Shown here one piece after another: positions 1-57,850 of a DNA stretch of 57,850 bases. The stretch lies in contig NZ_ANOH01000065.1 in NCBI RefSeq assembly GCF_000346505.1, forward strand, positions 1-57,850. The letters run 5' to 3'. The translations under genes were made by a program, and so were the position numbers. The notes beneath the pieces were generated by a model. The model saw nothing but the letters and a program-made list of their open reading frames with translations. It was not told the origin of the DNA and searched no databases. Each line of letters opens with the position of its first letter. Position 1 is the stretch's first letter. Source of the DNA: Aporhodopirellula sallentina SM41 (GTDB taxonomy: Bacteria > Planctomycetota > Planctomycetia > Pirellulales > Pirellulaceae).

Positions 1-578
1 ATCCCATGCTCAACGGCAGGAGTCTCGAAAAATCGCTTGAGTAGTCCGCCGAGAAACGGCCGCTCCTCTTCCGCCAATCTGCGAACTTTGAGTTCTCGAT
101 CGATGCGTTGGACAGCCGAGTGAAAGAAATAGTACTGGAGACGAGAAGCGTACGGAAACATCTCGGCAGCGACCTGTTTCTGCTTGGACCGTTTCAGGCA
201 TTCTCCTTCCTCATCGATCTCCCAGTCCCGCAACCGTTTCACCAAATCGAGCAGCACACTCGTACCACTCGCTCCCTCGACACGTTTTGCTTTTGCCCAA
301 AGACGATCGAACGACGCATCGGTTCCGTCAAAAAGGGGCGCCAATAGATATTGGTGGTCACATCGGAGCTCATCCCCCGAGTCAACTCGAACCACCGACG
401 GGCTTTGGTTGACTTGATACAGCGTTCGAGGCCCCGTCGTCGGCTCGCTCAGAACACTCGGATTGATCGCCGATAGAACCAACGCGACCTTCTCGATATG
501 CGTCTCGGTAATCACGGGCATCCGTAGCTCATCGACGCTAGGAAAATAGACCGGGGTCCCGTGCTCACACTGCATCAT
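1..578 (-). CDS. Unrecognised protein, cut by the left window edge
   Basis: An open frame runs from two successive ATG codons (578 and 575) leftwards to base 1 with no stop, so at least 192 residues are present and the C-terminus is missing. A TGA lies directly before the first ATG in frame, which fixes the start to one of these two codons. The protein begins MMQCEHGTPVYFPSV and looks soluble, with no signal peptide or membrane segment. It is fairly rich in charged residues, especially in a helical stretch from about residue 130 onward. I do not recognise the family and assign no function. The next gene on the same strand upstream ends at 697, about 120 bases away, so co-transcription is possible but not shown. 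Confidence 0.55.
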   Translation of the reverse strand, partial: MMQCEHGTPVYFPSVDELRMPVITETHIEKVALVLSAINPSVLSEPTTGPRTLYQVNQSPSVVRVDSGDELRCDHQYLLAPLFDGTDASFDRLWAKAKRVEGASGTSVLLDLVKRLRDWEIDEEGECLKRSKQKQVAAEMFPYASRLQYYFFHSAVQRIDRELKVRRLAEEERPFLGGLLKRFFETPAVEHG

Positions 579-696
579 TCAGTTCCGAGATAGGTTGATG
601 TCATATCAATATGACTTCGCAATATCACGACTGCGATTGGTGAAATCTAGTCCTTTGTGTTGTTACAGCACAAGATTTCATTGATTCCACCACTTA

Positions 697-1584
697 TTAT
701 TCACCCATCTCTTCAAAGGCGTTTTTATCGCCCCCTTCCAACCGCATACCAACTCCCCTCCACAGGACTTCCATGTCAGAACGACTCCATCGCTCCAATC
801 CGATGGAAGGATCTGCGATAAGAATCCCACCGCCATCGGGTAGCCTCTCGATCGCAACAACACTGTGCCCCATCCCGGGAATCCACCCCCACTGCTCGGC
901 ATACCGACGATCCTCGACTCCATACGGCAAACCAACCGCGAGCAACACCGGCCAATCGTTTGATGCCATCAACTCGTCGAGCGTGTCATCGATAACGTTC
1001 ACGCGAAATCCGTTTTCCTCAGCTTTCAGCTTCACCCCGCGGTAGAGCCCGAGAGTAGGCGTGCCGCTCTTATCAGTCAAACAAAGCGGTATCATCTCTG
1101 CTTCGGTCGTTTCAACACCGACGGCTCGCAACAGTGTTGCTGCGGCAGCAGGACTGCATGTCGCCCACGACGTCTGTTCAACAACAGTTCCCTCTACCAC
1201 CAACGCCCCCGAGGGTGGAGGACGAACAGCGATCGACAACAGTGGCCACAAGATCGCAGCAAACGAGCAGAGCCCGAGAAAAACGGACAGGACAGAGCGT
1301 CGCCATAACGGGATTTTGGGCAAACGCAGAGCCCAGCCTGCCGCCAGCGCGGCGAAGATCGCTGCGAAATTTGAATAGATAATGGCCGCAGATGAAGGGA
1401 TCCATCGAGCCCAGAAAAGCTGGCCCGACGCATAGATCAGGAAGTAAATCATCCCGACCACCGCGGCGCTCAGATACAATGTCGTCAACTGTCCTTTGTT
1501 TGCATACGCGAACCCGCCTGCAAAGATCCCACACGCGATTGAAATCACGGACATCACGGCGATGGCAATCCAAAGGTCAGTCAT
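697..1584 (-). CDS. Membrane-anchored C39-like cysteine peptidase
   Basis: The 295-residue protein has an N-terminal membrane part with about four hydrophobic segments (roughly residues 5-27, 35-55, 63-85 and 97-120). A papain-like C39 fold domain follows. The expected active-site set is visible: Gln137 and Cys143 in VEQTSWATCSPAAAATLL, His240 in GMGHSVVAIE, and Asp258 in LIADPS. C39 peptidases usually cleave double-glycine leader peptides. Most are part of ABC exporters, but stand-alone membrane forms such as this exist. No ABC exporter or obvious leader-peptide gene is adjacent, so the substrate is unknown. The topology would place the catalytic domain after the last membrane segment. The start is the ATG at 1584, directly before the first hydrophobic segment. 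The family call is fairly firm; the substrate is not inferable. Confidence 0.8.
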   Translation of the reverse strand: MTDLWIAIAVMSVISIACGIFAGGFAYANKGQLTTLYLSAAVVGMIYFLIYASGQLFWARWIPSSAAIIYSNFAAIFAALAAGWALRLPKIPLWRRSVLSVFLGLCSFAAILWPLLSIAVRPPPSGALVVEGTVVEQTSWATCSPAAAATLLRAVGVETTEAEMIPLCLTDKSGTPTLGLYRGVKLKAEENGFRVNVIDDTLDELMASNDWPVLLAVGLPYGVEDRRYAEQWGWIPGMGHSVVAIERLPDGGGILIADPSIGLERWSRSDMEVLWRGVGMRLEGGDKNAFEEMGE

Positions 1585-1884
1585 CAGTATCTCTATCCGT
1601 AGCTTTTGATTTAATCTGCTTCATAAAACCTGTCCGGAAGCATCAATCGATGAAACTGCCGGCGGACATTCGCCCCGTCTGTTCGCTATCCCCCGCGGAG
1701 AACACCGAACGACTGATGTGTACTTGGCTAGGTGATCTACAAGCTCTCACAACAATCAGGCTGTGAGCATAACAGCAAACCGAATGCCGTAGTTTTTGTG
1801 CGGTCTTTTTATTTCAAACGACATTTCTAGTTGTCTCGTCTTTTCAATCTTCTTCCCTTGCCTCTTCTTCGGGAGCTGCATCCC
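1585..1884. other. Divergent intergenic region, no gene seen
   Basis: About 300 bases separate the divergently transcribed peptidase and redoxin genes. The short frames here have no recognisable motif or signal peptide. The region must hold both promoters, but I see no convincing -35/-10 pair. Confidence 0.4.
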
Positions 1885-3027
1885 ATGCGTGATCGATATC
1901 GGACGTCCGTATCTTATCCCTTTCGATTTGCCAGCGTGTTCGCCGCCGGACTGGTCTACCTGACGATCGGAACATACAGCCCGTCCGTTTCGATGGGGGC
2001 GGAAACCGCAGCCGATACCGCGGCTCAAGATAGCCAACCGTTCCTTCTGCAGATGATCCGTGACGATGCGGTTCATCAAGAGCTACATCTCGATAAATCA
2101 GACGTCGAGCGAGTCGAACAGGCGATCGCGGAGGTAGACCCTCGGTGGTGGACGAGCCGAATCAAACCACCACAACAGCAACAATCAGAAATTCGATCGC
2201 TCAGCAAACAACTCCGCAGTCGTCTCGAGAGCCTCCTCGACCAAGATCAGTTTCGACGACTCACGGAACTCGAACGCCAAGCTCACGGGACACGAATGGT
2301 CTTGCGTGCCGACGTTTCATCGGAACTCGCGATCACGCCCGATCAACTGACTCGCCTCAAAGTTTTATTCGAGGAAACCGACGCGGAAATCGCTTCGATC
2401 CAGAAAGATCTGAAAGACAAAAAGATTGACGCTCAACAGGCGGCACGTGAAATGGCAACCGAGCAGCGCAACGAACGACAAGGGTTAATCGAAATCCTGA
2501 CTGAAGATCAACAGTCCAAGATCGGCCCGCTTGTTGGTGCCACCTTTGACTTTTCACAGGTCAAACGCACCTACCCGAGAGCGCCCGATTTTATCACCGA
2601 AGGCAGTGATTGGATCAGCGACGAGAAAGTAGAAATGCCCGAACTCCGGGGCAAAGTCGTCGCGGTCTTCTTCTACGCGTTTCAGTGCATTAACTGCCAA
2701 CGCAACTTTCCGCATTACAAAGCCTGGCACACTGACATGGCAGACGATGGTTTAGTCGTCGTTGGTATTCAACGCCCCGAAACGTCGGCAGAACACGATA
2801 TCAACAAAGTCCGTTCGGCAATGGTGGAGGACGGTTTCGAGTTCCCAGTACTGTTCGATGGTGACTCGAATAATTGGAATGCATGGGCGAACACGATGTG
2901 GCCAACCACTTATCTGATCGACAAGAAAGGCTACGTCCGCCGGTGGTGGCAAGGTGAAATGAACTGGCAGGGAACCCCAGGCGAACAGCAAATGCGAGAA
3001 TCGATCGCAACGCTGCTCGCCGAGTAA
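1885..3027 (+). CDS. Secreted protein: helical domain plus thioredoxin-like redoxin domain
   Basis: The 380-residue protein has a likely signal peptide in its first ~40 residues, ending near GAETAADTAAQ. A long charged helical region (about 60-235) resembles Spy/CpxP-type periplasmic helical proteins, with repeated LTxxQ-like segments such as ITPDQLTRLKVL and LTEDQQSKIGPL. A TlpA/AhpC-type redoxin domain follows (about 240-378). Its redox-active pair is Cys268-Ile-Asn-Cys271 in FQCINCQRNFP, followed by the cis-Pro region WPTTYLIDKKG. The expected role is a periplasmic thiol-disulfide reaction; the partner is unknown. An upstream in-frame ATG at 1831 would add 18 residues, but the ATG at 1885 has GGGAG upstream and starts at the basic n-region, so it is preferred. 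It converges with the PQQ propeller gene. Confidence 0.8.
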   Translation: MRDRYRTSVSYPFRFASVFAAGLVYLTIGTYSPSVSMGAETAADTAAQDSQPFLLQMIRDDAVHQELHLDKSDVERVEQAIAEVDPRWWTSRIKPPQQQQSEIRSLSKQLRSRLESLLDQDQFRRLTELERQAHGTRMVLRADVSSELAITPDQLTRLKVLFEETDAEIASIQKDLKDKKIDAQQAAREMATEQRNERQGLIEILTEDQQSKIGPLVGATFDFSQVKRTYPRAPDFITEGSDWISDEKVEMPELRGKVVAVFFYAFQCINCQRNFPHYKAWHTDMADDGLVVVGIQRPETSAEHDINKVRSAMVEDGFEFPVLFDGDSNNWNAWANTMWPTTYLIDKKGYVRRWWQGEMNWQGTPGEQQMRESIATLLAE

Positions 3028-3102
3028 CAGCCGTCCGTCAGAAAGCATTGCATCGACGCGCGACACACATCAACGATCGAGTCTCTCGCGTGAGTCCGCC
3101 GG

Positions 3103-4383
3103 TTACCGTAGCCGGTAGCACATCAACTTGTCTTGTTCACGCAAGTACAAGTTGCCGTTGGCGATCACGGGGTGCGCCCATGACTTGCCTTTCTGATAAT
3201 CCGGCTTGAAGGTGTGCAAGATTTCTAAATCTTCGGGTGTCGCGACCACTAACATCACGGTCCCGTCTTCACGACGCATCACGAGATGCCCGTCCGCATA
3301 GACTAGACTCGTTTCGCCTCTTCCTTTTGCCCGCTCCGGCCCCCACGCGACCTCTCCCGTTTTGGCCTCGACGCAGATCGGTAGACCGTTTCCGTTGCCG
3401 TGCCCGCAATACAGATAGCCATCGACCAGCGTGATGCCGCCGTGTTTGTTTTGCAGTTCGCGTGCACCGAGCCAGTAAATCTCTTCCGCGTGGACACCAC
3501 CTTTCGAGTCAGGCGACAGCTTCAATAACGCCGAACCCGTGTTGTAGCCGGAGCTAGCAAAAACGAAATCTCCATCCACAATCGCCGTGGGGATATTCGC
3601 GGTTCGGTTGGCAACGCGTTCATACTTCCACAGCACCGTTCCATCACTGGCACGAATTCCGAACAACCCTTGGCCGACCAATTGAATGTATTGCTTGACC
3701 CCGCCACCGTTGCTGATGATGGGTGAGGAATAACCGGCCCCTTTCTTCAACGCCTCATCATCGGCGGCCGGGAACTTGGCCGCCCAGGTCTGTTCTCCGG
3801 TTTCCTTGTTCAGCGCGACGACCATGGCGTCCGGACCTCCGGGAGTGCAGACAACACGGTCTCCATCGACGAGCGGCGACTCACTGAACCCCCACCCGCT
3901 CATCATTTTCCCGCCCCAATCTTTGAAATCGCGAGCCCATACCGTCCCACCATCGTCCCGATTGAGGCAGACGATTTTGCCGTCACTACTGACCATGTAG
4001 AGACGATCGCCATCGACGGTCGGAGTGGTGCGACTGCCTTCGTAACCGTGCTTGGGTTGCTGATCCGTGATCGGCTGCGTCCACAGGACTTCGCCGCTTT
4101 CCTCACTGATCGCAACTGCGGCTTGATTGTCTTCAAAATCGCCGGTCGTGTAGATCACTCCGTCGGCGACACTCACACTGGCATACCCAGACCCAAGACC
4201 CTCGGCCGTCCAAACGAGCGGAGGACCATCCTCGCCCCACGTATCGAACAGTCCCGTTTCGGAGGACCGGTTGGCACGACCGTCACCTCGCCACTGTCGC
4301 CAATCCTCTGCCGACACAGACGCTGCGTAGAAGCCTATCAAGAACCCGAACAGCGAAAGAAAAGGCGCACATACATTTTTCAT
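3103..4383 (-). CDS. Secreted PQQ-like beta-propeller protein
   Basis: The 426-residue protein has a clear signal peptide (about residues 1-25, cleaved after ASVSA). The rest is made of beta-propeller blades with the usual pattern of GDRVYxxxxDGxxxCLNxxDGxxxW, for example DGKIVCLNRDDGGTVWARD and EESGEVLWTQ. Proteins of this type (BamB/PQQ-repeat family) are abundant and secreted in planctomycetes. Some are enzymes, but most are scaffolds or of unknown role. No cofactor-specific catalytic motif is visible, so I call only the fold. It stands alone, convergent with the redoxin gene (75 bases between stops) and about 160 bases from the next minus-strand gene. Confidence 0.85.
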   Translation of the reverse strand: MKNVCAPFLSLFGFLIGFYAASVSAEDWRQWRGDGRANRSSETGLFDTWGEDGPPLVWTAEGLGSGYASVSVADGVIYTTGDFEDNQAAVAISEESGEVLWTQPITDQQPKHGYEGSRTTPTVDGDRLYMVSSDGKIVCLNRDDGGTVWARDFKDWGGKMMSGWGFSESPLVDGDRVVCTPGGPDAMVVALNKETGEQTWAAKFPAADDEALKKGAGYSSPIISNGGGVKQYIQLVGQGLFGIRASDGTVLWKYERVANRTANIPTAIVDGDFVFASSGYNTGSALLKLSPDSKGGVHAEEIYWLGARELQNKHGGITLVDGYLYCGHGNGNGLPICVEAKTGEVAWGPERAKGRGETSLVYADGHLVMRREDGTVMLVVATPEDLEILHTFKPDYQKGKSWAHPVIANGNLYLREQDKLMCYRLR

Positions 4384-4543
4384 GGGAAGGATCTCATTGG
4401 AGAGAGGTGAGGTGGGAACCTAGGGCAGGAATTGAAGAGGGTGCGAGACACGCCAACGACGATGTCGCGCAGGCACTCGCCGCAGGTTGCATCACGGCGA
4501 CTCACGAACACGAGATGCAAACCGGCGAGAACGATGGACGGAG

Positions 4544-4801
4544 CTAAATCCCCATCTGCGACAACATGTCAGCGATTCGCCCGACACTGTTGGTCAGCGA
4601 TGGATGCGACTCCTGAAATTGAGCAGTCGCCTCGGACAGACGTTCAGCCAGTGAGTGAGAACTCACTTCGGACTGATCCAAACTTTGCTGAATTTCGGTG
4701 ACCGCCTCCTGCAATTTTTCTTTCTGTTCCGAATCGAGGCTATCGACCTCGGCGAGTTGCTTTCGGAGTTGGTCGAGCGTTTCTTCAAGTTGCGTTCGCA
4801 T
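4544..4801 (-). CDS. DUF4404 family small helical protein
   Basis: The 85-residue protein starts MRTQLEETLDQLRKQLAEV and is almost wholly charged amphipathic helix, followed by a short C-terminal segment NSVGRIADMLSQMGI. This is the pattern of the DUF4404 family, whose function is unknown. A coiled coil over residues 3-55 is likely. The frame extends to a TTG at 4813, but the ATG at 4801 has GGTGA upstream and is preferred. It lies about 80 bases downstream of tyrS on the same strand, with a hairpin between the two, so it may be expressed partly by read-through from tyrS. Confidence 0.75.
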   Translation of the reverse strand: MRTQLEETLDQLRKQLAEVDSLDSEQKEKLQEAVTEIQQSLDQSEVSSHSLAERLSEATAQFQESHPSLTNSVGRIADMLSQMGI

Positions 4802-4819
4802 CAATTTCACCAAGACATA

Positions 4820-4851
4820 GTGGGCTGCCGTTTCGAATTGAAACGTCCCAC
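4820..4851 (-). terminator. Hairpin between tyrS and the DUF4404 gene
   Basis: GTGGG and CGTTTC (4820-4824, 4829-4834) pair with GAAACG and CCCAC (4840-4845, 4847-4851), with a small asymmetric internal loop and a 5-base loop. There is no strong T-run. It could attenuate or end transcription leaving tyrS. Confidence 0.35.
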
Positions 4852-4882
4852 CATCTTACCACGAGAGGTCTCGGGTGAAGAC

Positions 4883-6232
4883 TCAGTTGGCAGTGCCTGC
4901 GACGAGTTTTAGCAGGGCATATTTGCGCTTCCCACGCCGCAGGACAACGACCGATCGGCCATCGAAATCCGAAGCCGTGATACGCTTCTGCTCGTCGGTG
5001 ACCCGGTTGTTGTTCAGGTAGATGCTATTTTCCTTGACGCTACGCCGGGCCTCTCCGCCGCTCGAACACAATTTGACCAGTTGCAGTGCCTCGACGATCC
5101 AGAGGCCGTCTCCGTCAATCTGATCCTGGGTGATGTTGCAACTCGGCACATCGGCGAATATCTCACGCAGTTGCGAATCGGTGGTGTTGCCGAGTTCTCC
5201 TCCGAAGAGAATTTGGGTCGCACGCTGAGCCGACTCGACACCCTCCTCGCCATGCACCAACGTAGTAATCCACTGTGCTAGACGTTTTTGCGCGGCACGT
5301 TCGCCAGGAGATTTTTCAGTACGTTCGGCGAGTTCGTCGTACTCATCTTTTTCGATCTCTGTCAACTGTGCGATGCAACGCATCACGTCATCATCCGCAA
5401 CATTGACCCAGTATTGGTAGAACGCGTAGGGGCTGGTCCGCTCGGGGTCGAGCCAAACGGCGCCGTTTTCCGTTTTGCCCATCTTTCGCCCATCGCTCGT
5501 CGTCAGCAACGGTGCCGTCAACCCGAATAGTTGTTCGCCAGTCATCCGCCGACCGAGATCGATACCCGCGGTAATGTTCCCCCACTGATCGCTACCTCCG
5601 CCTTGAATCCGACACCCGTGCTCGCGCGACAGATGCACAAAGTCGTACGCCTGCAGCAACATGTAGCTGAACTCGGTGTAACTGAGCCCGGCCTCGCTGT
5701 TCAAACGACTTCGCACCGACTCTTTGCCCATCATGGTTCCGACGGGAAAGTTCTTGCCGACATCGCGGAGGAATTCCAAGTAGGAATAGCCTTTCATCCA
5801 GTCGAAGTTATTTAGCAGCAGCGCACCATTCTCACCTTCGAATCCGTCTTCGCCGTCGAAACTGAGGAACCGTCGCATCTGGGCGGCGACGCCGTCCACG
5901 TTCTTCTGCAATTGCTCGGCCGACAAGAGATTGCGTTCTTCGCTCTTGCCGCTGGGGTCGCCAATCATTCCGGTCGCTCCGCCGACCAATGCGATCGGAC
6001 GGTGACCGGCACGTTGGAAACGACGCAACATCATCAACTGCATCATTCCACCAACATGCAAGCTCGTCGCCGTGGGATCGAAGCCGATGTAGATCGTCTG
6101 CATGCCTGACGAGAGCAGTTTCTCGAGACCTTCTTCGTCAGTGGTTTGGTTCAACAATCCACGCCACCGGAGTTCCCCGAGTAGGTCGACGATGGCGGGA
6201 GGTGTGGCGTTGGTGGATGGCGACTGGGACAT
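4883..6232 (-). CDS. tyrS: Tyrosyl-tRNA synthetase
   Basis: This cytoplasmic enzyme charges tRNA-Tyr with tyrosine using ATP. The class I signatures are present: the HIGH-like motif HVGG in TSLHVGGMMQLMMLRR and the KMSKS-like KMGKT in SDGRKMGKTENGAVW. The tyrosine-binding segments YIGFDPTA and LLQAYDF, and QGGGSDQWGNI, are also intact. The C-terminal ~65 residues form an S4 RNA-binding domain (GGEARRSVKENSIYLNNNRV). At 449 residues it is near the usual bacterial length. The open frame extends to a TTG at 6259, but the ATG at 6232 (MSQSPSTN) is the better start. It follows ispD on the same strand by about 46 bases, so the two are probably co-transcribed. Confidence 0.95.
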   Translation of the reverse strand: MSQSPSTNATPPAIVDLLGELRWRGLLNQTTDEEGLEKLLSSGMQTIYIGFDPTATSLHVGGMMQLMMLRRFQRAGHRPIALVGGATGMIGDPSGKSEERNLLSAEQLQKNVDGVAAQMRRFLSFDGEDGFEGENGALLLNNFDWMKGYSYLEFLRDVGKNFPVGTMMGKESVRSRLNSEAGLSYTEFSYMLLQAYDFVHLSREHGCRIQGGGSDQWGNITAGIDLGRRMTGEQLFGLTAPLLTTSDGRKMGKTENGAVWLDPERTSPYAFYQYWVNVADDDVMRCIAQLTEIEKDEYDELAERTEKSPGERAAQKRLAQWITTLVHGEEGVESAQRATQILFGGELGNTTDSQLREIFADVPSCNITQDQIDGDGLWIVEALQLVKLCSSGGEARRSVKENSIYLNNNRVTDEQKRITASDFDGRSVVVLRRGKRKYALLKLVAGTAN

Positions 6233-6278
6233 GTGTGTGACTTTATGCTCGGTTGTCAAAAAGGATCATCGTTTGGAT

Positions 6279-7043
6279 TCAGCAACAGTTCGGATTCTTC
6301 ATCCGCTCGCTCAAGAGAGCCTCCGCCAGGAGTAAATCTGCCGGGTAGGTGATTTTCAAATTATCGGCCGCGCCGGGAACCAAGGCGACAGGGTGCCCCA
6401 TACGTTCAACCAACTCGGCGTCGTCGGTTGCCCGCCGTCCACGATGCCGATCGTAGGCTCCTCGGATCAGACTCAACTGAAAGACCTGCGGGGTCTGCGC
6501 GACCCACATCCCCCGTCGGTCAAACGTTGTTCCGTGGCCTAACCCGGCATCGCCGGTACGAGCCCCGTCCTCGCGGTTGCCCGCCGGTTCGCGTTTGAGT
6601 GTGCCCGTAACCGGGGTCGCTAAGATAGCCGCGTTTGTCTGCCGAGCGGCATCAAAGACATCGTCGAGGTCGGTGTCTCGCACGAGCGGCCTGGCCGCAT
6701 CATGAACTGCGACCCACTCGATCGTATTCGCGGATTCACGATCAATTTCATCCAGAGCTGCGGCAACCGTATCGCTGCGTTCGTCGCCACCCAAAACCAC
6801 GCGGATACGATCCGAACCGGAAAGCTCGCGGATCTCTCGCTCAAAACGTTCTCGATCGCGATCCGAGACGGCGAGGACGATCATCCCCACTTCGGTACGT
6901 CGCAGAAAAATCTCGACCGCGTGCATCCACAGCGATCGGTTTCCCAGGGAGGCGAAGAGTTTATTTTCCTCTTCGCCGAATCGACTCCCACTGCCCGCAG
7001 CAGGCAGGATGACTGCAACGCTACCGGGGGGAAGTGATGTCAT
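6279..7043 (-). CDS. ispD: 2-C-methyl-D-erythritol 4-phosphate cytidylyltransferase
   Basis: The enzyme transfers CMP from CTP to 2-C-methyl-D-erythritol 4-phosphate in the MEP pathway of isoprenoid synthesis. The 254-residue protein has the N-terminal nucleotide-binding motif LPAAGSGSRFG followed by NKLFASLG, the VHDAARPLV motif, and the C-terminal KITYPADLLLAEALL segment typical of IspD. An insert rich in Gly, Arg and Asp around residues 145-170 (REPAGNREDGARTGDAGLG) is longer than in many homologues. It sits between rpsT and tyrS on the minus strand. The start is the ATG at 7043; no Shine-Dalgarno is seen. Confidence 0.93.
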   Translation of the reverse strand: MTSLPPGSVAVILPAAGSGSRFGEEENKLFASLGNRSLWMHAVEIFLRRTEVGMIVLAVSDRDRERFEREIRELSGSDRIRVVLGGDERSDTVAAALDEIDRESANTIEWVAVHDAARPLVRDTDLDDVFDAARQTNAAILATPVTGTLKREPAGNREDGARTGDAGLGHGTTFDRRGMWVAQTPQVFQLSLIRGAYDRHRGRRATDDAELVERMGHPVALVPGAADNLKITYPADLLLAEALLSERMKNPNCC

Positions 7044-7264
7044 GGGAGGAGCGGAGAATTGAAAGAAGACCCGGGGGCAGCATTTTGGAGCGATGATTCA
7101 CACATCGCCCGCAGCCACCAGGAAAATTCTCAGGTCAGCAAGGCGATCCCAACTAAGAACCGATCCGAAAACCTTGCGATTGAATCAGTCGGCAGGCGAT
7201 TGCCCGGGCTTTCCCGCACCAACTGCGACGAAATCCGACCGGCTGATGCATTCTCGGAAAGGTC

Positions 7265-7537
7265 CTAGGCGGCTTGGCTAGCCTTTTTCATCGCCGCGTT
7301 GAGACGGCTCTTGGTGCGACTGGCGGCGTTGCGGTGGATCACTCCACGTGCAGCAGCCTGATCCAATTTTTTGCACGCCAAACGGAACGCACTTTGTGCG
7401 GCATCCTGATCACCTGCGGCAACCGCTTCGCGGACACGGCGAACGGCCGACCGCATGTTGCTGCGGACGCCACGGTTTCGAAGACGGCGAACTTCGTTTT
7501 GGCGGAGTCGTTTTTTGGCGCTCTGGGTATTTGGCAT
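7265..7537 (-). CDS. rpsT: 30S ribosomal protein S20
   Basis: The 90-residue basic protein begins [15 protein letters not shown] and ends with the S20 C-terminal helix pattern [21 protein letters not shown]. It binds 16S rRNA in the small subunit. The frame is open upstream to 7639, but the ATG at 7537 matches the universal S20 N-terminus. It leads the minus-strand group rpsT, ispD, tyrS, with about 220 bases between it and ispD. That spacing allows either separate promoters or a long operon leader. Confidence 0.95.
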
Positions 7538-7793
7538 TGGATTGGCGGCGGCGGGTGCCACCCCGATGGGGACTAAAATTTGGAATTTCGGAGCGATCGT
7601 CCGCTCACGAGCTAAATGGGAAGCGGCGTAGTATGACAATCGGGTCGGTTACTGTCCAGACTCATGATAAAGTTCCATAATCGTTTTGCGACGGCAGCGG
7701 TCCACCAATCGTTCCTGGCACCGGAAAACCTGTATAAAAATCGTCGGTTTCCCCCTCAATCAGCACTCAACCGCCATACTTTCCTTCCTCCGT

Positions 7794-9377
7794 GTGAACC
7801 GTTCCTCCGTGAACCAACCTTCAGAATCCCCAACACCTCCGTCCGGACCGCATCCGGAAAACAACGACTCGAGCCGAAAAACGGGGATCGTCGCCCTCGT
7901 GGGGGCTGGTCCTGGCAACCCGGAATTGCTCACCCTTCGTGGACATTCGTGGCTCAGCCGGTGTGACGTCGTCCTCTATGACGGCCTATCCAATGCGGAA
8001 ATGCTCGCGCACGCGCCCCAGGCTGAACATATTTGCGTCGGCAAACACGGCCAATCTCGGATCTGGAAACAACCCGAGATCATCGCCGAAACGCTCCGCC
8101 ATGCTCAGGCGGGCAGGACCGTTGTGCGTCTCAAAGGCGGCGACCCAGCGGTGTTCGCCCGCACCAGCGAGGAGGTTGATGCACTCGTTGACGCGAAAAT
8201 TCCGTTCGAAATCGTCCCCGGAATCACCGCCGCCCTCGCCGCAGGATCTTACGCCGGAATCCCCATCACCCATCGCGGGATCGCATCGGCAGTCGCTCTC
8301 GTCACCGGTCACGAGGAACCAGGCAAACCCGAATCCGCGTTGAACTGGAAAGCACTCGCAGCGTTTCCCGGGACGTTGGTGATCTACATGGGAGTGACCA
8401 CCGCGGAAGCCTGGACGCGGGCGTTGTTGGACAACGGTAAGTCCCCCGACACCCCTTGCGCAATCATTCGTCGCTGCAGCCTGCCCGACCAACAACAAAT
8501 TTCCTGCCGCCTCGACGAAGTCGCCGGGCACCTCACCCCGGCAAGCAAGTTTCGTCCGCCGGTGATCACCATCGTCGGCGAGGTCACCCGGTTGTCGGAA
8601 ACGATGGCATGGTTCAGTCGACGACCGCTGCATGGCCAACGAGTACTCGTCACACGCCCGGAAGGCCAAGCCGATGAACTCGCCCGACCGCTCGAAGACA
8701 TGGGTGCGACGGTCTTCCGACACAGTGTCATCCATATCCAGCCACCGAACGACTGGAGCGAAGTCGATGCGGCAATCGACGCATTGTCCACCTTCTCCAC
8801 AGTCATTTTCTCAAGCACCAACGCGGCTGAGTTTTTCCTCAACCGCATCTTTGAGCGCGGCTTCGACCTACGCGTCTTAGCGGGTGCACGCATCGCCGCG
8901 GTCGGCAACGCCACCGCTAGCAAACTGGCCGAGTATCACTTGCGAGCCGACATCGTGCCGCAACAGGCGAACGCCGATGGATTGGTAGAAGAACTCAGCG
9001 GCAGTGTCGCCGGCCAACACGTCCTCATCGTTCGAGCCAACCGCGGCAGTCGCGTCCTGCCCGATGGCCTTCAAACTGCCGGGGCTCACGTCCACGAAAT
9101 CGCCGCCTATCAAAACGTGGACGTCGAAACCGCCGACCCCGCGATCTCCGAAATGATCGGCCGAGGCGAAATCAATTGGGTGACCGTGACCAGCAGCGCG
9201 ACCGCCGACAACCTTCACCGACTCTTTGGCGACTCGCTGAACCAATGCCGATTCGCAGCCATCAGCTCGATCACCGCCGATGCACTACGTTCGCACGGAT
9301 ATCGCGTTGACGCGATCGCTCAATCGGCATCGATGACGGCAATTGCCGAAGCGATCGCCGATGCCCCCCAGGAGTGA
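7794..9377 (+). CDS. cobA/hemD: Fused uroporphyrinogen-III C-methyltransferase / uroporphyrinogen-III synthase
   Basis: Two enzymes of tetrapyrrole synthesis are joined in one chain. The N-terminal half is an S-adenosylmethionine-dependent methyltransferase that makes precorrin-2: VALVGAGPGNPELLTLRG, VRLKGGDPAVFART, GITAALAAGSYAGIPITHRG and VTGHEE are all characteristic. The C-terminal half (from GQRVLVTRPEGQADELARPL) is a HemD-type synthase, with IFSSTNAAEFFLNRI and the NWVTVTSSATADNL segment. HemD domains are poorly conserved but the fold pattern is clear. The open frame starts at an ATG at 7686, but the first ~40 residues do not look like protein. GTG codons at 7794 and 7809, just before NQPSESPTPP, are more plausible, so the start is uncertain. 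The gene converges with ahcY on a shared terminator. Confidence 0.88.
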   Translation: MNRSSVNQPSESPTPPSGPHPENNDSSRKTGIVALVGAGPGNPELLTLRGHSWLSRCDVVLYDGLSNAEMLAHAPQAEHICVGKHGQSRIWKQPEIIAETLRHAQAGRTVVRLKGGDPAVFARTSEEVDALVDAKIPFEIVPGITAALAAGSYAGIPITHRGIASAVALVTGHEEPGKPESALNWKALAAFPGTLVIYMGVTTAEAWTRALLDNGKSPDTPCAIIRRCSLPDQQQISCRLDEVAGHLTPASKFRPPVITIVGEVTRLSETMAWFSRRPLHGQRVLVTRPEGQADELARPLEDMGATVFRHSVIHIQPPNDWSEVDAAIDALSTFSTVIFSSTNAAEFFLNRIFERGFDLRVLAGARIAAVGNATASKLAEYHLRADIVPQQANADGLVEELSGSVAGQHVLIVRANRGSRVLPDGLQTAGAHVHEIAAYQNVDVETADPAISEMIGRGEINWVTVTSSATADNLHRLFGDSLNQCRFAAISSITADALRSHGYRVDAIAQSASMTAIAEAIADAPQE

Positions 9378-9446
9378 CCACGGCGGTTAGCGACCGCTTC
9401 AGCAGCGACGCCTCAGCGAGAAGGGCCGTTCTCACACGACACAAAA

Positions 9447-9472
9447 AAACCGGAGTCAAACGACTCCGGTTT
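9447..9472. terminator. Bidirectional hairpin terminator between hemD fusion and ahcY
   Basis: A perfect 11-base-pair stem, AAACCGGAGTC paired with GACTCCGGTTT, closes an AAAC loop. It has A-runs on its left side and T residues on its right side, so it can act as an intrinsic terminator for both converging genes. Confidence 0.8.
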
Positions 9473-9503
9473 CTCGATTCATTGACCGTCTAGGACTTTC
9501 ATC

Positions 9504-10844
9504 CTAGTAGCGGTAGTGCTCAGGTTTGTACGGACCTTCGACAGGAACACCGAGGTAATCGGCCTGCTCTTGAGTCAGCGTGGTGAGTTTGACACCGAGC
9601 TTACCAAGGTGCAGACGGGCGACTTCTTCGTCGAGTCGTTTCGGCAACATGTAAACCTTGTTCTCGTACTCGCTGGACTTCTGCCACAGTTCGAGTTGAG
9701 CAAGGACTTGGTTGGTGAACGAGGTGCTCATCACGAAGCTTGGGTGTCCGGTTGCACATCCCAGGTTCACCAAACGTCCCTTGGCGAGAATGATGATGCT
9801 GCGGCCGGTGTCCTTGAACGTGTAACGATCGACAGCACCGATGTCGGCTGGCTTGATCTCGTCCTTGGTTACTTTTCCGTCGGCGACTTGTGCTTCCAAC
9901 CATGCGATATCGATTTCGGTGTCGAAGTGACCGATGTTGCACAGGATCGCATCGTTGGCCATTTCGACCATGTGACGACCGAGGATGATGTCTTTGTTAC
10001 CGGTCGTTGTGACGAACAGGCGACCTTCTTTGCACGCCTCTTCCATCGTGACCACTTCGAAACCTTCCATCGCAGCTTGCAGAGCGTTGATCGGATCGAT
10101 TTCGGTAACGATCACGCGGCAACCGTAACGTTGCAGGCTGTGAGCACACCCTTTGCCGACGTCACCGTAACCGCAGACAACGGCAACTTTCCCTGCCAGC
10201 ATCACGTCGGTGGCGCGTTTGACACCATCGGCGAGCGATTCACGGCAACCATACAGGTTGTCGAATTTGCTCTTCGTGGCCGAGTCGTTCACGTTGATCG
10301 CAGGAACCTTCAGGTTGCCAGTGCGGTTGAGGACTTCGAGGCGGTGGATACCAGCGGTGGTTTCTTCGCTGATGCCGCGGATTTCGCCGAGCAATTCAGG
10401 GAACTTGTCATGAACCATCGCGGTCAAGTCACCGCCATCATCCAGGATCATGTTCAACGGTTCGCCCGATGGGAATTGCAGCGTTTGCTCGATACACCAA
10501 TCGAACTCTTCGTCGCTCATGCCTTTCCACGCGAAAACGGGAATGCCCGCTTTGGCGATTGCGGCGGCAGCGTGATCTTGGGTGCTGAAAATGTTACAGC
10601 TGCTCCAGGTCACCTCGGCACCGAGTTCGACGAGGGTCTCGATCAAGACCGCCGTTTGGATGGTCATGTGAAGGCAACCGGCGATGCGGGCCCCCTTGAG
10701 CGGCTTGGATTCGCCGTACTTCTCGCGAAGTGCCATCAGGCCCGGCATTTCGTTTTCGGCGATCTGGATCTCTTTGCGGCCGTACTCGGCCAACGAGATG
10801 TCTCGGACTTTGTAGGGAAGTCGTTCTGTAGCGACTTGGGACAT
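9504..10844 (-). CDS. ahcY: Adenosylhomocysteinase
   Basis: The enzyme hydrolyses S-adenosylhomocysteine to adenosine and homocysteine, clearing the product inhibitor of methyltransferases, and uses tightly bound NAD. The 446-residue protein shows the substrate-binding segment [29 protein letters not shown] with the conserved lysine, the NAD-binding glycine motif [13 protein letters not shown], and the family C-terminus ending YKPEHYRY. Length and motifs are complete. The start is the ATG at 10844 ([15 protein letters not shown]). No SAH riboswitch is recognisable in the 5' leader. A gene for a SAM-dependent methyltransferase lies next door, but this link may be coincidental. Confidence 0.96.
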
Positions 10845-11189
10845 GCTTTTCTCTCAGTTTTTGGGGAAGCAATGTGATAAAACAGGTGACGTGAACGTAT
10901 CTCTTGTGCGGATTTTCGCACGCGAGGGGCGCTCACCAGACCGATCACAGGGACTCCCGCTGGCCCGATTCGCAAGCGAAATATTGTACCCAAAGCTGAG
11001 AATTTGCCATCCCTATTGCACGGCATTTTCAACGAACTTTGCATCAGGTTTGCGGCCCGACTGCGGATTGCCCCCGTGAATTCGCAAAATCCCGCACACT
11101 CACGGAATTCAGTCGGCAAAACGGCATCGGTCGCTCTGTCTATCCTGAAACGTGCCCCGCCCCATCCCATCCCGCCTCCCGTCTCAATC
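10845..11189. other. Divergent intergenic region upstream of ahcY
   Basis: The region holds the promoters of ahcY (minus) and the cytochrome/DUF1549 gene (plus). A small hairpin, GTGCG paired with CGCAC (about 10906-10921), lies in the ahcY leader. I see no coding potential and no known riboswitch. Confidence 0.4.
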
Positions 11190-13847
11190 ATGTCGCTGCC
11201 TCGCCCCTCCTCCGCGCGCCGTCTTCCTACCAAACCGTGGCCATCAATTGCGAGGCTCTCAATTGCGAGGCCCTCAAATGTTCGACGACGAGGCCGACCG
11301 TCCGCCCTGTGCCGGGCTCCCAAGGGGCTGGCGGCGTTGCTGCTCGGCGTGCTGTCGGTGACGCCATCGACGGTTCGTGCCGAGGTGGATTACGCACGCG
11401 ATGTCCAACCGATCCTGGCCCGCAAATGCTTCTCATGCCACGGCCCCGATCAAGCCGAATCCGGAGTCGCCTTTCACGAATCCGACCTCGCACTCGCTGA
11501 AGCCGACTCAGGCGATTTCGCGATTGTCCCGGGCGACGTCGAAGCGAGCGGCGTGATCGCCCGAATCGAGTCGGACGACGAATACGAGCGGATGCCCCCC
11601 GAAGGCGAACCTCTCTCACCGGAGGAGATCGCCACGCTGAAAGAGTGGATCGGCGAAGGAGCACCGTTTAGTCGGCACTGGGCATTCGAGCCCCTGACTC
11701 ATCCGCGTCCCCCCAAACTCACGCTTCGTACCAACGGAACATCCGCGACCAAACTCCGCTCAACGCCAAACAGCCTTCAAAAGACCTCACCAGACGCGAC
11801 CGACGACGAGACAGTGCATCCCATCGATGCTTTCGTTTGGCAACGACTCGAAAAGTCCGGATTGAAACAAGCCCCCAGGGCAGACAAACGAACCTTGATT
11901 CGACGTGTCACCTACGACCTGACCGGCCTGCCTCCTTCACCGCAACAGGTCGCGGACTTCGTCGCCAGCACCGATCCCAACGCTTACGAAAAACTAGTTG
12001 ACCGTCTCCTCAACTCGCATCACTACGGCGAACGTTGGGGACGCCACTGGCTCGACCTCGTTCGCTATGCCGAGACGAACTCGTTCGAACGCGACGCCGC
12101 CAAACCGAACGCGTGGAAATACCGCGACTATGTCATCCGTTCGTTCAACAACGACAAACCCTACGACCAATTCGTACAGGAACAACTCGCCGGTGATGTT
12201 CTCAGCAAGACGACAACCGAAACGATCACGGCGACAGGATACTACCGACTCGGAATCTGGGACGACGAGCCAGCCGATCCGTTGCAAGCACGATACGATG
12301 AACTCGATGACCTGATCACGACAACCAGCCAAGCCTTCTTGGCCCTGACGATTAACTGCGCCCGTTGCCACGATCATAAAATCGACCCGATCCCGACGAC
12401 GGACTACTACAGCATGCTCGCGTTCTTTGCGGACGTCACGCCGTATGCCAAACGACACGACATGACAGCAAACAACCAAGTCGATGTCAGCCCGCCGGAA
12501 CTGATCAGACGCTACCAACAGTGCGACGAGGACGAAGCCAAGATCGTTGCGGAGCGAACCGAGATCGAACAAGCCGCAATCGTCCAAATGTCGGCCACCG
12601 ACCAACGCGCAGCCGAAGGCCCACCGAAAGAACGCGAACAAGTCCTTCGGAAGAAACTCAACCAGCATCTTACCGACGAACAACGCGGTCGCTACGAAGA
12701 CCTCGGGCGGCAACTCAAACAAATCGCCAAGCGTCGCGAGGAGCTACCGCCTCGCGAACAAACGCTCGGATTGGCACGCAAACGCGCTGTCGAACAAACC
12801 TTCGTGATGTATCGCGGCAACCCGCATTCACCGACAGATGCCGTCGAGCCGAACTTCCCATCGATCTTCGACGCGCCACCGCCAAAGGTCGATGACCAAC
12901 ATCGACGCCTCGAACTGGCGAAGTGGATCACCGAACCATCCAACCGATTGACCTCCCGCGTGATCGTCAATCGAATTTGGCAACACCACTTTGGCCGAGG
13001 CATCGTTCGGTCGGCCAATAACTTTGGACAACTCGGCACCCCGCCGACTCATCCACGGTTGCTCGACTACCTGGCTCAGGTTTTCATGCAAAACGGTTGG
13101 AAACTCAAAGCGATGCATCGCTTCATCATGACCAGCGAAACGTATCGCACTGCCTCAACCTTGCCCCCGGAACAAACCAGCCGAATCGGCGACGTCGCTT
13201 CGATCGATCCAGGCAACGATTTGTTTTGGCGTTTTGATCCGCGACGTCTGTCCGCCGAAGAGGTCCGTGATTCCATCCTGGCCGTGACTGGAAAACTGAA
13301 CACGACAGTATACGGGCCGAGCTTCTACGAAGAACTTTCTCCCGAAGTCCTCGCCGGCCAATCACGTCCCGGAAAAGGATGGGGAAAAGCCAGCGAATCG
13401 GACCTGAACCGCCGGAGCGTCTACATTCACGTCAAACGCTCGCTGCTCACTCCGCTGCTCTCGGCGTTCGACTTCCCTGAACCGGACACGACCTGCGAAG
13501 CCCGTTTTGCGACCTTACAACCAGGACAAGCGATGTCGCTGCTCAACAGCGATTTCATCCACAAACGTGCGAGCCAACTCGCCGATGCGGCACGTCAGGA
13601 CTTCGACTCACATCGTGACACAGACCACAACCCGGCGAACTCAACACCGCAATTGGAATCCAATGCGGCCTACGTGCGAGCGGTCATTCACAGGGTCTTC
13701 GGCAGGGATGCTACCGCCGCCGAAGTCGATGACGGCACGAACCTCATCGGCGAACTTGTCACGCAACACGGTGTTTCGCCAACGCGGGCTCAAACTCTTT
13801 ACGCCCTCAGTGTTCTGAACTGGAACGAGTTCGTCTTCGTCTTCTGA
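11190..13847 (+). CDS. Secreted planctomycete cytochrome c / DUF1549 / DUF1553 protein
   Basis: The 885-residue protein begins with a long basic leader and a hydrophobic export segment ending near STVRAE. An N-terminal planctomycete-type cytochrome c domain carries the haem motif Cys80-Phe-Ser-Cys83-His84 (RKCFSCHGPD). A DUF1549 region follows (DAFVWQRLEKSGL, YDLTGLPPSP, ERWGRHWLDLVRYAET) with a second haem-type motif CARCHDHK. The C-terminal DUF1553 region contains NRLTSRVIVNRIWQHHFG and QAMSLLNSDFIHKRA. A charged helical insert lies between DUF1549 and DUF1553. The function of the family is unknown; a periplasmic redox role is inferred from the haem motifs. The frame extends upstream to 11004, but the ATG at 11190 best precedes the leader. 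It converges with the DUF1501 gene, its usual partner. Confidence 0.85.
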   Translation: MSLPRPSSARRLPTKPWPSIARLSIARPSNVRRRGRPSALCRAPKGLAALLLGVLSVTPSTVRAEVDYARDVQPILARKCFSCHGPDQAESGVAFHESDLALAEADSGDFAIVPGDVEASGVIARIESDDEYERMPPEGEPLSPEEIATLKEWIGEGAPFSRHWAFEPLTHPRPPKLTLRTNGTSATKLRSTPNSLQKTSPDATDDETVHPIDAFVWQRLEKSGLKQAPRADKRTLIRRVTYDLTGLPPSPQQVADFVASTDPNAYEKLVDRLLNSHHYGERWGRHWLDLVRYAETNSFERDAAKPNAWKYRDYVIRSFNNDKPYDQFVQEQLAGDVLSKTTTETITATGYYRLGIWDDEPADPLQARYDELDDLITTTSQAFLALTINCARCHDHKIDPIPTTDYYSMLAFFADVTPYAKRHDMTANNQVDVSPPELIRRYQQCDEDEAKIVAERTEIEQAAIVQMSATDQRAAEGPPKEREQVLRKKLNQHLTDEQRGRYEDLGRQLKQIAKRREELPPREQTLGLARKRAVEQTFVMYRGNPHSPTDAVEPNFPSIFDAPPPKVDDQHRRLELAKWITEPSNRLTSRVIVNRIWQHHFGRGIVRSANNFGQLGTPPTHPRLLDYLAQVFMQNGWKLKAMHRFIMTSETYRTASTLPPEQTSRIGDVASIDPGNDLFWRFDPRRLSAEEVRDSILAVTGKLNTTVYGPSFYEELSPEVLAGQSRPGKGWGKASESDLNRRSVYIHVKRSLLTPLLSAFDFPEPDTTCEARFATLQPGQAMSLLNSDFIHKRASQLADAARQDFDSHRDTDHNPANSTPQLESNAAYVRAVIHRVFGRDATAAEVDDGTNLIGELVTQHGVSPTRAQTLYALSVLNWNEFVFVF

Positions 13848-13909
13848 CCGGCCTACTGACGCACGACCTGACTTCGCACGTAGCCCACGCGAATCGATAC
13901 GAAAGGTCG

Positions 13910-15358
13910 TTACGCCAACAGTTCGATGATCACCTCGCCGCCGAATTGGCTCAACTGTTTGTAGCGACCACCGTGAAAGTAGGTCAATTTATTGTCGTCG
14001 AGCCCGAGCAAATGCAACAGCGTGACGTGTAGGTCACGAATCGGATGCACGCACTCGACCGCGGCGGCGCCGATCTCATCGGTGGCTCCCACGATCGCCC
14101 CACGTTTGACGCCACCGCCGGCCATCAACATGGTCATCGCGTTGTTGTTATGCCCCCGCCCGAGCGAATAAACGCCGCCACGTTTGTTGTTATCCGGAGT
14201 ACGCCCAAACTCACCGGTCCAAATTACGAGCGTCTCGTCGAGCATCCCTCGTTGCTTCAAGTCTCGAATCAAGCCCGCCATCGGTTTGTCGACGCTCTTG
14301 ATCCGCGATGCATGCCCTCGCTCGAGATAATCGTGACTATCCCATCCACCACTGAAGATTTGGACGAACCGAACTCCTTGCTCGACCAAACGTCTCGCCA
14401 TCAAACACTGCCGGCCGAAGACCTCCGTGTCAGGATCGTCCATCCCATACATCGACAACGTTCCCTGCGACTCCCGCCGCAGATCAATGACATCCGGGAC
14501 TTCACTTTGCATCCGGTACGCCAACTCGTAACTCTCCATCCGCGCCGCCAAATCCCCACGACCACGCCCGATCGTTTCGAGATGCGATTGATTGAGCCGA
14601 GCCAACTCGTCGAGTGCTCGCCGTTGATGCTCGCGACTCTTGAAACTCTGCGGCGCTAAATCCAACAAAGGCGTTCCCTCGGGACGCAGACGAGTTCCCT
14701 GGTAGTAGGCCGGCAAGAATCCGTTGCTCCAATTACCCGATCCGCCTTGGGGAAGAGCCAACTCCGTCATCACGACATAGCCGGGCAGATTCTGATTCAC
14801 GGTACCTAGCCCATACGTCGTCCACGATCCCAGCGCAGGATCACCTCCGAGACGACTCCCCGTATTCATGTGATACAAGGCCTCGGGATGGTTGAGAGAT
14901 TCGGCCTGCAATCCCCGATAATTGCATAGCTCGTCCGCGACACACGGATCGGCCAGGTGCACCCATTGGTTACACATATCCAGCCCCGCCTCGCCGACTT
15001 TGCGGGATCCAAACGGACTGCCGACGAAAAACTTAAAACCTTTCTCTTGCCCGCCCGTCCGCTTCGATTCGGTCTTGTGAATCCGCGTCAATTCTGGCTT
15101 GGGATCGAACGTGTCCATCTGTCCCGGGCCACCTTCCATGAACAACATAATCACGGCTTTGGCTCGTGCCGGATGCATCGGTGACTTTGGACTTAACGGA
15201 CCACCGGCGGCATCATGGATCGCCTGCGCCTCGGTCGCCGACTCAGCAGCGAGCATGTCCGTCAGGGCAACCGATCCGAGCGTGGCTCCAAGCCCATACA
15301 AGAATCCACGCCGTGATGCAGACGTCGAAGCCGGTCGAGAACAGATACGATGGGACAT
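13910..15358 (-). CDS. Tat-exported DUF1501 protein
   Basis: The 482-residue protein opens with a twin-arginine signal: SRRGFLYGLGATLGSVALTDM. The mature part is a DUF1501 domain, related to the alkaline phosphatase/sulfatase fold, with KAVIMLFMEGGPGQMDTFDPKPEL, QIFSGGWDSHDYLERGHASR and the histidine/aspartate segment LVIWTGEFGRTPDNNKRGG. Such proteins almost always sit next to cytochrome/DUF1549/DUF1553 genes in planctomycetes, and this one starts only five bases after the stop of such a gene. The shared operon suggests a joint periplasmic function, perhaps on an oxidised polysaccharide or other polymer, but no substrate is known. It is the last gene of the minus-strand operon led by the ECF sigma factor. 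Confidence 0.87.
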   Translation of the reverse strand: MSHRICSRPASTSASRRGFLYGLGATLGSVALTDMLAAESATEAQAIHDAAGGPLSPKSPMHPARAKAVIMLFMEGGPGQMDTFDPKPELTRIHKTESKRTGGQEKGFKFFVGSPFGSRKVGEAGLDMCNQWVHLADPCVADELCNYRGLQAESLNHPEALYHMNTGSRLGGDPALGSWTTYGLGTVNQNLPGYVVMTELALPQGGSGNWSNGFLPAYYQGTRLRPEGTPLLDLAPQSFKSREHQRRALDELARLNQSHLETIGRGRGDLAARMESYELAYRMQSEVPDVIDLRRESQGTLSMYGMDDPDTEVFGRQCLMARRLVEQGVRFVQIFSGGWDSHDYLERGHASRIKSVDKPMAGLIRDLKQRGMLDETLVIWTGEFGRTPDNNKRGGVYSLGRGHNNNAMTMLMAGGGVKRGAIVGATDEIGAAAVECVHPIRDLHVTLLHLLGLDDNKLTYFHGGRYKQLSQFGGEVIIELLA

Positions 15359-15363
15359 AACGT

Positions 15364-18333
15364 CTACCGAATGTAGAGGAACTCGTTGGTGTTGAACAAA
15401 AGCAGGCAGAGATCCGCCAAGGCCCGTGTTTCCGGACCGACATCCGACGGCTTCGCATCTGCCACGTAGTCTTCGAAGACCGGTAAGATTTCCGTGTATT
15501 CAAACGGTTTTCCCGTGAACTCTTCGACGAGAGACCGCGTGATTTCGGTTGGATAAACCGTCGCCTCCGGATGGATTTCCTCGTGATACTCTCGCATGTC
15601 AGCGACGTATTCTCTCAGACGCGACAACTCATCCGGAGTCGGCGTCCTCCCAAGAATCGTTCGGAACGCGTCGACGACGTGATTCGCCGTCGACGCATCA
15701 CTCGCCATCTCGCCCGAATCGCCCGACTTCAGCGTGGACATTTCCTGCAGACGAATCGCCATCGCGATCGACCGATCGGTCATCATGTCGCTGTTGAGCA
15801 GTGTTAACGCTTGCGGCGACACGGCGGCATCGTCTCGGCGTTCACAGGACTCGTTCGGGTTAGGTTGATTGAATAGTTCGAGCATCGGATCCGCCTGACC
15901 ACGAACCCGGTACGCGTACAGCGTGCGTCGGTTGCGTTGTTCGGGTCGGCGTGAAGGTTGATACGCCGGCGCCAACGAAAACTGAATCATCCGAGGCTGC
16001 AATGCCACCTCCATGTTGATCTCGGGAAAGGCGGGCAGACCTCCGATTTGCGGATTCAATTCGCCCGTCATCGCGAGCATGGCGTCTCTCATTTCTTCCG
16101 ACGTCAAACGACGAATCGGAAACGAAGCCAACAACCGATTGCTCGGATCCTGATCCACCACCGCAGCGTGGTTAGGATGATAGCTGCTGCGTTGATACGC
16201 CTCCGACATCATTATCATTCGATGCAAACGCTTGACCTTCCATCCGCCGCGAAGAAACTCGTCCGCGAGGAAGTCGAGCAATTCGGGATGCGTCGGCTTG
16301 GCCCCCTTGCCTCCGAAGTTGTTCGCATTGGCGGCGATGCCAGTGCCAAAATGCGATTGCCAAATCCGATTGACGATCGACCGTACCGCGAGCGGATTCT
16401 CTGCGTTCGCAATCCATTTTGCGAGCCCCAATCGGCGCCCATTGATTTGATCTGTTAAACGGTACTCGTCCCCTTCCGGATCCATTGCACCGGCACCCAC
16501 CCCGGTCATGCTCAACACCCCCGGACCAACGGCATCGGCAGGCGCCGTCAACGCACCACCGGTCAAGATATACGACTTGGTTCGCTTCGACAGATCCAAC
16601 GTTTTTGGCATGCGCAGTTTCCGAGCTCCGATCGCCGCCTCTTTGTCCGAGGCATTGAAAACGCTCTGAGCCATCGGCTCGTATCGCTCGAGACGTCGCC
16701 GCCAGATCCATTCGTCTTGCTTGCGAACCTTCAGTCGCCCCTGCTCGACGTGGTTGAGCCCCACGTGACGAGGCGGCTTATCTTCGTCGGGTAGATTCCT
16801 TCGAGCATCTTCGTCTTGGTACGGTAGGCCGCGTTCTTCGAACCACTCTTTCGCTGCGGCCTCTTGCTTGGCAAGCAACGCATCCATTTTGCTCTTTGCG
16901 AACCCCAGCATCCGCTCGACGTGACGTTTGCTCTCATCGAATCCGCTTCGGTTTTCCTCGGGAAGAAACGGCACCGGACGTTCCGCCATCTGCGTGGCCG
17001 AGAACGCCGCGTACATGCGGTAGTAGTCGCGAGTGGGAATCGGATCAAACTTATGATCGTGGCATTTCACACAACGCAGAGTCGTTGATAGAAATGTTTG
17101 GCCGACGTTGTTGACGATGTCATCAAGGAAGATTTGACGGGCCTCGTCTTTTTCGATCATCGCGTTGTCCCAATGCCCCATGCGGAGATAACCGGTCGCG
17201 ACAATAGCCTCGGCTTCCTCCGGTGTGTACGCACCCTCCAATCGAATGCGGTGCACGCGTTGTTCGATTTCATCAGCGGACAATTCATCTCCGAACTCTC
17301 TGCGCAGCCGTCGCCGCACCGATTCATCCGCCAACTCGTCACCGGCGATCTGTTCCAAGACAAATCGGTCGTATGGTTTGTCATCATTGAACGCGCGAAC
17401 GACGTAGTCACGATACCGCCACATGTTGGACCGTTCGTAGTCGTTTGCCATGCCGCCGGTATCGGCATAACGTGTCACGTCGAACCAATGCTGAGCCGCC
17501 CGCTCGCCATAACGCGGACTCGATAACAATCGATCAATGAGGGTTTCCCAAGCCGTCTCGGGGTCGGTTTCCCTCGCCAACAAAAAATCTTCAATCTCAT
17601 CGGGAGTCGGCGGTAATCCGGTCAGATCAAACGTCGCCCGCCGAATCAGCTCGAGCGGTGTCGCACGCGGCGCCGGTGCGATCCCGGCATCGTCCAAACG
17701 CCGACTAATAAAACGATCGATCGCGGCAAATCCGTGAACCTCGGTTGCGGAACGTATCGGTTCGATCGCCCACAAATCCGTCACGTCGTAGCGACGCATC
17801 GTCCACTGCTGCGATGTGCCGCCACTGGTACGAACCAACACGCCGTCTTCAGTGACCTCGCGACTGGCCTCGTCTCGCAGGATCGCGGCTTGCGTTTCGT
17901 CATCTGGCCACACCGCACCGAGGCGGATCCATTTGCGGATCGCATCGACCTGCGACGCCGACAAACGGTCGCTTTCCTTCGGTGGCATTTCGTTGTACTG
18001 CCACTCGATCGAATGCACCAAGACGCTGTTATCCGGATCGCCCGGAACAATCGCCGGTTCCTCCGTTTCGCCTCCCCGCAACAAACCGTCGAGGGTCCGC
18101 ATATCGAACTCTCCGCGACGTTTTTCCGCGTCCGCGCCATGGCAGCCGAAACACTTCTCGGCAAACACGGGCAACACTTCGAGGGTGAAAAGCCAGTGAC
18201 CTTCGTGGGCAACATCAATTACCTGCGATCCGGTGTTTTGCAACTCTGCCGCCGGTGCTTCGGCGCGAGATTCTTCAGCGACTCCTATAACAAACGCAAC
18301 CGCAATCAACAGCACTCGACCAATAATCGTCAT
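15364..18333 (-). CDS. Secreted planctomycete cytochrome c / DUF1549 / DUF1553 protein (sigma operon)
   Basis: From the chosen start the protein has 989 residues and begins with a good signal peptide (MTIIGRVLLIAVAFVIG, cleaved after SRAEA). The order is the same as in the neighbouring paralogue. A cytochrome c domain carries KCFGCHGADAEKRRG. DUF1549 contains RATFDLTGLPPTPDEI, QHWFDVTRYADT and a second haem motif, CVKCHDHKFDP. DUF1553 contains PLAVRSIVNRIWQSHFG and ALTLLNSDMMTDRS. The open frame reaches 18495, and an ATG at 18441 overlaps the end of the FecR/LamG gene, so a longer N-terminus is possible. The signal peptide favours 18333. The operon suggests expression under the ECF sigma factor and export together with the DUF1501 protein. 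Confidence 0.85.
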   Translation of the reverse strand: MTIIGRVLLIAVAFVIGVAEESRAEAPAAELQNTGSQVIDVAHEGHWLFTLEVLPVFAEKCFGCHGADAEKRRGEFDMRTLDGLLRGGETEEPAIVPGDPDNSVLVHSIEWQYNEMPPKESDRLSASQVDAIRKWIRLGAVWPDDETQAAILRDEASREVTEDGVLVRTSGGTSQQWTMRRYDVTDLWAIEPIRSATEVHGFAAIDRFISRRLDDAGIAPAPRATPLELIRRATFDLTGLPPTPDEIEDFLLARETDPETAWETLIDRLLSSPRYGERAAQHWFDVTRYADTGGMANDYERSNMWRYRDYVVRAFNDDKPYDRFVLEQIAGDELADESVRRRLRREFGDELSADEIEQRVHRIRLEGAYTPEEAEAIVATGYLRMGHWDNAMIEKDEARQIFLDDIVNNVGQTFLSTTLRCVKCHDHKFDPIPTRDYYRMYAAFSATQMAERPVPFLPEENRSGFDESKRHVERMLGFAKSKMDALLAKQEAAAKEWFEERGLPYQDEDARRNLPDEDKPPRHVGLNHVEQGRLKVRKQDEWIWRRRLERYEPMAQSVFNASDKEAAIGARKLRMPKTLDLSKRTKSYILTGGALTAPADAVGPGVLSMTGVGAGAMDPEGDEYRLTDQINGRRLGLAKWIANAENPLAVRSIVNRIWQSHFGTGIAANANNFGGKGAKPTHPELLDFLADEFLRGGWKVKRLHRMIMMSEAYQRSSYHPNHAAVVDQDPSNRLLASFPIRRLTSEEMRDAMLAMTGELNPQIGGLPAFPEINMEVALQPRMIQFSLAPAYQPSRRPEQRNRRTLYAYRVRGQADPMLELFNQPNPNESCERRDDAAVSPQALTLLNSDMMTDRSIAMAIRLQEMSTLKSGDSGEMASDASTANHVVDAFRTILGRTPTPDELSRLREYVADMREYHEEIHPEATVYPTEITRSLVEEFTGKPFEYTEILPVFEDYVADAKPSDVGPETRALADLCLLLFNTNEFLYIR

Positions 18334-18427
18334 CGTGAGAGCCCCCTCATTGGACACTCGCCCCCGCCAACGCGACCGGTTCGATAGCGAGACCGATCGA
18401 CGCGACTTCTTTCCGGAGTCGTCATCG

Positions 18428-20155
18428 CTAGGGTTTTCCATGTAGATAGATCTCCTGAATTTCGGCGGCGGAAAGCACGTCGGAAAAAATCGCAAACTCG
18501 TCGATGCTGCCGTTCAAATTGCGAATCGCAAAGTCTCGATCGGGCCGATACGGCCGTGTCCAGTTCCCGATCGTCGACGGGCCAAAACGAGTGTTCGTCG
18601 CGACTTGCTCCTTCGGAATCGCCTGCTCGTGAAGCAATTCGCCATCGAGATAGTGTCGCACAACACAGCGATCCACGTCGTAGGTGGTTGCTAAATGCAA
18701 CCACTTGCCGCTCAGTGACGGATCCCAAAATACGGGCGAGAGCACTTTCCGTTTGTTGACCGGTTTTTTCTTCCCTTTGGGAAACGCGCGAACCGAAAAG
18801 TAGAGTTGTCCGGTATCGAGAATCTGCCAATGAGGTTCGCCCTCATTGTAATCGTCGGTCAGGAACAGTGAGTTGTACCAACGGTCCAAACTATCGATGC
18901 GTACCCACGCCGAAAAAGAGAGCGAACGGTACTCACCGGGAATCGAAACTCGGACCCGGTCCCCAGGGTGTTTGAACTCCAACGACGTCTTCCCAGCCCA
19001 ACGTCCTTCCGCGGGAACCGCACCGACGATCGCACCATCGAGTTCCTGATCGACCGGCTCGATCCGACATCGCAGTCGCCGGTTCCAACGCCCGAAGTTG
19101 TTGAAGTCATAGTAGGCGATCAGACGCGGATCGTGACGGAACGATTCCGACCACGCTTGCCAGCGATGATATCGATCCAACTGCCGGGCGGAGACCTTTT
19201 CGTGGAACGATTGAACGTCGACAAACTCCTCCGGTCGAGCATCGGAATGGGCAGTCACTCCGTCTCGGCCGTGCGTCACCGCTTCACCCTCTTCCAACAG
19301 GCGAGCCACGTCACCGGGATGATGCACCTCAACCTCTCCTTCGAAGACCTCCACCCCCATCCCGTCGTCGGAGACCACGACTCCAAACTCGGTCCCCAAA
19401 TCAACCACTCGGGTATCGTTTGCTTCGACGGTAAACCCCAGCGCAGCGGGTGGTACTTGTGCCCGCAGTTTCCCTCGTTCTAACCTCGCCAAGTCGGTCG
19501 TGACCAACTCCAACTTCGCGGGCCCTTCGAGCACGACCGTCGCCCCGCAGAAAAACTCAATCTGGACGACGCCTTCGTCGATTTCGAAATTGCCCGGCAC
19601 GAGAGCCTGGCCGGCCGACAACTCACGCCCATCGACCATCGCGTCGACACCGGCCACCTGAGTCACCATGGCGACGCCCGGCGAAGAAGGCTCCGCGTCA
19701 GACCGCTGTGCCGATCCGGTAGCCATCGTGGGATGCCGTGAACCGTTGCCGCCGGCGACCTCGTCTTCCACCGGCCTCCGAAAAAAAACAAACACCATCA
19801 GCCCAGCGGCGATCGCTCCGATAAAAAATGCGAGTGTCCTGGACGAACGGTCGGTCGAACCGGAGAGCGCCCGATTGTCACGAGCGGCAGCGTGCAAATC
19901 CACCGACGCACCGAAACCTCTATTCGATACATCGCCCCCTTCGTTTCGCGTTGACCCCAAATCGCCCGACGCAGGAACAACGAGGCTTTCACCACGACCG
20001 GCCTCCGACCTCAATGCCGCGTGGAACGTTTGTAGCCGTGCGAAATGAATCCGCGCGTTTTCGTCACCGCGGAGCAGTTCACGAAGTCGCCGAACACCCT
20101 CATCACTGAGCGTGCCCGCGTCCCACTCGCTGAGCAATTCTTCGATTTCTTGCAT
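18428..20155 (-). CDS. FecR-domain / LamG-domain membrane regulator protein
   Basis: The 575-residue protein starts with a cytoplasmic helical part of about 110 residues (EIEELLSEWDAGTLSDEG, RELLRGDENARIHFARLQ). One membrane segment follows (TLAFFIGAIAAGLMVFVFF), then an extracytoplasmic FecR domain (QIEFFCGATVVLEGPAKLEL, VVDLGTEFGVVV, VEVFEGEVEVH). The C-terminal LamG/concanavalin-like domain contains LSFSAWVRIDSL, WLHLATTYDV and SIDEFAIFSDVLSAAEI. This is the usual partner of planctomycete ECF sigma factors and is likely an anti-sigma or sensor that binds carbohydrate outside. It directly follows the sigma gene: an in-frame GTG at 20167 overlaps the sigma stop as GTGA, while the ATG at 20155 lies eight bases after it. 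I use the ATG. Confidence 0.85.
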   Translation of the reverse strand: MQEIEELLSEWDAGTLSDEGVRRLRELLRGDENARIHFARLQTFHAALRSEAGRGESLVVPASGDLGSTRNEGGDVSNRGFGASVDLHAAARDNRALSGSTDRSSRTLAFFIGAIAAGLMVFVFFRRPVEDEVAGGNGSRHPTMATGSAQRSDAEPSSPGVAMVTQVAGVDAMVDGRELSAGQALVPGNFEIDEGVVQIEFFCGATVVLEGPAKLELVTTDLARLERGKLRAQVPPAALGFTVEANDTRVVDLGTEFGVVVSDDGMGVEVFEGEVEVHHPGDVARLLEEGEAVTHGRDGVTAHSDARPEEFVDVQSFHEKVSARQLDRYHRWQAWSESFRHDPRLIAYYDFNNFGRWNRRLRCRIEPVDQELDGAIVGAVPAEGRWAGKTSLEFKHPGDRVRVSIPGEYRSLSFSAWVRIDSLDRWYNSLFLTDDYNEGEPHWQILDTGQLYFSVRAFPKGKKKPVNKRKVLSPVFWDPSLSGKWLHLATTYDVDRCVVRHYLDGELLHEQAIPKEQVATNTRFGPSTIGNWTRPYRPDRDFAIRNLNGSIDEFAIFSDVLSAAEIQEIYLHGKP

Positions 20156-20163
20156 CGGGTCGC

Positions 20164-20694
20164 TCACAGCTCTGACATCTTTAATTGTTGAGAAACGCAC
20201 TTGAACAACTTCTGACGCACACGCGTCAACGCGACCTTCACCGCACCGTTGGTTCGACCAACCGACTCGGCAATGTCGGCAATCGATTGCTCGCGAAAAT
20301 ACCGTCGATGAATCAGCGCGCGATTTTCTTCGTCGAGACGCCCAAGGCAGGTGCGAAGCGGGACTCGGTAGTCGTCCAATCGTTCCATCTCGATTTCAAG
20401 CACGCCGCTGAGTTGTTCGGCGAGCTCGGAATCCACCAACAGTCGCTCCCGCCCATGATCACGGATATTTGAAAGAACTTGATAGCGGGCGATTCCAAAT
20501 GCCCACGGCGTGAAGGGTTTGCCGGGGTCAAATTCATCGATTTTTCGCCACAGCACCAAATTGGTCTCTTGAACCACGTCGCTAGCACGCGAATGGTTCC
20601 CCAGAAGCGAATACACGTACCCGTACAGACGCGTTTGGTGCTCGGTCAGGTGCTGAACAAATTGTTCGGTTTTATTTTCTGCGGTCACATCCAC
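20164..20694 (-). CDS. ECF RNA polymerase sigma factor
   Basis: The 176-residue protein has the two-domain layout of extracytoplasmic-function sigma factors. Region 2 contains HQTRLYGYVYSLLGNHSRASDVVQETNLVLWRK and the -10 recognition segment FTPWAFGIARYQVLSN. Region 4 contains the helix-turn-helix ENRALIHRRYFREQSIADIAESVGRTNGAVKVAL. It belongs to the group found in planctomycetes and verrucomicrobia next to FecR/LamG proteins. It heads an operon with the FecR/LamG protein, the cytochrome/DUF1549 protein and the DUF1501 protein. It probably drives its own operon in response to an outside signal, though no promoter motif could be identified. The start is the ATG at 20694. Confidence 0.92.
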   Translation of the reverse strand: MDVTAENKTEQFVQHLTEHQTRLYGYVYSLLGNHSRASDVVQETNLVLWRKIDEFDPGKPFTPWAFGIARYQVLSNIRDHGRERLLVDSELAEQLSGVLEIEMERLDDYRVPLRTCLGRLDEENRALIHRRYFREQSIADIAESVGRTNGAVKVALTRVRQKLFKCVSQQLKMSEL

Positions 20695-20886
20695 TCCGTA
20701 TCGAGCCGACTCATCTCACCCAGCCTTTTCCACCACATCCCCGATGGTTACAGCGGGATAGCCCATATTATCAAAATCGGGCAAAATACCTGTCGTTTTC
20801 ACCACGCGGCCGCATTCCACGCCGATTCGCAGCATCGATTTGCAACATCGATCCGCAAGTTTGAATCACCACGGAGACTCACCTTG

Positions 20887-22356
20887 ATGCTTCCTACGGA
20901 ACATGTGACCGGCGAACCGATGGCAGATGTCATCGCGAACCTCGGCGCGAATCTGTCGACGACGGACTGGAGCCCGTTGGCTGCCTCGCTGACGCAGATG
21001 CCGACCTCGTCGTCTCCCGCGTGGGTGATGTTGCTGTTCGCCGCGGTGATGATGGCGACGTACGTCGGGGTCGCGGTCGAACGATTCCACAAAACCGTCG
21101 CGGCGCTCTGCGGAGCCGCGGTGCTGGTCATCCTCAGCATCGCGTTGGACCTGTTTGAATACCACAAGGTCTATGAGTTCCTCAAAGAAGACCTTAACAT
21201 TTTCGGCGTGATCATCGGGACGGGCATCCTCGTCGACGTCGTTGGCAAGAGCGGCCTATTTCACTTCCTCAGCATGTGGATCGTCCGTTTCACCGGAGGC
21301 CGTGCGAGCTCGTTGTTCATGACGCTGTGCGTGGTCACGTTCCTCTTTGTCAGTGTGCTGACCATCGTGCCCGCGATGTTGATTCTCAGTTCTCTTGTGC
21401 TGGTGATCTGTCGATCGCTCGGATACAAACCGATGCCGCTGCTGCTGTCGGTCGCGATTTGTGCCAACAGTGGTGCGATCGCAACCTTCGCCAGTGGTCT
21501 GCCGAACATCATGATCGGAACCGCCGCGGGAATCCCCTATGTCGACTTCCTCAAAGTCTCGCTGCCGTACGCCGTGGTCAGCCTGATCGTCGCGATCATC
21601 GGATTGCGATTTTTCTTCCGGAATGACCTTCCCTGGAAGCAATCCGAATCGGACAAGGCCGCACTCAAACAACAAATCGAAGGCTTCGACCCGTGGGCGA
21701 TGGTGGAAGACCGCCGCGTGCTGCTGCGGAGTGCCATTATCTTGATCGCCACCGTGTGCGGTTTTGCTCTCGCTCAACCTCTCGGCGTTGGCATGGACTT
21801 TGTCGCCATGGTGGGAGCGACCGCAGCCTTGTTGTTCTCGGGCAAGGGAGTCGAAGACGCGATCGGCAAAGTCAACTGGACGGTGATCCTTTTCTTCATG
21901 GGGCTGTTCATCATCATCGGGTGCGTGAAAGAAACCGGGGCACTCAAATGGGTTGCCGAACAGGTGATCGCATTTTCCGGAAACAAGATTGCATTGCTGA
22001 TCCCTTTGATGGGTGTGTTCTCAGCGGTCGCGAGTTCCATCGTCGACAACATTCCGGTCGCCGCGACGTTGATTCCGATCGTCCAAGACATCTCCGGAGG
22101 CGAAACCGGGGTCCCGGCGGAGCCTTTGTGGTGGACACTGATCATTTGCTGTAACCTCGGCGGAAACGGCACCCCGATCGGGTCCATTTCCTGCGTGATC
22201 GCCATTTACGCTCTCAAAAAGGAAGTCGGCGTGCACGTCGGATGGGGCACCTTTTTGAAACTCGGTGGCGCGATCATGTTCGTTCAAGTCATCGGCGCAA
22301 TCCTCTACGTCATGTTCATGCACTCACAAGGCTGGATCCCCGCGATCGCGTCTTGA
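20887..22356 (+). CDS. Ion-transporter-superfamily permease (NhaD/ArsB/SLC13-like)
   Basis: The 489-residue integral membrane protein has about 11-12 hydrophobic segments and the paired signature loops of the ion transporter superfamily: FASGLPNIMIGTAAGIPYVDFL in the first half and CCNLGGNGTPIGSISCVIA in the second. These loops form the substrate site in NhaD-type Na+/H+ antiporters, ArsB-type anion pumps and SLC13 dicarboxylate carriers. The substrate cannot be told from sequence alone. The frame is open upstream to 20479 over the divergent sigma gene, but the ATG at 20887 has GGAG about ten bases upstream and precedes the first membrane segment. The universal-stress-like gene 54 bases downstream is probably co-transcribed and may regulate it. 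Confidence 0.85.
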   Translation: MLPTEHVTGEPMADVIANLGANLSTTDWSPLAASLTQMPTSSSPAWVMLLFAAVMMATYVGVAVERFHKTVAALCGAAVLVILSIALDLFEYHKVYEFLKEDLNIFGVIIGTGILVDVVGKSGLFHFLSMWIVRFTGGRASSLFMTLCVVTFLFVSVLTIVPAMLILSSLVLVICRSLGYKPMPLLLSVAICANSGAIATFASGLPNIMIGTAAGIPYVDFLKVSLPYAVVSLIVAIIGLRFFFRNDLPWKQSESDKAALKQQIEGFDPWAMVEDRRVLLRSAIILIATVCGFALAQPLGVGMDFVAMVGATAALLFSGKGVEDAIGKVNWTVILFFMGLFIIIGCVKETGALKWVAEQVIAFSGNKIALLIPLMGVFSAVASSIVDNIPVAATLIPIVQDISGGETGVPAEPLWWTLIICCNLGGNGTPIGSISCVIAIYALKKEVGVHVGWGTFLKLGGAIMFVQVIGAILYVMFMHSQGWIPAIAS

Positions 22357-22410
22357 CGCCATTTTGCAGCTAATCGCCTTCTCCGCTTCTCTACTTTTCA
22401 GGCCCCCGCG

Positions 22411-23400
22411 ATGGACGATGCATCAGATTTTGACCGCGACGTTGACGACTCGATGAGGTTGTTCGAACGCGCCCGCGTTGGCTCGGCGATGCCGCTGACT
22501 CCCACCCGTCCCGCCCGTGTACTGTTGGTGCTCGATGGATCGGACCAAGACCCGACGTCGATCGCCTCGGCGTTGCATCTTCGCGAGACCTGCAACACCG
22601 AAACACTAGTCCTCGACGCCCGTGAGGTCCCCGCCGGTGACTCCCCCGAGGACAACACGGAATCATCGACACCTTCTCCGGCCACTGAATTAGCCACCAA
22701 CACAGCCGGCAAAATCACCGGCAGCCGAGCCATCTCGCGGCCACCGGGCGAATCATTCGAAGCGATCCTCGATTCGCTCAAAACGCATGACGTCAACCTC
22801 GTGATCGTGCCGAGCCCGTTCGGACGTTCGTTTGAAAAAGTCGGCGCCGACAGCGTCGGGACAACCATTGACGTGCTTCTCTCTCGGTGTGCGGTCCCGT
22901 TCCTCGTGATTCGGCACCCCGAACAAACCCTGGCTGATTGCTCGCAACGCGTCAGTGTTCTGGTGGGCAGCGAATGCGATGTCGAAAATCGAGCCGCCGC
23001 GTGGGCCTTCGGACTCGCACGCCCCGGCGGAGAGGTGTCGCTCAACTTGGTCGTCGAAAAGGAACACTTCGAAAACGTCCGAGCGATTCTCGAATCGGTG
23101 GATCCCGGTAAACAGTTCAACGTCGATATGCTTGCCGACGTGCTCGCCAAAACGCACCAAAACCTGCATGCGGCCATGGTCAAAACCGCCGAAGACCTTG
23201 GCGTCCGCTACCACCTCATGCCACAACCCGGCGAGACCGCACCGCCTAATCCACTCTCGGACACGCACAAACAAATGCTCGTCCTGCCGCTGGAGGTCGA
23301 CGACCGGTTCACGCAGGGGTTCGTGATCGATCGCATTCGCCGCAGCCCGCACCCGGTCCTCGTCGTTGCCGGCCACGTCAAAGCCACGGAAGCCTCCTGA
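22411..23400 (+). CDS. Universal-stress-protein-like protein
   Basis: The 329-residue soluble protein has a UspA-like core: the first strand is [21 protein letters not shown], followed later by [15 protein letters not shown] and [14 protein letters not shown] second half resembles another alpha/beta nucleotide-binding-type unit ([20 protein letters not shown], ending [16 protein letters not shown]). A low-complexity acidic linker (about residues 78-105) interrupts the first domain. The ATP-binding motif G-2x-G-9x-G(S/T) of classical UspA is not clear, so it may not bind ATP. Its position directly after the permease gene suggests a regulatory or accessory role in transport, as seen for other transporter-Usp pairs. 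That is inference. Confidence 0.72.
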
Positions 23401-23545
23401 CGGCTCCGGATCAGAAAAACTCGTACAGAAGCGCTCCGCACAAACGTACAAAAAACCGCAGGTGCAGCACCCTTCGAGGAAGCCGCACGCTGAACTAAAA
23501 CATACGTGCTCTCCAAATTTCGCCACCCCGACACCGACACGATCC

Positions 23546-25174
23546 ATGCCCGACACCCTCAAAAACTTCCCGCAATTCCAAGCTCTTTCCTCACACTACG
23601 ACTCGATCAAGGACAAACACCTCCGCGATCTGTTCGCCGAAGACTCGTCGCGGGGCGAAACGCTGACCGCCGAGGGAGTGGGACTCTACCTCGACTACTC
23701 GAAAAACCGAGTCACCTCCGAGACCATTAACCTGTTGCTCGATCTCGCCCGTGCCTGCGAACTGCCGAGCCGGATCGAAGCGATGTTCTCGGGCGAGAAA
23801 ATCAACCTGACCGAAGGCCGCGCCGTTCTGCACACCGCCCTGCGTGCACCGTCTGACGCGGTTGTGCTCGTCGATGGCGAAAATGTGATCCCCGAGGTTC
23901 ACGCGGTGCTCGACAAAATGTCGGCATTCTGCGACCGCGTTCGCGACGGGAAATGGCTCGGACACACCGGCAAACGGATCCGGAACATCGTCAACATTGG
24001 CATCGGCGGTTCCGATCTCGGCCCCGTGATGGCCTACGAGGCGTTGAAAAGTTTCAGCCAACGCGATCTCACGTTCCGCTTTGTCAGCAACGTCGACGCG
24101 ACCGATTTTGCCGAAGCGGTCGTGGACCTCGATCCGATGGAAACACTGTTCATCGTGGCATCTAAAACGTTCACCACGATCGAGACAATGACCAACGCGA
24201 ACACCGCTCGCGAATGGTTGCTACACAAAATCGGTGGTGATGAATCGGCGATCGCGAAACACTTCGTCGCGTTGTCGACCAACGCGGAGAAGGTGTCCGA
24301 GTTCGGAATCGACACCGCCAACATGTTCGAGTTCTGGGACTGGGTTGGTGGTCGCTATTCAATGGACTCCGCCATCGGGCTCTCGACCATGCTCGCGGTC
24401 GGGCCTCAAGGCTTCCGCGAAATGCTCAGCGGATTCCGGCAGATGGACGATCACTTCCGCACCACACCGCTGGAGAAGAACCTTCCCGTGCTGATGGGCA
24501 TGCTGTCGGTTTGGTACTCGAACTTCTTCGGCGTCGAAACGACCGCCGTTCTCCCGTACGAACAATACCTCAAACGCTTCCCCGCGTACCTCCAACAGCT
24601 CACGATGGAGAGCAACGGCAAGACCACAACCGTCGACGGCCGAAAAGTGGGTTACGAAACGGGTTTGATCTACTGGGGCGAACCCGGCACCAACGGCCAA
24701 CACTCGTTCTATCAACTCATCCACCAAGGAACGCGTTTGATTCCTTGCGACTTCATCGCGTTTGGCAAATCACTCAACCCGATCGGACCTCACCACGACA
24801 TCCTCATCGCCAACGTCCTGGCGCAGAGCGAAGCACTCGCGTTCGGAAAAACCGCCGACGAAGTCAAAGCCGAGGGCACGCAGGATTGGTTGGTTCCTCA
24901 CCGCGTCTTCGAAGGCAACCGTCCGTCCAACACGATCTTTGGCGAAGAAATGTCGCCCGCGATGCTCGGCAAACTGGTCGCGTTGTACGAACACAGCGTC
25001 TATGTACAAAGCGTGATTTGGAACATTGACGCGTTTGACCAATGGGGCGTCGAACTCGGCAAAGTGCTCGCCAAGGCAATCATCCCGGAACTCTCACCTG
25101 AGCACAGCGAAGAACTCAAACACGACAGTTCCACCAACACATTGATCGAGCGGTACCGCAAAATGCGATCGTAA
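23546..25174 (+). CDS. pgi: Glucose-6-phosphate isomerase
   Basis: The enzyme interconverts glucose 6-phosphate and fructose 6-phosphate in the cytoplasm. The 542-residue protein contains the phosphate-binding motif [18 protein letters not shown], the [13 protein letters not shown] motif, [18 protein letters not shown], and the catalytic histidine/lysine signature regions [20 protein letters not shown] and [17 protein letters not shown]. The frame is open to 23366 and overlaps the preceding gene, but the ATG at 23546 ([14 protein letters not shown]) is the natural start. A terminator hairpin stands about 175 bases after the stop, with a palindromic repeat between. Confidence 0.96.
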
Positions 25175-25203
25175 GAACGCGATTCAAAATCACTCGTATT
25201 CTG

Positions 25204-25280
25204 TTCTCGGGTAGCCCGTAGTGGATCTTGTGAAAGATCCTCATGCAGCCGGATCTTCCACAAGATCCACTACCCGAGAA
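25204..25280. repeat. Palindromic repeat family A, copy 1
   Basis: An outer arm TTCTCGGGTA and a 20-base inner arm starting GTGGATCTTG are repeated in reverse at the right end. The inner arms match at 19 of 20 positions around the loop TCATGCAGCC. The left side carries an extra seven bases, GCCCGTA, between outer and inner arms. A related copy lies at 41993-42050 and a diverged one at 41735-41822. Confidence 0.85.
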
Positions 25281-25349
25281 GAAAGCCGACATAAACGACT
25301 ACGGCGTCTTTCACTCGGACACCTCAGAATACAAACCACTCAAAAGACA

Positions 25350-25386
25350 AACGCCACCGTTCAAACGAACAGTGGCGTTTTTTATT
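25350..25386 (+). terminator. Intrinsic terminator after pgi
   Basis: A stem of AACGCCAC-C-GTTC with GAAC-A-GTGGCGTT (one mismatch) closes an AAAC loop and is followed by a T-run. On the opposite strand it precedes T-rich sequence, so it may also serve the converging oxidoreductase gene. Confidence 0.8.
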
Positions 25387-25411
25387 GGCAACGAAGTTCG
25401 ATGAACAACGT

Positions 25412-26803
25412 TTAGGTCTCTTTCCAATCTCGCGCCCCCGGCAACGGGAAATATCCCTCGTCACCAGCCACGACCGGTGGAGCACTATCGAAAGTCATCT
25501 CGTCGAGTTGATCGCAGAACTGGAACTTCGAGTTCACAATTTCATCCCTGGTCACGACACGGTTCAGGTGACAGGCCGCCCGCCCCATTAACGATGCGTA
25601 GTCCGAATACACCGCTCGCTTGGCTTCGTTGTGCGGCAGGTCATTGCGGATACTCTTGATGAACGAAATCCATTCATAATCCCAAGGGCTATGAGCATCC
25701 GGCGTCGGCGACCATTCAATGTTGGCATCACTGACAACTTGGTCTTTAAACATGTGCACGGTTGCCTTGTGCACCTTGCCGGAAAACTGCGCGGCTTTCT
25801 TGGTTCCATGGACGAACGTGGCAAACTCATTGAACCCGCCTTGCGCCCGACGGAAACCACAAAATGCTTTCTTGCCGTTGGCGAACGTGAACTCCATCGA
25901 ATAGGTGTCCATGTTTTGCCCACGGTCCGTGCTCCCGACTTCTCGGCCTCCCATCCCATGACAGGAAACCGGCCAGTCATCCATGAGCCAACAGCACTCG
26001 TCGATTTGGTGAATGAGAAAGTCCACCATGTGTCCCGAACCGACCCACAGCAGTCCAATCTTTCCGAAACGCAGCTGTTCCTTCAGCACGTTCGATTTGT
26101 CGCGCTGATCGCCCATCCAACGACGGCCACCGAGTCGATTCGCACAAACGTAGGAGATGTCTCCGATCGCATCTTCGCGAATGCGTTCAATCAAGGCTGC
26201 CCGAGCCGGTGAGTGGCGGCACTGCAACCCGGCTGCGATTTTCACGCCGTTTTGTTCTGCCAATTCACCCGCACGCAGCATCCGATGCAGCCCCATCGGA
26301 TCGGTCGCAAACGGTTTTTCCATAAACACGTTGATCCCACGACTGACCGCATATTCAACATGGACCGGACGGATATAAGCGCGTGTTGTGCACAACGCGA
26401 CGTCGCCTGGTTTGAGCGTGTCGATCGCCTTCTTATAGGCATCGAAACCGATGAATTGACGCTCCGGTGGAACGTCAACTTTGTCCGCATACTTTTTCTT
26501 CAGCGACCGCAGACGCAGTTCAACATTTCTTGGGTCCAAATCCGCGGTGGCGTGCAGCGAGATCGGCCCTTGGTTGCTGGTCCCGAATGCATTGACCACC
26601 GCTCCGGTTCCCCGGCTTCCGCAACCGACCAACGCTAGTCGTATCATATTGTCTTCGCCAACATGCACCGACGTCGCGGCAGTGGCGGGCAGTACAGATC
26701 CAGCGGCCAGAACGCCGCCAGCTTGAATGAATCGCCTTCGATTCGAGCCTTCTGCCGATGGCAAGTGTGTGTCGGAATGGGCAGATGATTGCGGTTTACT
26801 CAT
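25412..26803 (-). CDS. Tat-exported Gfo/Idh/MocA family oxidoreductase
   Basis: The 463-residue protein has a twin-arginine type leader (SNRRRFIQAGGVLAAGSVLP) ahead of a Rossmann NAD(P)-binding domain with RLALVGCGSRGTGAVVNAFG. The family lysine motif appears as FMEKPFATDP, where the lysine is the usual catalytic residue, and the C-terminal alpha/beta domain carries GSGHMVDFLIHQIDECCW with a conserved histidine. Such proteins oxidise or rearrange sugars and related polyols; secreted Tat forms are common in planctomycetes and some act as glycosidases or dehydrogenases with bound NAD. The substrate is unknown. It stands alone, convergent with pgi. Confidence 0.88.
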   Translation of the reverse strand: MSKPQSSAHSDTHLPSAEGSNRRRFIQAGGVLAAGSVLPATAATSVHVGEDNMIRLALVGCGSRGTGAVVNAFGTSNQGPISLHATADLDPRNVELRLRSLKKKYADKVDVPPERQFIGFDAYKKAIDTLKPGDVALCTTRAYIRPVHVEYAVSRGINVFMEKPFATDPMGLHRMLRAGELAEQNGVKIAAGLQCRHSPARAALIERIREDAIGDISYVCANRLGGRRWMGDQRDKSNVLKEQLRFGKIGLLWVGSGHMVDFLIHQIDECCWLMDDWPVSCHGMGGREVGSTDRGQNMDTYSMEFTFANGKKAFCGFRRAQGGFNEFATFVHGTKKAAQFSGKVHKATVHMFKDQVVSDANIEWSPTPDAHSPWDYEWISFIKSIRNDLPHNEAKRAVYSDYASLMGRAACHLNRVVTRDEIVNSKFQFCDQLDEMTFDSAPPVVAGDEGYFPLPGARDWKET

Positions 26804-27241
26804 GGGTGTTCACGCGATCGTTCGAGGTGGGATTTGACGGAGGGAAGGCGCAGTATACACCACCTTTGGTTGCGATTCACACCACTACGCACAGGCGGAT
26901 TGTCGCACGACTCTCAACGAGACACACCGAACCATCGCGTTTCAGATCGCTCGCAATCTGCCAATGAAACCTTTCAAATCAACACGCGAACAACACATTC
27001 TGATTGTGTGAAATCCCTGGATTTGCGTCCCCCAACCAGCGAATCAGCCATCGCAAACAGGTACAATCGCAAACGCTTTGGCACACGCATCCGAGCCCAG
27101 ACGTCCTGAACACATTCCCGTTTGATGTGACACAGCCGTGTCCGCTGGCGGTCTTTTCGGTGTTCACCCTGGTGCGGTCATTCGGTTGGACAAACGTCCG
27201 TCTTGATTCGATGCCGGTTACTCTTTCTGCAGGAACAAACC
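26804..27241. other. Divergent intergenic region before the sulfatase gene
   Basis: About 440 bases separate the oxidoreductase and sulfatase genes. Short frames are present on both strands but none has a signal peptide or a recognisable motif. I see no repeat or RNA gene here. Confidence 0.4.
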
Positions 27242-29596
27242 ATGCGACGATTCGCTTTCATTCGATGGCAAGCCACGCTTCTTCTTTTGGTTCAAGTTCT
27301 TTGGATCCAAGGAGGCATCGGACACGCCCAGTCTCCTGATCGCTCATCGTTGCCCATCCCTCTCTCACCGTTCGAGGGTGAAATCGGAAAGACTTACAAA
27401 GAGTCAACGCCCGATTGGCAGGAACCCGTCTCTGCACCGGAGAGTGCTCCGAACGTCATAGTGATCCTGCTCGACGACGTCGGATTCGGTCAGACATCCA
27501 CCTTTGGCGGTTTGATCCCAACCCCGAACCTCGACAAACTCGCCAGTGAAGGACTGCGGTACAACCGCTTTCACACGACCGCGATCTGTGGCCCTTCGCG
27601 AGCAGCACTGCTCACCGGGCGCAATCACCACGACACCGGAAACGGTTTCCTCATGGAATGGGCAACCGGATACCCTAACTACTCCACGATGATTCAGCCC
27701 GACACGGCAACCATCGGCCGTATCCTCAAGGGCAACGGATACGCCACGTGGTGGTACGGAAAGAACCACAACACACCCGACTGGGAAACCACCGTCGCGG
27801 GTCCGTTTGATCGCTGGCCCACCGGCATGGGCTTTGAATATTTCTACGGCTTCAACGCGGGGGAAACCCACCAATTCTATCCCGTGTTGTTCGAAAACAC
27901 CGTCCCCGTCGAGCCGACGGAAACTCCCGAGGAAGGTTATCACTTCACGACGGACATGGTCGATCGTGCGATTGCGCGGATGCAGTTCTCGAAATCCGTA
28001 GCCCCTGAGAAACCCTTCTTCATGTACTTCGCCCCAGGAGCGATGCACGCGCCCCATCACGTCACCGCTGAGTGGCGAGACAAATTCAAGGGCAAGTTTG
28101 ACATGGGTTGGGAAAAGTACCGCGAGATCGTTTTTCAGAATCAACTCGACATGGGAATCATCCCTCCGGGAACCAAACTGACTCCCCGTCCAGATTGGGT
28201 TCCGGCATGGGACAGTCTCAGTGACGAGCAGAAACAGGTTTACACGGCTCTGTTTGAGAACTTTGCCGGCTACTTCGCGCACACCGATCATGAGGTCGGT
28301 CGATTGCTCGACGCGGTCAAGGAACTGCCTGACGCCGACAATACGCTCGTCATGTATATCGTCGGCGACAACGGTGCCTCCTCCGAAGGCGGCCCCGATG
28401 GAACTCTCAACGAGATCGCAAACCTGAACGGTCTGAACCAATCGATTGACGACATCCTTAAAAACCTCGACAAACTCGGCGGCCCGGAAACCGAACCGCA
28501 CTATCTGGTGGGTTGGGCGTGGGCGGGCAACACGCCGTTTCAATGGGTCAAACAAGTCGCCTCGCATCTCGGTGGCAGTCGCAACCCGATGGTCATTTCA
28601 TGGCCCGCGAAGATTCAACATGACGCCCAACCGCGAGACGCGTTCCTGCATCTGATCGACGTCGTCCCAACAATTTTGGAAGTAGCACAAATCCCAATGC
28701 CCGACGTGGTCGATGGTGTCAAACAAAAACCATTGGCCGGAAAGTCATTCGCGTCGAGCTTCGTTGACCCGACATTCCGTGGCCGCGACGAACAGTATTT
28801 TGAAATCCTCAGCAATCGTTCGATGTACGCCAACGGATGGAAAGCAAACGCGCAGCACACACTTCCCTGGAGACAAGACCTCGCCCCGGGCAACTGGGAC
28901 GACGATGAATGGGAACTCTACAACCTGGAAGACGACTTTTCCGAGGCTCACGACCTCGCCGCTGCGGAACCCGGCAAGCTCGCCGAGTTGAAGCAGAGGT
29001 TTGATCAGGCAGCCACGGAATTCCACATTCACCCGCTCGATGACCGTGGAGCAGCGCGACTTGCCATTCCCAAACCTGCGGTTCCCGGAGCCACCCCAGA
29101 CACGAAACGGTTCACTTATCACGTCGGTGCGATCCGCATCGCAGAACCCGCCGCCCCACCGATGAAAAACAATTCCTGGACCCTTCAGGCGGAGATCACT
29201 GGCGAAGGAGAACAAACCGAAGGAGTCATCATGGGTTCGGGGGAGGTTGCAGCCGGAATCGTGCTGTATGTCAACGAAGGCGTACCCGTGTTTGATTACA
29301 ACTACTTCGATAGCCACACCGTCGTGAAGTCGGATCGCCCACTCGGTTCGGGAGAGCGAACTATCGAAGTCGATTTCGACTACGCCGGTGGTGGAGTCGG
29401 CAAAGGCGCCACGATCACCCTAAAGATCGACGGCGAAACGGTTGGCACAGGTAAAATGGACGCTACCGTCGCAGGCCGATTCGGAATCGACACCTTCGGC
29501 ATCGGCGAAGACAGCGGCCAGCCAATTACAAACGCCTACACCGCCCCGTTCAAATTCACCGGTAAGATCAAAGAAGTCACGATTGACATCCGGTAG
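27242..29596 (+). CDS. Secreted arylsulfatase
   Basis: The 784-residue protein has a signal peptide (basic start MRRFAFIRW, hydrophobic stretch, cleavage near GHAQS). The sulfatase family I domain contains the metal-binding DDVGFGQ, the formylglycine motif with Cys116 in [23 protein letters not shown], and the second metal site DNGASSEGG. Cys116 would be converted to formylglycine by a maturation enzyme that is not in this window. A C-terminal beta-rich part (about residues 615-784) lies beyond the usual sulfatase core. Planctomycetes use many such enzymes on sulfated algal polysaccharides; the exact ester cleaved is unknown. The start is the ATG at 27242, not the upstream in-frame start at 27203. 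Confidence 0.92.
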
Positions 29597-29667
29597 CTCT
29601 TCCCCTCGCGCCTGCACCGATTCACGCGATCACCGGTGCACATTCTCAGCTTGCCCAGCATCGACCT

Positions 29668-29697
29668 ACGCCCATCCGACCGACGTCGGATGGGCGT
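29668..29697 (+). terminator. Strong hairpin after the sulfatase gene
   Basis: A perfect 13-base-pair stem, ACGCCCATCCGAC with GTCGGATGGGCGT, closes a CGAC loop about 70 bases after the sulfatase stop. There is no T-run, so it may be a terminator or an mRNA 3'-end stabiliser. Confidence 0.55.
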
Positions 29698-29738
29698 CCA
29701 CAGGCAGCCGCATTCAGCGAATGCGATGCCGGCCCCGT

Positions 29739-29806
29739 TAGACAGCGATTAATGCCCAGCTAGACGGCGACCAACAGCCCGCTAGACGGCAACAACGGTC
29801 CGCTAT
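29739..29806. repeat. Short tandem repeat, unit about 22 bases
   Basis: Three imperfect units follow one another, beginning GTTAGACAGCG, GCTAGACGGCG and GCTAGACGGCA, and a fourth partial unit begins GCTATTGACTC. Unit length is 21-22 bases. Confidence 0.6.
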
Positions 29807-30017
29807 TGACTCGTAGCCCAACAGGCCTATCGTCACATCGATCGTCTTGCAAAGAATCAGTGTAGGCAATCTCGCGACGTGTTCACTACCGAACACTCTT
29901 GCTTGCCCACTCTGTCATCAACAACGCGAACTTTCTTCTTGCGTTGCCGAACTTCCCCGAGAGCTAGACTGTCTGGCATGAGTCAAAAGGATGTTCATCC
30001 CTCTACCCCACAAAGGC

Positions 30018-30180
30018 CATGCAGTTTTTGAGTGCTGTATTGCCAGGCATTTATCATCACCCTTCCTTGGGAGGATCGAGCGAAGCGTGGGGAGGGCTCA
30101 GCATCGAATCCAGCGCATAACTCTCCCCGGCCCGAAGCGGTCCGCCCCTTCCAAAAGGGAGGGTGAAATAAAACTGCACG
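30018..30180. repeat. Long imperfect inverted repeat element
   Basis: The left arm contains GCAGTTTT and, further in, ATCACCCTTCCTTGGGAGG. The right arm contains CCTTCCAAAAGGGAGGGTGA and then AAAACTGC, which pair with the left arm in reverse. The left side has an extra ~25 bases. Internal GCGAAGCG and GGGGAG segments also have partners. It resembles a small non-coding mobile or structured element. Confidence 0.6.
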
Positions 30181-30228
30181 ACCCCCACATACGAAGGAAC
30201 GCGGCCAGACCGAGGCCCAGCGATCACG

Positions 30229-31572
30229 ATGACGCAACAACGAAGCGATCAACCGGCAAGCTCTCCCCTCAATGAACCTTTGATCCTGTTCATCTTGGCC
30301 GCCGTTCAGTTCATCACGATCGTTGACTTCATGATCGTGATGCCGCTCGGCCCGCAATTGATGCGAACGCTCGAGATCGGCCCGCCTGCGTTCGGCCTGA
30401 TCGTCTCGTCGTACACCTTTGCCGCTGGCATTGCGGGCCTCATCGCATCAGCGACGGTCGACCGATTTTCGAGAAGAACCGCATTTTTGTTCCTGTACAG
30501 CGGTTTCTTGCTTGGCACGTTATTCTGCGGACTGTCGTTGAACTACTTCGCTCTCGTCGTCTCGCGTGTGATCGCGGGGGCATTCGGCGGGATCGTTGGT
30601 GGTATTTCGATGGCGATCATCGGCGATGTATTTCCCGATAGCCGTCGAGGCCGCGCGACCGGCGTAATGATGACCGGCTTCGCCATTGCTTCCGTTGCGG
30701 GCGTCCCGATGGGTCTGTTGGTCGGAACGAACTTCGGATGGCAAATGAGCTTCATCGCCCTCGCGTTGTTGGGTCTTCCCGTGCTCGCGATGGCATGGTT
30801 CGCGTTGCCTACACTCAATGGGCACTCGGACGAGAATCGGCCTTCGACTCTAACGTCGCTGCGCACGACGTTCTTTCACATGAATCACTTGAACGCATTC
30901 TTCCTGATCATCGCGTTAACGATGAGCGGCTTTTTTGTGTTCCCATTCTTGAGTGTTTACTTTGTCGACAACGTTGGCATGACCGAGCAGCAACTCCCAT
31001 TGGTGTACATTGCCGGCGGTGCCTTGACGCTAGTGGCATCGCCGATTGTCGGTCGGTTTGCTGACCGCTATGGCAAACTGCTGGTCTTCCGCTGCATCGC
31101 TCCGATATCGGTAGTCATGCTCTTGGTGATCACGCAATTGCCGGCCGGTGCAATCCTGTTGACGATCGCAACATTCGGAACGTTGATGGTTTGCAACGTC
31201 GGACGCATGATCCCCGCGATGGCCATGGTGACCGGCAGTGTGCTGCCCAAGAATCGTGGTGCCTTTTTGAGCGCGAACTCATCGATCCAGCACATCGCCG
31301 GCGGCGCGGCATCTTACCTCGGCGGGTTGATCGTCGTTCAGTCGAGCGACGGCCGTCTGCTGCACTTTGAGACTGCGGGCATGATCGCGGCGGCGTTCTC
31401 GGTATTGAGTTTATGGTTGGCGGGGCGTTTGCGCTCGGCTGAACAACTCGAGATCAACGCTGTAGACCTGAGCCTCGCTGCGGCAGCGGAAGCCTCCGCG
31501 GACGCGGGCGAAATTCTCGTTGCCAGCGCCGACCCCAATCAGTCTGGCGAAATGGAAGCCTGCCGGGTCTGA
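30229..31572 (+). CDS. Major facilitator superfamily transporter
   Basis: The 447-residue protein has about 12 membrane segments, beginning LILFILAAVQFITIVDFMIVMPLG. The loop 2-3 motif of drug:H+ antiporter-like MFS proteins is present as ATVDRFSRRTAFL, and a second-half counterpart as GRFADRYGKLLVFR. An acidic, Ala-rich cytoplasmic tail follows the last segment. It is most like DHA1-type efflux pumps or AraJ-like exporters, but the substrate is unknown. The gene stands alone downstream of the long repeat-bearing intergenic region, with a strong hairpin after its stop. Confidence 0.85.
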   Translation: MTQQRSDQPASSPLNEPLILFILAAVQFITIVDFMIVMPLGPQLMRTLEIGPPAFGLIVSSYTFAAGIAGLIASATVDRFSRRTAFLFLYSGFLLGTLFCGLSLNYFALVVSRVIAGAFGGIVGGISMAIIGDVFPDSRRGRATGVMMTGFAIASVAGVPMGLLVGTNFGWQMSFIALALLGLPVLAMAWFALPTLNGHSDENRPSTLTSLRTTFFHMNHLNAFFLIIALTMSGFFVFPFLSVYFVDNVGMTEQQLPLVYIAGGALTLVASPIVGRFADRYGKLLVFRCIAPISVVMLLVITQLPAGAILLTIATFGTLMVCNVGRMIPAMAMVTGSVLPKNRGAFLSANSSIQHIAGGAASYLGGLIVVQSSDGRLLHFETAGMIAAAFSVLSLWLAGRLRSAEQLEINAVDLSLAAAAEASADAGEILVASADPNQSGEMEACRV

Positions 31573-31623
31573 TCAGACCGCAGTCCCTCTCTCGGCCATA
31601 CCTCACCAACGGCTTTCACCTCC

Positions 31624-31659
31624 AGACGCCCGCAAAAACTGAAAAATTTGCGGGCGTCT
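31624..31659 (+). terminator. Hairpin terminator after the MFS gene
   Basis: A perfect 13-base-pair stem, AGACGCCCGCAAA with TTTGCGGGCGTCT, closes a 10-base A-rich loop about 50 bases after the MFS stop. No clear T-run follows. Confidence 0.65.
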
Positions 31660-31752
31660 CCTCGGGGTGATCTAATCGAGGCAGGAACCAACGACGTCGG
31701 ACGCGTCGGTTCCTCTTCTCTCTACCTCCTTCTCTGTCGTGAGGACATTCCG

Positions 31753-32979
31753 ATGAAACGTCGACGAACCGCATTCACTTTGGTCGAACTTTTGGTGGTG
31801 ATTTCGATCATCGGAGTTTTGATGGCTCTCACAACCGCAGGAGTCCAAGCGGCTCGGGAACGCGCCCGTCGAATGGAATGCGCCAACAACCTCCGGCAAC
31901 TCGGACTCGCAGGAACGCTTCACGACACTTCCAAAGGTCAACTTCCCGGATACGTTCAAGACTTCGGATTCTTCGCTGGCGGCGTTGATCCGTCGAGCGA
32001 AGTCGGCGCCACTGTTGCGTCGCATCGCAAGGTCGGCACATGGGCCGTGGCCTTGCTGCCTTACGTCGAAGCCTTGCCAACGTATGAGCGTTGGACCGAG
32101 GATCGCTATCCCATCCTTTCGGACAGCTCCGACGCAACGAGCGGCGAATTCGAAGGCAACGGCTTCCATCCCTACGCGGCTCCGAACTTGGCGATTTTCC
32201 AGTGCCCGAGCAATCCGGTCGTTTCAGGGAACCGCGGTAAAAACTGCTACGTCTCCAACAATGGTATGTGTCACCTTCGTCGTGATGGATCCAGCATCAC
32301 AGGCGTGAGCTTCAGCACGTCCCAAGCACGAGCCAACGGGATTGGCAATTCCAAGTACAACATCGCGAGCGTCAACGCATCCAACGGCAAAGGAACCAGA
32401 ACGTCGCAAGGCCCGAAGGTTCGAATCGAAGACATGAAAGACGGAGCGGGGAATACGTTGCTTTACACAGAAAACGTGCAGGCGTTTCCCTGGCACCGCG
32501 CCGGACTGATCCACGGCGCCGATCTGAAATCGGCCACGCTTCCCACACCGTACGATGTTACCTTCGATGCCAACACGACCGCAAAGGTCGAAGCGGCTCG
32601 ATACGTTCACGGGGTTGTTTGGCACTACGAAGACATCGCCGCGAGCGCTGCGGCAAGCCCCACGTGGAATTCCAGCGTCGGTGAAGCACCGATCGTGGTT
32701 CACTCGCTTCACCGCATCAACGGTGGCGGAACAGGGTCAGACAGCACCTCACAGGATCGCTTCGTCAAGGTCGTCTCGAACATGCAAGACGCTCGTGACC
32801 TCGCCCGGCCGTCTTCGGCTCACAATGACGGCGTGAATGCGGTCATGGCAAGTGGTGCGGTTCGGTTCATCCGAGACTCAATCGACTATCGCGTCTACCA
32901 AGCGATGTTGACTCCGCAAGGAAAACAGAGCGATGTCCCCTGGCCAGAATTTGTCATGACTGACCAAATTGACAACTGA
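31753..32979 (+). CDS. DUF1559 pseudopilin-like protein
   Basis: The 408-residue protein starts with a type IV prepilin-like leader: a short basic stretch MKRRRTAFTLVELLVVISI with the conserved Phe-Thr-Leu-Val-Glu core, cleaved before Phe by a prepilin peptidase. The long DUF1559 domain contains AARERARRMECANNLRQLG near the N-terminus and the C-terminal motif HNDGVNAVMASGAVRFIRDSI. The family is greatly expanded in planctomycetes and may form pseudopilus-like or surface structures; its role is unproven. The ATG at 31753 is preferred over the upstream start at 31648 because it begins the leader and has GAGG about ten bases before it. Confidence 0.9.
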   Translation: MKRRRTAFTLVELLVVISIIGVLMALTTAGVQAARERARRMECANNLRQLGLAGTLHDTSKGQLPGYVQDFGFFAGGVDPSSEVGATVASHRKVGTWAVALLPYVEALPTYERWTEDRYPILSDSSDATSGEFEGNGFHPYAAPNLAIFQCPSNPVVSGNRGKNCYVSNNGMCHLRRDGSSITGVSFSTSQARANGIGNSKYNIASVNASNGKGTRTSQGPKVRIEDMKDGAGNTLLYTENVQAFPWHRAGLIHGADLKSATLPTPYDVTFDANTTAKVEAARYVHGVVWHYEDIAASAAASPTWNSSVGEAPIVVHSLHRINGGGTGSDSTSQDRFVKVVSNMQDARDLARPSSAHNDGVNAVMASGAVRFIRDSIDYRVYQAMLTPQGKQSDVPWPEFVMTDQIDN

Positions 32980-32994
32980 GCGTCTCAACGGAGA

Positions 32995-34635
32995 TCATCC
33001 TTCGGCCGCTCGGATTCCCAACTTGGCCTCCATTTCTTCCAACGGCACGCCTTTGGTTTCCGGAACCATGGTGGCAACCCAAATCAGTTGCAAGACCATC
33101 ATGAAACAGAAGAAACTGAAGACGAACGAAGGTGAAAAGTTAGCAATGAACCAGGGGAAGACCGTGGTCAGCAATGCGGCAAAAATCCAGTGAGTGAAAC
33201 TGCCGAGTGATTGCCCGGCAGCCCGGTGTCGGTTGGGAAAGACTTCTGAGATCAACACCCAAATCACCGCCCCCTGGCCGACCGCGTGTGCAGCGATGAA
33301 GGCAAAGATGCCAAGCATCACCAACGTACCTCCGAAGCCAGATTCCTCACTGGCCTGCGACATCGCTTTGTCGGCAATCGCGATGGTCTCTTCGACACTC
33401 CCCGACGCGCCGAATTCGACCGCGTCACCTTCGAACTCGGGTGATTGGGATGCCGAGACGAGCGTCGACTTGGCGGCTTCAATGTTCGATTGAAATTTCG
33501 CCATGTCGACTTCATTCTTAACCGGCAACGTGTCGGCTTTCTCATACGCCGCGATCGCTCCCTTGACCGCAATGGCAGAGTTCGCCACTTGGAACTGCGG
33601 GGCGAACGTAAAGAACACCCACGCACACAACCCTAACGACGCGATGTAGCCCACCGACCCGATGTACAACAGCGTTCGTCGACCAAGTCGGTCAATGAGA
33701 TACAACCCGAGAAAAGTAAACAGTAAGTTCACCACACCGATACCGATCGACTGAATCAATGCTGCCTGCTGCCCCAACCCGGTCATCTCAAAGATGCGTG
33801 GTGCGAAGTACAGAATCGCGTTGATGCCCGAAAGCTGATTGAAGAAAGCAACCAAGAACGCGAGCAAGATCGGCACCCGCAAACGCATCGTCCAAAATGG
33901 TTCCGAAGCGGATTTTTGATTTGCCGAAGTCTTGATGCGATCGACCAAGAGATCGACTTCCTCGTCGGCCAGTTCCGGGTTAGCGGTTCGAATCACACGC
34001 ACCGCCTCCGTTTCGTCGCCTCCACGTGAAATCAGCCACCGGGGACTTTCAGGCAGGCGCAAACACATCAACGAATAAATCAACGCCGGGATCGCTTCAA
34101 CGCCGAGCATCCAACGCCACGCGTTGTCCCCGATGCCTGCGAGCAATGCGTTGGAAGCAAACGCAACGAGGATTCCAAAGACGATGTTGAGTTGAAACAT
34201 TCCCGCGAGCCGGCCACGCCGCGCCGGTGGCGAGATTTCGGAGATATAAAGCGGTGCGGCGACCGTCGAGATACCAACTCCGACGCCACCGATAAACCTC
34301 GCGATCATGAACGAATAGACGTCCGTCGCGATCGCGGACCAGATCGCCGAAACGAGATACAAGATGCCGATCCAAAGCAGCGTTGCTTTGCGGCCGAAAC
34401 GGTCCGTCGGCCATCCGCCCACCAGCGACCCGAGGACGGTTCCCCACAACGCCATACTCATGGCGAGCCCGTGCTGTGCATGGCCGAGTGACCACAGCGA
34501 CTGAATCGTTTTCTCGGCCCCCGAGATTACAACCGTATCGAAGCCGAACAAGAATCCCGCTAACGCAGAGGTCAGCGACCACAGAAACAAACGACTCGGC
34601 ATTTCAAACCATCCATCTCGACAAGGCAAATCCAT
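32995..34635 (-). CDS. Sugar porter family MFS transporter with enlarged loop
   Basis: The 546-residue protein is a 12-segment sugar:H+ symporter-type protein. Signatures include FLFGFDTVVISGA in segment 1, DRFGRKATLL in loop 2-3, RLPESPRWLISRG at the end of segment 6, FFNQLSGINAILYFAP in segment 7, DRLGRRTLL in loop 8-9 and VPETKGVPLEEME at the C-terminus. It resembles xylose and glucose porters. The loop between segments 9 and 10 is unusual: about 90 extra polar residues (VANSAIAVKGAIAAYEKAD onward) where the family has only a few. It may start at the ATG at 34635 or at Met12 (34602). It follows the MBOAT gene by 58 bases. Confidence 0.9.
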   Translation of the reverse strand: MDLPCRDGWFEMPSRLFLWSLTSALAGFLFGFDTVVISGAEKTIQSLWSLGHAQHGLAMSMALWGTVLGSLVGGWPTDRFGRKATLLWIGILYLVSAIWSAIATDVYSFMIARFIGGVGVGISTVAAPLYISEISPPARRGRLAGMFQLNIVFGILVAFASNALLAGIGDNAWRWMLGVEAIPALIYSLMCLRLPESPRWLISRGGDETEAVRVIRTANPELADEEVDLLVDRIKTSANQKSASEPFWTMRLRVPILLAFLVAFFNQLSGINAILYFAPRIFEMTGLGQQAALIQSIGIGVVNLLFTFLGLYLIDRLGRRTLLYIGSVGYIASLGLCAWVFFTFAPQFQVANSAIAVKGAIAAYEKADTLPVKNEVDMAKFQSNIEAAKSTLVSASQSPEFEGDAVEFGASGSVEETIAIADKAMSQASEESGFGGTLVMLGIFAFIAAHAVGQGAVIWVLISEVFPNRHRAAGQSLGSFTHWIFAALLTTVFPWFIANFSPSFVFSFFCFMMVLQLIWVATMVPETKGVPLEEMEAKLGIRAAEG

Positions 34636-34693
34636 GTACTAAAGACGCCAACTTAACGACATTCGATAGACAATGACACACCGTGGACGGGTT

Positions 34694-36100
34694 CTAGAAC
34701 TGAAAGTACACGAACGGGCGGAAACCACGGGGCGCGTACAACAACAAACTCCAAATCAAGATTGCAGTGGCCACTGAGCTGTACCACGCGCCGGGCGGCA
34801 AACGCATGCAACGGCGAAAACGCGTTGTCCAAACAACATGATCAAACGCCATGATCGCGATCATCAACAACGTCAGTGGAGGCAACCAAAGAATGCGAAT
34901 CATTTCCCCCGATGCCGCGTCTTGCCATGGCATCCATAACTTTTGATAGACATGCGCCGCGGTCGTCCAATCCGGGCTGCGAAACAACACCCAGCCCATC
35001 AACACCACTGTCATCACAAACAACCAACGCAGCAGAGTTGGCAGGCCCGAAAGGAATCGCCATTGTCTCTCGGCCACGAGAGCCATCCCGTGCCAGATTC
35101 CCCACAACACATACGTCACCGCCGCGCCATGCCATAGCCCGCCAAGTGTCATCGTGATCATTAGATTCCGCTGTGTAGCCAGCGACGAAACGCGTGAACC
35201 TCCCAGCGGGATGTAGAGATAATCACGCAGCCATTTCGAAAGCGTGATGTGCCACCTCCGCCAGAAATCCGACATCGACGTTGCGAGATAGGGATGTCGA
35301 AAGTTGACCGGGAAGCGATAGCCGAGCATCTTGGCGATTCCGATCGCCATGTCGCTGTATCCGGAAAAGTCGTAGTAGATCTGACCAGCATACGCGACCA
35401 CAGCGATCCACACGGTCAGGCTGCTATAAAGATCCGGTCCCGCAAAAACCACGTCGACCGTTTCGGCCAACCGGTCCGCGATCAAAATCTTCTTCACCGC
35501 ACCGCGCAAGAACTGCTGGAAACCTCCGTACATTCGTCGCCGCCGAAACCCGGGGACCTCGACAAGCTGCGGCAGCAAATTCGCCGCACGAACAATCGGC
35601 CCGGCAACCAACTGAGGAAAGAACGCCACGTAGAGCGCAAAGTCGAGAAGACTCGGCGAAGGACGCAGACGACCGCGATAGACGTCGATCGTGTAGCTCA
35701 GCGTTTGAAACGTGAAGAACGAAATGCCAACCGGCAGGATCACGTTCAACGTTCCCGCATGACCACCGAGAGCTTCGACGAGCGGACGTGCGGTGTCGAG
35801 GAAGAAGTTGCAGTATTTGAAGAACCCCAACATGCCAAGGTTCACGATCAAACTGACGAGCAACCAAGCTCTTCGCCGGAGAGACGAAGAGCACGAGTGC
35901 ATCCGGCGTGCGACGTAGAAATCAACGAGAGTTGAAATCAACAGCAAGCCACAAAAACGGTAGTCCCAGTAGGCATAGAAGTAGTAGCTCGCCGCCAGTA
36001 GAAAACCGTTGCGGATTCGACGATCGTTCGCCCCCGCCGTCCAAGCCACCGCGAGGACGACGCATAAGAAGATGAAGAATTCAACTTGAGCAAAATTCAA
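34694..36100 (-). CDS. MBOAT family membrane O-acyltransferase (AlgI-like)
   Basis: The 468-residue integral membrane protein matches the AlgI/DltB type of MBOAT enzymes, which move acyl groups across the membrane onto extracellular polymers. It begins with the family N-terminus FAQVEFFIFLCVVLAVAW, contains FPVGISFFTFQTLSYTIDVYRG-like sequence (VGISFFTFQTLSYTIDVYRG), FFPQLVAGPIVRA, YYDFSGYSDMAIGIAKMLGY, FWRRWHITLSKWLRDYLY, and the catalytic histidine region GGLWHGAAVTYVLWGIWHGM. AlgI acetylates alginate with a periplasmic partner such as AlgJ or AlgX. No such partner gene is seen here; instead a secreted Cys-repeat protein ends only 18 bases upstream. The polymer substrate is unknown. Confidence 0.9.
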   Translation of the reverse strand: MNFAQVEFFIFLCVVLAVAWTAGANDRRIRNGFLLAASYYFYAYWDYRFCGLLLISTLVDFYVARRMHSCSSSLRRRAWLLVSLIVNLGMLGFFKYCNFFLDTARPLVEALGGHAGTLNVILPVGISFFTFQTLSYTIDVYRGRLRPSPSLLDFALYVAFFPQLVAGPIVRAANLLPQLVEVPGFRRRRMYGGFQQFLRGAVKKILIADRLAETVDVVFAGPDLYSSLTVWIAVVAYAGQIYYDFSGYSDMAIGIAKMLGYRFPVNFRHPYLATSMSDFWRRWHITLSKWLRDYLYIPLGGSRVSSLATQRNLMITMTLGGLWHGAAVTYVLWGIWHGMALVAERQWRFLSGLPTLLRWLFVMTVVLMGWVLFRSPDWTTAAHVYQKLWMPWQDAASGEMIRILWLPPLTLLMIAIMAFDHVVWTTRFRRCMRLPPGAWYSSVATAILIWSLLLYAPRGFRPFVYFQF

Positions 36101-36118
36101 CGGTTTGCTTTCTGATCC

Positions 36119-37033
36119 CTATTCGCGGAAGTAGTCCGCGTACTCGTCGACGTCTTGCTGTGACTGCTCACGCTGTTGCGATCGGTCCGCCTCACCTTGG
36201 GCGAATGTGGCCTGCAGAATACCACGCTGCCCGCGTGCCATGTGGCTGGCCGAATCGTCTTCGAAGGGATTGTTCAGCTCATCAAACGTACGGCCCGGAC
36301 GGTCCAGATCCAAATCGTTCGAACGCGTCGGTAGTGGGAGCGTTGGCGGCTCCGGAACCGTCCGCCGAATCGTCGTTCGTGGGACGGCCTGCGTCGGAAC
36401 ACCCCGCGTCGATGATTCGACGTGCGGTACCGGTTGAATCGACTCCTGAGCCGGCGAGATCAAGATCGGCTCTTGCGATCCATAGCTCTCCGTTGCGTAG
36501 ATCATCGAGTGCGAACAACTCGAACACTGGCATTCTTTCTTGCTACCTCGCGGAAGGCTGCAGCGATGCGAGACCATCTTTTCAATGCCGCCCGCGACGG
36601 AGTCGAACACACCGAAGAGCCTACCGGCTTTCTGCCATTTCGCAGACGCCAACAACCCTTTTTCAGGCCCGAGCATCTCGCCACACCCCGATGCCTCCAT
36701 CCCGCACGAGGGCTCGCACCCGCAGGCTGGCTCACATCCGCAAGCGGGTTCCAAACCACAGGAAGGCTCCAGGCCGCATGACGGTTCACAACCACACGCG
36801 GGCTCGCAACCACAAACCGGTTCACTGCAGGTGCAGGCCGACTCCACTCCACATGCCGGTTCGGCTCCGCAAAACGGTTCGGCACCGCAAGCGGGCTCGG
36901 CACCACAGACGGGTTCGGCCCCACACGCAGGCTCTCCCCAAAATCCTTGGCCGTTGGTTTGGGTTGGCCCAGCCGCAATGACGATGCAGGCGGCAACGAT
37001 TGTCGCGAGGTGCGGAAGGCTCTTGGAATTCAT
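36119..37033 (-). CDS. Secreted Cys-rich six-residue repeat protein
   Basis: From the chosen start the protein has 304 residues. A signal peptide covers about the first 30 (MNSKSLPHLATIVAACIVIA). About 13 tandem units of six residues follow, of the form Cys-Gly-X-Glu-Pro-X, for example CGAEPVCGAEPACGAEP, then CGCEP and CGLEP variants. A short conserved-looking segment comes next (LASAKWQKAGRLFGVFDSV, then HRCSLPRGSKKECQCSSCSH), and finally a polar, proline-rich tail. The function is unknown; disulfide cross-linking in the cell envelope or metal binding are possibilities. The frame is open to 37066 and other ATGs at 37066 and 37051 are possible. It is followed 18 bases later by the MBOAT gene. 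Confidence 0.72.
   Translation of the reverse strand: MNSKSLPHLATIVAACIVIAAGPTQTNGQGFWGEPACGAEPVCGAEPACGAEPFCGAEPACGVESACTCSEPVCGCEPACGCEPSCGLEPSCGLEPACGCEPACGCEPSCGMEASGCGEMLGPEKGLLASAKWQKAGRLFGVFDSVAGGIEKMVSHRCSLPRGSKKECQCSSCSHSMIYATESYGSQEPILISPAQESIQPVPHVESSTRGVPTQAVPRTTIRRTVPEPPTLPLPTRSNDLDLDRPGRTFDELNNPFEDDSASHMARGQRGILQATFAQGEADRSQQREQSQQDVDEYADYFRE
36690..36930 (-). repeat. Coding minisatellite, 18-base unit
   Basis: The DNA that encodes the Cys-Gly-X-Glu-Pro-X repeats is a run of roughly 13 imperfect 18-base units. Units differ mainly at the third and sixth codons, which suggests expansion by unequal exchange or slippage. Confidence 0.75.
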
Positions 37034-37066
37034 TCTCGGTTTGCGTCTCATCGCGATTACCATCAT

Positions 37067-37414
37067 TGAGTTTTGGTCTCATGCGTTCAAAACGGATTGC
37101 GCGAACGCTGTTCGCTACCGTACTGCTTATCGACGACGCAGGATCGATAAGACCAAAACAACCGGAAGGAAACACAAAAGCCACGTAAACTACCTAAGAT
37201 ACCGAACCGCCAAAGATCAACGATTGTCAAACTCGGATCAAACGAGGATGATGTCTCGCCGATCCGATTGGCGTGAATCTCACGGTATCACTGCCCCCAA
37301 TCGTCATCGCTAGCGAACCGCCGGTCTCGCTGACTCCTCCTTATCCCCATCTCCCCACTTCTCGTCAGCTTTTCACTTCTAGCCAACACAACGTCTTCGA
37401 ACGAAACCATCTTC
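37067..37414. other. Divergent intergenic region, no gene seen
   Basis: About 350 bases lie between the Cys-repeat gene and the aminotransferase gene. It should hold both promoters. I see no repeat, RNA gene or plausible small coding frame. Confidence 0.4.
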
Positions 37415-38866
37415 ATGACATCTTCCGCCGCCTCGTCGTCTGCTGACGCACCCGCTGCCTCGCCAGGTGCCACCCCGTTGCATGCCGCCGCCCTGCAAAA
37501 TGATCCCAGGATCGCGGAAGCAAAGCGGCTTATCGCTGAGGCGATTCAAGAACACACCGGTGGCATCAACGAGGTCGCGGCGGCCAACGAACAACTCAGC
37601 GACGCCTACCAATCGATCACCGCGGACTACATCGCCGCACGCGGAGGCCCTCCGTTGTGGCCATATTTCGCGTCGGGAGTCGGCAACGGACCGTACGTGG
37701 AGTTGGCCGACGGCAGTGTCAAAATGGACTTCATTGGCGGGATCGGCGTTCACGGATGCGGCCACTCGCACCCGGCGATCATCGATGCCGGAATTGATGC
37801 CGCGATCGAAGACACCGTGATGCAGGGGAACCTGCAACAGAACGTGCCGAGCGTGCAGATGCTCAATCGCTTACTCGCCTTGGCCAAACAAACGGGCGCC
37901 CCGCTCGAGCACGGTTTGCTGTCGACCAGCGGCGCAATGGCAAACGAAAATGCCCTGAAATTGGCCTTCCATCATTCTCAACCGGCCAACCGAATCATCG
38001 CATTCGACAACGCCTTCGCGGGACGATCGATCGCGTTGGCCGCGATCACCGATCGCCCGAGTTACCGGGACGGGATTCCGCAGGCGATCCAGGTCGACTA
38101 TGTGCCGTTTCTCGATCCGCACGCTCCCGAGAAATCAACACGGTGGGCGGTCGACGAGTTGAAACGCCTGCTCGCTCGCTACCCGAAAAAGCACGCCGCC
38201 TTCTGGGCCGAACCGATCGCGGGCGAAGGCGGCTACTATGCCGGCAGCCATGACTTTTTCGCAGCCCTTTGCGGCCCGTTACGGGACGCCGGCATCCCGA
38301 TCATCTTCGACGAGATCCAAAGTTTCTCTCGCACGAGCCAACCGTTTGCGTTCCAACATTATGGGCTGGAATCGTTTGCTGACATCGTGACCGTCGGGAA
38401 GATCACTCAGGTTTGTGCGACGCTGTATCGCAAAGAGTTTCACCCCACCGCGCCGATTCTCAGCCAAACGTTCACCGGGTCGAGTTCCTCGATCCGCACC
38501 GGTCTGGCCACCCTCGACCAACTCGAATCAAAAGGCTGCTTCGGCGAGGACGGCACCAACATGGCCAACCATCAATATTTTGCCGCCCAGCTCGCCAAAC
38601 TCGCCGCCAAACATGAGGGTTTGGTCCACGGCCCGTTCGGCGAGGGCATGATGATCGGCTTTACCCCCGGAGACGGATCGCTCGATCAGGCCAAACTGTT
38701 GATGGGCATCCTTTACGATCTCGGCCTGCTCGGATTCCTCTGTGGAGCCTCACCGGTGAGGATGCGTTTCCTTCCCCCACCGGCTATCACCACGACCGCC
38801 CACATTGATGCGGCGATCAGCTTGCTTGATCAAGGCCTGAGTCAAATGAAAGCAAAATTGGGTTAG
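37415..38866 (+). CDS. Class-III PLP-dependent aminotransferase
   Basis: The 483-residue protein has the class-III aminotransferase fold. The features seen are the early GGIGVHGCGHSHPAII motif, GLLSTSGAMANENALKLAFHH, which binds the PLP phosphate, the Asp motif IPIIFDEIQSFSRT that contacts the PLP ring nitrogen, and the Schiff-base lysine in IVTVGKITQVCA. The small domain ends with RMRFLPPPAITTTAHI. The Ala/Ser-rich N-terminal 20 residues are probably disordered. The family includes acetylornithine, ornithine, lysine and diaminobutyrate transaminases, and the amino donor cannot be told here. It lies 95 bases before the fatty-acid-synthesis-like cluster on the same strand, which hints at a role in modifying an acyl product, but that is inference. 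Confidence 0.85.
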   Translation: MTSSAASSSADAPAASPGATPLHAAALQNDPRIAEAKRLIAEAIQEHTGGINEVAAANEQLSDAYQSITADYIAARGGPPLWPYFASGVGNGPYVELADGSVKMDFIGGIGVHGCGHSHPAIIDAGIDAAIEDTVMQGNLQQNVPSVQMLNRLLALAKQTGAPLEHGLLSTSGAMANENALKLAFHHSQPANRIIAFDNAFAGRSIALAAITDRPSYRDGIPQAIQVDYVPFLDPHAPEKSTRWAVDELKRLLARYPKKHAAFWAEPIAGEGGYYAGSHDFFAALCGPLRDAGIPIIFDEIQSFSRTSQPFAFQHYGLESFADIVTVGKITQVCATLYRKEFHPTAPILSQTFTGSSSSIRTGLATLDQLESKGCFGEDGTNMANHQYFAAQLAKLAAKHEGLVHGPFGEGMMIGFTPGDGSLDQAKLLMGILYDLGLLGFLCGASPVRMRFLPPPAITTTAHIDAAISLLDQGLSQMKAKLG

Positions 38867-38961
38867 CAAAGCTGTTTCGAAGGGGAAATTTTTGCGAAGC
38901 GGGCATTTCTGGGTGGAATCTCCGGTTGAGGGGTTTTGGGCGGACCACTAAGATTCCCCAC

Positions 38962-39486
38962 ATGAAATACAGTCAACTCGATCGCATTACCCATCTCGAA
39001 CCCGGCAAAAAGCTGGTTGGCGAGCGCACGTTGGCCGCGGACGAAGAGTACCTCCAAGACCATTTCCCACGCTTCCCGGTCATGCCCGGTGTGATGATGC
39101 TCGAGGCGTTGCATCAGGCTGCGGTCTGGCTGATTCGGATGTCCCCAGACTTTGACAGTGCCCTGGTTTTGGTGCGGGAGGTTCGCAACGTCAAATTCGG
39201 CGACTTCCTATCACCGGGCGAAACCCTCACGATCGAGGCAGAAATCTTCAAAACCGACGGAGCGATGACGACGGTAAAAGCCATCGCCCGCAAAGGTGAC
39301 CGCACGACGGTCGCGGCTCGGCTAATTTTAGAAAGCTGCTCTAGTGGCGACCCAGAGCATCTTGATACCGACACCGACCTTCAACGTCTCGCTCGCGAGC
39401 AATTTTTCCAACTTTACGGCGATTGCCCCCCTGTCGCTGCCCTGGTGCAGCCTGGGGAAAACACCTCGCCAACCATGACCCCCTAA
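38962..39486 (+). CDS. FabZ-like 3-hydroxyacyl-ACP dehydratase
   Basis: The 174-residue hot-dog-fold protein carries the FabZ active-site segment DHFPRFPVMPGVMMLEAL with the catalytic His34 and Glu48. It should dehydrate 3-hydroxyacyl chains on an acyl carrier protein. The C-terminal ~40 residues after LILESC are longer than in typical FabZ and polar. It is the first gene of a tight group: the acyl carrier protein gene starts 34 bases after its stop. The ATG at 38962 (MKYSQLDRITHL) is preferred over the upstream in-frame start at 38926. It may serve a dedicated acyl pathway rather than bulk fatty acid synthesis, since it is grouped with a second, altered dehydratase. Confidence 0.85.
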   Translation: MKYSQLDRITHLEPGKKLVGERTLAADEEYLQDHFPRFPVMPGVMMLEALHQAAVWLIRMSPDFDSALVLVREVRNVKFGDFLSPGETLTIEAEIFKTDGAMTTVKAIARKGDRTTVAARLILESCSSGDPEHLDTDTDLQRLAREQFFQLYGDCPPVAALVQPGENTSPTMTP

Positions 39487-39520
39487 TACTTTTTAGTTAA
39501 ACCAAGAATAGGAACGCACG

Positions 39521-39910
39521 ATGTCGCTGTCTCAAGACGAAATTTTTGAAAAGGTGCAGGCCGCACTGGTCGATGCTCTCGGAGTGGATGAAGACGAAAC
39601 CACCCGCGATGCCACCCTTGTCGGCGACCTCGGTGCCGAGTCCATCGACTTCCTCGATATCGTTTTCAAACTCGAGAAGTCATTCGACATTCAAATTCCT
39701 CGCGAAGAACTCTCCCCCGAAGACATTTTGACCAACAGCCAATACGTCCAAGACGGTGTCGTCACCTCCGACGGGATGGCTGAACTGAAGACACGCATGC
39801 CTTGGGCTGACCTGTCGAAGTTCGAAGAAAACCCACGCGTCCAAGATTTCGGCAACCTGCTCACCGTCGGTGACCTGTGCAGCTATGTCGATAGCAAGGT
39901 GAACGCTTAA
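39521..39910 (+). CDS. Long acyl carrier protein
   Basis: The 129-residue acidic protein has the acyl-carrier fold. The 4'-phosphopantetheine attachment serine is Ser41 in DLGAESIDFLDIVFKLEKSF, where the usual motif is Asp-Ser-Leu. The expected IPREEL segment follows. About 40 extra residues (SQYVQDGVVTSDGMAELK and on) separate this from the last helix LLTVGDLCSYVDS, making the protein much longer than the usual 75-80 residues. It carries acyl intermediates for the neighbouring enzymes. It stops four bases before the next gene, so translation is probably coupled. Confidence 0.9.
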   Translation: MSLSQDEIFEKVQAALVDALGVDEDETTRDATLVGDLGAESIDFLDIVFKLEKSFDIQIPREELSPEDILTNSQYVQDGVVTSDGMAELKTRMPWADLSKFEENPRVQDFGNLLTVGDLCSYVDSKVNA

Positions 39911-39914
39911 TCTT

Positions 39915-40421
39915 ATGCGTTGGTTTTGGGTTGATCGTTTCACCGAATTTGTCAGCGGCTCGCATGCGAGCGGGATCAAGAACGTCGCGCTCGACGAGGA
40001 AGTCCTCGACGGCTACAGCCTTGGGTACCCCGTCTTGCCGCCGACCCTGATCATCGAAGGCCTCGCGCAGGTGGGGGGAATCCTCGTTCACGAGCATTTC
40101 CAGTTCACCAAACGCGTGGTCCTGGCGAAGGTCGGAAAGGTGAAATATCATGCCCCCGCCAAACCCGGCGACACTCTGAACTACCATGTCCGACTCGGTC
40201 GGACACAAGGCCTCGGGGCAGTCGTCAACGGCACCAGCCACTGCAACGGCGAACTCCAGGCCGAAGTCGACCTGATGTTCGCGTTTCTCGAAGAGGGGCA
40301 TCTCGTTGATGGGCCTCTATTCAATCCCGGTGACCTCCGCGCGATGTTGCGCCTCATGAACTTTTTCCATGTGGCCAAAACCGCCGAAGGCGAACCGATT
40401 CCTTACTACAAAAATCTTTGA
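39915..40421 (+). CDS. FabZ-fold protein with His-to-Tyr change at the active site
   Basis: The 168-residue protein aligns without gaps to the FabZ active-site region of its neighbour. Where that has HFPRFPVMPG, this has YSLGYPVLPP, so the catalytic His34 is Tyr34; the acidic Glu48 is kept (LIIEGLAQVGGIL). Other hot-dog features such as FTKRVVLAKVGKVKYHAPAKPGDTL are intact. It may be a non-catalytic partner subunit, or it may act by another mechanism, for example as an acyl-binding or thioester-handling protein. It lies between the acyl carrier protein and the FabF-type gene with gaps of four and six bases. Confidence 0.82.
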   Translation: MRWFWVDRFTEFVSGSHASGIKNVALDEEVLDGYSLGYPVLPPTLIIEGLAQVGGILVHEHFQFTKRVVLAKVGKVKYHAPAKPGDTLNYHVRLGRTQGLGAVVNGTSHCNGELQAEVDLMFAFLEEGHLVDGPLFNPGDLRAMLRLMNFFHVAKTAEGEPIPYYKNL

Positions 40422-40427
40422 GCGTCC

Positions 40428-41717
40428 ATGTCGTCGCGTCGCCGAGTCGTCGTTACCGGGATCGGAATGATCAACCCCATGGGTTGGGATGTCACGACGG
40501 TCTGGTCCGGTCTGAAAGAAGGCAAAAGTGGTGTTGCCCCAACAACACTCTTTGATGCTACCGGTTTTCCCACCCGCATCAGTGCTGAAATCAAAAATTG
40601 GGATATCACCAAAGCCGTCGACGACGGTGACCAACACGTGCGCCGTGGACGTCACACTCAATTCGCGATCGCAGCGGCCACCCAAGCGATCACAGACAGT
40701 GGCGTGCTCGACGCGGTTACCGATCCGGTCCGCTTTGGCGTGTACCTCGGCAGCGGCGAAGGCAACCAGGACTTTGGCACGTTCAGCAAAATGATGACGG
40801 CGGCGTTGGCCACGGGAGACTACGATCCCAAACGGTTCATCGCCGCAGGTATCGACCTGCTCGATCCGGCCAAGGAACTCGAACAAGAACCCAACATGCC
40901 GGCGGCCCATTTGGCTTCGCGGTTCAACGCCCAAGGCCCGAACTTCAACTGCCTCACCGCCTGTGCGGCGAGCAGCCAAGCCGTCGGGGAAGCCACCGAA
41001 ATCATTCGCCGCGGTGAAGCCGACGCGATGCTCGCCGGTGGTACCCATAGCATGATCCACCCGTTCGGCGTGACAGGGTTTAACCTGCTCACCGCGCTGT
41101 CCGAGAGCAACGACGAGCCGACCAAAGCGAGCCGACCTTTTGATGCCGGCCGAAACGGCTTTGTGCTCGGGGAAGGTGCCGCCATGGTCATCCTCGAAGA
41201 ACTCGAATCCGCGAAAGCTCGGGGCGCCACGATCTACGGCGAAGTCGCTGGTTACGGCACGACCGCAGATGCCTACCGAATCACCGACATTCCACCAGAC
41301 GGACACGGCGGGATCGCGGCAATGCGGATGGCGATCGCTGACGCAGGCCTCACCCCGGCGGACATTAACTATGTCAACGCCCACGGTACGAGCACCAAGG
41401 TCAACGACCGCGTCGAGACCAAAGCATGCCGCGAAGTCTTCGGCGAACGAGCCCAACAGACTCCGGTCAGCAGCACCAAGAGCATGATGGGGCACCTGAT
41501 CGCTGCGGCAGGCGTTACCGAAATGATCGTCTGCCTGATGGCCCTTCGTGACGGTGTCCTTCCGCCAACAATCAACTACGAAACTCCCGATCCGGATTGC
41601 GATCTGGACTATGTCCCCAACGAAGCTCGAGAAGCGGACCTGAAGAACGTCCTCAACAACAGCTTCGGCTTTGGCGGCCAAAACGTCACCCTGTGCCTCA
41701 GTCGCTTTAACGACTAG
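40428..41717 (+). CDS. fabF: FabF-type beta-ketoacyl-ACP synthase
   Basis: The 429-residue condensing enzyme extends acyl chains by decarboxylative condensation with malonyl-ACP. The catalytic triad is complete: Cys179 in NCLTACAASSQA, a His in VNAHGTSTKVND, and the Lys/His segment STKSMMGHLIAAAG. The N-terminus RRRVVVTGIGMINPMG and the C-terminal NNSFGFGGQNVTLCL are typical. It could be a KAS II for general fatty acid synthesis or the condensing enzyme of a special acyl pathway; clustering with a long carrier protein and two dehydratase-fold proteins supports the latter. No ketoreductase, enoyl reductase or malonyl transferase is in the group, so these would be shared with the main system. 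Confidence 0.9.
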   Translation: MSSRRRVVVTGIGMINPMGWDVTTVWSGLKEGKSGVAPTTLFDATGFPTRISAEIKNWDITKAVDDGDQHVRRGRHTQFAIAAATQAITDSGVLDAVTDPVRFGVYLGSGEGNQDFGTFSKMMTAALATGDYDPKRFIAAGIDLLDPAKELEQEPNMPAAHLASRFNAQGPNFNCLTACAASSQAVGEATEIIRRGEADAMLAGGTHSMIHPFGVTGFNLLTALSESNDEPTKASRPFDAGRNGFVLGEGAAMVILEELESAKARGATIYGEVAGYGTTADAYRITDIPPDGHGGIAAMRMAIADAGLTPADINYVNAHGTSTKVNDRVETKACREVFGERAQQTPVSSTKSMMGHLIAAAGVTEMIVCLMALRDGVLPPTINYETPDPDCDLDYVPNEAREADLKNVLNNSFGFGGQNVTLCLSRFND

Positions 41718-41734
41718 TTACATGTCAACTCGAT

Positions 41735-41822
41735 TTTCGGGTAGTGGACGAGGCGACGAGTCCTTGATGCGCTAGTCACGCAAGGGGATTCCTTGTGCCA
41801 TCCACTACGATTCCACCCGAAA
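41735..41822. repeat. Palindromic repeat family A, diverged copy 3
   Basis: The ends are TTTCGGG and CCCGAAA. In from these, TAGTGGA pairs with TCCACTA, and the right side has an extra six to seven bases, the same layout as the extra GCCCGTA in the 25.2-kb copy but in opposite orientation. The inner arms have diverged from the other copies. Confidence 0.65.
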
Positions 41823-41869
41823 GCCACGCTGCAGTGGAATACTAGCGGTACATCAAAGCCAAATTTGAG

Positions 41870-41931
41870 GATAGCGAAACTCACCGAGAGTTTCGGGAGG
41901 GCTCGTGAATCACCGAAAGCTTTCGCTACGG
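41870..41931 (-). repeat. Palindromic repeat family B, copy 1
   Basis: Read on the minus strand, the ends are CGTAGCGAAAG and a reversed partner, around a central TGATTCACGAGCCCTC. The same centre, with two changes, occurs in the copy at 55533-55604. One arm is shorter than in that copy. Confidence 0.75.
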
Positions 41932-41992
41932 CCACGAATCCTAAATCTCGATCGTGACACGACAATAGTAGTTTCGATCAGCTCTGCTCTCG

Positions 41993-42050
41993 GGTCGTGG
42001 ATCTCGTGAAAGATCCTGCTGCATGAGGATCTTCAACAAGATCCACGACC
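41993..42050. repeat. Palindromic repeat family A, copy 2
   Basis: A 24-base arm starting GGTCGTGGATC is repeated in reverse with three mismatches around the loop TGCTGCATGA. The loop is the reverse complement of the 25.2-kb copy's loop but for one base, so the element lies in opposite orientation. It ends a few bases from the ABC ATPase stop. Confidence 0.85.
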
Positions 42051-42053
42051 GTG

Positions 42054-43208
42054 TTAGCGCGACTCGGATGCCTCCGGCGCGTTCTCTTGGGCAGGCACAC
42101 AGGCGAGTTCGGAGAAAGGAATCCGCACCAACCCAGGCTCCCCGGTTGCCGCGATTTCACCGTGCGAAAACAAAGTCAAACGGGTCCCCCCATCGGCCAA
42201 TGGCGATACCTGAATGACGTAGCGTCCGCCCACATAACGAGACGACACGATTTGAGCTTCGAATTCCAACGCGGCGCCTGGCGTTGCTCTTTCCAGCTCG
42301 GCGGTCAGCCATTGCGCGCTCTCTGGACGCACAACGAGAACAGAGTCGTCACCTTTGCACGACACCGCGTTGACAATCGATTCGGCCTGACCAGGAACAG
42401 TTGCCTGAACCCATCGGAGCGGCAGGAAATTCGCCGGCGGTGTGCCGAGTGCTTTGGCAACTCCCAACGTTTTCGGTTTCCGATACACCAACTCCGGCGC
42501 ATCGGATTGCAACACTCGTCCCTGCCCCATGACCACGATGCGGTCGGCCAACCGCATCGCTTCATCGCCGTCGTGGGTGACATGCACTATCGAGGTTCGA
42601 GACAGCGAGTCACCTCGTGACCGTGGATAGTCGGCCAGCAACGAAACCAACTCTTCACGCAGCATGGTGTCGATCGCGGTCAGCGGTTCATCGAGTAGGC
42701 AAACCGCCGGTTGCCGCAACAACGCCTTCGCCAACGCGGCGCGGCGCAATTGACCGCCACTGACTTCATCCGGCCGTCGATCGAGTTGCAACCCAATTCC
42801 CAAACGCTCCGCAATTTGATCCAACAGGCCGTCAACCTTTGCTTTCACCGGAGAGCGATCGCACGCAACCTGCAAACTCTGACGAAGCGTCCAGTGCGGA
42901 TAAAGTCGATCATCTTGGAAAAGGATCGACACGTCACGATCGTTGGGCGACGTTCGGTCCAACGACCGAGACGATAATTCCACGCTGCCCGAATCGGCAC
43001 GAACGAGCCCCGCGATAATTTGCAACAACGTACTCTTACCACACCCGCTCGGCCCTAGAATCACGACGTACTCGCCTTCGCGAACATCGAGACTCACGCC
43101 GTTGAGCACGCACTCGTCGCCGTACGTTTTCCGGATGCCTCGCAGCACAAGATGCGACGCGTCGGTCATTTTCGAATCGTCGGCCTTCTGGTTTTGCGAG
43201 CGTCTCAT
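42054..43208 (-). CDS. ABC transporter ATP-binding protein, MalK/PotA-like
   Basis: The protein has about 384 residues from the chosen start. The ATPase domain has Walker A GPSGCGKST, the Q-loop region SILFQDDRLYPHW, the signature VSGGQLRRAALAKALL, Walker B AVCLLDEP and the switch histidine in IVHVTHDGDEAMRLADRI. A C-terminal domain of about 120 residues resembles the TOBE regulatory part of MalK/PotA-type importers. No permease or binding protein is nearby. Its ATG (43208) overlaps the TGA stop of glnE as TGATG, so the two are translationally coupled. An ATG at 43169 (MTDASHLVLRGI) is an alternative start. Confidence 0.88.
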   Translation of the reverse strand: MRRSQNQKADDSKMTDASHLVLRGIRKTYGDECVLNGVSLDVREGEYVVILGPSGCGKSTLLQIIAGLVRADSGSVELSSRSLDRTSPNDRDVSILFQDDRLYPHWTLRQSLQVACDRSPVKAKVDGLLDQIAERLGIGLQLDRRPDEVSGGQLRRAALAKALLRQPAVCLLDEPLTAIDTMLREELVSLLADYPRSRGDSLSRTSIVHVTHDGDEAMRLADRIVVMGQGRVLQSDAPELVYRKPKTLGVAKALGTPPANFLPLRWVQATVPGQAESIVNAVSCKGDDSVLVVRPESAQWLTAELERATPGAALEFEAQIVSSRYVGGRYVIQVSPLADGGTRLTLFSHGEIAATGEPGLVRIPFSELACVPAQENAPEASESR

Positions 43209-46200
43209 CACGGGGACAACAACCGATCAAACAACTCTCGGTTCGATTTCCGTGTCTCCTCGCAGCGCCGAACAACTTCGCCGGGACTGGCCAAATTCAA
43301 CAGCACAGCCAACTGTTTCATCTCGAGCGTGTTCACACCACCATCGGCGGATAGCGGTAACTCATGTCGCGCCGCGGTACCGATCAATCGCAACTTAGCC
43401 TCGAGCGTACGCAAGAAGCGGTAGTTTTCGATGAGTTTCTCGGCGTCGGCACGATCGTAAATCCCCGCATCGACGAGTTCGTTGAGGGCCGGAACGATGC
43501 CAGTCGCGATCCGTGGCATTCCGGCACGCGAAGACTTCAGGATGCCTGCCGCCACAATGCACTGCACGTCAACGGTCCCTCCGACTCCACGCTTCAGGTT
43601 GCCTGGCGTGGCGGTTGATTCGCTGCGATGTCGCAGGGCTTTCATTTCCGCAAAATGACTCTCTCGCCAGGGGGTCTGCTCGATCGCGTTGCGAATCGCT
43701 TCGTCGGCCAGTTCTCGAGCCTCCCGGGATCCCGTGCATGGCCTCGCCTGACACAACGCGACCCGCTGCCAGAGCGGTGCACCGCCGTGACGAAACGGTT
43801 TGGCAAACTGCTGGATCGAATGAGTCAAAACGGTTTCGTCCGCACCACGAGCGAACGGCATGTCGACCTCATACAACCGTCCGGTTTCTGAATCGATGGT
43901 TCGAACGGCACTCTGTGCCAACTGGTTGAAAAACTGCCGGTTCGAAAGAGTCGTCCGCGGGCCACCGACTCGCCGTTTTGTTTCCCCTTCGGCGGTATAC
44001 AGAAACGTTAAATCAAGATCGCTGTGATAGTTGGGATCACGCCCGCCGAATTTTCCGAGAGCGATTGCGACCAACTCCACCGGATTGCCGTCCGAATCAA
44101 CCGGATCACCAAATCTCGCGGCGAGCTTTTCTTGCTCATGCTCGATCACACGCCGCAAACACGCATCCGCCGTATCGCTCAACGATCCGCCGATCGTCTC
44201 CACGGTCTCTTTGCCGAGGAAGTCACGAACACCGATCATTAGATGGCAACTGGCTTTGAACGTTTGCAAAATCGGTTGCAGATCATCCGCCGCCTGACAC
44301 AAGCGGATCGTTTGCATGTCGAGACGCTCGGCACTGGGCAGACGGTCCATGATCAACGAATCGACGAGTTCATCGATCATGCCCGGATTCTCGATCAGAA
44401 TCCCGGTCAAATACGGCGCCAAGGAACACAACCGGATCATCAGCGACAAGGTTGCGTGATTGGTACCTAGCAGTTCCCACAGAGTTGCCTTGGCACCAAT
44501 CGAATCGGTCACCTCGACGAGTCGAGCGAGGGTTTTATCCGGTGCCGGAGTCGTCGCAATCTCTCGCAGCAGGGCGGGAGCGACGCCAGCAAAGAAGTGA
44601 CGACAACGTCGCGGCGACAAGAACGAGACGGTTTCGTGGCTCAGCGCAGAGAGATTGTCGATCGCACGTTCAATCTCCTTGAAACCGTGCCCCTTCAAGA
44701 CCGCCGCGTAGGCGTCGAGATCGGGATCGGGGTCAAGAATCAATTCGGTTTCGATCTCCACCGCGTCGACGTCACTGCGATCAGCGACACTGACCGCATC
44801 GGCGGGTGAAGCGTTCGTGTCGGACGAAACAACCGGCTTGGCCGCCACGTCTTGGACCATCAAGTGATTGATGATCTTGCGGTTGACCTCAAACGTTTCG
44901 GCAAGCAACTGTTCAAACCGGGGCCGATCACCATAGGCGAGTGCCCCGACCTCCGGCTTGGAACCCTCGGGCAGACGGACGCCCAAACGCCACGCCAATC
45001 GGGTACGAACGTCAGCGTCATCGGGTAGGTGGGTCACGCGATGATCAAACAGAACCGCGAGGTGGTGTTCCAAACGACACAACCGCGCGTGATTTTCCGA
45101 CAGGATCGACGCCTCCTGCTGAGTCAAACAACCATGACGATTGAGCGCCGCGATGGCTTCGAGAGTCCCCGTTACCCGCACCTCGGGCAATTCGCCGCCA
45201 TGGAGCAACTGCAGGAACTGAATCGTCAACTCAATATCACGTCGCCCACCCGGACAGTCGGCGATTGGTGTTCCCTGCTCGGTATCGGGCGACAGGGCCC
45301 GTTTTTCGAGCTTGCGACGTAGCACGCGGATGTCGGCAATTTCACTCCGGCTGAGCAAGCGATGATAGACCCACGGTTCGATCCGCTTGAGAAACCGATC
45401 GCCGAGTTCTCGATTTCCTGCGGCCACACGAGCTTTGACGAACGCAAGACGATGAGACGTTTGATTCTCACGCTCGAAGTACGCGGCCGCCGTGACGGCA
45501 TCGTGAAAATCGATCTGCCGTGACGCGGATTCGCTGCCACGCGTGTAGTCGCTCAAACGCTGCGTGTCCGAACCGGACATGTCTTCGCCGGGCTGCGGAA
45601 CGAACCTCAAATTGATCGACACGACCGGTGCGCGGTTGGAGCCGAGAAGGCTTATTAATCCGGACGCAATCTGCCGGTTGAATTTGAGGTGACTCTCGTT
45701 CTTGCGATCGATCTGGTCGCAGAGCAACAACAGATCGAGTGGAGAGTCATACCCGATCTCCTCTCCTCCATAATTGCCCAACGCGACGATCGAGTATTCC
45801 GGTTTGGTGCCATCGATTCGCTGCGGGTAGTGCAATCGCTCGGCGGTCTGTTGGATCGTAAACTCCAACGCGGACGACAGAACCGCATCGGTCAGATGGC
45901 TGATTTGACGTGCGGCGCGGTCGGGTGGCAATCCTCGCACAAACTCACCGTAGGCGATTCGCAACATCTCACGGCCCGCGTATCGCCGGATCGCGACGGC
46001 AGCCCGCGGGATCGAAGCGATGTTGCGTAGCTCGCTGCCGAGCTCATCACTGAGCAACTCTCGCGACGTGGGCCGACCGTCGCTCGCCCGGAGCAGGTCG
46101 AAGCTCTCGGGATCGCTGATCAACAGTTCCGCGATCGAATTGCTGGTCGAGAGCACCTGCAAAAGAGCGGGCAGGGCCTGCGGATCGCGTTCAAAGAGTG

Positions 46201-46438
46201 CGAGCAGCGACGTGGGGCTCCGAGACACCTCCACAAAACGGGCCAACCATCGAACTCCATCATCCGGAGAATCGATCGCCCCGAGGTGCTCGTGGAGCAA
46301 ACTCCACAACTGCGTCAACAGATCCTCCGACGCTCCGCTCGAGGCGATTTCCCGGAGAGACCGAAGCGCCGATGGGGCGTCGCCAAAGATCGAATCGTCG
46401 AGCGGTTGAAACTCGACCCAAGGGTTCATGGCATTCAT
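43208..46438 (-). CDS. glnE: Glutamine synthetase adenylyltransferase, GlnE-like
   Basis: The 1076-residue protein has the two-part GlnE layout, each half with a nucleotidyltransferase domain followed by a helical PII-uridylyl-linked domain. GlnE adjusts glutamine synthetase by adding and removing AMP. The C-terminal, adenylylating domain has an intact metal motif GGRDPNYHSDLDLTFLY (about residue 800). The N-terminal, deadenylylating domain has GGEEIGYDSPLDLLLLC (about residue 228): Pro replaces the first Asp of the usual Ser-Asp-x-Asp. The protein is also longer than the ~950 residues of E. coli GlnE. No glnA or PII gene is nearby. A short frame upstream overlaps its start as ATGA. Confidence 0.9.
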   Translation of the reverse strand: MNAMNPWVEFQPLDDSIFGDAPSALRSLREIASSGASEDLLTQLWSLLHEHLGAIDSPDDGVRWLARFVEVSRSPTSLLALFERDPQALPALLQVLSTSNSIAELLISDPESFDLLRASDGRPTSRELLSDELGSELRNIASIPRAAVAIRRYAGREMLRIAYGEFVRGLPPDRAARQISHLTDAVLSSALEFTIQQTAERLHYPQRIDGTKPEYSIVALGNYGGEEIGYDSPLDLLLLCDQIDRKNESHLKFNRQIASGLISLLGSNRAPVVSINLRFVPQPGEDMSGSDTQRLSDYTRGSESASRQIDFHDAVTAAAYFERENQTSHRLAFVKARVAAGNRELGDRFLKRIEPWVYHRLLSRSEIADIRVLRRKLEKRALSPDTEQGTPIADCPGGRRDIELTIQFLQLLHGGELPEVRVTGTLEAIAALNRHGCLTQQEASILSENHARLCRLEHHLAVLFDHRVTHLPDDADVRTRLAWRLGVRLPEGSKPEVGALAYGDRPRFEQLLAETFEVNRKIINHLMVQDVAAKPVVSSDTNASPADAVSVADRSDVDAVEIETELILDPDPDLDAYAAVLKGHGFKEIERAIDNLSALSHETVSFLSPRRCRHFFAGVAPALLREIATTPAPDKTLARLVEVTDSIGAKATLWELLGTNHATLSLMIRLCSLAPYLTGILIENPGMIDELVDSLIMDRLPSAERLDMQTIRLCQAADDLQPILQTFKASCHLMIGVRDFLGKETVETIGGSLSDTADACLRRVIEHEQEKLAARFGDPVDSDGNPVELVAIALGKFGGRDPNYHSDLDLTFLYTAEGETKRRVGGPRTTLSNRQFFNQLAQSAVRTIDSETGRLYEVDMPFARGADETVLTHSIQQFAKPFRHGGAPLWQRVALCQARPCTGSREARELADEAIRNAIEQTPWRESHFAEMKALRHRSESTATPGNLKRGVGGTVDVQCIVAAGILKSSRAGMPRIATGIVPALNELVDAGIYDRADAEKLIENYRFLRTLEAKLRLIGTAARHELPLSADGGVNTLEMKQLAVLLNLASPGEVVRRCEETRKSNRELFDRLLSP

Positions 46439-47138
46439 GAGAACCGCTCCCCCGCACCGAGTGGCATCACGAAAAAGGGTTCAGTAAAGGATTCTTCTGC
46501 ATCCATCGTTCCGTATGTGTGCAAGCAAGTGCTTCCTGTCATGTGGATTGGGAACTTTCTCAACGTCGGGTGCGTCAAACGAATTGCGCCGGCGTATGAG
46601 TCGATCCCCCCAAAAACCTCCAAAAGAGCGTTTCTGGGTGGGTTCGTATTCATATCGCACGTCGCTGAGAGGGTGGTTTGCTGAGGTTCCTCCGCCCACT
46701 TTTTCGATTCGCAACATGATTCGCAAACCAACAAAGTAACGACCACCCACAATCGGAGTTTAGACGGGCGCGAAAGATTCTTGTAGCAGTGTCGTTTTTC
46801 GCATTGAAAACGAGGCTTTCCTAGCTATGCCGCGAAACCTGACCTACTTTTTTTACATGCGAAGACGGGGGGAACGTCGAGAGCATTGAACAACGGGACG
46901 TTGAACCAAGTGTGGGGAATCCATCAGGTGTTGCACGAACGCAACATCACGATGAATGGACGCCACACTTTTCGCCGCATGCACCTCCTCCCCACAGGCG
47001 AGACTTCTTGCCTAACCTCTTTCGTGACAACAGCTTGCAATGATTTATGCTTTGCCCCAATCGTCTGATGGCACTGACCGTGCTTGGTTCCTTCCCTCGA
47101 ACCGCTTTGAGAAACAACCGGGTAACGAGGAAAGCTTG
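46439..47138. other. Long divergent intergenic region before the primary sigma gene
   Basis: About 700 bases separate glnE and the sigma gene. Several short frames occur. One on the minus strand ends at 46435 in an ATGA overlap with glnE but has only a TTG or GTG start and no known motif, so I do not call it as a gene. I see no RNA gene. A T-rich stretch at about 46850 may belong to the sigma-gene promoter region. Confidence 0.4.
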
Positions 47139-48728
47139 ATGGGCAAAAAATTCAGCAGCCGCAGTTTGCAGGATGACGCATTCGACGCCGAAGATTCCGT
47201 CTCCCGACGCTCCCGAACGATGGGGCAGGAATTTGCAGACGCGATCTCCGACGACGCTGACCTCGCGATTTTGTCGGAAGACGAACTGCTGGCCCGCCGC
47301 GAAGAAATCCCGAACGATCCGACCGAAGACCCGGTTCGCATGTACCTGATGCAAATGGGCCAAATCCCGTTGCTCACGCGAGACCAGGAAATCTCCGCCG
47401 CGGTCCAAATCGAAGCGACCCGCGACCGATACCGCCATTGCATGATGGCGACTGACTTTATGCTGCAGGCCGCCTTGAAGTTGCTGCAGCAGGTTCGCGA
47501 CAAGCAACTGCGACTGGACCGCACGATCGAAGTCAGCGTGACCAACGCGTCGGAGAAGAAGGCGATCATGAAACGGATCGTCCCCAACACCCGCACCCTG
47601 GGCCACCTGTTGGCACAGAATCGTGGTGACTTCCTGATCGCGATCAACAAGTCGCAGCCGATGCGTCGCCGTCGTGCCGCATGGAAGAACCTCGTCGTTC
47701 GACGAAACAAAGCCGTCCGGTTGGTCGAGGAAATGAACCTGCGAACCAACAAACTGCAGCCGATCTTCGAAAAACTGCGTCGCAGTGCCGAACGCATGAC
47801 CGAAATCCGCAGCATTCTCGCCGAACCAGAACGATTGGCCATGCCTGGCATGCCGACCGAAGAGGAACTGCGTGGCGAACTGCGATACCTGATGCGACTG
47901 ACCTACGAAACACCTCGTACCTTGAAACGACGCGTCGACCGCTGTGACAGCCTGCGGGATGACTACGATGCCGCCAAGCGTGTGTTGTCGGCAGGTAACC
48001 TCCGTTTGGTTGTTTCGATCGCCAAGAAATACCGCAACCGTGGCCTTTCATTCCTGGACCTGATCCAGGAAGGAAACACGGGCCTGATGCGTGCGGTCGA
48101 TAAATTCGAACACGCCCGCGGTTACAAGTTCAGCACATACGCCACGTGGTGGATTCGCCAAGCGATCACGCGTGCGATTGCGGACCAAAGCCGCACGATC
48201 CGTGTGCCCGTGCACATGATCGACACGATGAACAAGATCCGCCAAATCACCCGCGATCTGGTTCAGGAACACGGCCGCGAACCCACCCCGGAAGAGGTCT
48301 GTGCTCGCAGCGGTTTGACACTCGACGACACCCGCGTGATTTTGAAGATGAGCCGCCAACCGCTCTCGCTCGACCAACCGGTCGGCGATCATGAGGACAG
48401 CGCGTTCGGCGAGTTTCTCCAAGACCATCGGGACCAAGACCCGCTCGTCGAAACCAACCGAGAGGCTCTCAAACGGCAAATCGATTTGGCCATGGAAACG
48501 CTCAACTACCGCGAGCGTGAGATCCTGCGACTGCGTTACGGCCTCGCCGACGGATACACCTACACTCTCGAGGAAGTCGGCCGCATCTTCCAAGTGACCC
48601 GCGAACGCGTCCGCCAAATCGAGAGCAAAGCGGTTCGAAAACTGCAACAACCGTATCGGGCGAAATCGCTGGTGAGCTTCTTGGATGGAGCCGAACTGAT
48701 GCTGTTCGAGGGTAGCGAAGCCGTATAG
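47139..48728 (+). CDS. rpoD: Primary RNA polymerase sigma factor
   Basis: The 529-residue protein is a sigma-70 housekeeping factor. Region 1.2 is [21 protein letters not shown], a non-conserved region of moderate length follows, then regions 2-3 with [20 protein letters not shown] and [20 protein letters not shown], and region 4 with [20 protein letters not shown], which binds the -35 element. Region 1.1 is short and acidic ([19 protein letters not shown]). The frame opens at 47040, but the ATG at 47139 has GAGG nine bases upstream and starts [13 protein letters not shown], so it is the better start. It is the only large sigma-70 in the window. Confidence 0.93.
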
Positions 48729-49145
48729 ATCGGCGGTTGTTACCGGAAGAACGTTCCTCAGCGACAATCAAAAACCGTGCGTCCACCTCGATTCCGCACG
48801 GATATCGCACTGCGATTTCGAATTGTCGCGGCGTCCCCGTTTGCCGACACCGACGTGGGTGCCTATGCTGATCAGGCGACAGTGTGGATTCAGCCGTGGG
48901 GCGGAATCATCCGTGGTTCCAAATCACATCCGTGGTTCCCAATCAACGGTGGGGCTGAAAAATCAGGACACTCTGGTTGAGTGCCCATCGGTCCCCAAGA
49001 TTTGCCCTGAACGGATTAGCCTCGGTTCCCAATCGCCGACCGGTGGCTCGTTCGTGGACTCCTCGATCCTGATTTCCACGCAGATCGGATCTCACCTGTC
49101 GCCCTGATTTCACCTCTCGTGCTCGCCACTTCCTGAGACAGCGCC
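48729..49145. other. Intergenic region with a short direct repeat
   Basis: About 420 bases between the sigma gene and the small 49.1-kb gene. Apart from the direct repeat listed next I see no gene, RNA or clear terminator. Confidence 0.45.
48906..48945. repeat. Direct repeat, 19-20-base unit
   Basis: ATCCGTGGTTCCAAATCAC is followed at once by ATCCGTGGTTCCCAATCAAC. A third, partial match (CGGTTCCCAATCG) lies about 80 bases on, near 49023-49035. Confidence 0.6.
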
Positions 49146-49472
49146 ATGCCTTTGTTCGAAATCGAAACCGACGCTCACATCATCATCACCTGGGCCGACG
49201 ACGAGTCCTCGGCACAAGAGGTTGTCGACGACGCCTATCCCGAGGACGAAGTCCTGCGGGTGACCAAGCGGCCTCGCGATTCGTGGGTCATCAGCAAGGG
49301 TGCCCTCGGCCTGACCGATCGCACACTCGATCCCTGCATGATCGCCCGTGACTGCCTGAGCAAATCTGCGGGCGATAAAGTCAACGCGATCCGGCTGTAC
49401 CGGATGGAAACCGGATGCGACGTCGACCAGGCTCGTCGTGCGATCGAATCCAACATGGTCATGGGATGGTAG
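49146..49472 (+). CDS. Small protein with L7/L12-like C-terminal motif
   Basis: The 108-residue acidic soluble protein starts MPLFEIETDAHIIITWAD. Its last 30 residues (VNAIRLYRMETGCDVDQAR) resemble the C-terminal helix-turn-helix of ribosomal protein L7/L12 and of small proteins that carry that fold (pattern IxLYRxxTGxxLxxA). There is no signal peptide or membrane segment. I do not know its function. It lies about 120 bases before a large lipoprotein/membrane protein gene on the same strand. The start is the ATG at 49146, four bases after ACAGCGCC with no clear ribosome binding site. Confidence 0.7.
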   Translation: MPLFEIETDAHIIITWADDESSAQEVVDDAYPEDEVLRVTKRPRDSWVISKGALGLTDRTLDPCMIARDCLSKSAGDKVNAIRLYRMETGCDVDQARRAIESNMVMGW

Positions 49473-49588
49473 CATGGTTATGGCGTGGTAGCCCGCTCTC
49501 GCGAGCGTGCACCCATGCCGTAGGCGATCTCCCAACATCACCGGCTCGACGCCGCGAGCCCGAGCCAATCTCTTGCCCGCGAGCCTCC

Positions 49589-52288
49589 ATGGTCCATCCC
49601 GACACGGACGTCTGTCATCACCGACACCGATGGTGGTGGATGCTCGTCCTTCTCCCGTTGATCGTCGGATGCGACGGTTGCCGTTTCAATCAGGGAAGCG
49701 AGGAGGATGCCGAGCAACTGAAGCAAAAATTGCCGGATATCACCTCGCGGCCGCCGCAGGCGTACCCCATGTCGCGACCGGACGCGGGTAACAACAACCA
49801 AATCAACGGAGCGGTCAAACCAGGACACTGGATCAGTGCGGAGTTCACCATCCGCAGCAACGGGGAAGACCGACGCGGAGTCGTTCAATCACGCGCAAAA
49901 GTCAATCGGTCGAGGATCAGCCTGGACGATGAGATTGCCGCGGGGCTCGCCGAGGCAGAAATACCCGAATCCATCATCGTTCGCCGGCCCGCGGTGCTGC
50001 CCAAAGGCCAACGACGTCGACTCGACACGCGACTGCTCGTACCGACAAACGGCAGTCGAACATTCGAATCCGTCCAATTCACAGGCGAACTGATTTCCAA
50101 CGACACCGCCGGCCGGTACGGATTGCAGGAGTCCCGGTTTGCTGCACTTCAGGCACAGACATATTTCTTTGTCATTCTCACCGATCGGCCCGAACGCTTC
50201 ACCCGTTTGCAAACCTCCAACTGGGCGACCCCGTTTCGAAGCGAACAGGAGTTCGCCATCAAAGGGGACAACTATCGAATCGTCATTCCACCAACACAAG
50301 GTGTGATCCCAATCGCCGAAACCGCGTTGGACTGGACGTCGACGGCTGTTCTTCTGTGGGATGACGTCCCGGTCAATGCGTTAACGATGGGCCAGCGAAC
50401 TGCGGTTTTGGACTGGCTGCATTTCGGTGGCACCCTGATCGTCAACGGTCCCGCCGGTGCCGACTCTCTCGCTGACCGTGCTTTTCGTGAACTGATGCCG
50501 ATCGCATCGGACGGCGTCGAAGAACTCGACACCGATGCCGCCAAGACGTTCCTACGCTCGCACAACGTCGACACCGATCTCTCGGTCGCCTACGCCACCT
50601 CGGCAGTGGAACAGAACCAAGGGCAGGTCGCCGTTTCGGGAGAAAAACGTCCCGACGCCATGGAAGTCGGCGAAGGCGGACTGCTCGCAGAAAAACGAGC
50701 AGGACGCGGACGAGTGGTGCAGTGCCGTGTCGACTTGATGAGCGAATGGCTAACCTCGTGGCAGTCGTACGACAGTTTCTTCAACTCAGCGGTTCTCGCG
50801 CGACCACCTCGGGTATTCAGCCTCAGTGAACCCACCGCGTTCATGAACTCCATATCGTCAACGACTGATTCGCAGCCCGACGACGCCGAAGGTTCTGCCA
50901 ACCCAACAGAAGACGCGCTCGATGAATTGGCAACATTGCCTCCGGTTCGCCAAACCTTTGTTGGCGTCGAAAGCGAAGCGGTCTCGCCTTCGATCAACAC
51001 CTCCGTACGTTTCTTCTCTCGCGACTCGCGAATGCCCGGCCGAGTCGTCGACAACATCGCTGCCGACACCCCCGCTGCCGACAAAGCAGATCCAGACACC
51101 GAGGAACCCCAGGACGCCGTTGCCGACCACCCCGCGGCACCGGACGACCAGCCCGGTGAGATCACCGATGGATCCAACACCACCGTTGATACGAACGCCA
51201 TCGCGTCGCTGGCTCCTTGGATCTCGGCAGACGTCTGGGCTCACCCCGTCACGGGACTCGGCGGCTGGAAGAACGACAGCCCAATGGTGGCGTGGGGACG
51301 CGAACAGTTGCAGCAAGAGATTGGCTTGTCGATTCCCGATTCGGCTTTGGTATTCCGCAGCCTGCTGATCTATTTGCTTGTTTTGATCCCAATCAATTAC
51401 GTCGTATTCCGGTTGCTGGGGCGTTTGGAGTGGGCTTGGCTCGCCGTGGTCCCGCTGGCCATCCTTGGTGCCCTTTGGGTGGCCCGGGCGGCGCAGTTGG
51501 ACGTCGGTTTCGCTCGCAGCCGAAATGAATTGGCGATGCTCGAACTGCCCAAGGACTACTCCCGCGGACACCTCACACGTGTGATCGGTTTGTACAACTC
51601 GTTGGCGAGTCGGTACCGCGTCGACTTTGCGACCGCGGATGCGGCGATCGAAGTCGTTCGTTTGCGAGGCTCCGACAAAGACAACGAAGCGAACCTGTTT
51701 GGGCAAACCGATCCGGAAATGCAGTTCGGTTTTGAGAACGGCCCATCGCTCAACAACATCTCCGTCGGCAGTAACTCGTACGGGGTGCTTCACACCGAAC
51801 AGATCATCGACATCGACGGCCCCATTGGCATACAAGACGTTGCACCGGAGAACCAAAGCGATATCGAAAATGACGGATCGATTGACCGGAAATACCTAAC
51901 CAACGATTCCTCACTCGAACTACTCGACGTCATTGTTGTTCAACGCGACGCCGAAGGCACGATACGACTCGCGAGTCTAGGAACACTCTCGTCGGGCAGT
52001 CGCCAACAGATCCGTCTGAATCCTGCGAGCAATCTTGTCATCCCCGACGGATTGCCGATGGGGCTCACCGAATGGATCCAACGACTGCTCTCTCCCGGTA
52101 TCATTCCGCCGAACTCGGCTAGACTGATCGCTCGGGTCGAAACCCCACTCGGCGAACTTTCGATCACCCCAGATTGCAAACAAGTCCGATCGCAAACGCT
52201 GGTTTTCGCACACCTCGCCATGCCACCACGGCCGCCGGCGCTACATGATGTCAATCTCGTCCGCGACCTGATTCGCCCACGCCAATAG
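49589..52288 (+). CDS. Large lipoprotein-like membrane protein, putative ABC-associated
   Basis: From the chosen start the protein has 899 residues. The N-terminus has a basic/aromatic segment, a hydrophobic stretch and a lipobox-like LLPLIVGCDGC, with Cys28 as the likely lipid site. A long extracytoplasmic region follows, with an alpha/beta stretch AVLDWLHFGGTLIVNGPAG that recalls glutamine-amidotransferase-like or GldG-like domains, then an acidic Pro/Asp-rich linker (about 480-540). Around residues 585-640 are two membrane segments (SLLIYLLVLIPINYVVF and AWLAVVPLAILGALWVA), then a soluble beta-rich C-terminus. The ABC ATPase gene 170 bases downstream suggests a joint transport system. The frame is open to 49415, but the ATG at 49589 best fits the leader. 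Confidence 0.7.
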   Translation: MVHPDTDVCHHRHRWWWMLVLLPLIVGCDGCRFNQGSEEDAEQLKQKLPDITSRPPQAYPMSRPDAGNNNQINGAVKPGHWISAEFTIRSNGEDRRGVVQSRAKVNRSRISLDDEIAAGLAEAEIPESIIVRRPAVLPKGQRRRLDTRLLVPTNGSRTFESVQFTGELISNDTAGRYGLQESRFAALQAQTYFFVILTDRPERFTRLQTSNWATPFRSEQEFAIKGDNYRIVIPPTQGVIPIAETALDWTSTAVLLWDDVPVNALTMGQRTAVLDWLHFGGTLIVNGPAGADSLADRAFRELMPIASDGVEELDTDAAKTFLRSHNVDTDLSVAYATSAVEQNQGQVAVSGEKRPDAMEVGEGGLLAEKRAGRGRVVQCRVDLMSEWLTSWQSYDSFFNSAVLARPPRVFSLSEPTAFMNSISSTTDSQPDDAEGSANPTEDALDELATLPPVRQTFVGVESEAVSPSINTSVRFFSRDSRMPGRVVDNIAADTPAADKADPDTEEPQDAVADHPAAPDDQPGEITDGSNTTVDTNAIASLAPWISADVWAHPVTGLGGWKNDSPMVAWGREQLQQEIGLSIPDSALVFRSLLIYLLVLIPINYVVFRLLGRLEWAWLAVVPLAILGALWVARAAQLDVGFARSRNELAMLELPKDYSRGHLTRVIGLYNSLASRYRVDFATADAAIEVVRLRGSDKDNEANLFGQTDPEMQFGFENGPSLNNISVGSNSYGVLHTEQIIDIDGPIGIQDVAPENQSDIENDGSIDRKYLTNDSSLELLDVIVVQRDAEGTIRLASLGTLSSGSRQQIRLNPASNLVIPDGLPMGLTEWIQRLLSPGIIPPNSARLIARVETPLGELSITPDCKQVRSQTLVFAHLAMPPRPPALHDVNLVRDLIRPRQ

Positions 52289-52461
52289 CGTCACGCCGCC
52301 CCAGTGCATGTGCCCGAGTTGCGTGTGACCGCGAGGTGGGCTGAACACGGACGCGAAACAAACTGCTACCATCAGGTTGATCGCGACCTTCCGACACACA
52401 GGCCGTTTCCCCAAGGCCACCTGCCCACGCATCGCCCACCGAAGATTTCAAAGACACCTGC

Positions 52462-53388
52462 ATGATCACACTCGAAGGTTTCGGCAAAGACTACGGCGAG
52501 TTCACCGCCGTGGAGAACATCGATTTGCAAATCGAGGCAGGCGAAACGTTCGGCTTCATCGGCCCCAACGGTGCGGGCAAGAGCACAACGATTCGCTTCC
52601 TAGCCACCTTGCTCAAAGCGTCCCGAGGACGCGGAGAAGTCGCCGGGTTCGACGTCATGGGAGACCCGATGGGGGTGCGGCGTTCGATCGGCTACATGCC
52701 CGATAATTTTGGCGTCTACGACGGCATGCGGGTGTGGGAGTTTCTCGATTTCTTCGCGGTCGCCTACGGGATCGCCCGAACGGCCCGCGGCCCCATCATC
52801 GACAACGTGCTCGAGTTGCTGGACCTTGGACACAAACGCGACGACTTCGTGAACGGGCTCTCCCGAGGAATGAAGCAGCGGCTTTGTTTGGCGAAGACAC
52901 TCGTTCACGACCCTCCTGTGTTAATTCTCGATGAACCTGCCAGCGGTCTCGACCCGCGGGCACGCGTGGAGGTCAAAGCGTTGCTCAAAGAGCTCCGCAA
53001 AATGGGCAAGACGATTCTGATCAGCAGCCACATCCTGACCGAACTCGCGGACTGCTGCACGTCGATCGGGATCATCGAACGCGGGCAACTTCTTATGCAT
53101 GGGCCGATCGATTCGGTCTACCGGCAAATTCGCCGCAACCGAATGGTGGAGATTTCTTTCACCGAAAACAGCGATGCGGGCATTTCAATTCTCCGCAGCA
53201 GCCCGGCGCTGCGAGATTTGGAGATTCGCCCCGACCGCGTGATCGCGGAACTCGAGACCGATGACGACGGCTTGGCTCAACTGCTCGAATACCTCATCCA
53301 ACAGGGCGTCAAAATGCGGTCCTTCAACGACCGCGATCCGACACTCGAAGACGTCTTTATGACCGTGACCCAGGGCCTGGTTAGCTGA
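52462..53388 (+). CDS. ABC transporter ATP-binding protein, ABC-2 type
   Basis: The 308-residue ATPase has Walker A GPNGAGKST, Q-loop region RSIGYMPDNFGVYDGM, signature LSRGMKQRLCLAKTL, Walker B PVLILDEPASGLDPRARVE and the switch histidine in ILISSHILTELADCC. The C-terminal ~80 residues are the extra domain seen in ABC-2 exporter and GldA/CcmA-like ATPases. Such proteins pair with membrane permeases, but no permease gene is adjacent; only the large lipoprotein-like gene upstream carries membrane segments. The complex may therefore use that protein or a permease encoded elsewhere. The start is the ATG at 52462. Confidence 0.9.
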   Translation: MITLEGFGKDYGEFTAVENIDLQIEAGETFGFIGPNGAGKSTTIRFLATLLKASRGRGEVAGFDVMGDPMGVRRSIGYMPDNFGVYDGMRVWEFLDFFAVAYGIARTARGPIIDNVLELLDLGHKRDDFVNGLSRGMKQRLCLAKTLVHDPPVLILDEPASGLDPRARVEVKALLKELRKMGKTILISSHILTELADCCTSIGIIERGQLLMHGPIDSVYRQIRRNRMVEISFTENSDAGISILRSSPALRDLEIRPDRVIAELETDDDGLAQLLEYLIQQGVKMRSFNDRDPTLEDVFMTVTQGLVS

Positions 53389-53655
53389 CAACCGCCCCGG
53401 CTCGATCCTGCGAGACCGCGTCCAGGACGGCATCCCCGGTCAAGGATCGATGAAGAGTGCCGACGCGCCGTTGCGATTACTGGTCGATACGCGACGAACC
53501 TCCTAAACTGACGCGCGGAACAACGCCTGCACAGGTGAGAAATTAGATCCCCGGTTCGCGTCGATTCCCGGCGAGCAATTACGCTCACCGAGCCGCGACC
53601 GGCCGAGTACCCAGGTCCACGTTTCTAACATCCTTTCAACCGAGCTGTATCTCTC

Positions 53656-55512
53656 ATGTCCACGACGCCCGAGCCCGCTGCCCCCGATTCCCCTCGCGTC
53701 CTCACCGCTTTGGCCCAGGTCGAACAGGCCGTCAAGGATGAACGCATCACCGCCGGCGCGGCCGAAAATATTCGCTGCTGGCTGACCGAGGAACGCTATC
53801 GCGACTACCGGGACAATGTGTTGCGACATATTGACGAGGAACAATGGCAAAAACTCGATGACGTTTTCTGGACCATCATTCCCTTTGGCACGGGCGGACG
53901 CCGCGGCCGGATGTACGAAATCGGCTCCAACGCCATCAACGACCGCACGATCGGCGAAAGTGCTCAAGGCCTCGCGGACTATGTCGTTTCGTATCACGGC
54001 GGAAAGAAACCGCTGTCCTGTGCGATCGCTTACGACACCCGCCATCGGTCACGGCACTTCACCGAACTGTGTGCCGAAATCATGGTCGCCGCTGGCATCA
54101 AGGTTTATTTGCTCGACGACTACCGCGCAACGCCGCAACTGTCCTTCGCCGTTCGACACCTCGGATGCGACTGCGGCATCATGGTCACCGCGAGCCACAA
54201 CCCGCCGAGCGACAACGCCGTGAAGGTTTACTGGTCCAGCGGGGCACAGGTCCTTCCTCCGCACGACAAGGCCATCATCGATAACGTGATGAGCTGCCAA
54301 GAAATCAAACGCGGCAACTTCGAACAGGCACTCCAAGACGGACAAATCGAAGTCGTCACGGAAAAAATCGATGCGGCGTTTCTCGACGCGGCTGCTGGTT
54401 GCAGCTCGCCAGGCCCGCGCGACGTCAAAATCCTTTACTCCCCGCTGCACGGTGTCGGCGAAGCCGCCGTCGTGCCTCTGCTGCAACGCGACGGTTTCAA
54501 AAACGTCACCGTCTACGAACCACACCGGCAACCGAGCGGCGACTTCCCGAACGTTCCCGGCCACGTGTCCAACCCCGAGAACTCGGCCGTCTTCGAGAAA
54601 CCGATCGAGCAAGCTCGCACCGAAGGATTTGATTTGGTGATGGCAACCGACCCGGACTGTGACCGGCTCGGCATTGCCGCACCGAAGACGACCGACACGG
54701 CCGGTGAGTGGGGAACGTTCACGGGGAACCAAATCGCCGCCTTGCTCGCCAACTACGTGCTCGACAAAGCAGCCGAGGCGGGCAAAATCACGGACCGTTC
54801 ATACATCGTCAAAACGTTGGTCACGACCGAGTTGGTTCGACGAATTGCCGCAGCGCACAACGCACGCTGCGTCGGCGATCTTTTGGTTGGGTACAAATAC
54901 ATTGCCGAGGCCATGGACCGCGAAGGACCGGCGGACTTCCTCTACGGTTGTGAAGAATCGCACGGATACCTTGTCGGGTCGTATGCACGCGACAAAGACG
55001 GTGCGGTCGCCTGCATGCTGGCCAGCGAATTGGCTGCGGAACTGAAAGCCAAAGGGCAGTCAATGCATGACTACCTCGGCGAACTCTATCAACGCCATGG
55101 CTACCACAGCGAACACCTGATCAACGTGTTCATGGAAGGCAGCGAAGGAATGGCGGCGATGAAAACGTTGATGAAAACGTTCCGCGAAGCTCCCCCAACG
55201 AGCCTCGGCGGCATGAAGGTCAAACAAGTCCGCGACTACCAAAATCAAACGGTCACCACGATCGGCGAGACCCCAGAATCCTCACCGCTCGAAGGGCCCG
55301 TAGGTAACCTGATCATCATGGACATGGAAGACGAAGGAAACTACGTCGCCGTCCGCCCGAGCGGCACCGAGCCGAAGGTTAAGTTCTACGTCTTCACTCG
55401 CTTGGAAGCCGCCGAATCCCAAGACCTCGACTCCGCGTCCACGAAATTGGCGGACCGGATGCGGGCGATCGAAAACGACGTGCGTGACTTCGCCCGCGTC
55501 AGCGTGACCTAG
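53656..55512 (+). CDS. Phosphosugar mutase (phosphoglucomutase/phosphomannomutase)
   Basis: The 618-residue enzyme moves a phosphate between C1 and C6 of hexose phosphates. The alpha-phosphohexomutase motifs are intact: the phosphoserine loop IMVTASHNPPSDNAVKVYW, the Mg2+ loop VMATDPDCDRLGIA, the sugar-specificity loop YGCEESHGYLVGSYARDKDG and the phosphate-binding RPSGTEPKVKFY. The N-terminal ~45 residues before the first domain are extra. Sequence does not decide between glucose and mannose phosphates. It sits alone about 270 bases after the ABC gene and is followed by a family B palindrome. A role in glycogen or exopolysaccharide precursor supply is likely. Confidence 0.93.
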   Translation: MSTTPEPAAPDSPRVLTALAQVEQAVKDERITAGAAENIRCWLTEERYRDYRDNVLRHIDEEQWQKLDDVFWTIIPFGTGGRRGRMYEIGSNAINDRTIGESAQGLADYVVSYHGGKKPLSCAIAYDTRHRSRHFTELCAEIMVAAGIKVYLLDDYRATPQLSFAVRHLGCDCGIMVTASHNPPSDNAVKVYWSSGAQVLPPHDKAIIDNVMSCQEIKRGNFEQALQDGQIEVVTEKIDAAFLDAAAGCSSPGPRDVKILYSPLHGVGEAAVVPLLQRDGFKNVTVYEPHRQPSGDFPNVPGHVSNPENSAVFEKPIEQARTEGFDLVMATDPDCDRLGIAAPKTTDTAGEWGTFTGNQIAALLANYVLDKAAEAGKITDRSYIVKTLVTTELVRRIAAAHNARCVGDLLVGYKYIAEAMDREGPADFLYGCEESHGYLVGSYARDKDGAVACMLASELAAELKAKGQSMHDYLGELYQRHGYHSEHLINVFMEGSEGMAAMKTLMKTFREAPPTSLGGMKVKQVRDYQNQTVTTIGETPESSPLEGPVGNLIIMDMEDEGNYVAVRPSGTEPKVKFYVFTRLEAAESQDLDSASTKLADRMRAIENDVRDFARVSVT

Positions 55513-55532
55513 TTAAGTTTTAGGGTCATCCT

Positions 55533-55604
55533 CCGTAGCGAAAGTCGCCAAGACTTTCGGTGATCCACGAGCCTTCCCGAACGTCTTGGCGACGTTCGCT
55601 ACGG
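55533..55604. repeat. Palindromic repeat family B, copy 2
   Basis: Arms starting CGTAGCGAAAGTCGCCAAG are repeated in reverse with about two mismatches in 27. The centre TGATCCACGAGCCTTC is nearly the same as in the copy at 41870-41931. It lies between the mutase and M3 peptidase stops and could also end transcription of both. Confidence 0.88.
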
Positions 55605-55650
55605 GTGATTTATTCAGATAGCAGAAGTAAAGCCAGATATCTCTCGCCGT

Positions 55651-57850
55651 TTACTCGGCGGGTGCGAAGCCGCGTTTTCGCAGCAGGGCGGAGGTATCGA
55701 CGTCGCGTCCGCGGAATGCACGATACGTTTCTGCCGGATCGATCGTGTCGCCAACGCTCAGCACGTGATCTCGCAACTTGTCGGCGACAACCTCATCGAA
55801 ATAGCCGCCTTCGGATTGCTCGAACATCTCCGCGGCATCGGCGGTCAGAGCGTCACTCCACAGATAGCTGTAATAGCCTGCTGAATACGCATCGCTGCTG
55901 AACAGGTGGCTGAAGTGAGGCAGACGGTGACGCATCGGCAATTCACTCGGCATCCCGATCGCAGCGAGTTGCTCGCTTTCGAATTGGCTGATGTCGATTT
56001 CACTCGCGTCGGTTTCGTGCAACTTCATATCGAGAATCGCACACGCGAGATACTCGGTCGTCTCAAAGCCACTGTTGAATTTTGCCGACCGCTGAATCTT
56101 CTCGAGCAATTCAGCAGGCATCGGCTCACCTGTTTCATAATGCGTTGCGAATTTGCTGAGCACATCGGGCGTCGAAAGCCAGTGCTCGAGAATCTGCGAA
56201 GGAAACTCAACGAAATCACGAGCCACGTTGGTCCCGGACTGCGACGGATAACGCACGCGACTGGACAACCCATGCAAGGCATGACCGAATTCATGAAACA
56301 ATGTCGTCGCATCGTCCCACGAGATCAAAATCGGACCGTCTCCGGACGACGCGATGAAGTTGCTGTTGTTCGAAACGATCGAAGTGCTAACAGGAATCCC
56401 GACGTCCTCATCCGATAGCCCGACGCCGGACTGCTCGCGATAATCGGTCATCCACGCGCCGCTTCGTTTCCCTTCCCGAGCAAACGGGTCGAGGTAAAAC
56501 AGGCCCACGTGTTCGCCATTGCGAGTGACTTCATAGACCGTCACATCGGGATGGAACGTTGGCAGACCGTTGACCTCTTCAAAGTGCAAATCGAAAAGGC
56601 GTTCGGCGCAGTACATCATCGCCTCTCGCATCTTATCGAGCTGCAAGTACGGCCGCACTTCGCTCATGTCCAGGTCATACTTTTCCTTGCGGACTTTCTC
56701 CGCATAGAAGCGATAGTCCCATGGCTCGATTTTGATTTTTGGACTGCCGCTGGCTTCCGCCTCGGCGTCCGCGATTCGTTGCATGTCGGCAACCTCATCC
56801 GCCACGCGAGCGATCGCCGGGTGCCATACCCGCATCATCAATTCCATCGCCGCCTCAGGCTTTGCCGCCATCGTCGACTCCATTCGCCAGTGAGCATGCG
56901 TCGGATAGCCGAGCAATGCCGCCCGCTGGGCTCGCAGGTGCAAGATCTCGCGAATCACATTCTTGTTATCGTGCGGCCCGCCATTGTCGCAGCGATAGTA
57001 GAAGTTCCGCCACACCTTCTCGCGCAGGTCGCGGTTCTCGGCATACGTCAGGAACGGATCCATCGATGACCGCGTGTTGGTGACCGCATACGCCGCCTTA
57101 CCACCCTTTTCTTTCGCCGCAGTAGCCATGGACTCGATCGTCGACTCGGATAAACCGGCGAGGTCAGCTTTGTCGTCGATCCATGTCACGTGCCCCTTCT
57201 CTTCTTCGAGCACGTTCTGATTGAAATCCGTAAACAGCCGAGCCAACCGCGCGTTAATCTGCGACAGTTTGGCTTTGTCAGCGTCGGACAGCCGGGCTCC
57301 CCTACGGACGAACTCCTTGCGGGTTTCTTCGAGCAAACGTCGAGCGTCATCGCCGAGCGTCACCGTCTTGTTTTCAAACACGTCGCTGTAAACAGCTTCG
57401 ATGCGTGCAAACAGTTTTCGGTTCTGCGTGATCGAATCCGAGTGAGCGGATAACTTGGGACTGACCGCCCTTTCGATATCCGGAATCGGCCCGACATTCA
57501 AATTCGAAGAGTGAACATCGAAAACGGTTTCGAGCCGATCGAGTTCCTCACCGGCCGTTTCGAGAGCCAATAGCGTGTTGGCAAAAGTCGGCGGGTCGGG
57601 ATTGTTGGCGATCGCCTCGATGTCCTGCTGCGCCTTTGCGATCGCGACGTCGAACGCAGCCGCGAACTCATCGACACGCACACTTTTGAAAGGTGGGACG
57701 CCGCCGTAAGGCCCCGTCCATGGCTTCAACAGATCAGAGGATTTGACGGTTTCAGGCGTGGCAGTCACGGGCGTCTCGTTTGGTTCAGAAGTAAGTGGCT
57801 CTGCAGCCGCCGCGTAGTTTGCAGGCGAGGCCAACGGAGCCGAGAGCATC
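55651..57850 (-). CDS. M3 family zinc oligopeptidase, cut by the right window edge
   Basis: At least 732 residues are present. The M3 zinc site is FHEFGHALHGL, and the family segments around it are intact: LFYLDPFAREGKRSGAW upstream, then RDFVEFPSQILEHW and AGYYSYLWSDALTADAAEMF near the C-terminus. The enzyme cleaves short peptides, like oligopeptidase A (PrlC) or peptidyl-dipeptidase Dcp. An ATG one base from the window end could be the start, but the Ala-rich first residues (ASPANYAAAAEPLTSE) look like the end of a signal peptide whose basic start lies outside. I treat it as 5'-truncated and probably secreted. It converges with the mutase gene. Confidence 0.93.
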   Translation of the reverse strand, partial: MLSAPLASPANYAAAAEPLTSEPNETPVTATPETVKSSDLLKPWTGPYGGVPPFKSVRVDEFAAAFDVAIAKAQQDIEAIANNPDPPTFANTLLALETAGEELDRLETVFDVHSSNLNVGPIPDIERAVSPKLSAHSDSITQNRKLFARIEAVYSDVFENKTVTLGDDARRLLEETRKEFVRRGARLSDADKAKLSQINARLARLFTDFNQNVLEEEKGHVTWIDDKADLAGLSESTIESMATAAKEKGGKAAYAVTNTRSSMDPFLTYAENRDLREKVWRNFYYRCDNGGPHDNKNVIREILHLRAQRAALLGYPTHAHWRMESTMAAKPEAAMELMMRVWHPAIARVADEVADMQRIADAEAEASGSPKIKIEPWDYRFYAEKVRKEKYDLDMSEVRPYLQLDKMREAMMYCAERLFDLHFEEVNGLPTFHPDVTVYEVTRNGEHVGLFYLDPFAREGKRSGAWMTDYREQSGVGLSDEDVGIPVSTSIVSNNSNFIASSGDGPILISWDDATTLFHEFGHALHGLSSRVRYPSQSGTNVARDFVEFPSQILEHWLSTPDVLSKFATHYETGEPMPAELLEKIQRSAKFNSGFETTEYLACAILDMKLHETDASEIDISQFESEQLAAIGMPSELPMRHRLPHFSHLFSSDAYSAGYYSYLWSDALTADAAEMFEQSEGGYFDEVVADKLRDHVLSVGDTIDPAETYRAFRGRDVDTSALLRKRGFAPAE

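Follow-up and report, generated by a model that had tools for sequence, protein, structure and literature searches.

The window analysed here, a stretch of 57,850 nucleotides of DNA from Aporhodopirellula sallentina SM41, carries four closely packed genes of acyl-chain synthesis, which encode a FabZ-like dehydratase (DH1), a long acyl carrier protein (ACP), a partner of FabZ fold (DH2) and a FabF-type synthase (KS). A class-III aminotransferase gene precedes them on the same strand, and the gaps between the five successive genes are 95, 34, 4 and 6 bases. Open reading frames and Pfam matches, each above the curated cut-off for these five proteins, agree with the preliminary description of this arrangement (Table 1).

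Table 1. Genes of the cluster and its upstream neighbours, with positions in the window and Pfam scores.
Feature	Position	Strand	Pfam match
MBOAT-type acyltransferase, beyond the aminotransferase	34694-36100	-	123.8 bits
Class-III aminotransferase, neighbour judged to lie outside the system	37415..38866	+	Aminotran_3, 156.8 bits
DH1, FabZ-like 3-hydroxyacyl-ACP dehydratase, 174 aa	38962..39486	+	FabA-like domain, 62 bits
Long acyl carrier protein (ACP), 129 aa	39521..39910	+	PP-binding, 37.4 bits
DH2, FabZ-fold partner, 168 aa	39915..40421	+	FabA-like domain, 42.9 bits
KS, FabF-type synthase, 429 aa	40428..41717	+	ketoacyl-synt, 153.7 bits; Ketoacyl-synt_C, 136.2 bits

The catalytic residues His34 and Glu48 are present in DH1. 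In DH2, Glu48 is present, Tyr34 replaces the catalytic His and Pro replaces Gly, which bears out the altered active site noticed earlier. The length of the ACP was also correctly recognised: the protein retains the phosphopantetheine Ser41 (positions 39641-39643), and its sequence and a single-chain model indicate an ACP fold with an insert of about 45 residues ahead of the last helix. The KS has an intact Cys179, His319, Lys351 and His356, invariant across 19 aligned rows, as expected of the KS in a KS-CLF (type II PKS-like) system, and its score of 487.3 bits is close to, and below, the FabF equivalog cut-off of 493.75 bits. Neither a ketoreductase nor an enoyl reductase was found in the window copy of the cluster. 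The preliminary description had listed both as missing, which is true of this copy; for the ketoreductase it does not hold in all relatives. Of 46 loci from across the phylum, 8 have a FabG-type short-chain reductase gene after DH1 and before ACP, as has Planctopirus limnophila. The cluster itself also lacks an acyltransferase, as had been stated; an MBOAT-type gene lies on the opposite strand, beyond the aminotransferase.

The same genome contains fabD (acyltransferase domain), fabG (short-chain reductase), acpP and fabF in a row on another contig (C263), and another fabZ, the third FabA-family protein of the genome, on C274. Because of this other set, the four-gene cluster is separate from the housekeeping type II fatty acid synthesis (FAS); the notion that it might be the sole acp/fabF/fabZ set, linked to fabD/fabG, does not hold. 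The second fab set that the preliminary description had proposed to look for thus exists. The family search detected three FabA-type genes in this genome, against four in every one of the 12 other genus members, and one may therefore be missing from the window assembly.

Of 13 genomes of the genus, five (the window genome, G003, G006, G008 and G009) have the aminotransferase beside the cluster. The 16 loci read from other genera of the order all lack this adjacency, and among 80 named loci only that of Rhodopirellula rubra shows it; in three of the eight genus genomes counted as lacking the neighbour (G004, G005, G010) only about 0.5 kb upstream is visible. Membership of the aminotransferase in the pathway, as suggested earlier, was rejected on this poor conservation of adjacency, and the gene is an incidental neighbour. 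One further locus (L073) has a 27% aminotransferase match on the opposite strand, 1.5 kb before DH1, which is unrelated in kind. The MBOAT acyltransferase gene lies upstream on the opposite strand in three loci of the genus, including the window. Apart from the FabG-type gene and a second KS, every neighbour family occurs in at most 6 of 46 loci. The families found in at least three loci, to which the neighbour scan was confined, are ordinary (ABC transporter, GlnE, sigma factor, response regulator, thioredoxin, shikimate enzyme, UvrA, SerRS, ComEC, transporters and DUF families), together with one MBOAT acyltransferase and one family with no Pfam match. Conserved flanking genes were accordingly rejected as extra parts of the system. 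Nothing next to the cluster was recognised as an lpx gene, and the MBOAT gene is the only acyltransferase among the recurring neighbours.

DH2 was searched in 30 genomes, that of the window and 29 relatives of the order, and matched in 29; the exception (G029) also lacked any FabA-family match in the family search, and carries a KSbeta (see below) despite this. The order DH1-ACP-DH2-KS was present in 27 of the 28 loci from matching relatives, and the remaining locus (L069) begins within the cluster, at a contig end. The gene order that the preliminary description had proposed to search for in other planctomycetes was thus recovered, and since all four genes recur in the same order, the arrangement exceeds chance. 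Among the 80 named loci, 56 show exactly these four genes, and others show them with an extra gene (FabG in six, a second KS in two, the aminotransferase in one); 15 are without at least one cluster gene, owing to a contig end, non-adjacency or divergence beyond simple profiles. In the phylum sample, DH1, ACP and DH2 were found together in 45 of 46 loci, and a linked KS in 36. The KS was absent from ten, one of them cut by a contig end, and is frequently unlinked outside the order.

The long ACP, mostly a single copy, was detected in 147 of the 148 class genomes that are at least 90% complete; in the only genome lacking it (G026), DH2 sits at a contig end. In a search of 294 genomes of the phylum, 50 genomes (own included) scored 141-232 bits and the rest at most 67.5 bits. 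The anammox-family genomes listed had short-ACP matches only; hydrazine synthase was detected in 9 of the 11 tested. The cluster is therefore close to universal in the class Planctomycetia and mostly present once per genome. The preliminary view of a dedicated acyl pathway for a special lipid holds as regards its separation from bulk FAS, and errs in emphasis where it implied an accessory cluster.

The active sites of the two dehydratases were compared in 131 DH1 and 140 DH2 rows, with identical sequences counted once and matches below 90 bits dropped. In DH1, each of the 130 readable rows retains both His and Gly; Glu is present in 123 (Gln in 7). DH2 has kept Glu in 140 of 140 rows, Gly in only 12, and His in 80; the His is lost in 60 (Tyr in 56, other residues in 4). 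A reading of many independent losses was discarded, as parsimony on the tree requires only two changes of the His state. Within the genus of the window, four comparisons of the Tyr-bearing DH2 gave dN/dS values of 0.02-0.06, approximate because dS mostly exceeds 1; the protein is thus under purifying selection and, by this measure, not decaying. One aminotransferase pair yielded no dS. Homologous subunits, one with a degraded site, have thus kept complementary residues, the pattern of paired dehydratases. A FabZ-type active site is shared between two subunits, one contributing the His and the other the acid, so that a DH1:DH2 heterodimer would hold one live site; the complementary conservation suggests that DH1 and DH2 are half-sites of such a heterodimer. 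Precedents for paired dehydratases are the mycobacterial HadAB and ApeI:ApeP, whose structure (6qsr) was among the PDB matches; the best PDB sequence match of DH1 is Scalindua amxFabZ (7qv0).

A second KS-type gene adjoins the KS in 6 of the 46 phylum loci, all from families other than that of the window. Five of these proteins (L155-L158, L165) have lost the catalytic Cys and carry the signature LWLLKYLPN (KSbeta), and the sixth (L160, family f27) has LWLLKHLPN and intact catalytic residues. The window genome encodes two KSbetas, both unlinked to the cluster, with Glu (C319) or Asp (C278) in place of Cys. Such a further KS-type partner of the cluster, encoded elsewhere in the genome, lies beyond what the preliminary description covered. 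The KSbeta survey took in 75 genomes, namely G029 and 74 others in which DH2 or the long ACP had a match, and the best KSbeta match was read in 74 of the 75 (all except G201). A KS without Cys was present in 69 of these; the other five, all of family f27, have a KSbeta-like protein with Cys. Among 50 control genomes, 20 top matches were read and 19 had kept the Cys; the exception (G063), from the same genus as carriers, has KS-like and KSbeta-like genes without a long-ACP match. With the KSbeta model, controls apart from G063 scored at most 369 bits and 74 of the 75 surveyed genomes at least 392 bits; because the window KS itself scores 406 bits, these values show only that controls lack both genes, and active sites were read instead, since bit scores alone cannot split KSbeta from KS. 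The missing Cys was rejected as the sole mark of the system, as KS proteins without Cys occur in anammox bacteria too. In a tree of 93 KS sequences (FastTree; root uncertain), the KSbeta clade (n=41, support 1.0) and the KS clade (n=28, support 0.982) stand apart from FabF and from the anammox pair. A homologous partner without the catalytic Cys, adjacent or co-occurring, is what characterises KS-CLF systems, and from these sequences the KS and KSbeta probably form a heterodimer. Because KSbeta is unlinked in the window genome, we infer this partnership.

Evidence on function comes from Planctopirus limnophila, for which a transposon study scores every member of a five-strong FabF-type paralogue group as essential, and likewise almost all lipid A genes (lpxABCDKL) (PMC10632474). 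The orthologues of the window cluster in this species lie at about 4,039,640-4,043,820 of the chromosome (L385:5645-9822). Its genome (G381) contains five stand-alone KS genes, namely FabF, the orthologue of the window KS, two KSbetas and one divergent KS of the Cys type, and four more KS matches within three long frames of PKS size. If these five stand-alone genes are equated with the published five, as we infer, the simplest interpretation is that the cluster KS and both KSbetas are essential in this species. On the strength of the published screen, the second elongation system is thus probably essential. The hydroxy acids of P. limnophila lipopolysaccharide are reported as 3-OH 14:0 (74.1%), 20:0 (22.5%) and 18:0 (3.4%), and 18:1 omega-9c is reported as well (PMC3035269). 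LpxA was found above the cut-off in the window genome. Kerger et al. are said to have described in 1988 planctomycete lipid A with long beta-hydroxy acids in uniquely high proportion. The lipid data come from few species. In the literature searched, which covered few subscription journals, no description of the four-gene cluster was found, nor any enzyme system proposed as the source of the long planctomycete beta-hydroxy acids. The accessible portions of a paper on ornithine lipids contain nothing on an acyl carrier protein, gene cluster, dehydratase or ketoacyl enzyme (PMC12493201), and those of a type II PKS catalogue name Planctomycetes once, in a list of phyla (PMC10132072).

The cluster is real and conserved, and represents a variation on the architectures known from type II FAS and KS-CLF systems. 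We propose that its four genes form the linked core of a class-wide second type II elongation system beside the housekeeping FAS. Growing chains would be carried by the dedicated long ACP, a role suggested by its sequence and modelled fold. The KS would condense, probably as a heterodimer with a Cys-less KSbeta encoded elsewhere (C319 and/or C278), and the KSbeta would determine chain length, as its counterpart does in KS-CLF enzymes. A FabG-type reductase, in-cluster in some relatives and presumably supplied from outside here, would reduce the keto group. The DH1:DH2 heterodimer would dehydrate at one live site, built from the His of DH1 and the Glu of DH2, and enoyl reduction may be borrowed from the housekeeping FAS. 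The most likely product would be a 3-hydroxyacyl-ACP of about C18-C20 for LpxA/LpxD. We give this explanation as a whole, a core and probably essential class-wide system with a long lipid A 3-hydroxyacyl product, a probability of roughly 0.55. That a second core system with paired subunits exists we consider likely. The assignment of the product to the long 3-hydroxy acids of lipid A is tentative, being drawn from the genes and the published lipid data, and the full combination, an essential second synthase with split KS and dehydratase and its own long ACP making these chains, is slightly more tentative still. A system of KS, FabG, dehydratases and own ACP that stops at the hydroxy stage would fit a lipid A product. 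Against this product, lpx genes were not recognised beside the cluster, and the main 3-hydroxy acid of P. limnophila is C14, which the housekeeping FAS could supply.

Other readings were weighed against the same evidence. A dedicated system might make another long chain, such as long-chain alcohols, diols or a different very-long-chain lipid, instead of lipid A acids; control of chain length would suit a KS-KSbeta architecture, but the near-universality in the class and the apparent essentiality fit an envelope-essential product better, and the recurring neighbours scanned include no alcohol-forming reductase, so that we regard this reading as unlikely. A pigment pathway resembling that of aryl polyenes is highly improbable: the neighbours scanned include no aryl-starter gene, and neither near-universality nor probable essentiality suits a pigment. 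The likeness to aryl polyene systems drawn by the preliminary description extends to the paired dehydratases and the KS with its KSbeta, and stops at the polyene-specific genes, none of which was seen near the window copy or among the recurring neighbours scanned.

Two dehydratase-fold proteins with an extra FabF-type KS could also serve the synthesis of unsaturated fatty acids, with the altered DH2 as the isomerase and the KS in a FabB-like role, and such synthesis would be essential. This is improbable, as DH2 lacks both His and Gly in the window lineage and the reported 18:1 omega-9c is more indicative of a desaturase than of the FabA/FabB route; we know of no dedicated ACP or Cys-less KSbeta that forms part of a FabA/FabB-type pathway. 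The proximity of the KS to the FabF equivalog cut-off is what a simple duplicate of the housekeeping FAS, with no special product, would predict, yet the KS falls in a separate clade, the distinct long ACP is retained across the class and a complete other set exists in the same genome, all of which make a mere duplicate very improbable.

If the proposed lipid A product is correct, the 1988 observation of long lipid A hydroxy acids would be explained. The planctomycete envelope is unusual, and a compact, conserved and probably essential candidate makes the source of its hydroxy acids testable, for which P. limnophila with its genome-wide transposon genetics is the place. The system also offers a natural series for a synthase and a dehydratase becoming obligate pairs, because the KSbeta-like protein of family f27 (L160) is intact and DH2 is found with and without the catalytic His.

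Among known systems, the anammox candidate cluster for ladderanes, kuste3603-3606, comprises an ACP, FabZ, FabF and a non-canonical, Cys-less FabF in a row (PMC2649909, PMC4790861). It shares this content and the phylum with the window system, but neither of its two KS proteins groups with the KS or the KSbeta clade, and its ACP is short; a ladderane origin was therefore ruled out by the KS tree and the short anammox ACPs. No radical-SAM or phytoene-desaturase-like neighbours were found at 30-49 kb of the window, the range of the neighbour scan there, or among the recurring families. The active sites of two non-canonical FabF paralogues of Rhodopirellula baltica, RB3714 and RB4527, were tabulated in 2009 (PMC2649909, Table 2). 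As given there, the residues of RB3714 match the C278 KSbeta (Asp for Cys) and those of RB4527 the C319 KSbeta (Glu for Cys); the accessible portions of that study group both with the anammox FabFs and contain no tie to the four-gene cluster. Aryl polyene synthesis employs the heterodimers ApeO:ApeC and ApeI:ApeP (PMC8358021), and as described there shares with the present system a KS with a KS-like chain-length partner and paired dehydratases. Unlike it, the planctomycete system has no polyene-specific or aryl-starter genes among the neighbours scanned and is nearly universal in its class.

The rhizobial cluster for very-long-chain fatty acids, acpXL-fabZXL-fabF1XL-fabF2XL-lpxXL, serves lipid A, and mutants in four of its genes were unobtainable in strain ORS278 (PMC5613085). 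Like the planctomycete system, it combines an ACP of its own with FabZ-like dehydration and a pair of FabF-type synthases, alongside ordinary FAS, but the rhizobial cluster has one dehydratase and includes the lpxXL acyltransferase, whereas the planctomycete cluster has two dehydratases. No lpxXL-type acyltransferase was found among the recurring neighbour families scanned, the MBOAT gene belonging to another family. The long ACP scored 43.8 bits against PRK06508, which we take to be the AcpXL family, below its cut-off of 83. By analogy, this rhizobial system provides a functional precedent for a lipid A product.

The long acyl carrier protein (ACP) was found in five metagenome-assembled genomes labelled 'Candidatus Kuenenia stuttgartiensis' (loci L230, L233, L238, L240 and L242), with 65-67% identity to the ACP of the window. 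For L240 at least, the label looks wrong, because this locus appears to match a genome placed in the window's order (G025).

The probable ketosynthase (KS)-type partner, KSbeta, mostly lacks the catalytic Cys. In family f27 (L160:6074-8679; also L262, L264, L265, L270 and L273), the KSbeta-like gene retains an intact Cys-His-Lys-His set and, judged from its residues, may be a transitional form between a catalytically active KS and a partner that sets chain length. In Planctopirus limnophila (G381:C1 3333195-3336619; L386), one KSbeta lies a short way downstream of the housekeeping acpP-fabF pair, separated from it by one small predicted gene.

Genome G063, which shares its genus with carriers of the system, contains KS-like and KSbeta-like genes (L349, L350), with no match to the long ACP and no dehydratase gene near either KS. 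A relative in the window's order (G029) encodes KSbeta and has no FabA-family match. These incomplete sets may reflect loss, divergence or assembly gaps.

Two genes upstream of the cluster are listed below; the repeat-rich protein had no Pfam match.

Predicted genes upstream of the cluster
Feature	Position (window)	Strand	Basis or remark
Repeat-rich protein, many EP-x-CG units	36119-37066	-	no Pfam match
MBOAT-family O-acyltransferase gene	34694-36100	-	adjoins the repeat-rich EP-x-CG protein gene

Elsewhere in the A. sallentina genome, large PKS-type frames containing KS and ACP domains are present on contigs C274 and C134. On contig C141 (L055:8646-12011), an additional FabF-type KS and an ACP frame of just 104 aa adjoin a gene for a flavin oxidoreductase, which matches Pfam Amino_oxidase at 46.5 bits; the group bears a faint likeness to the ACP-KS-desaturase arrangement of anammox bacteria.
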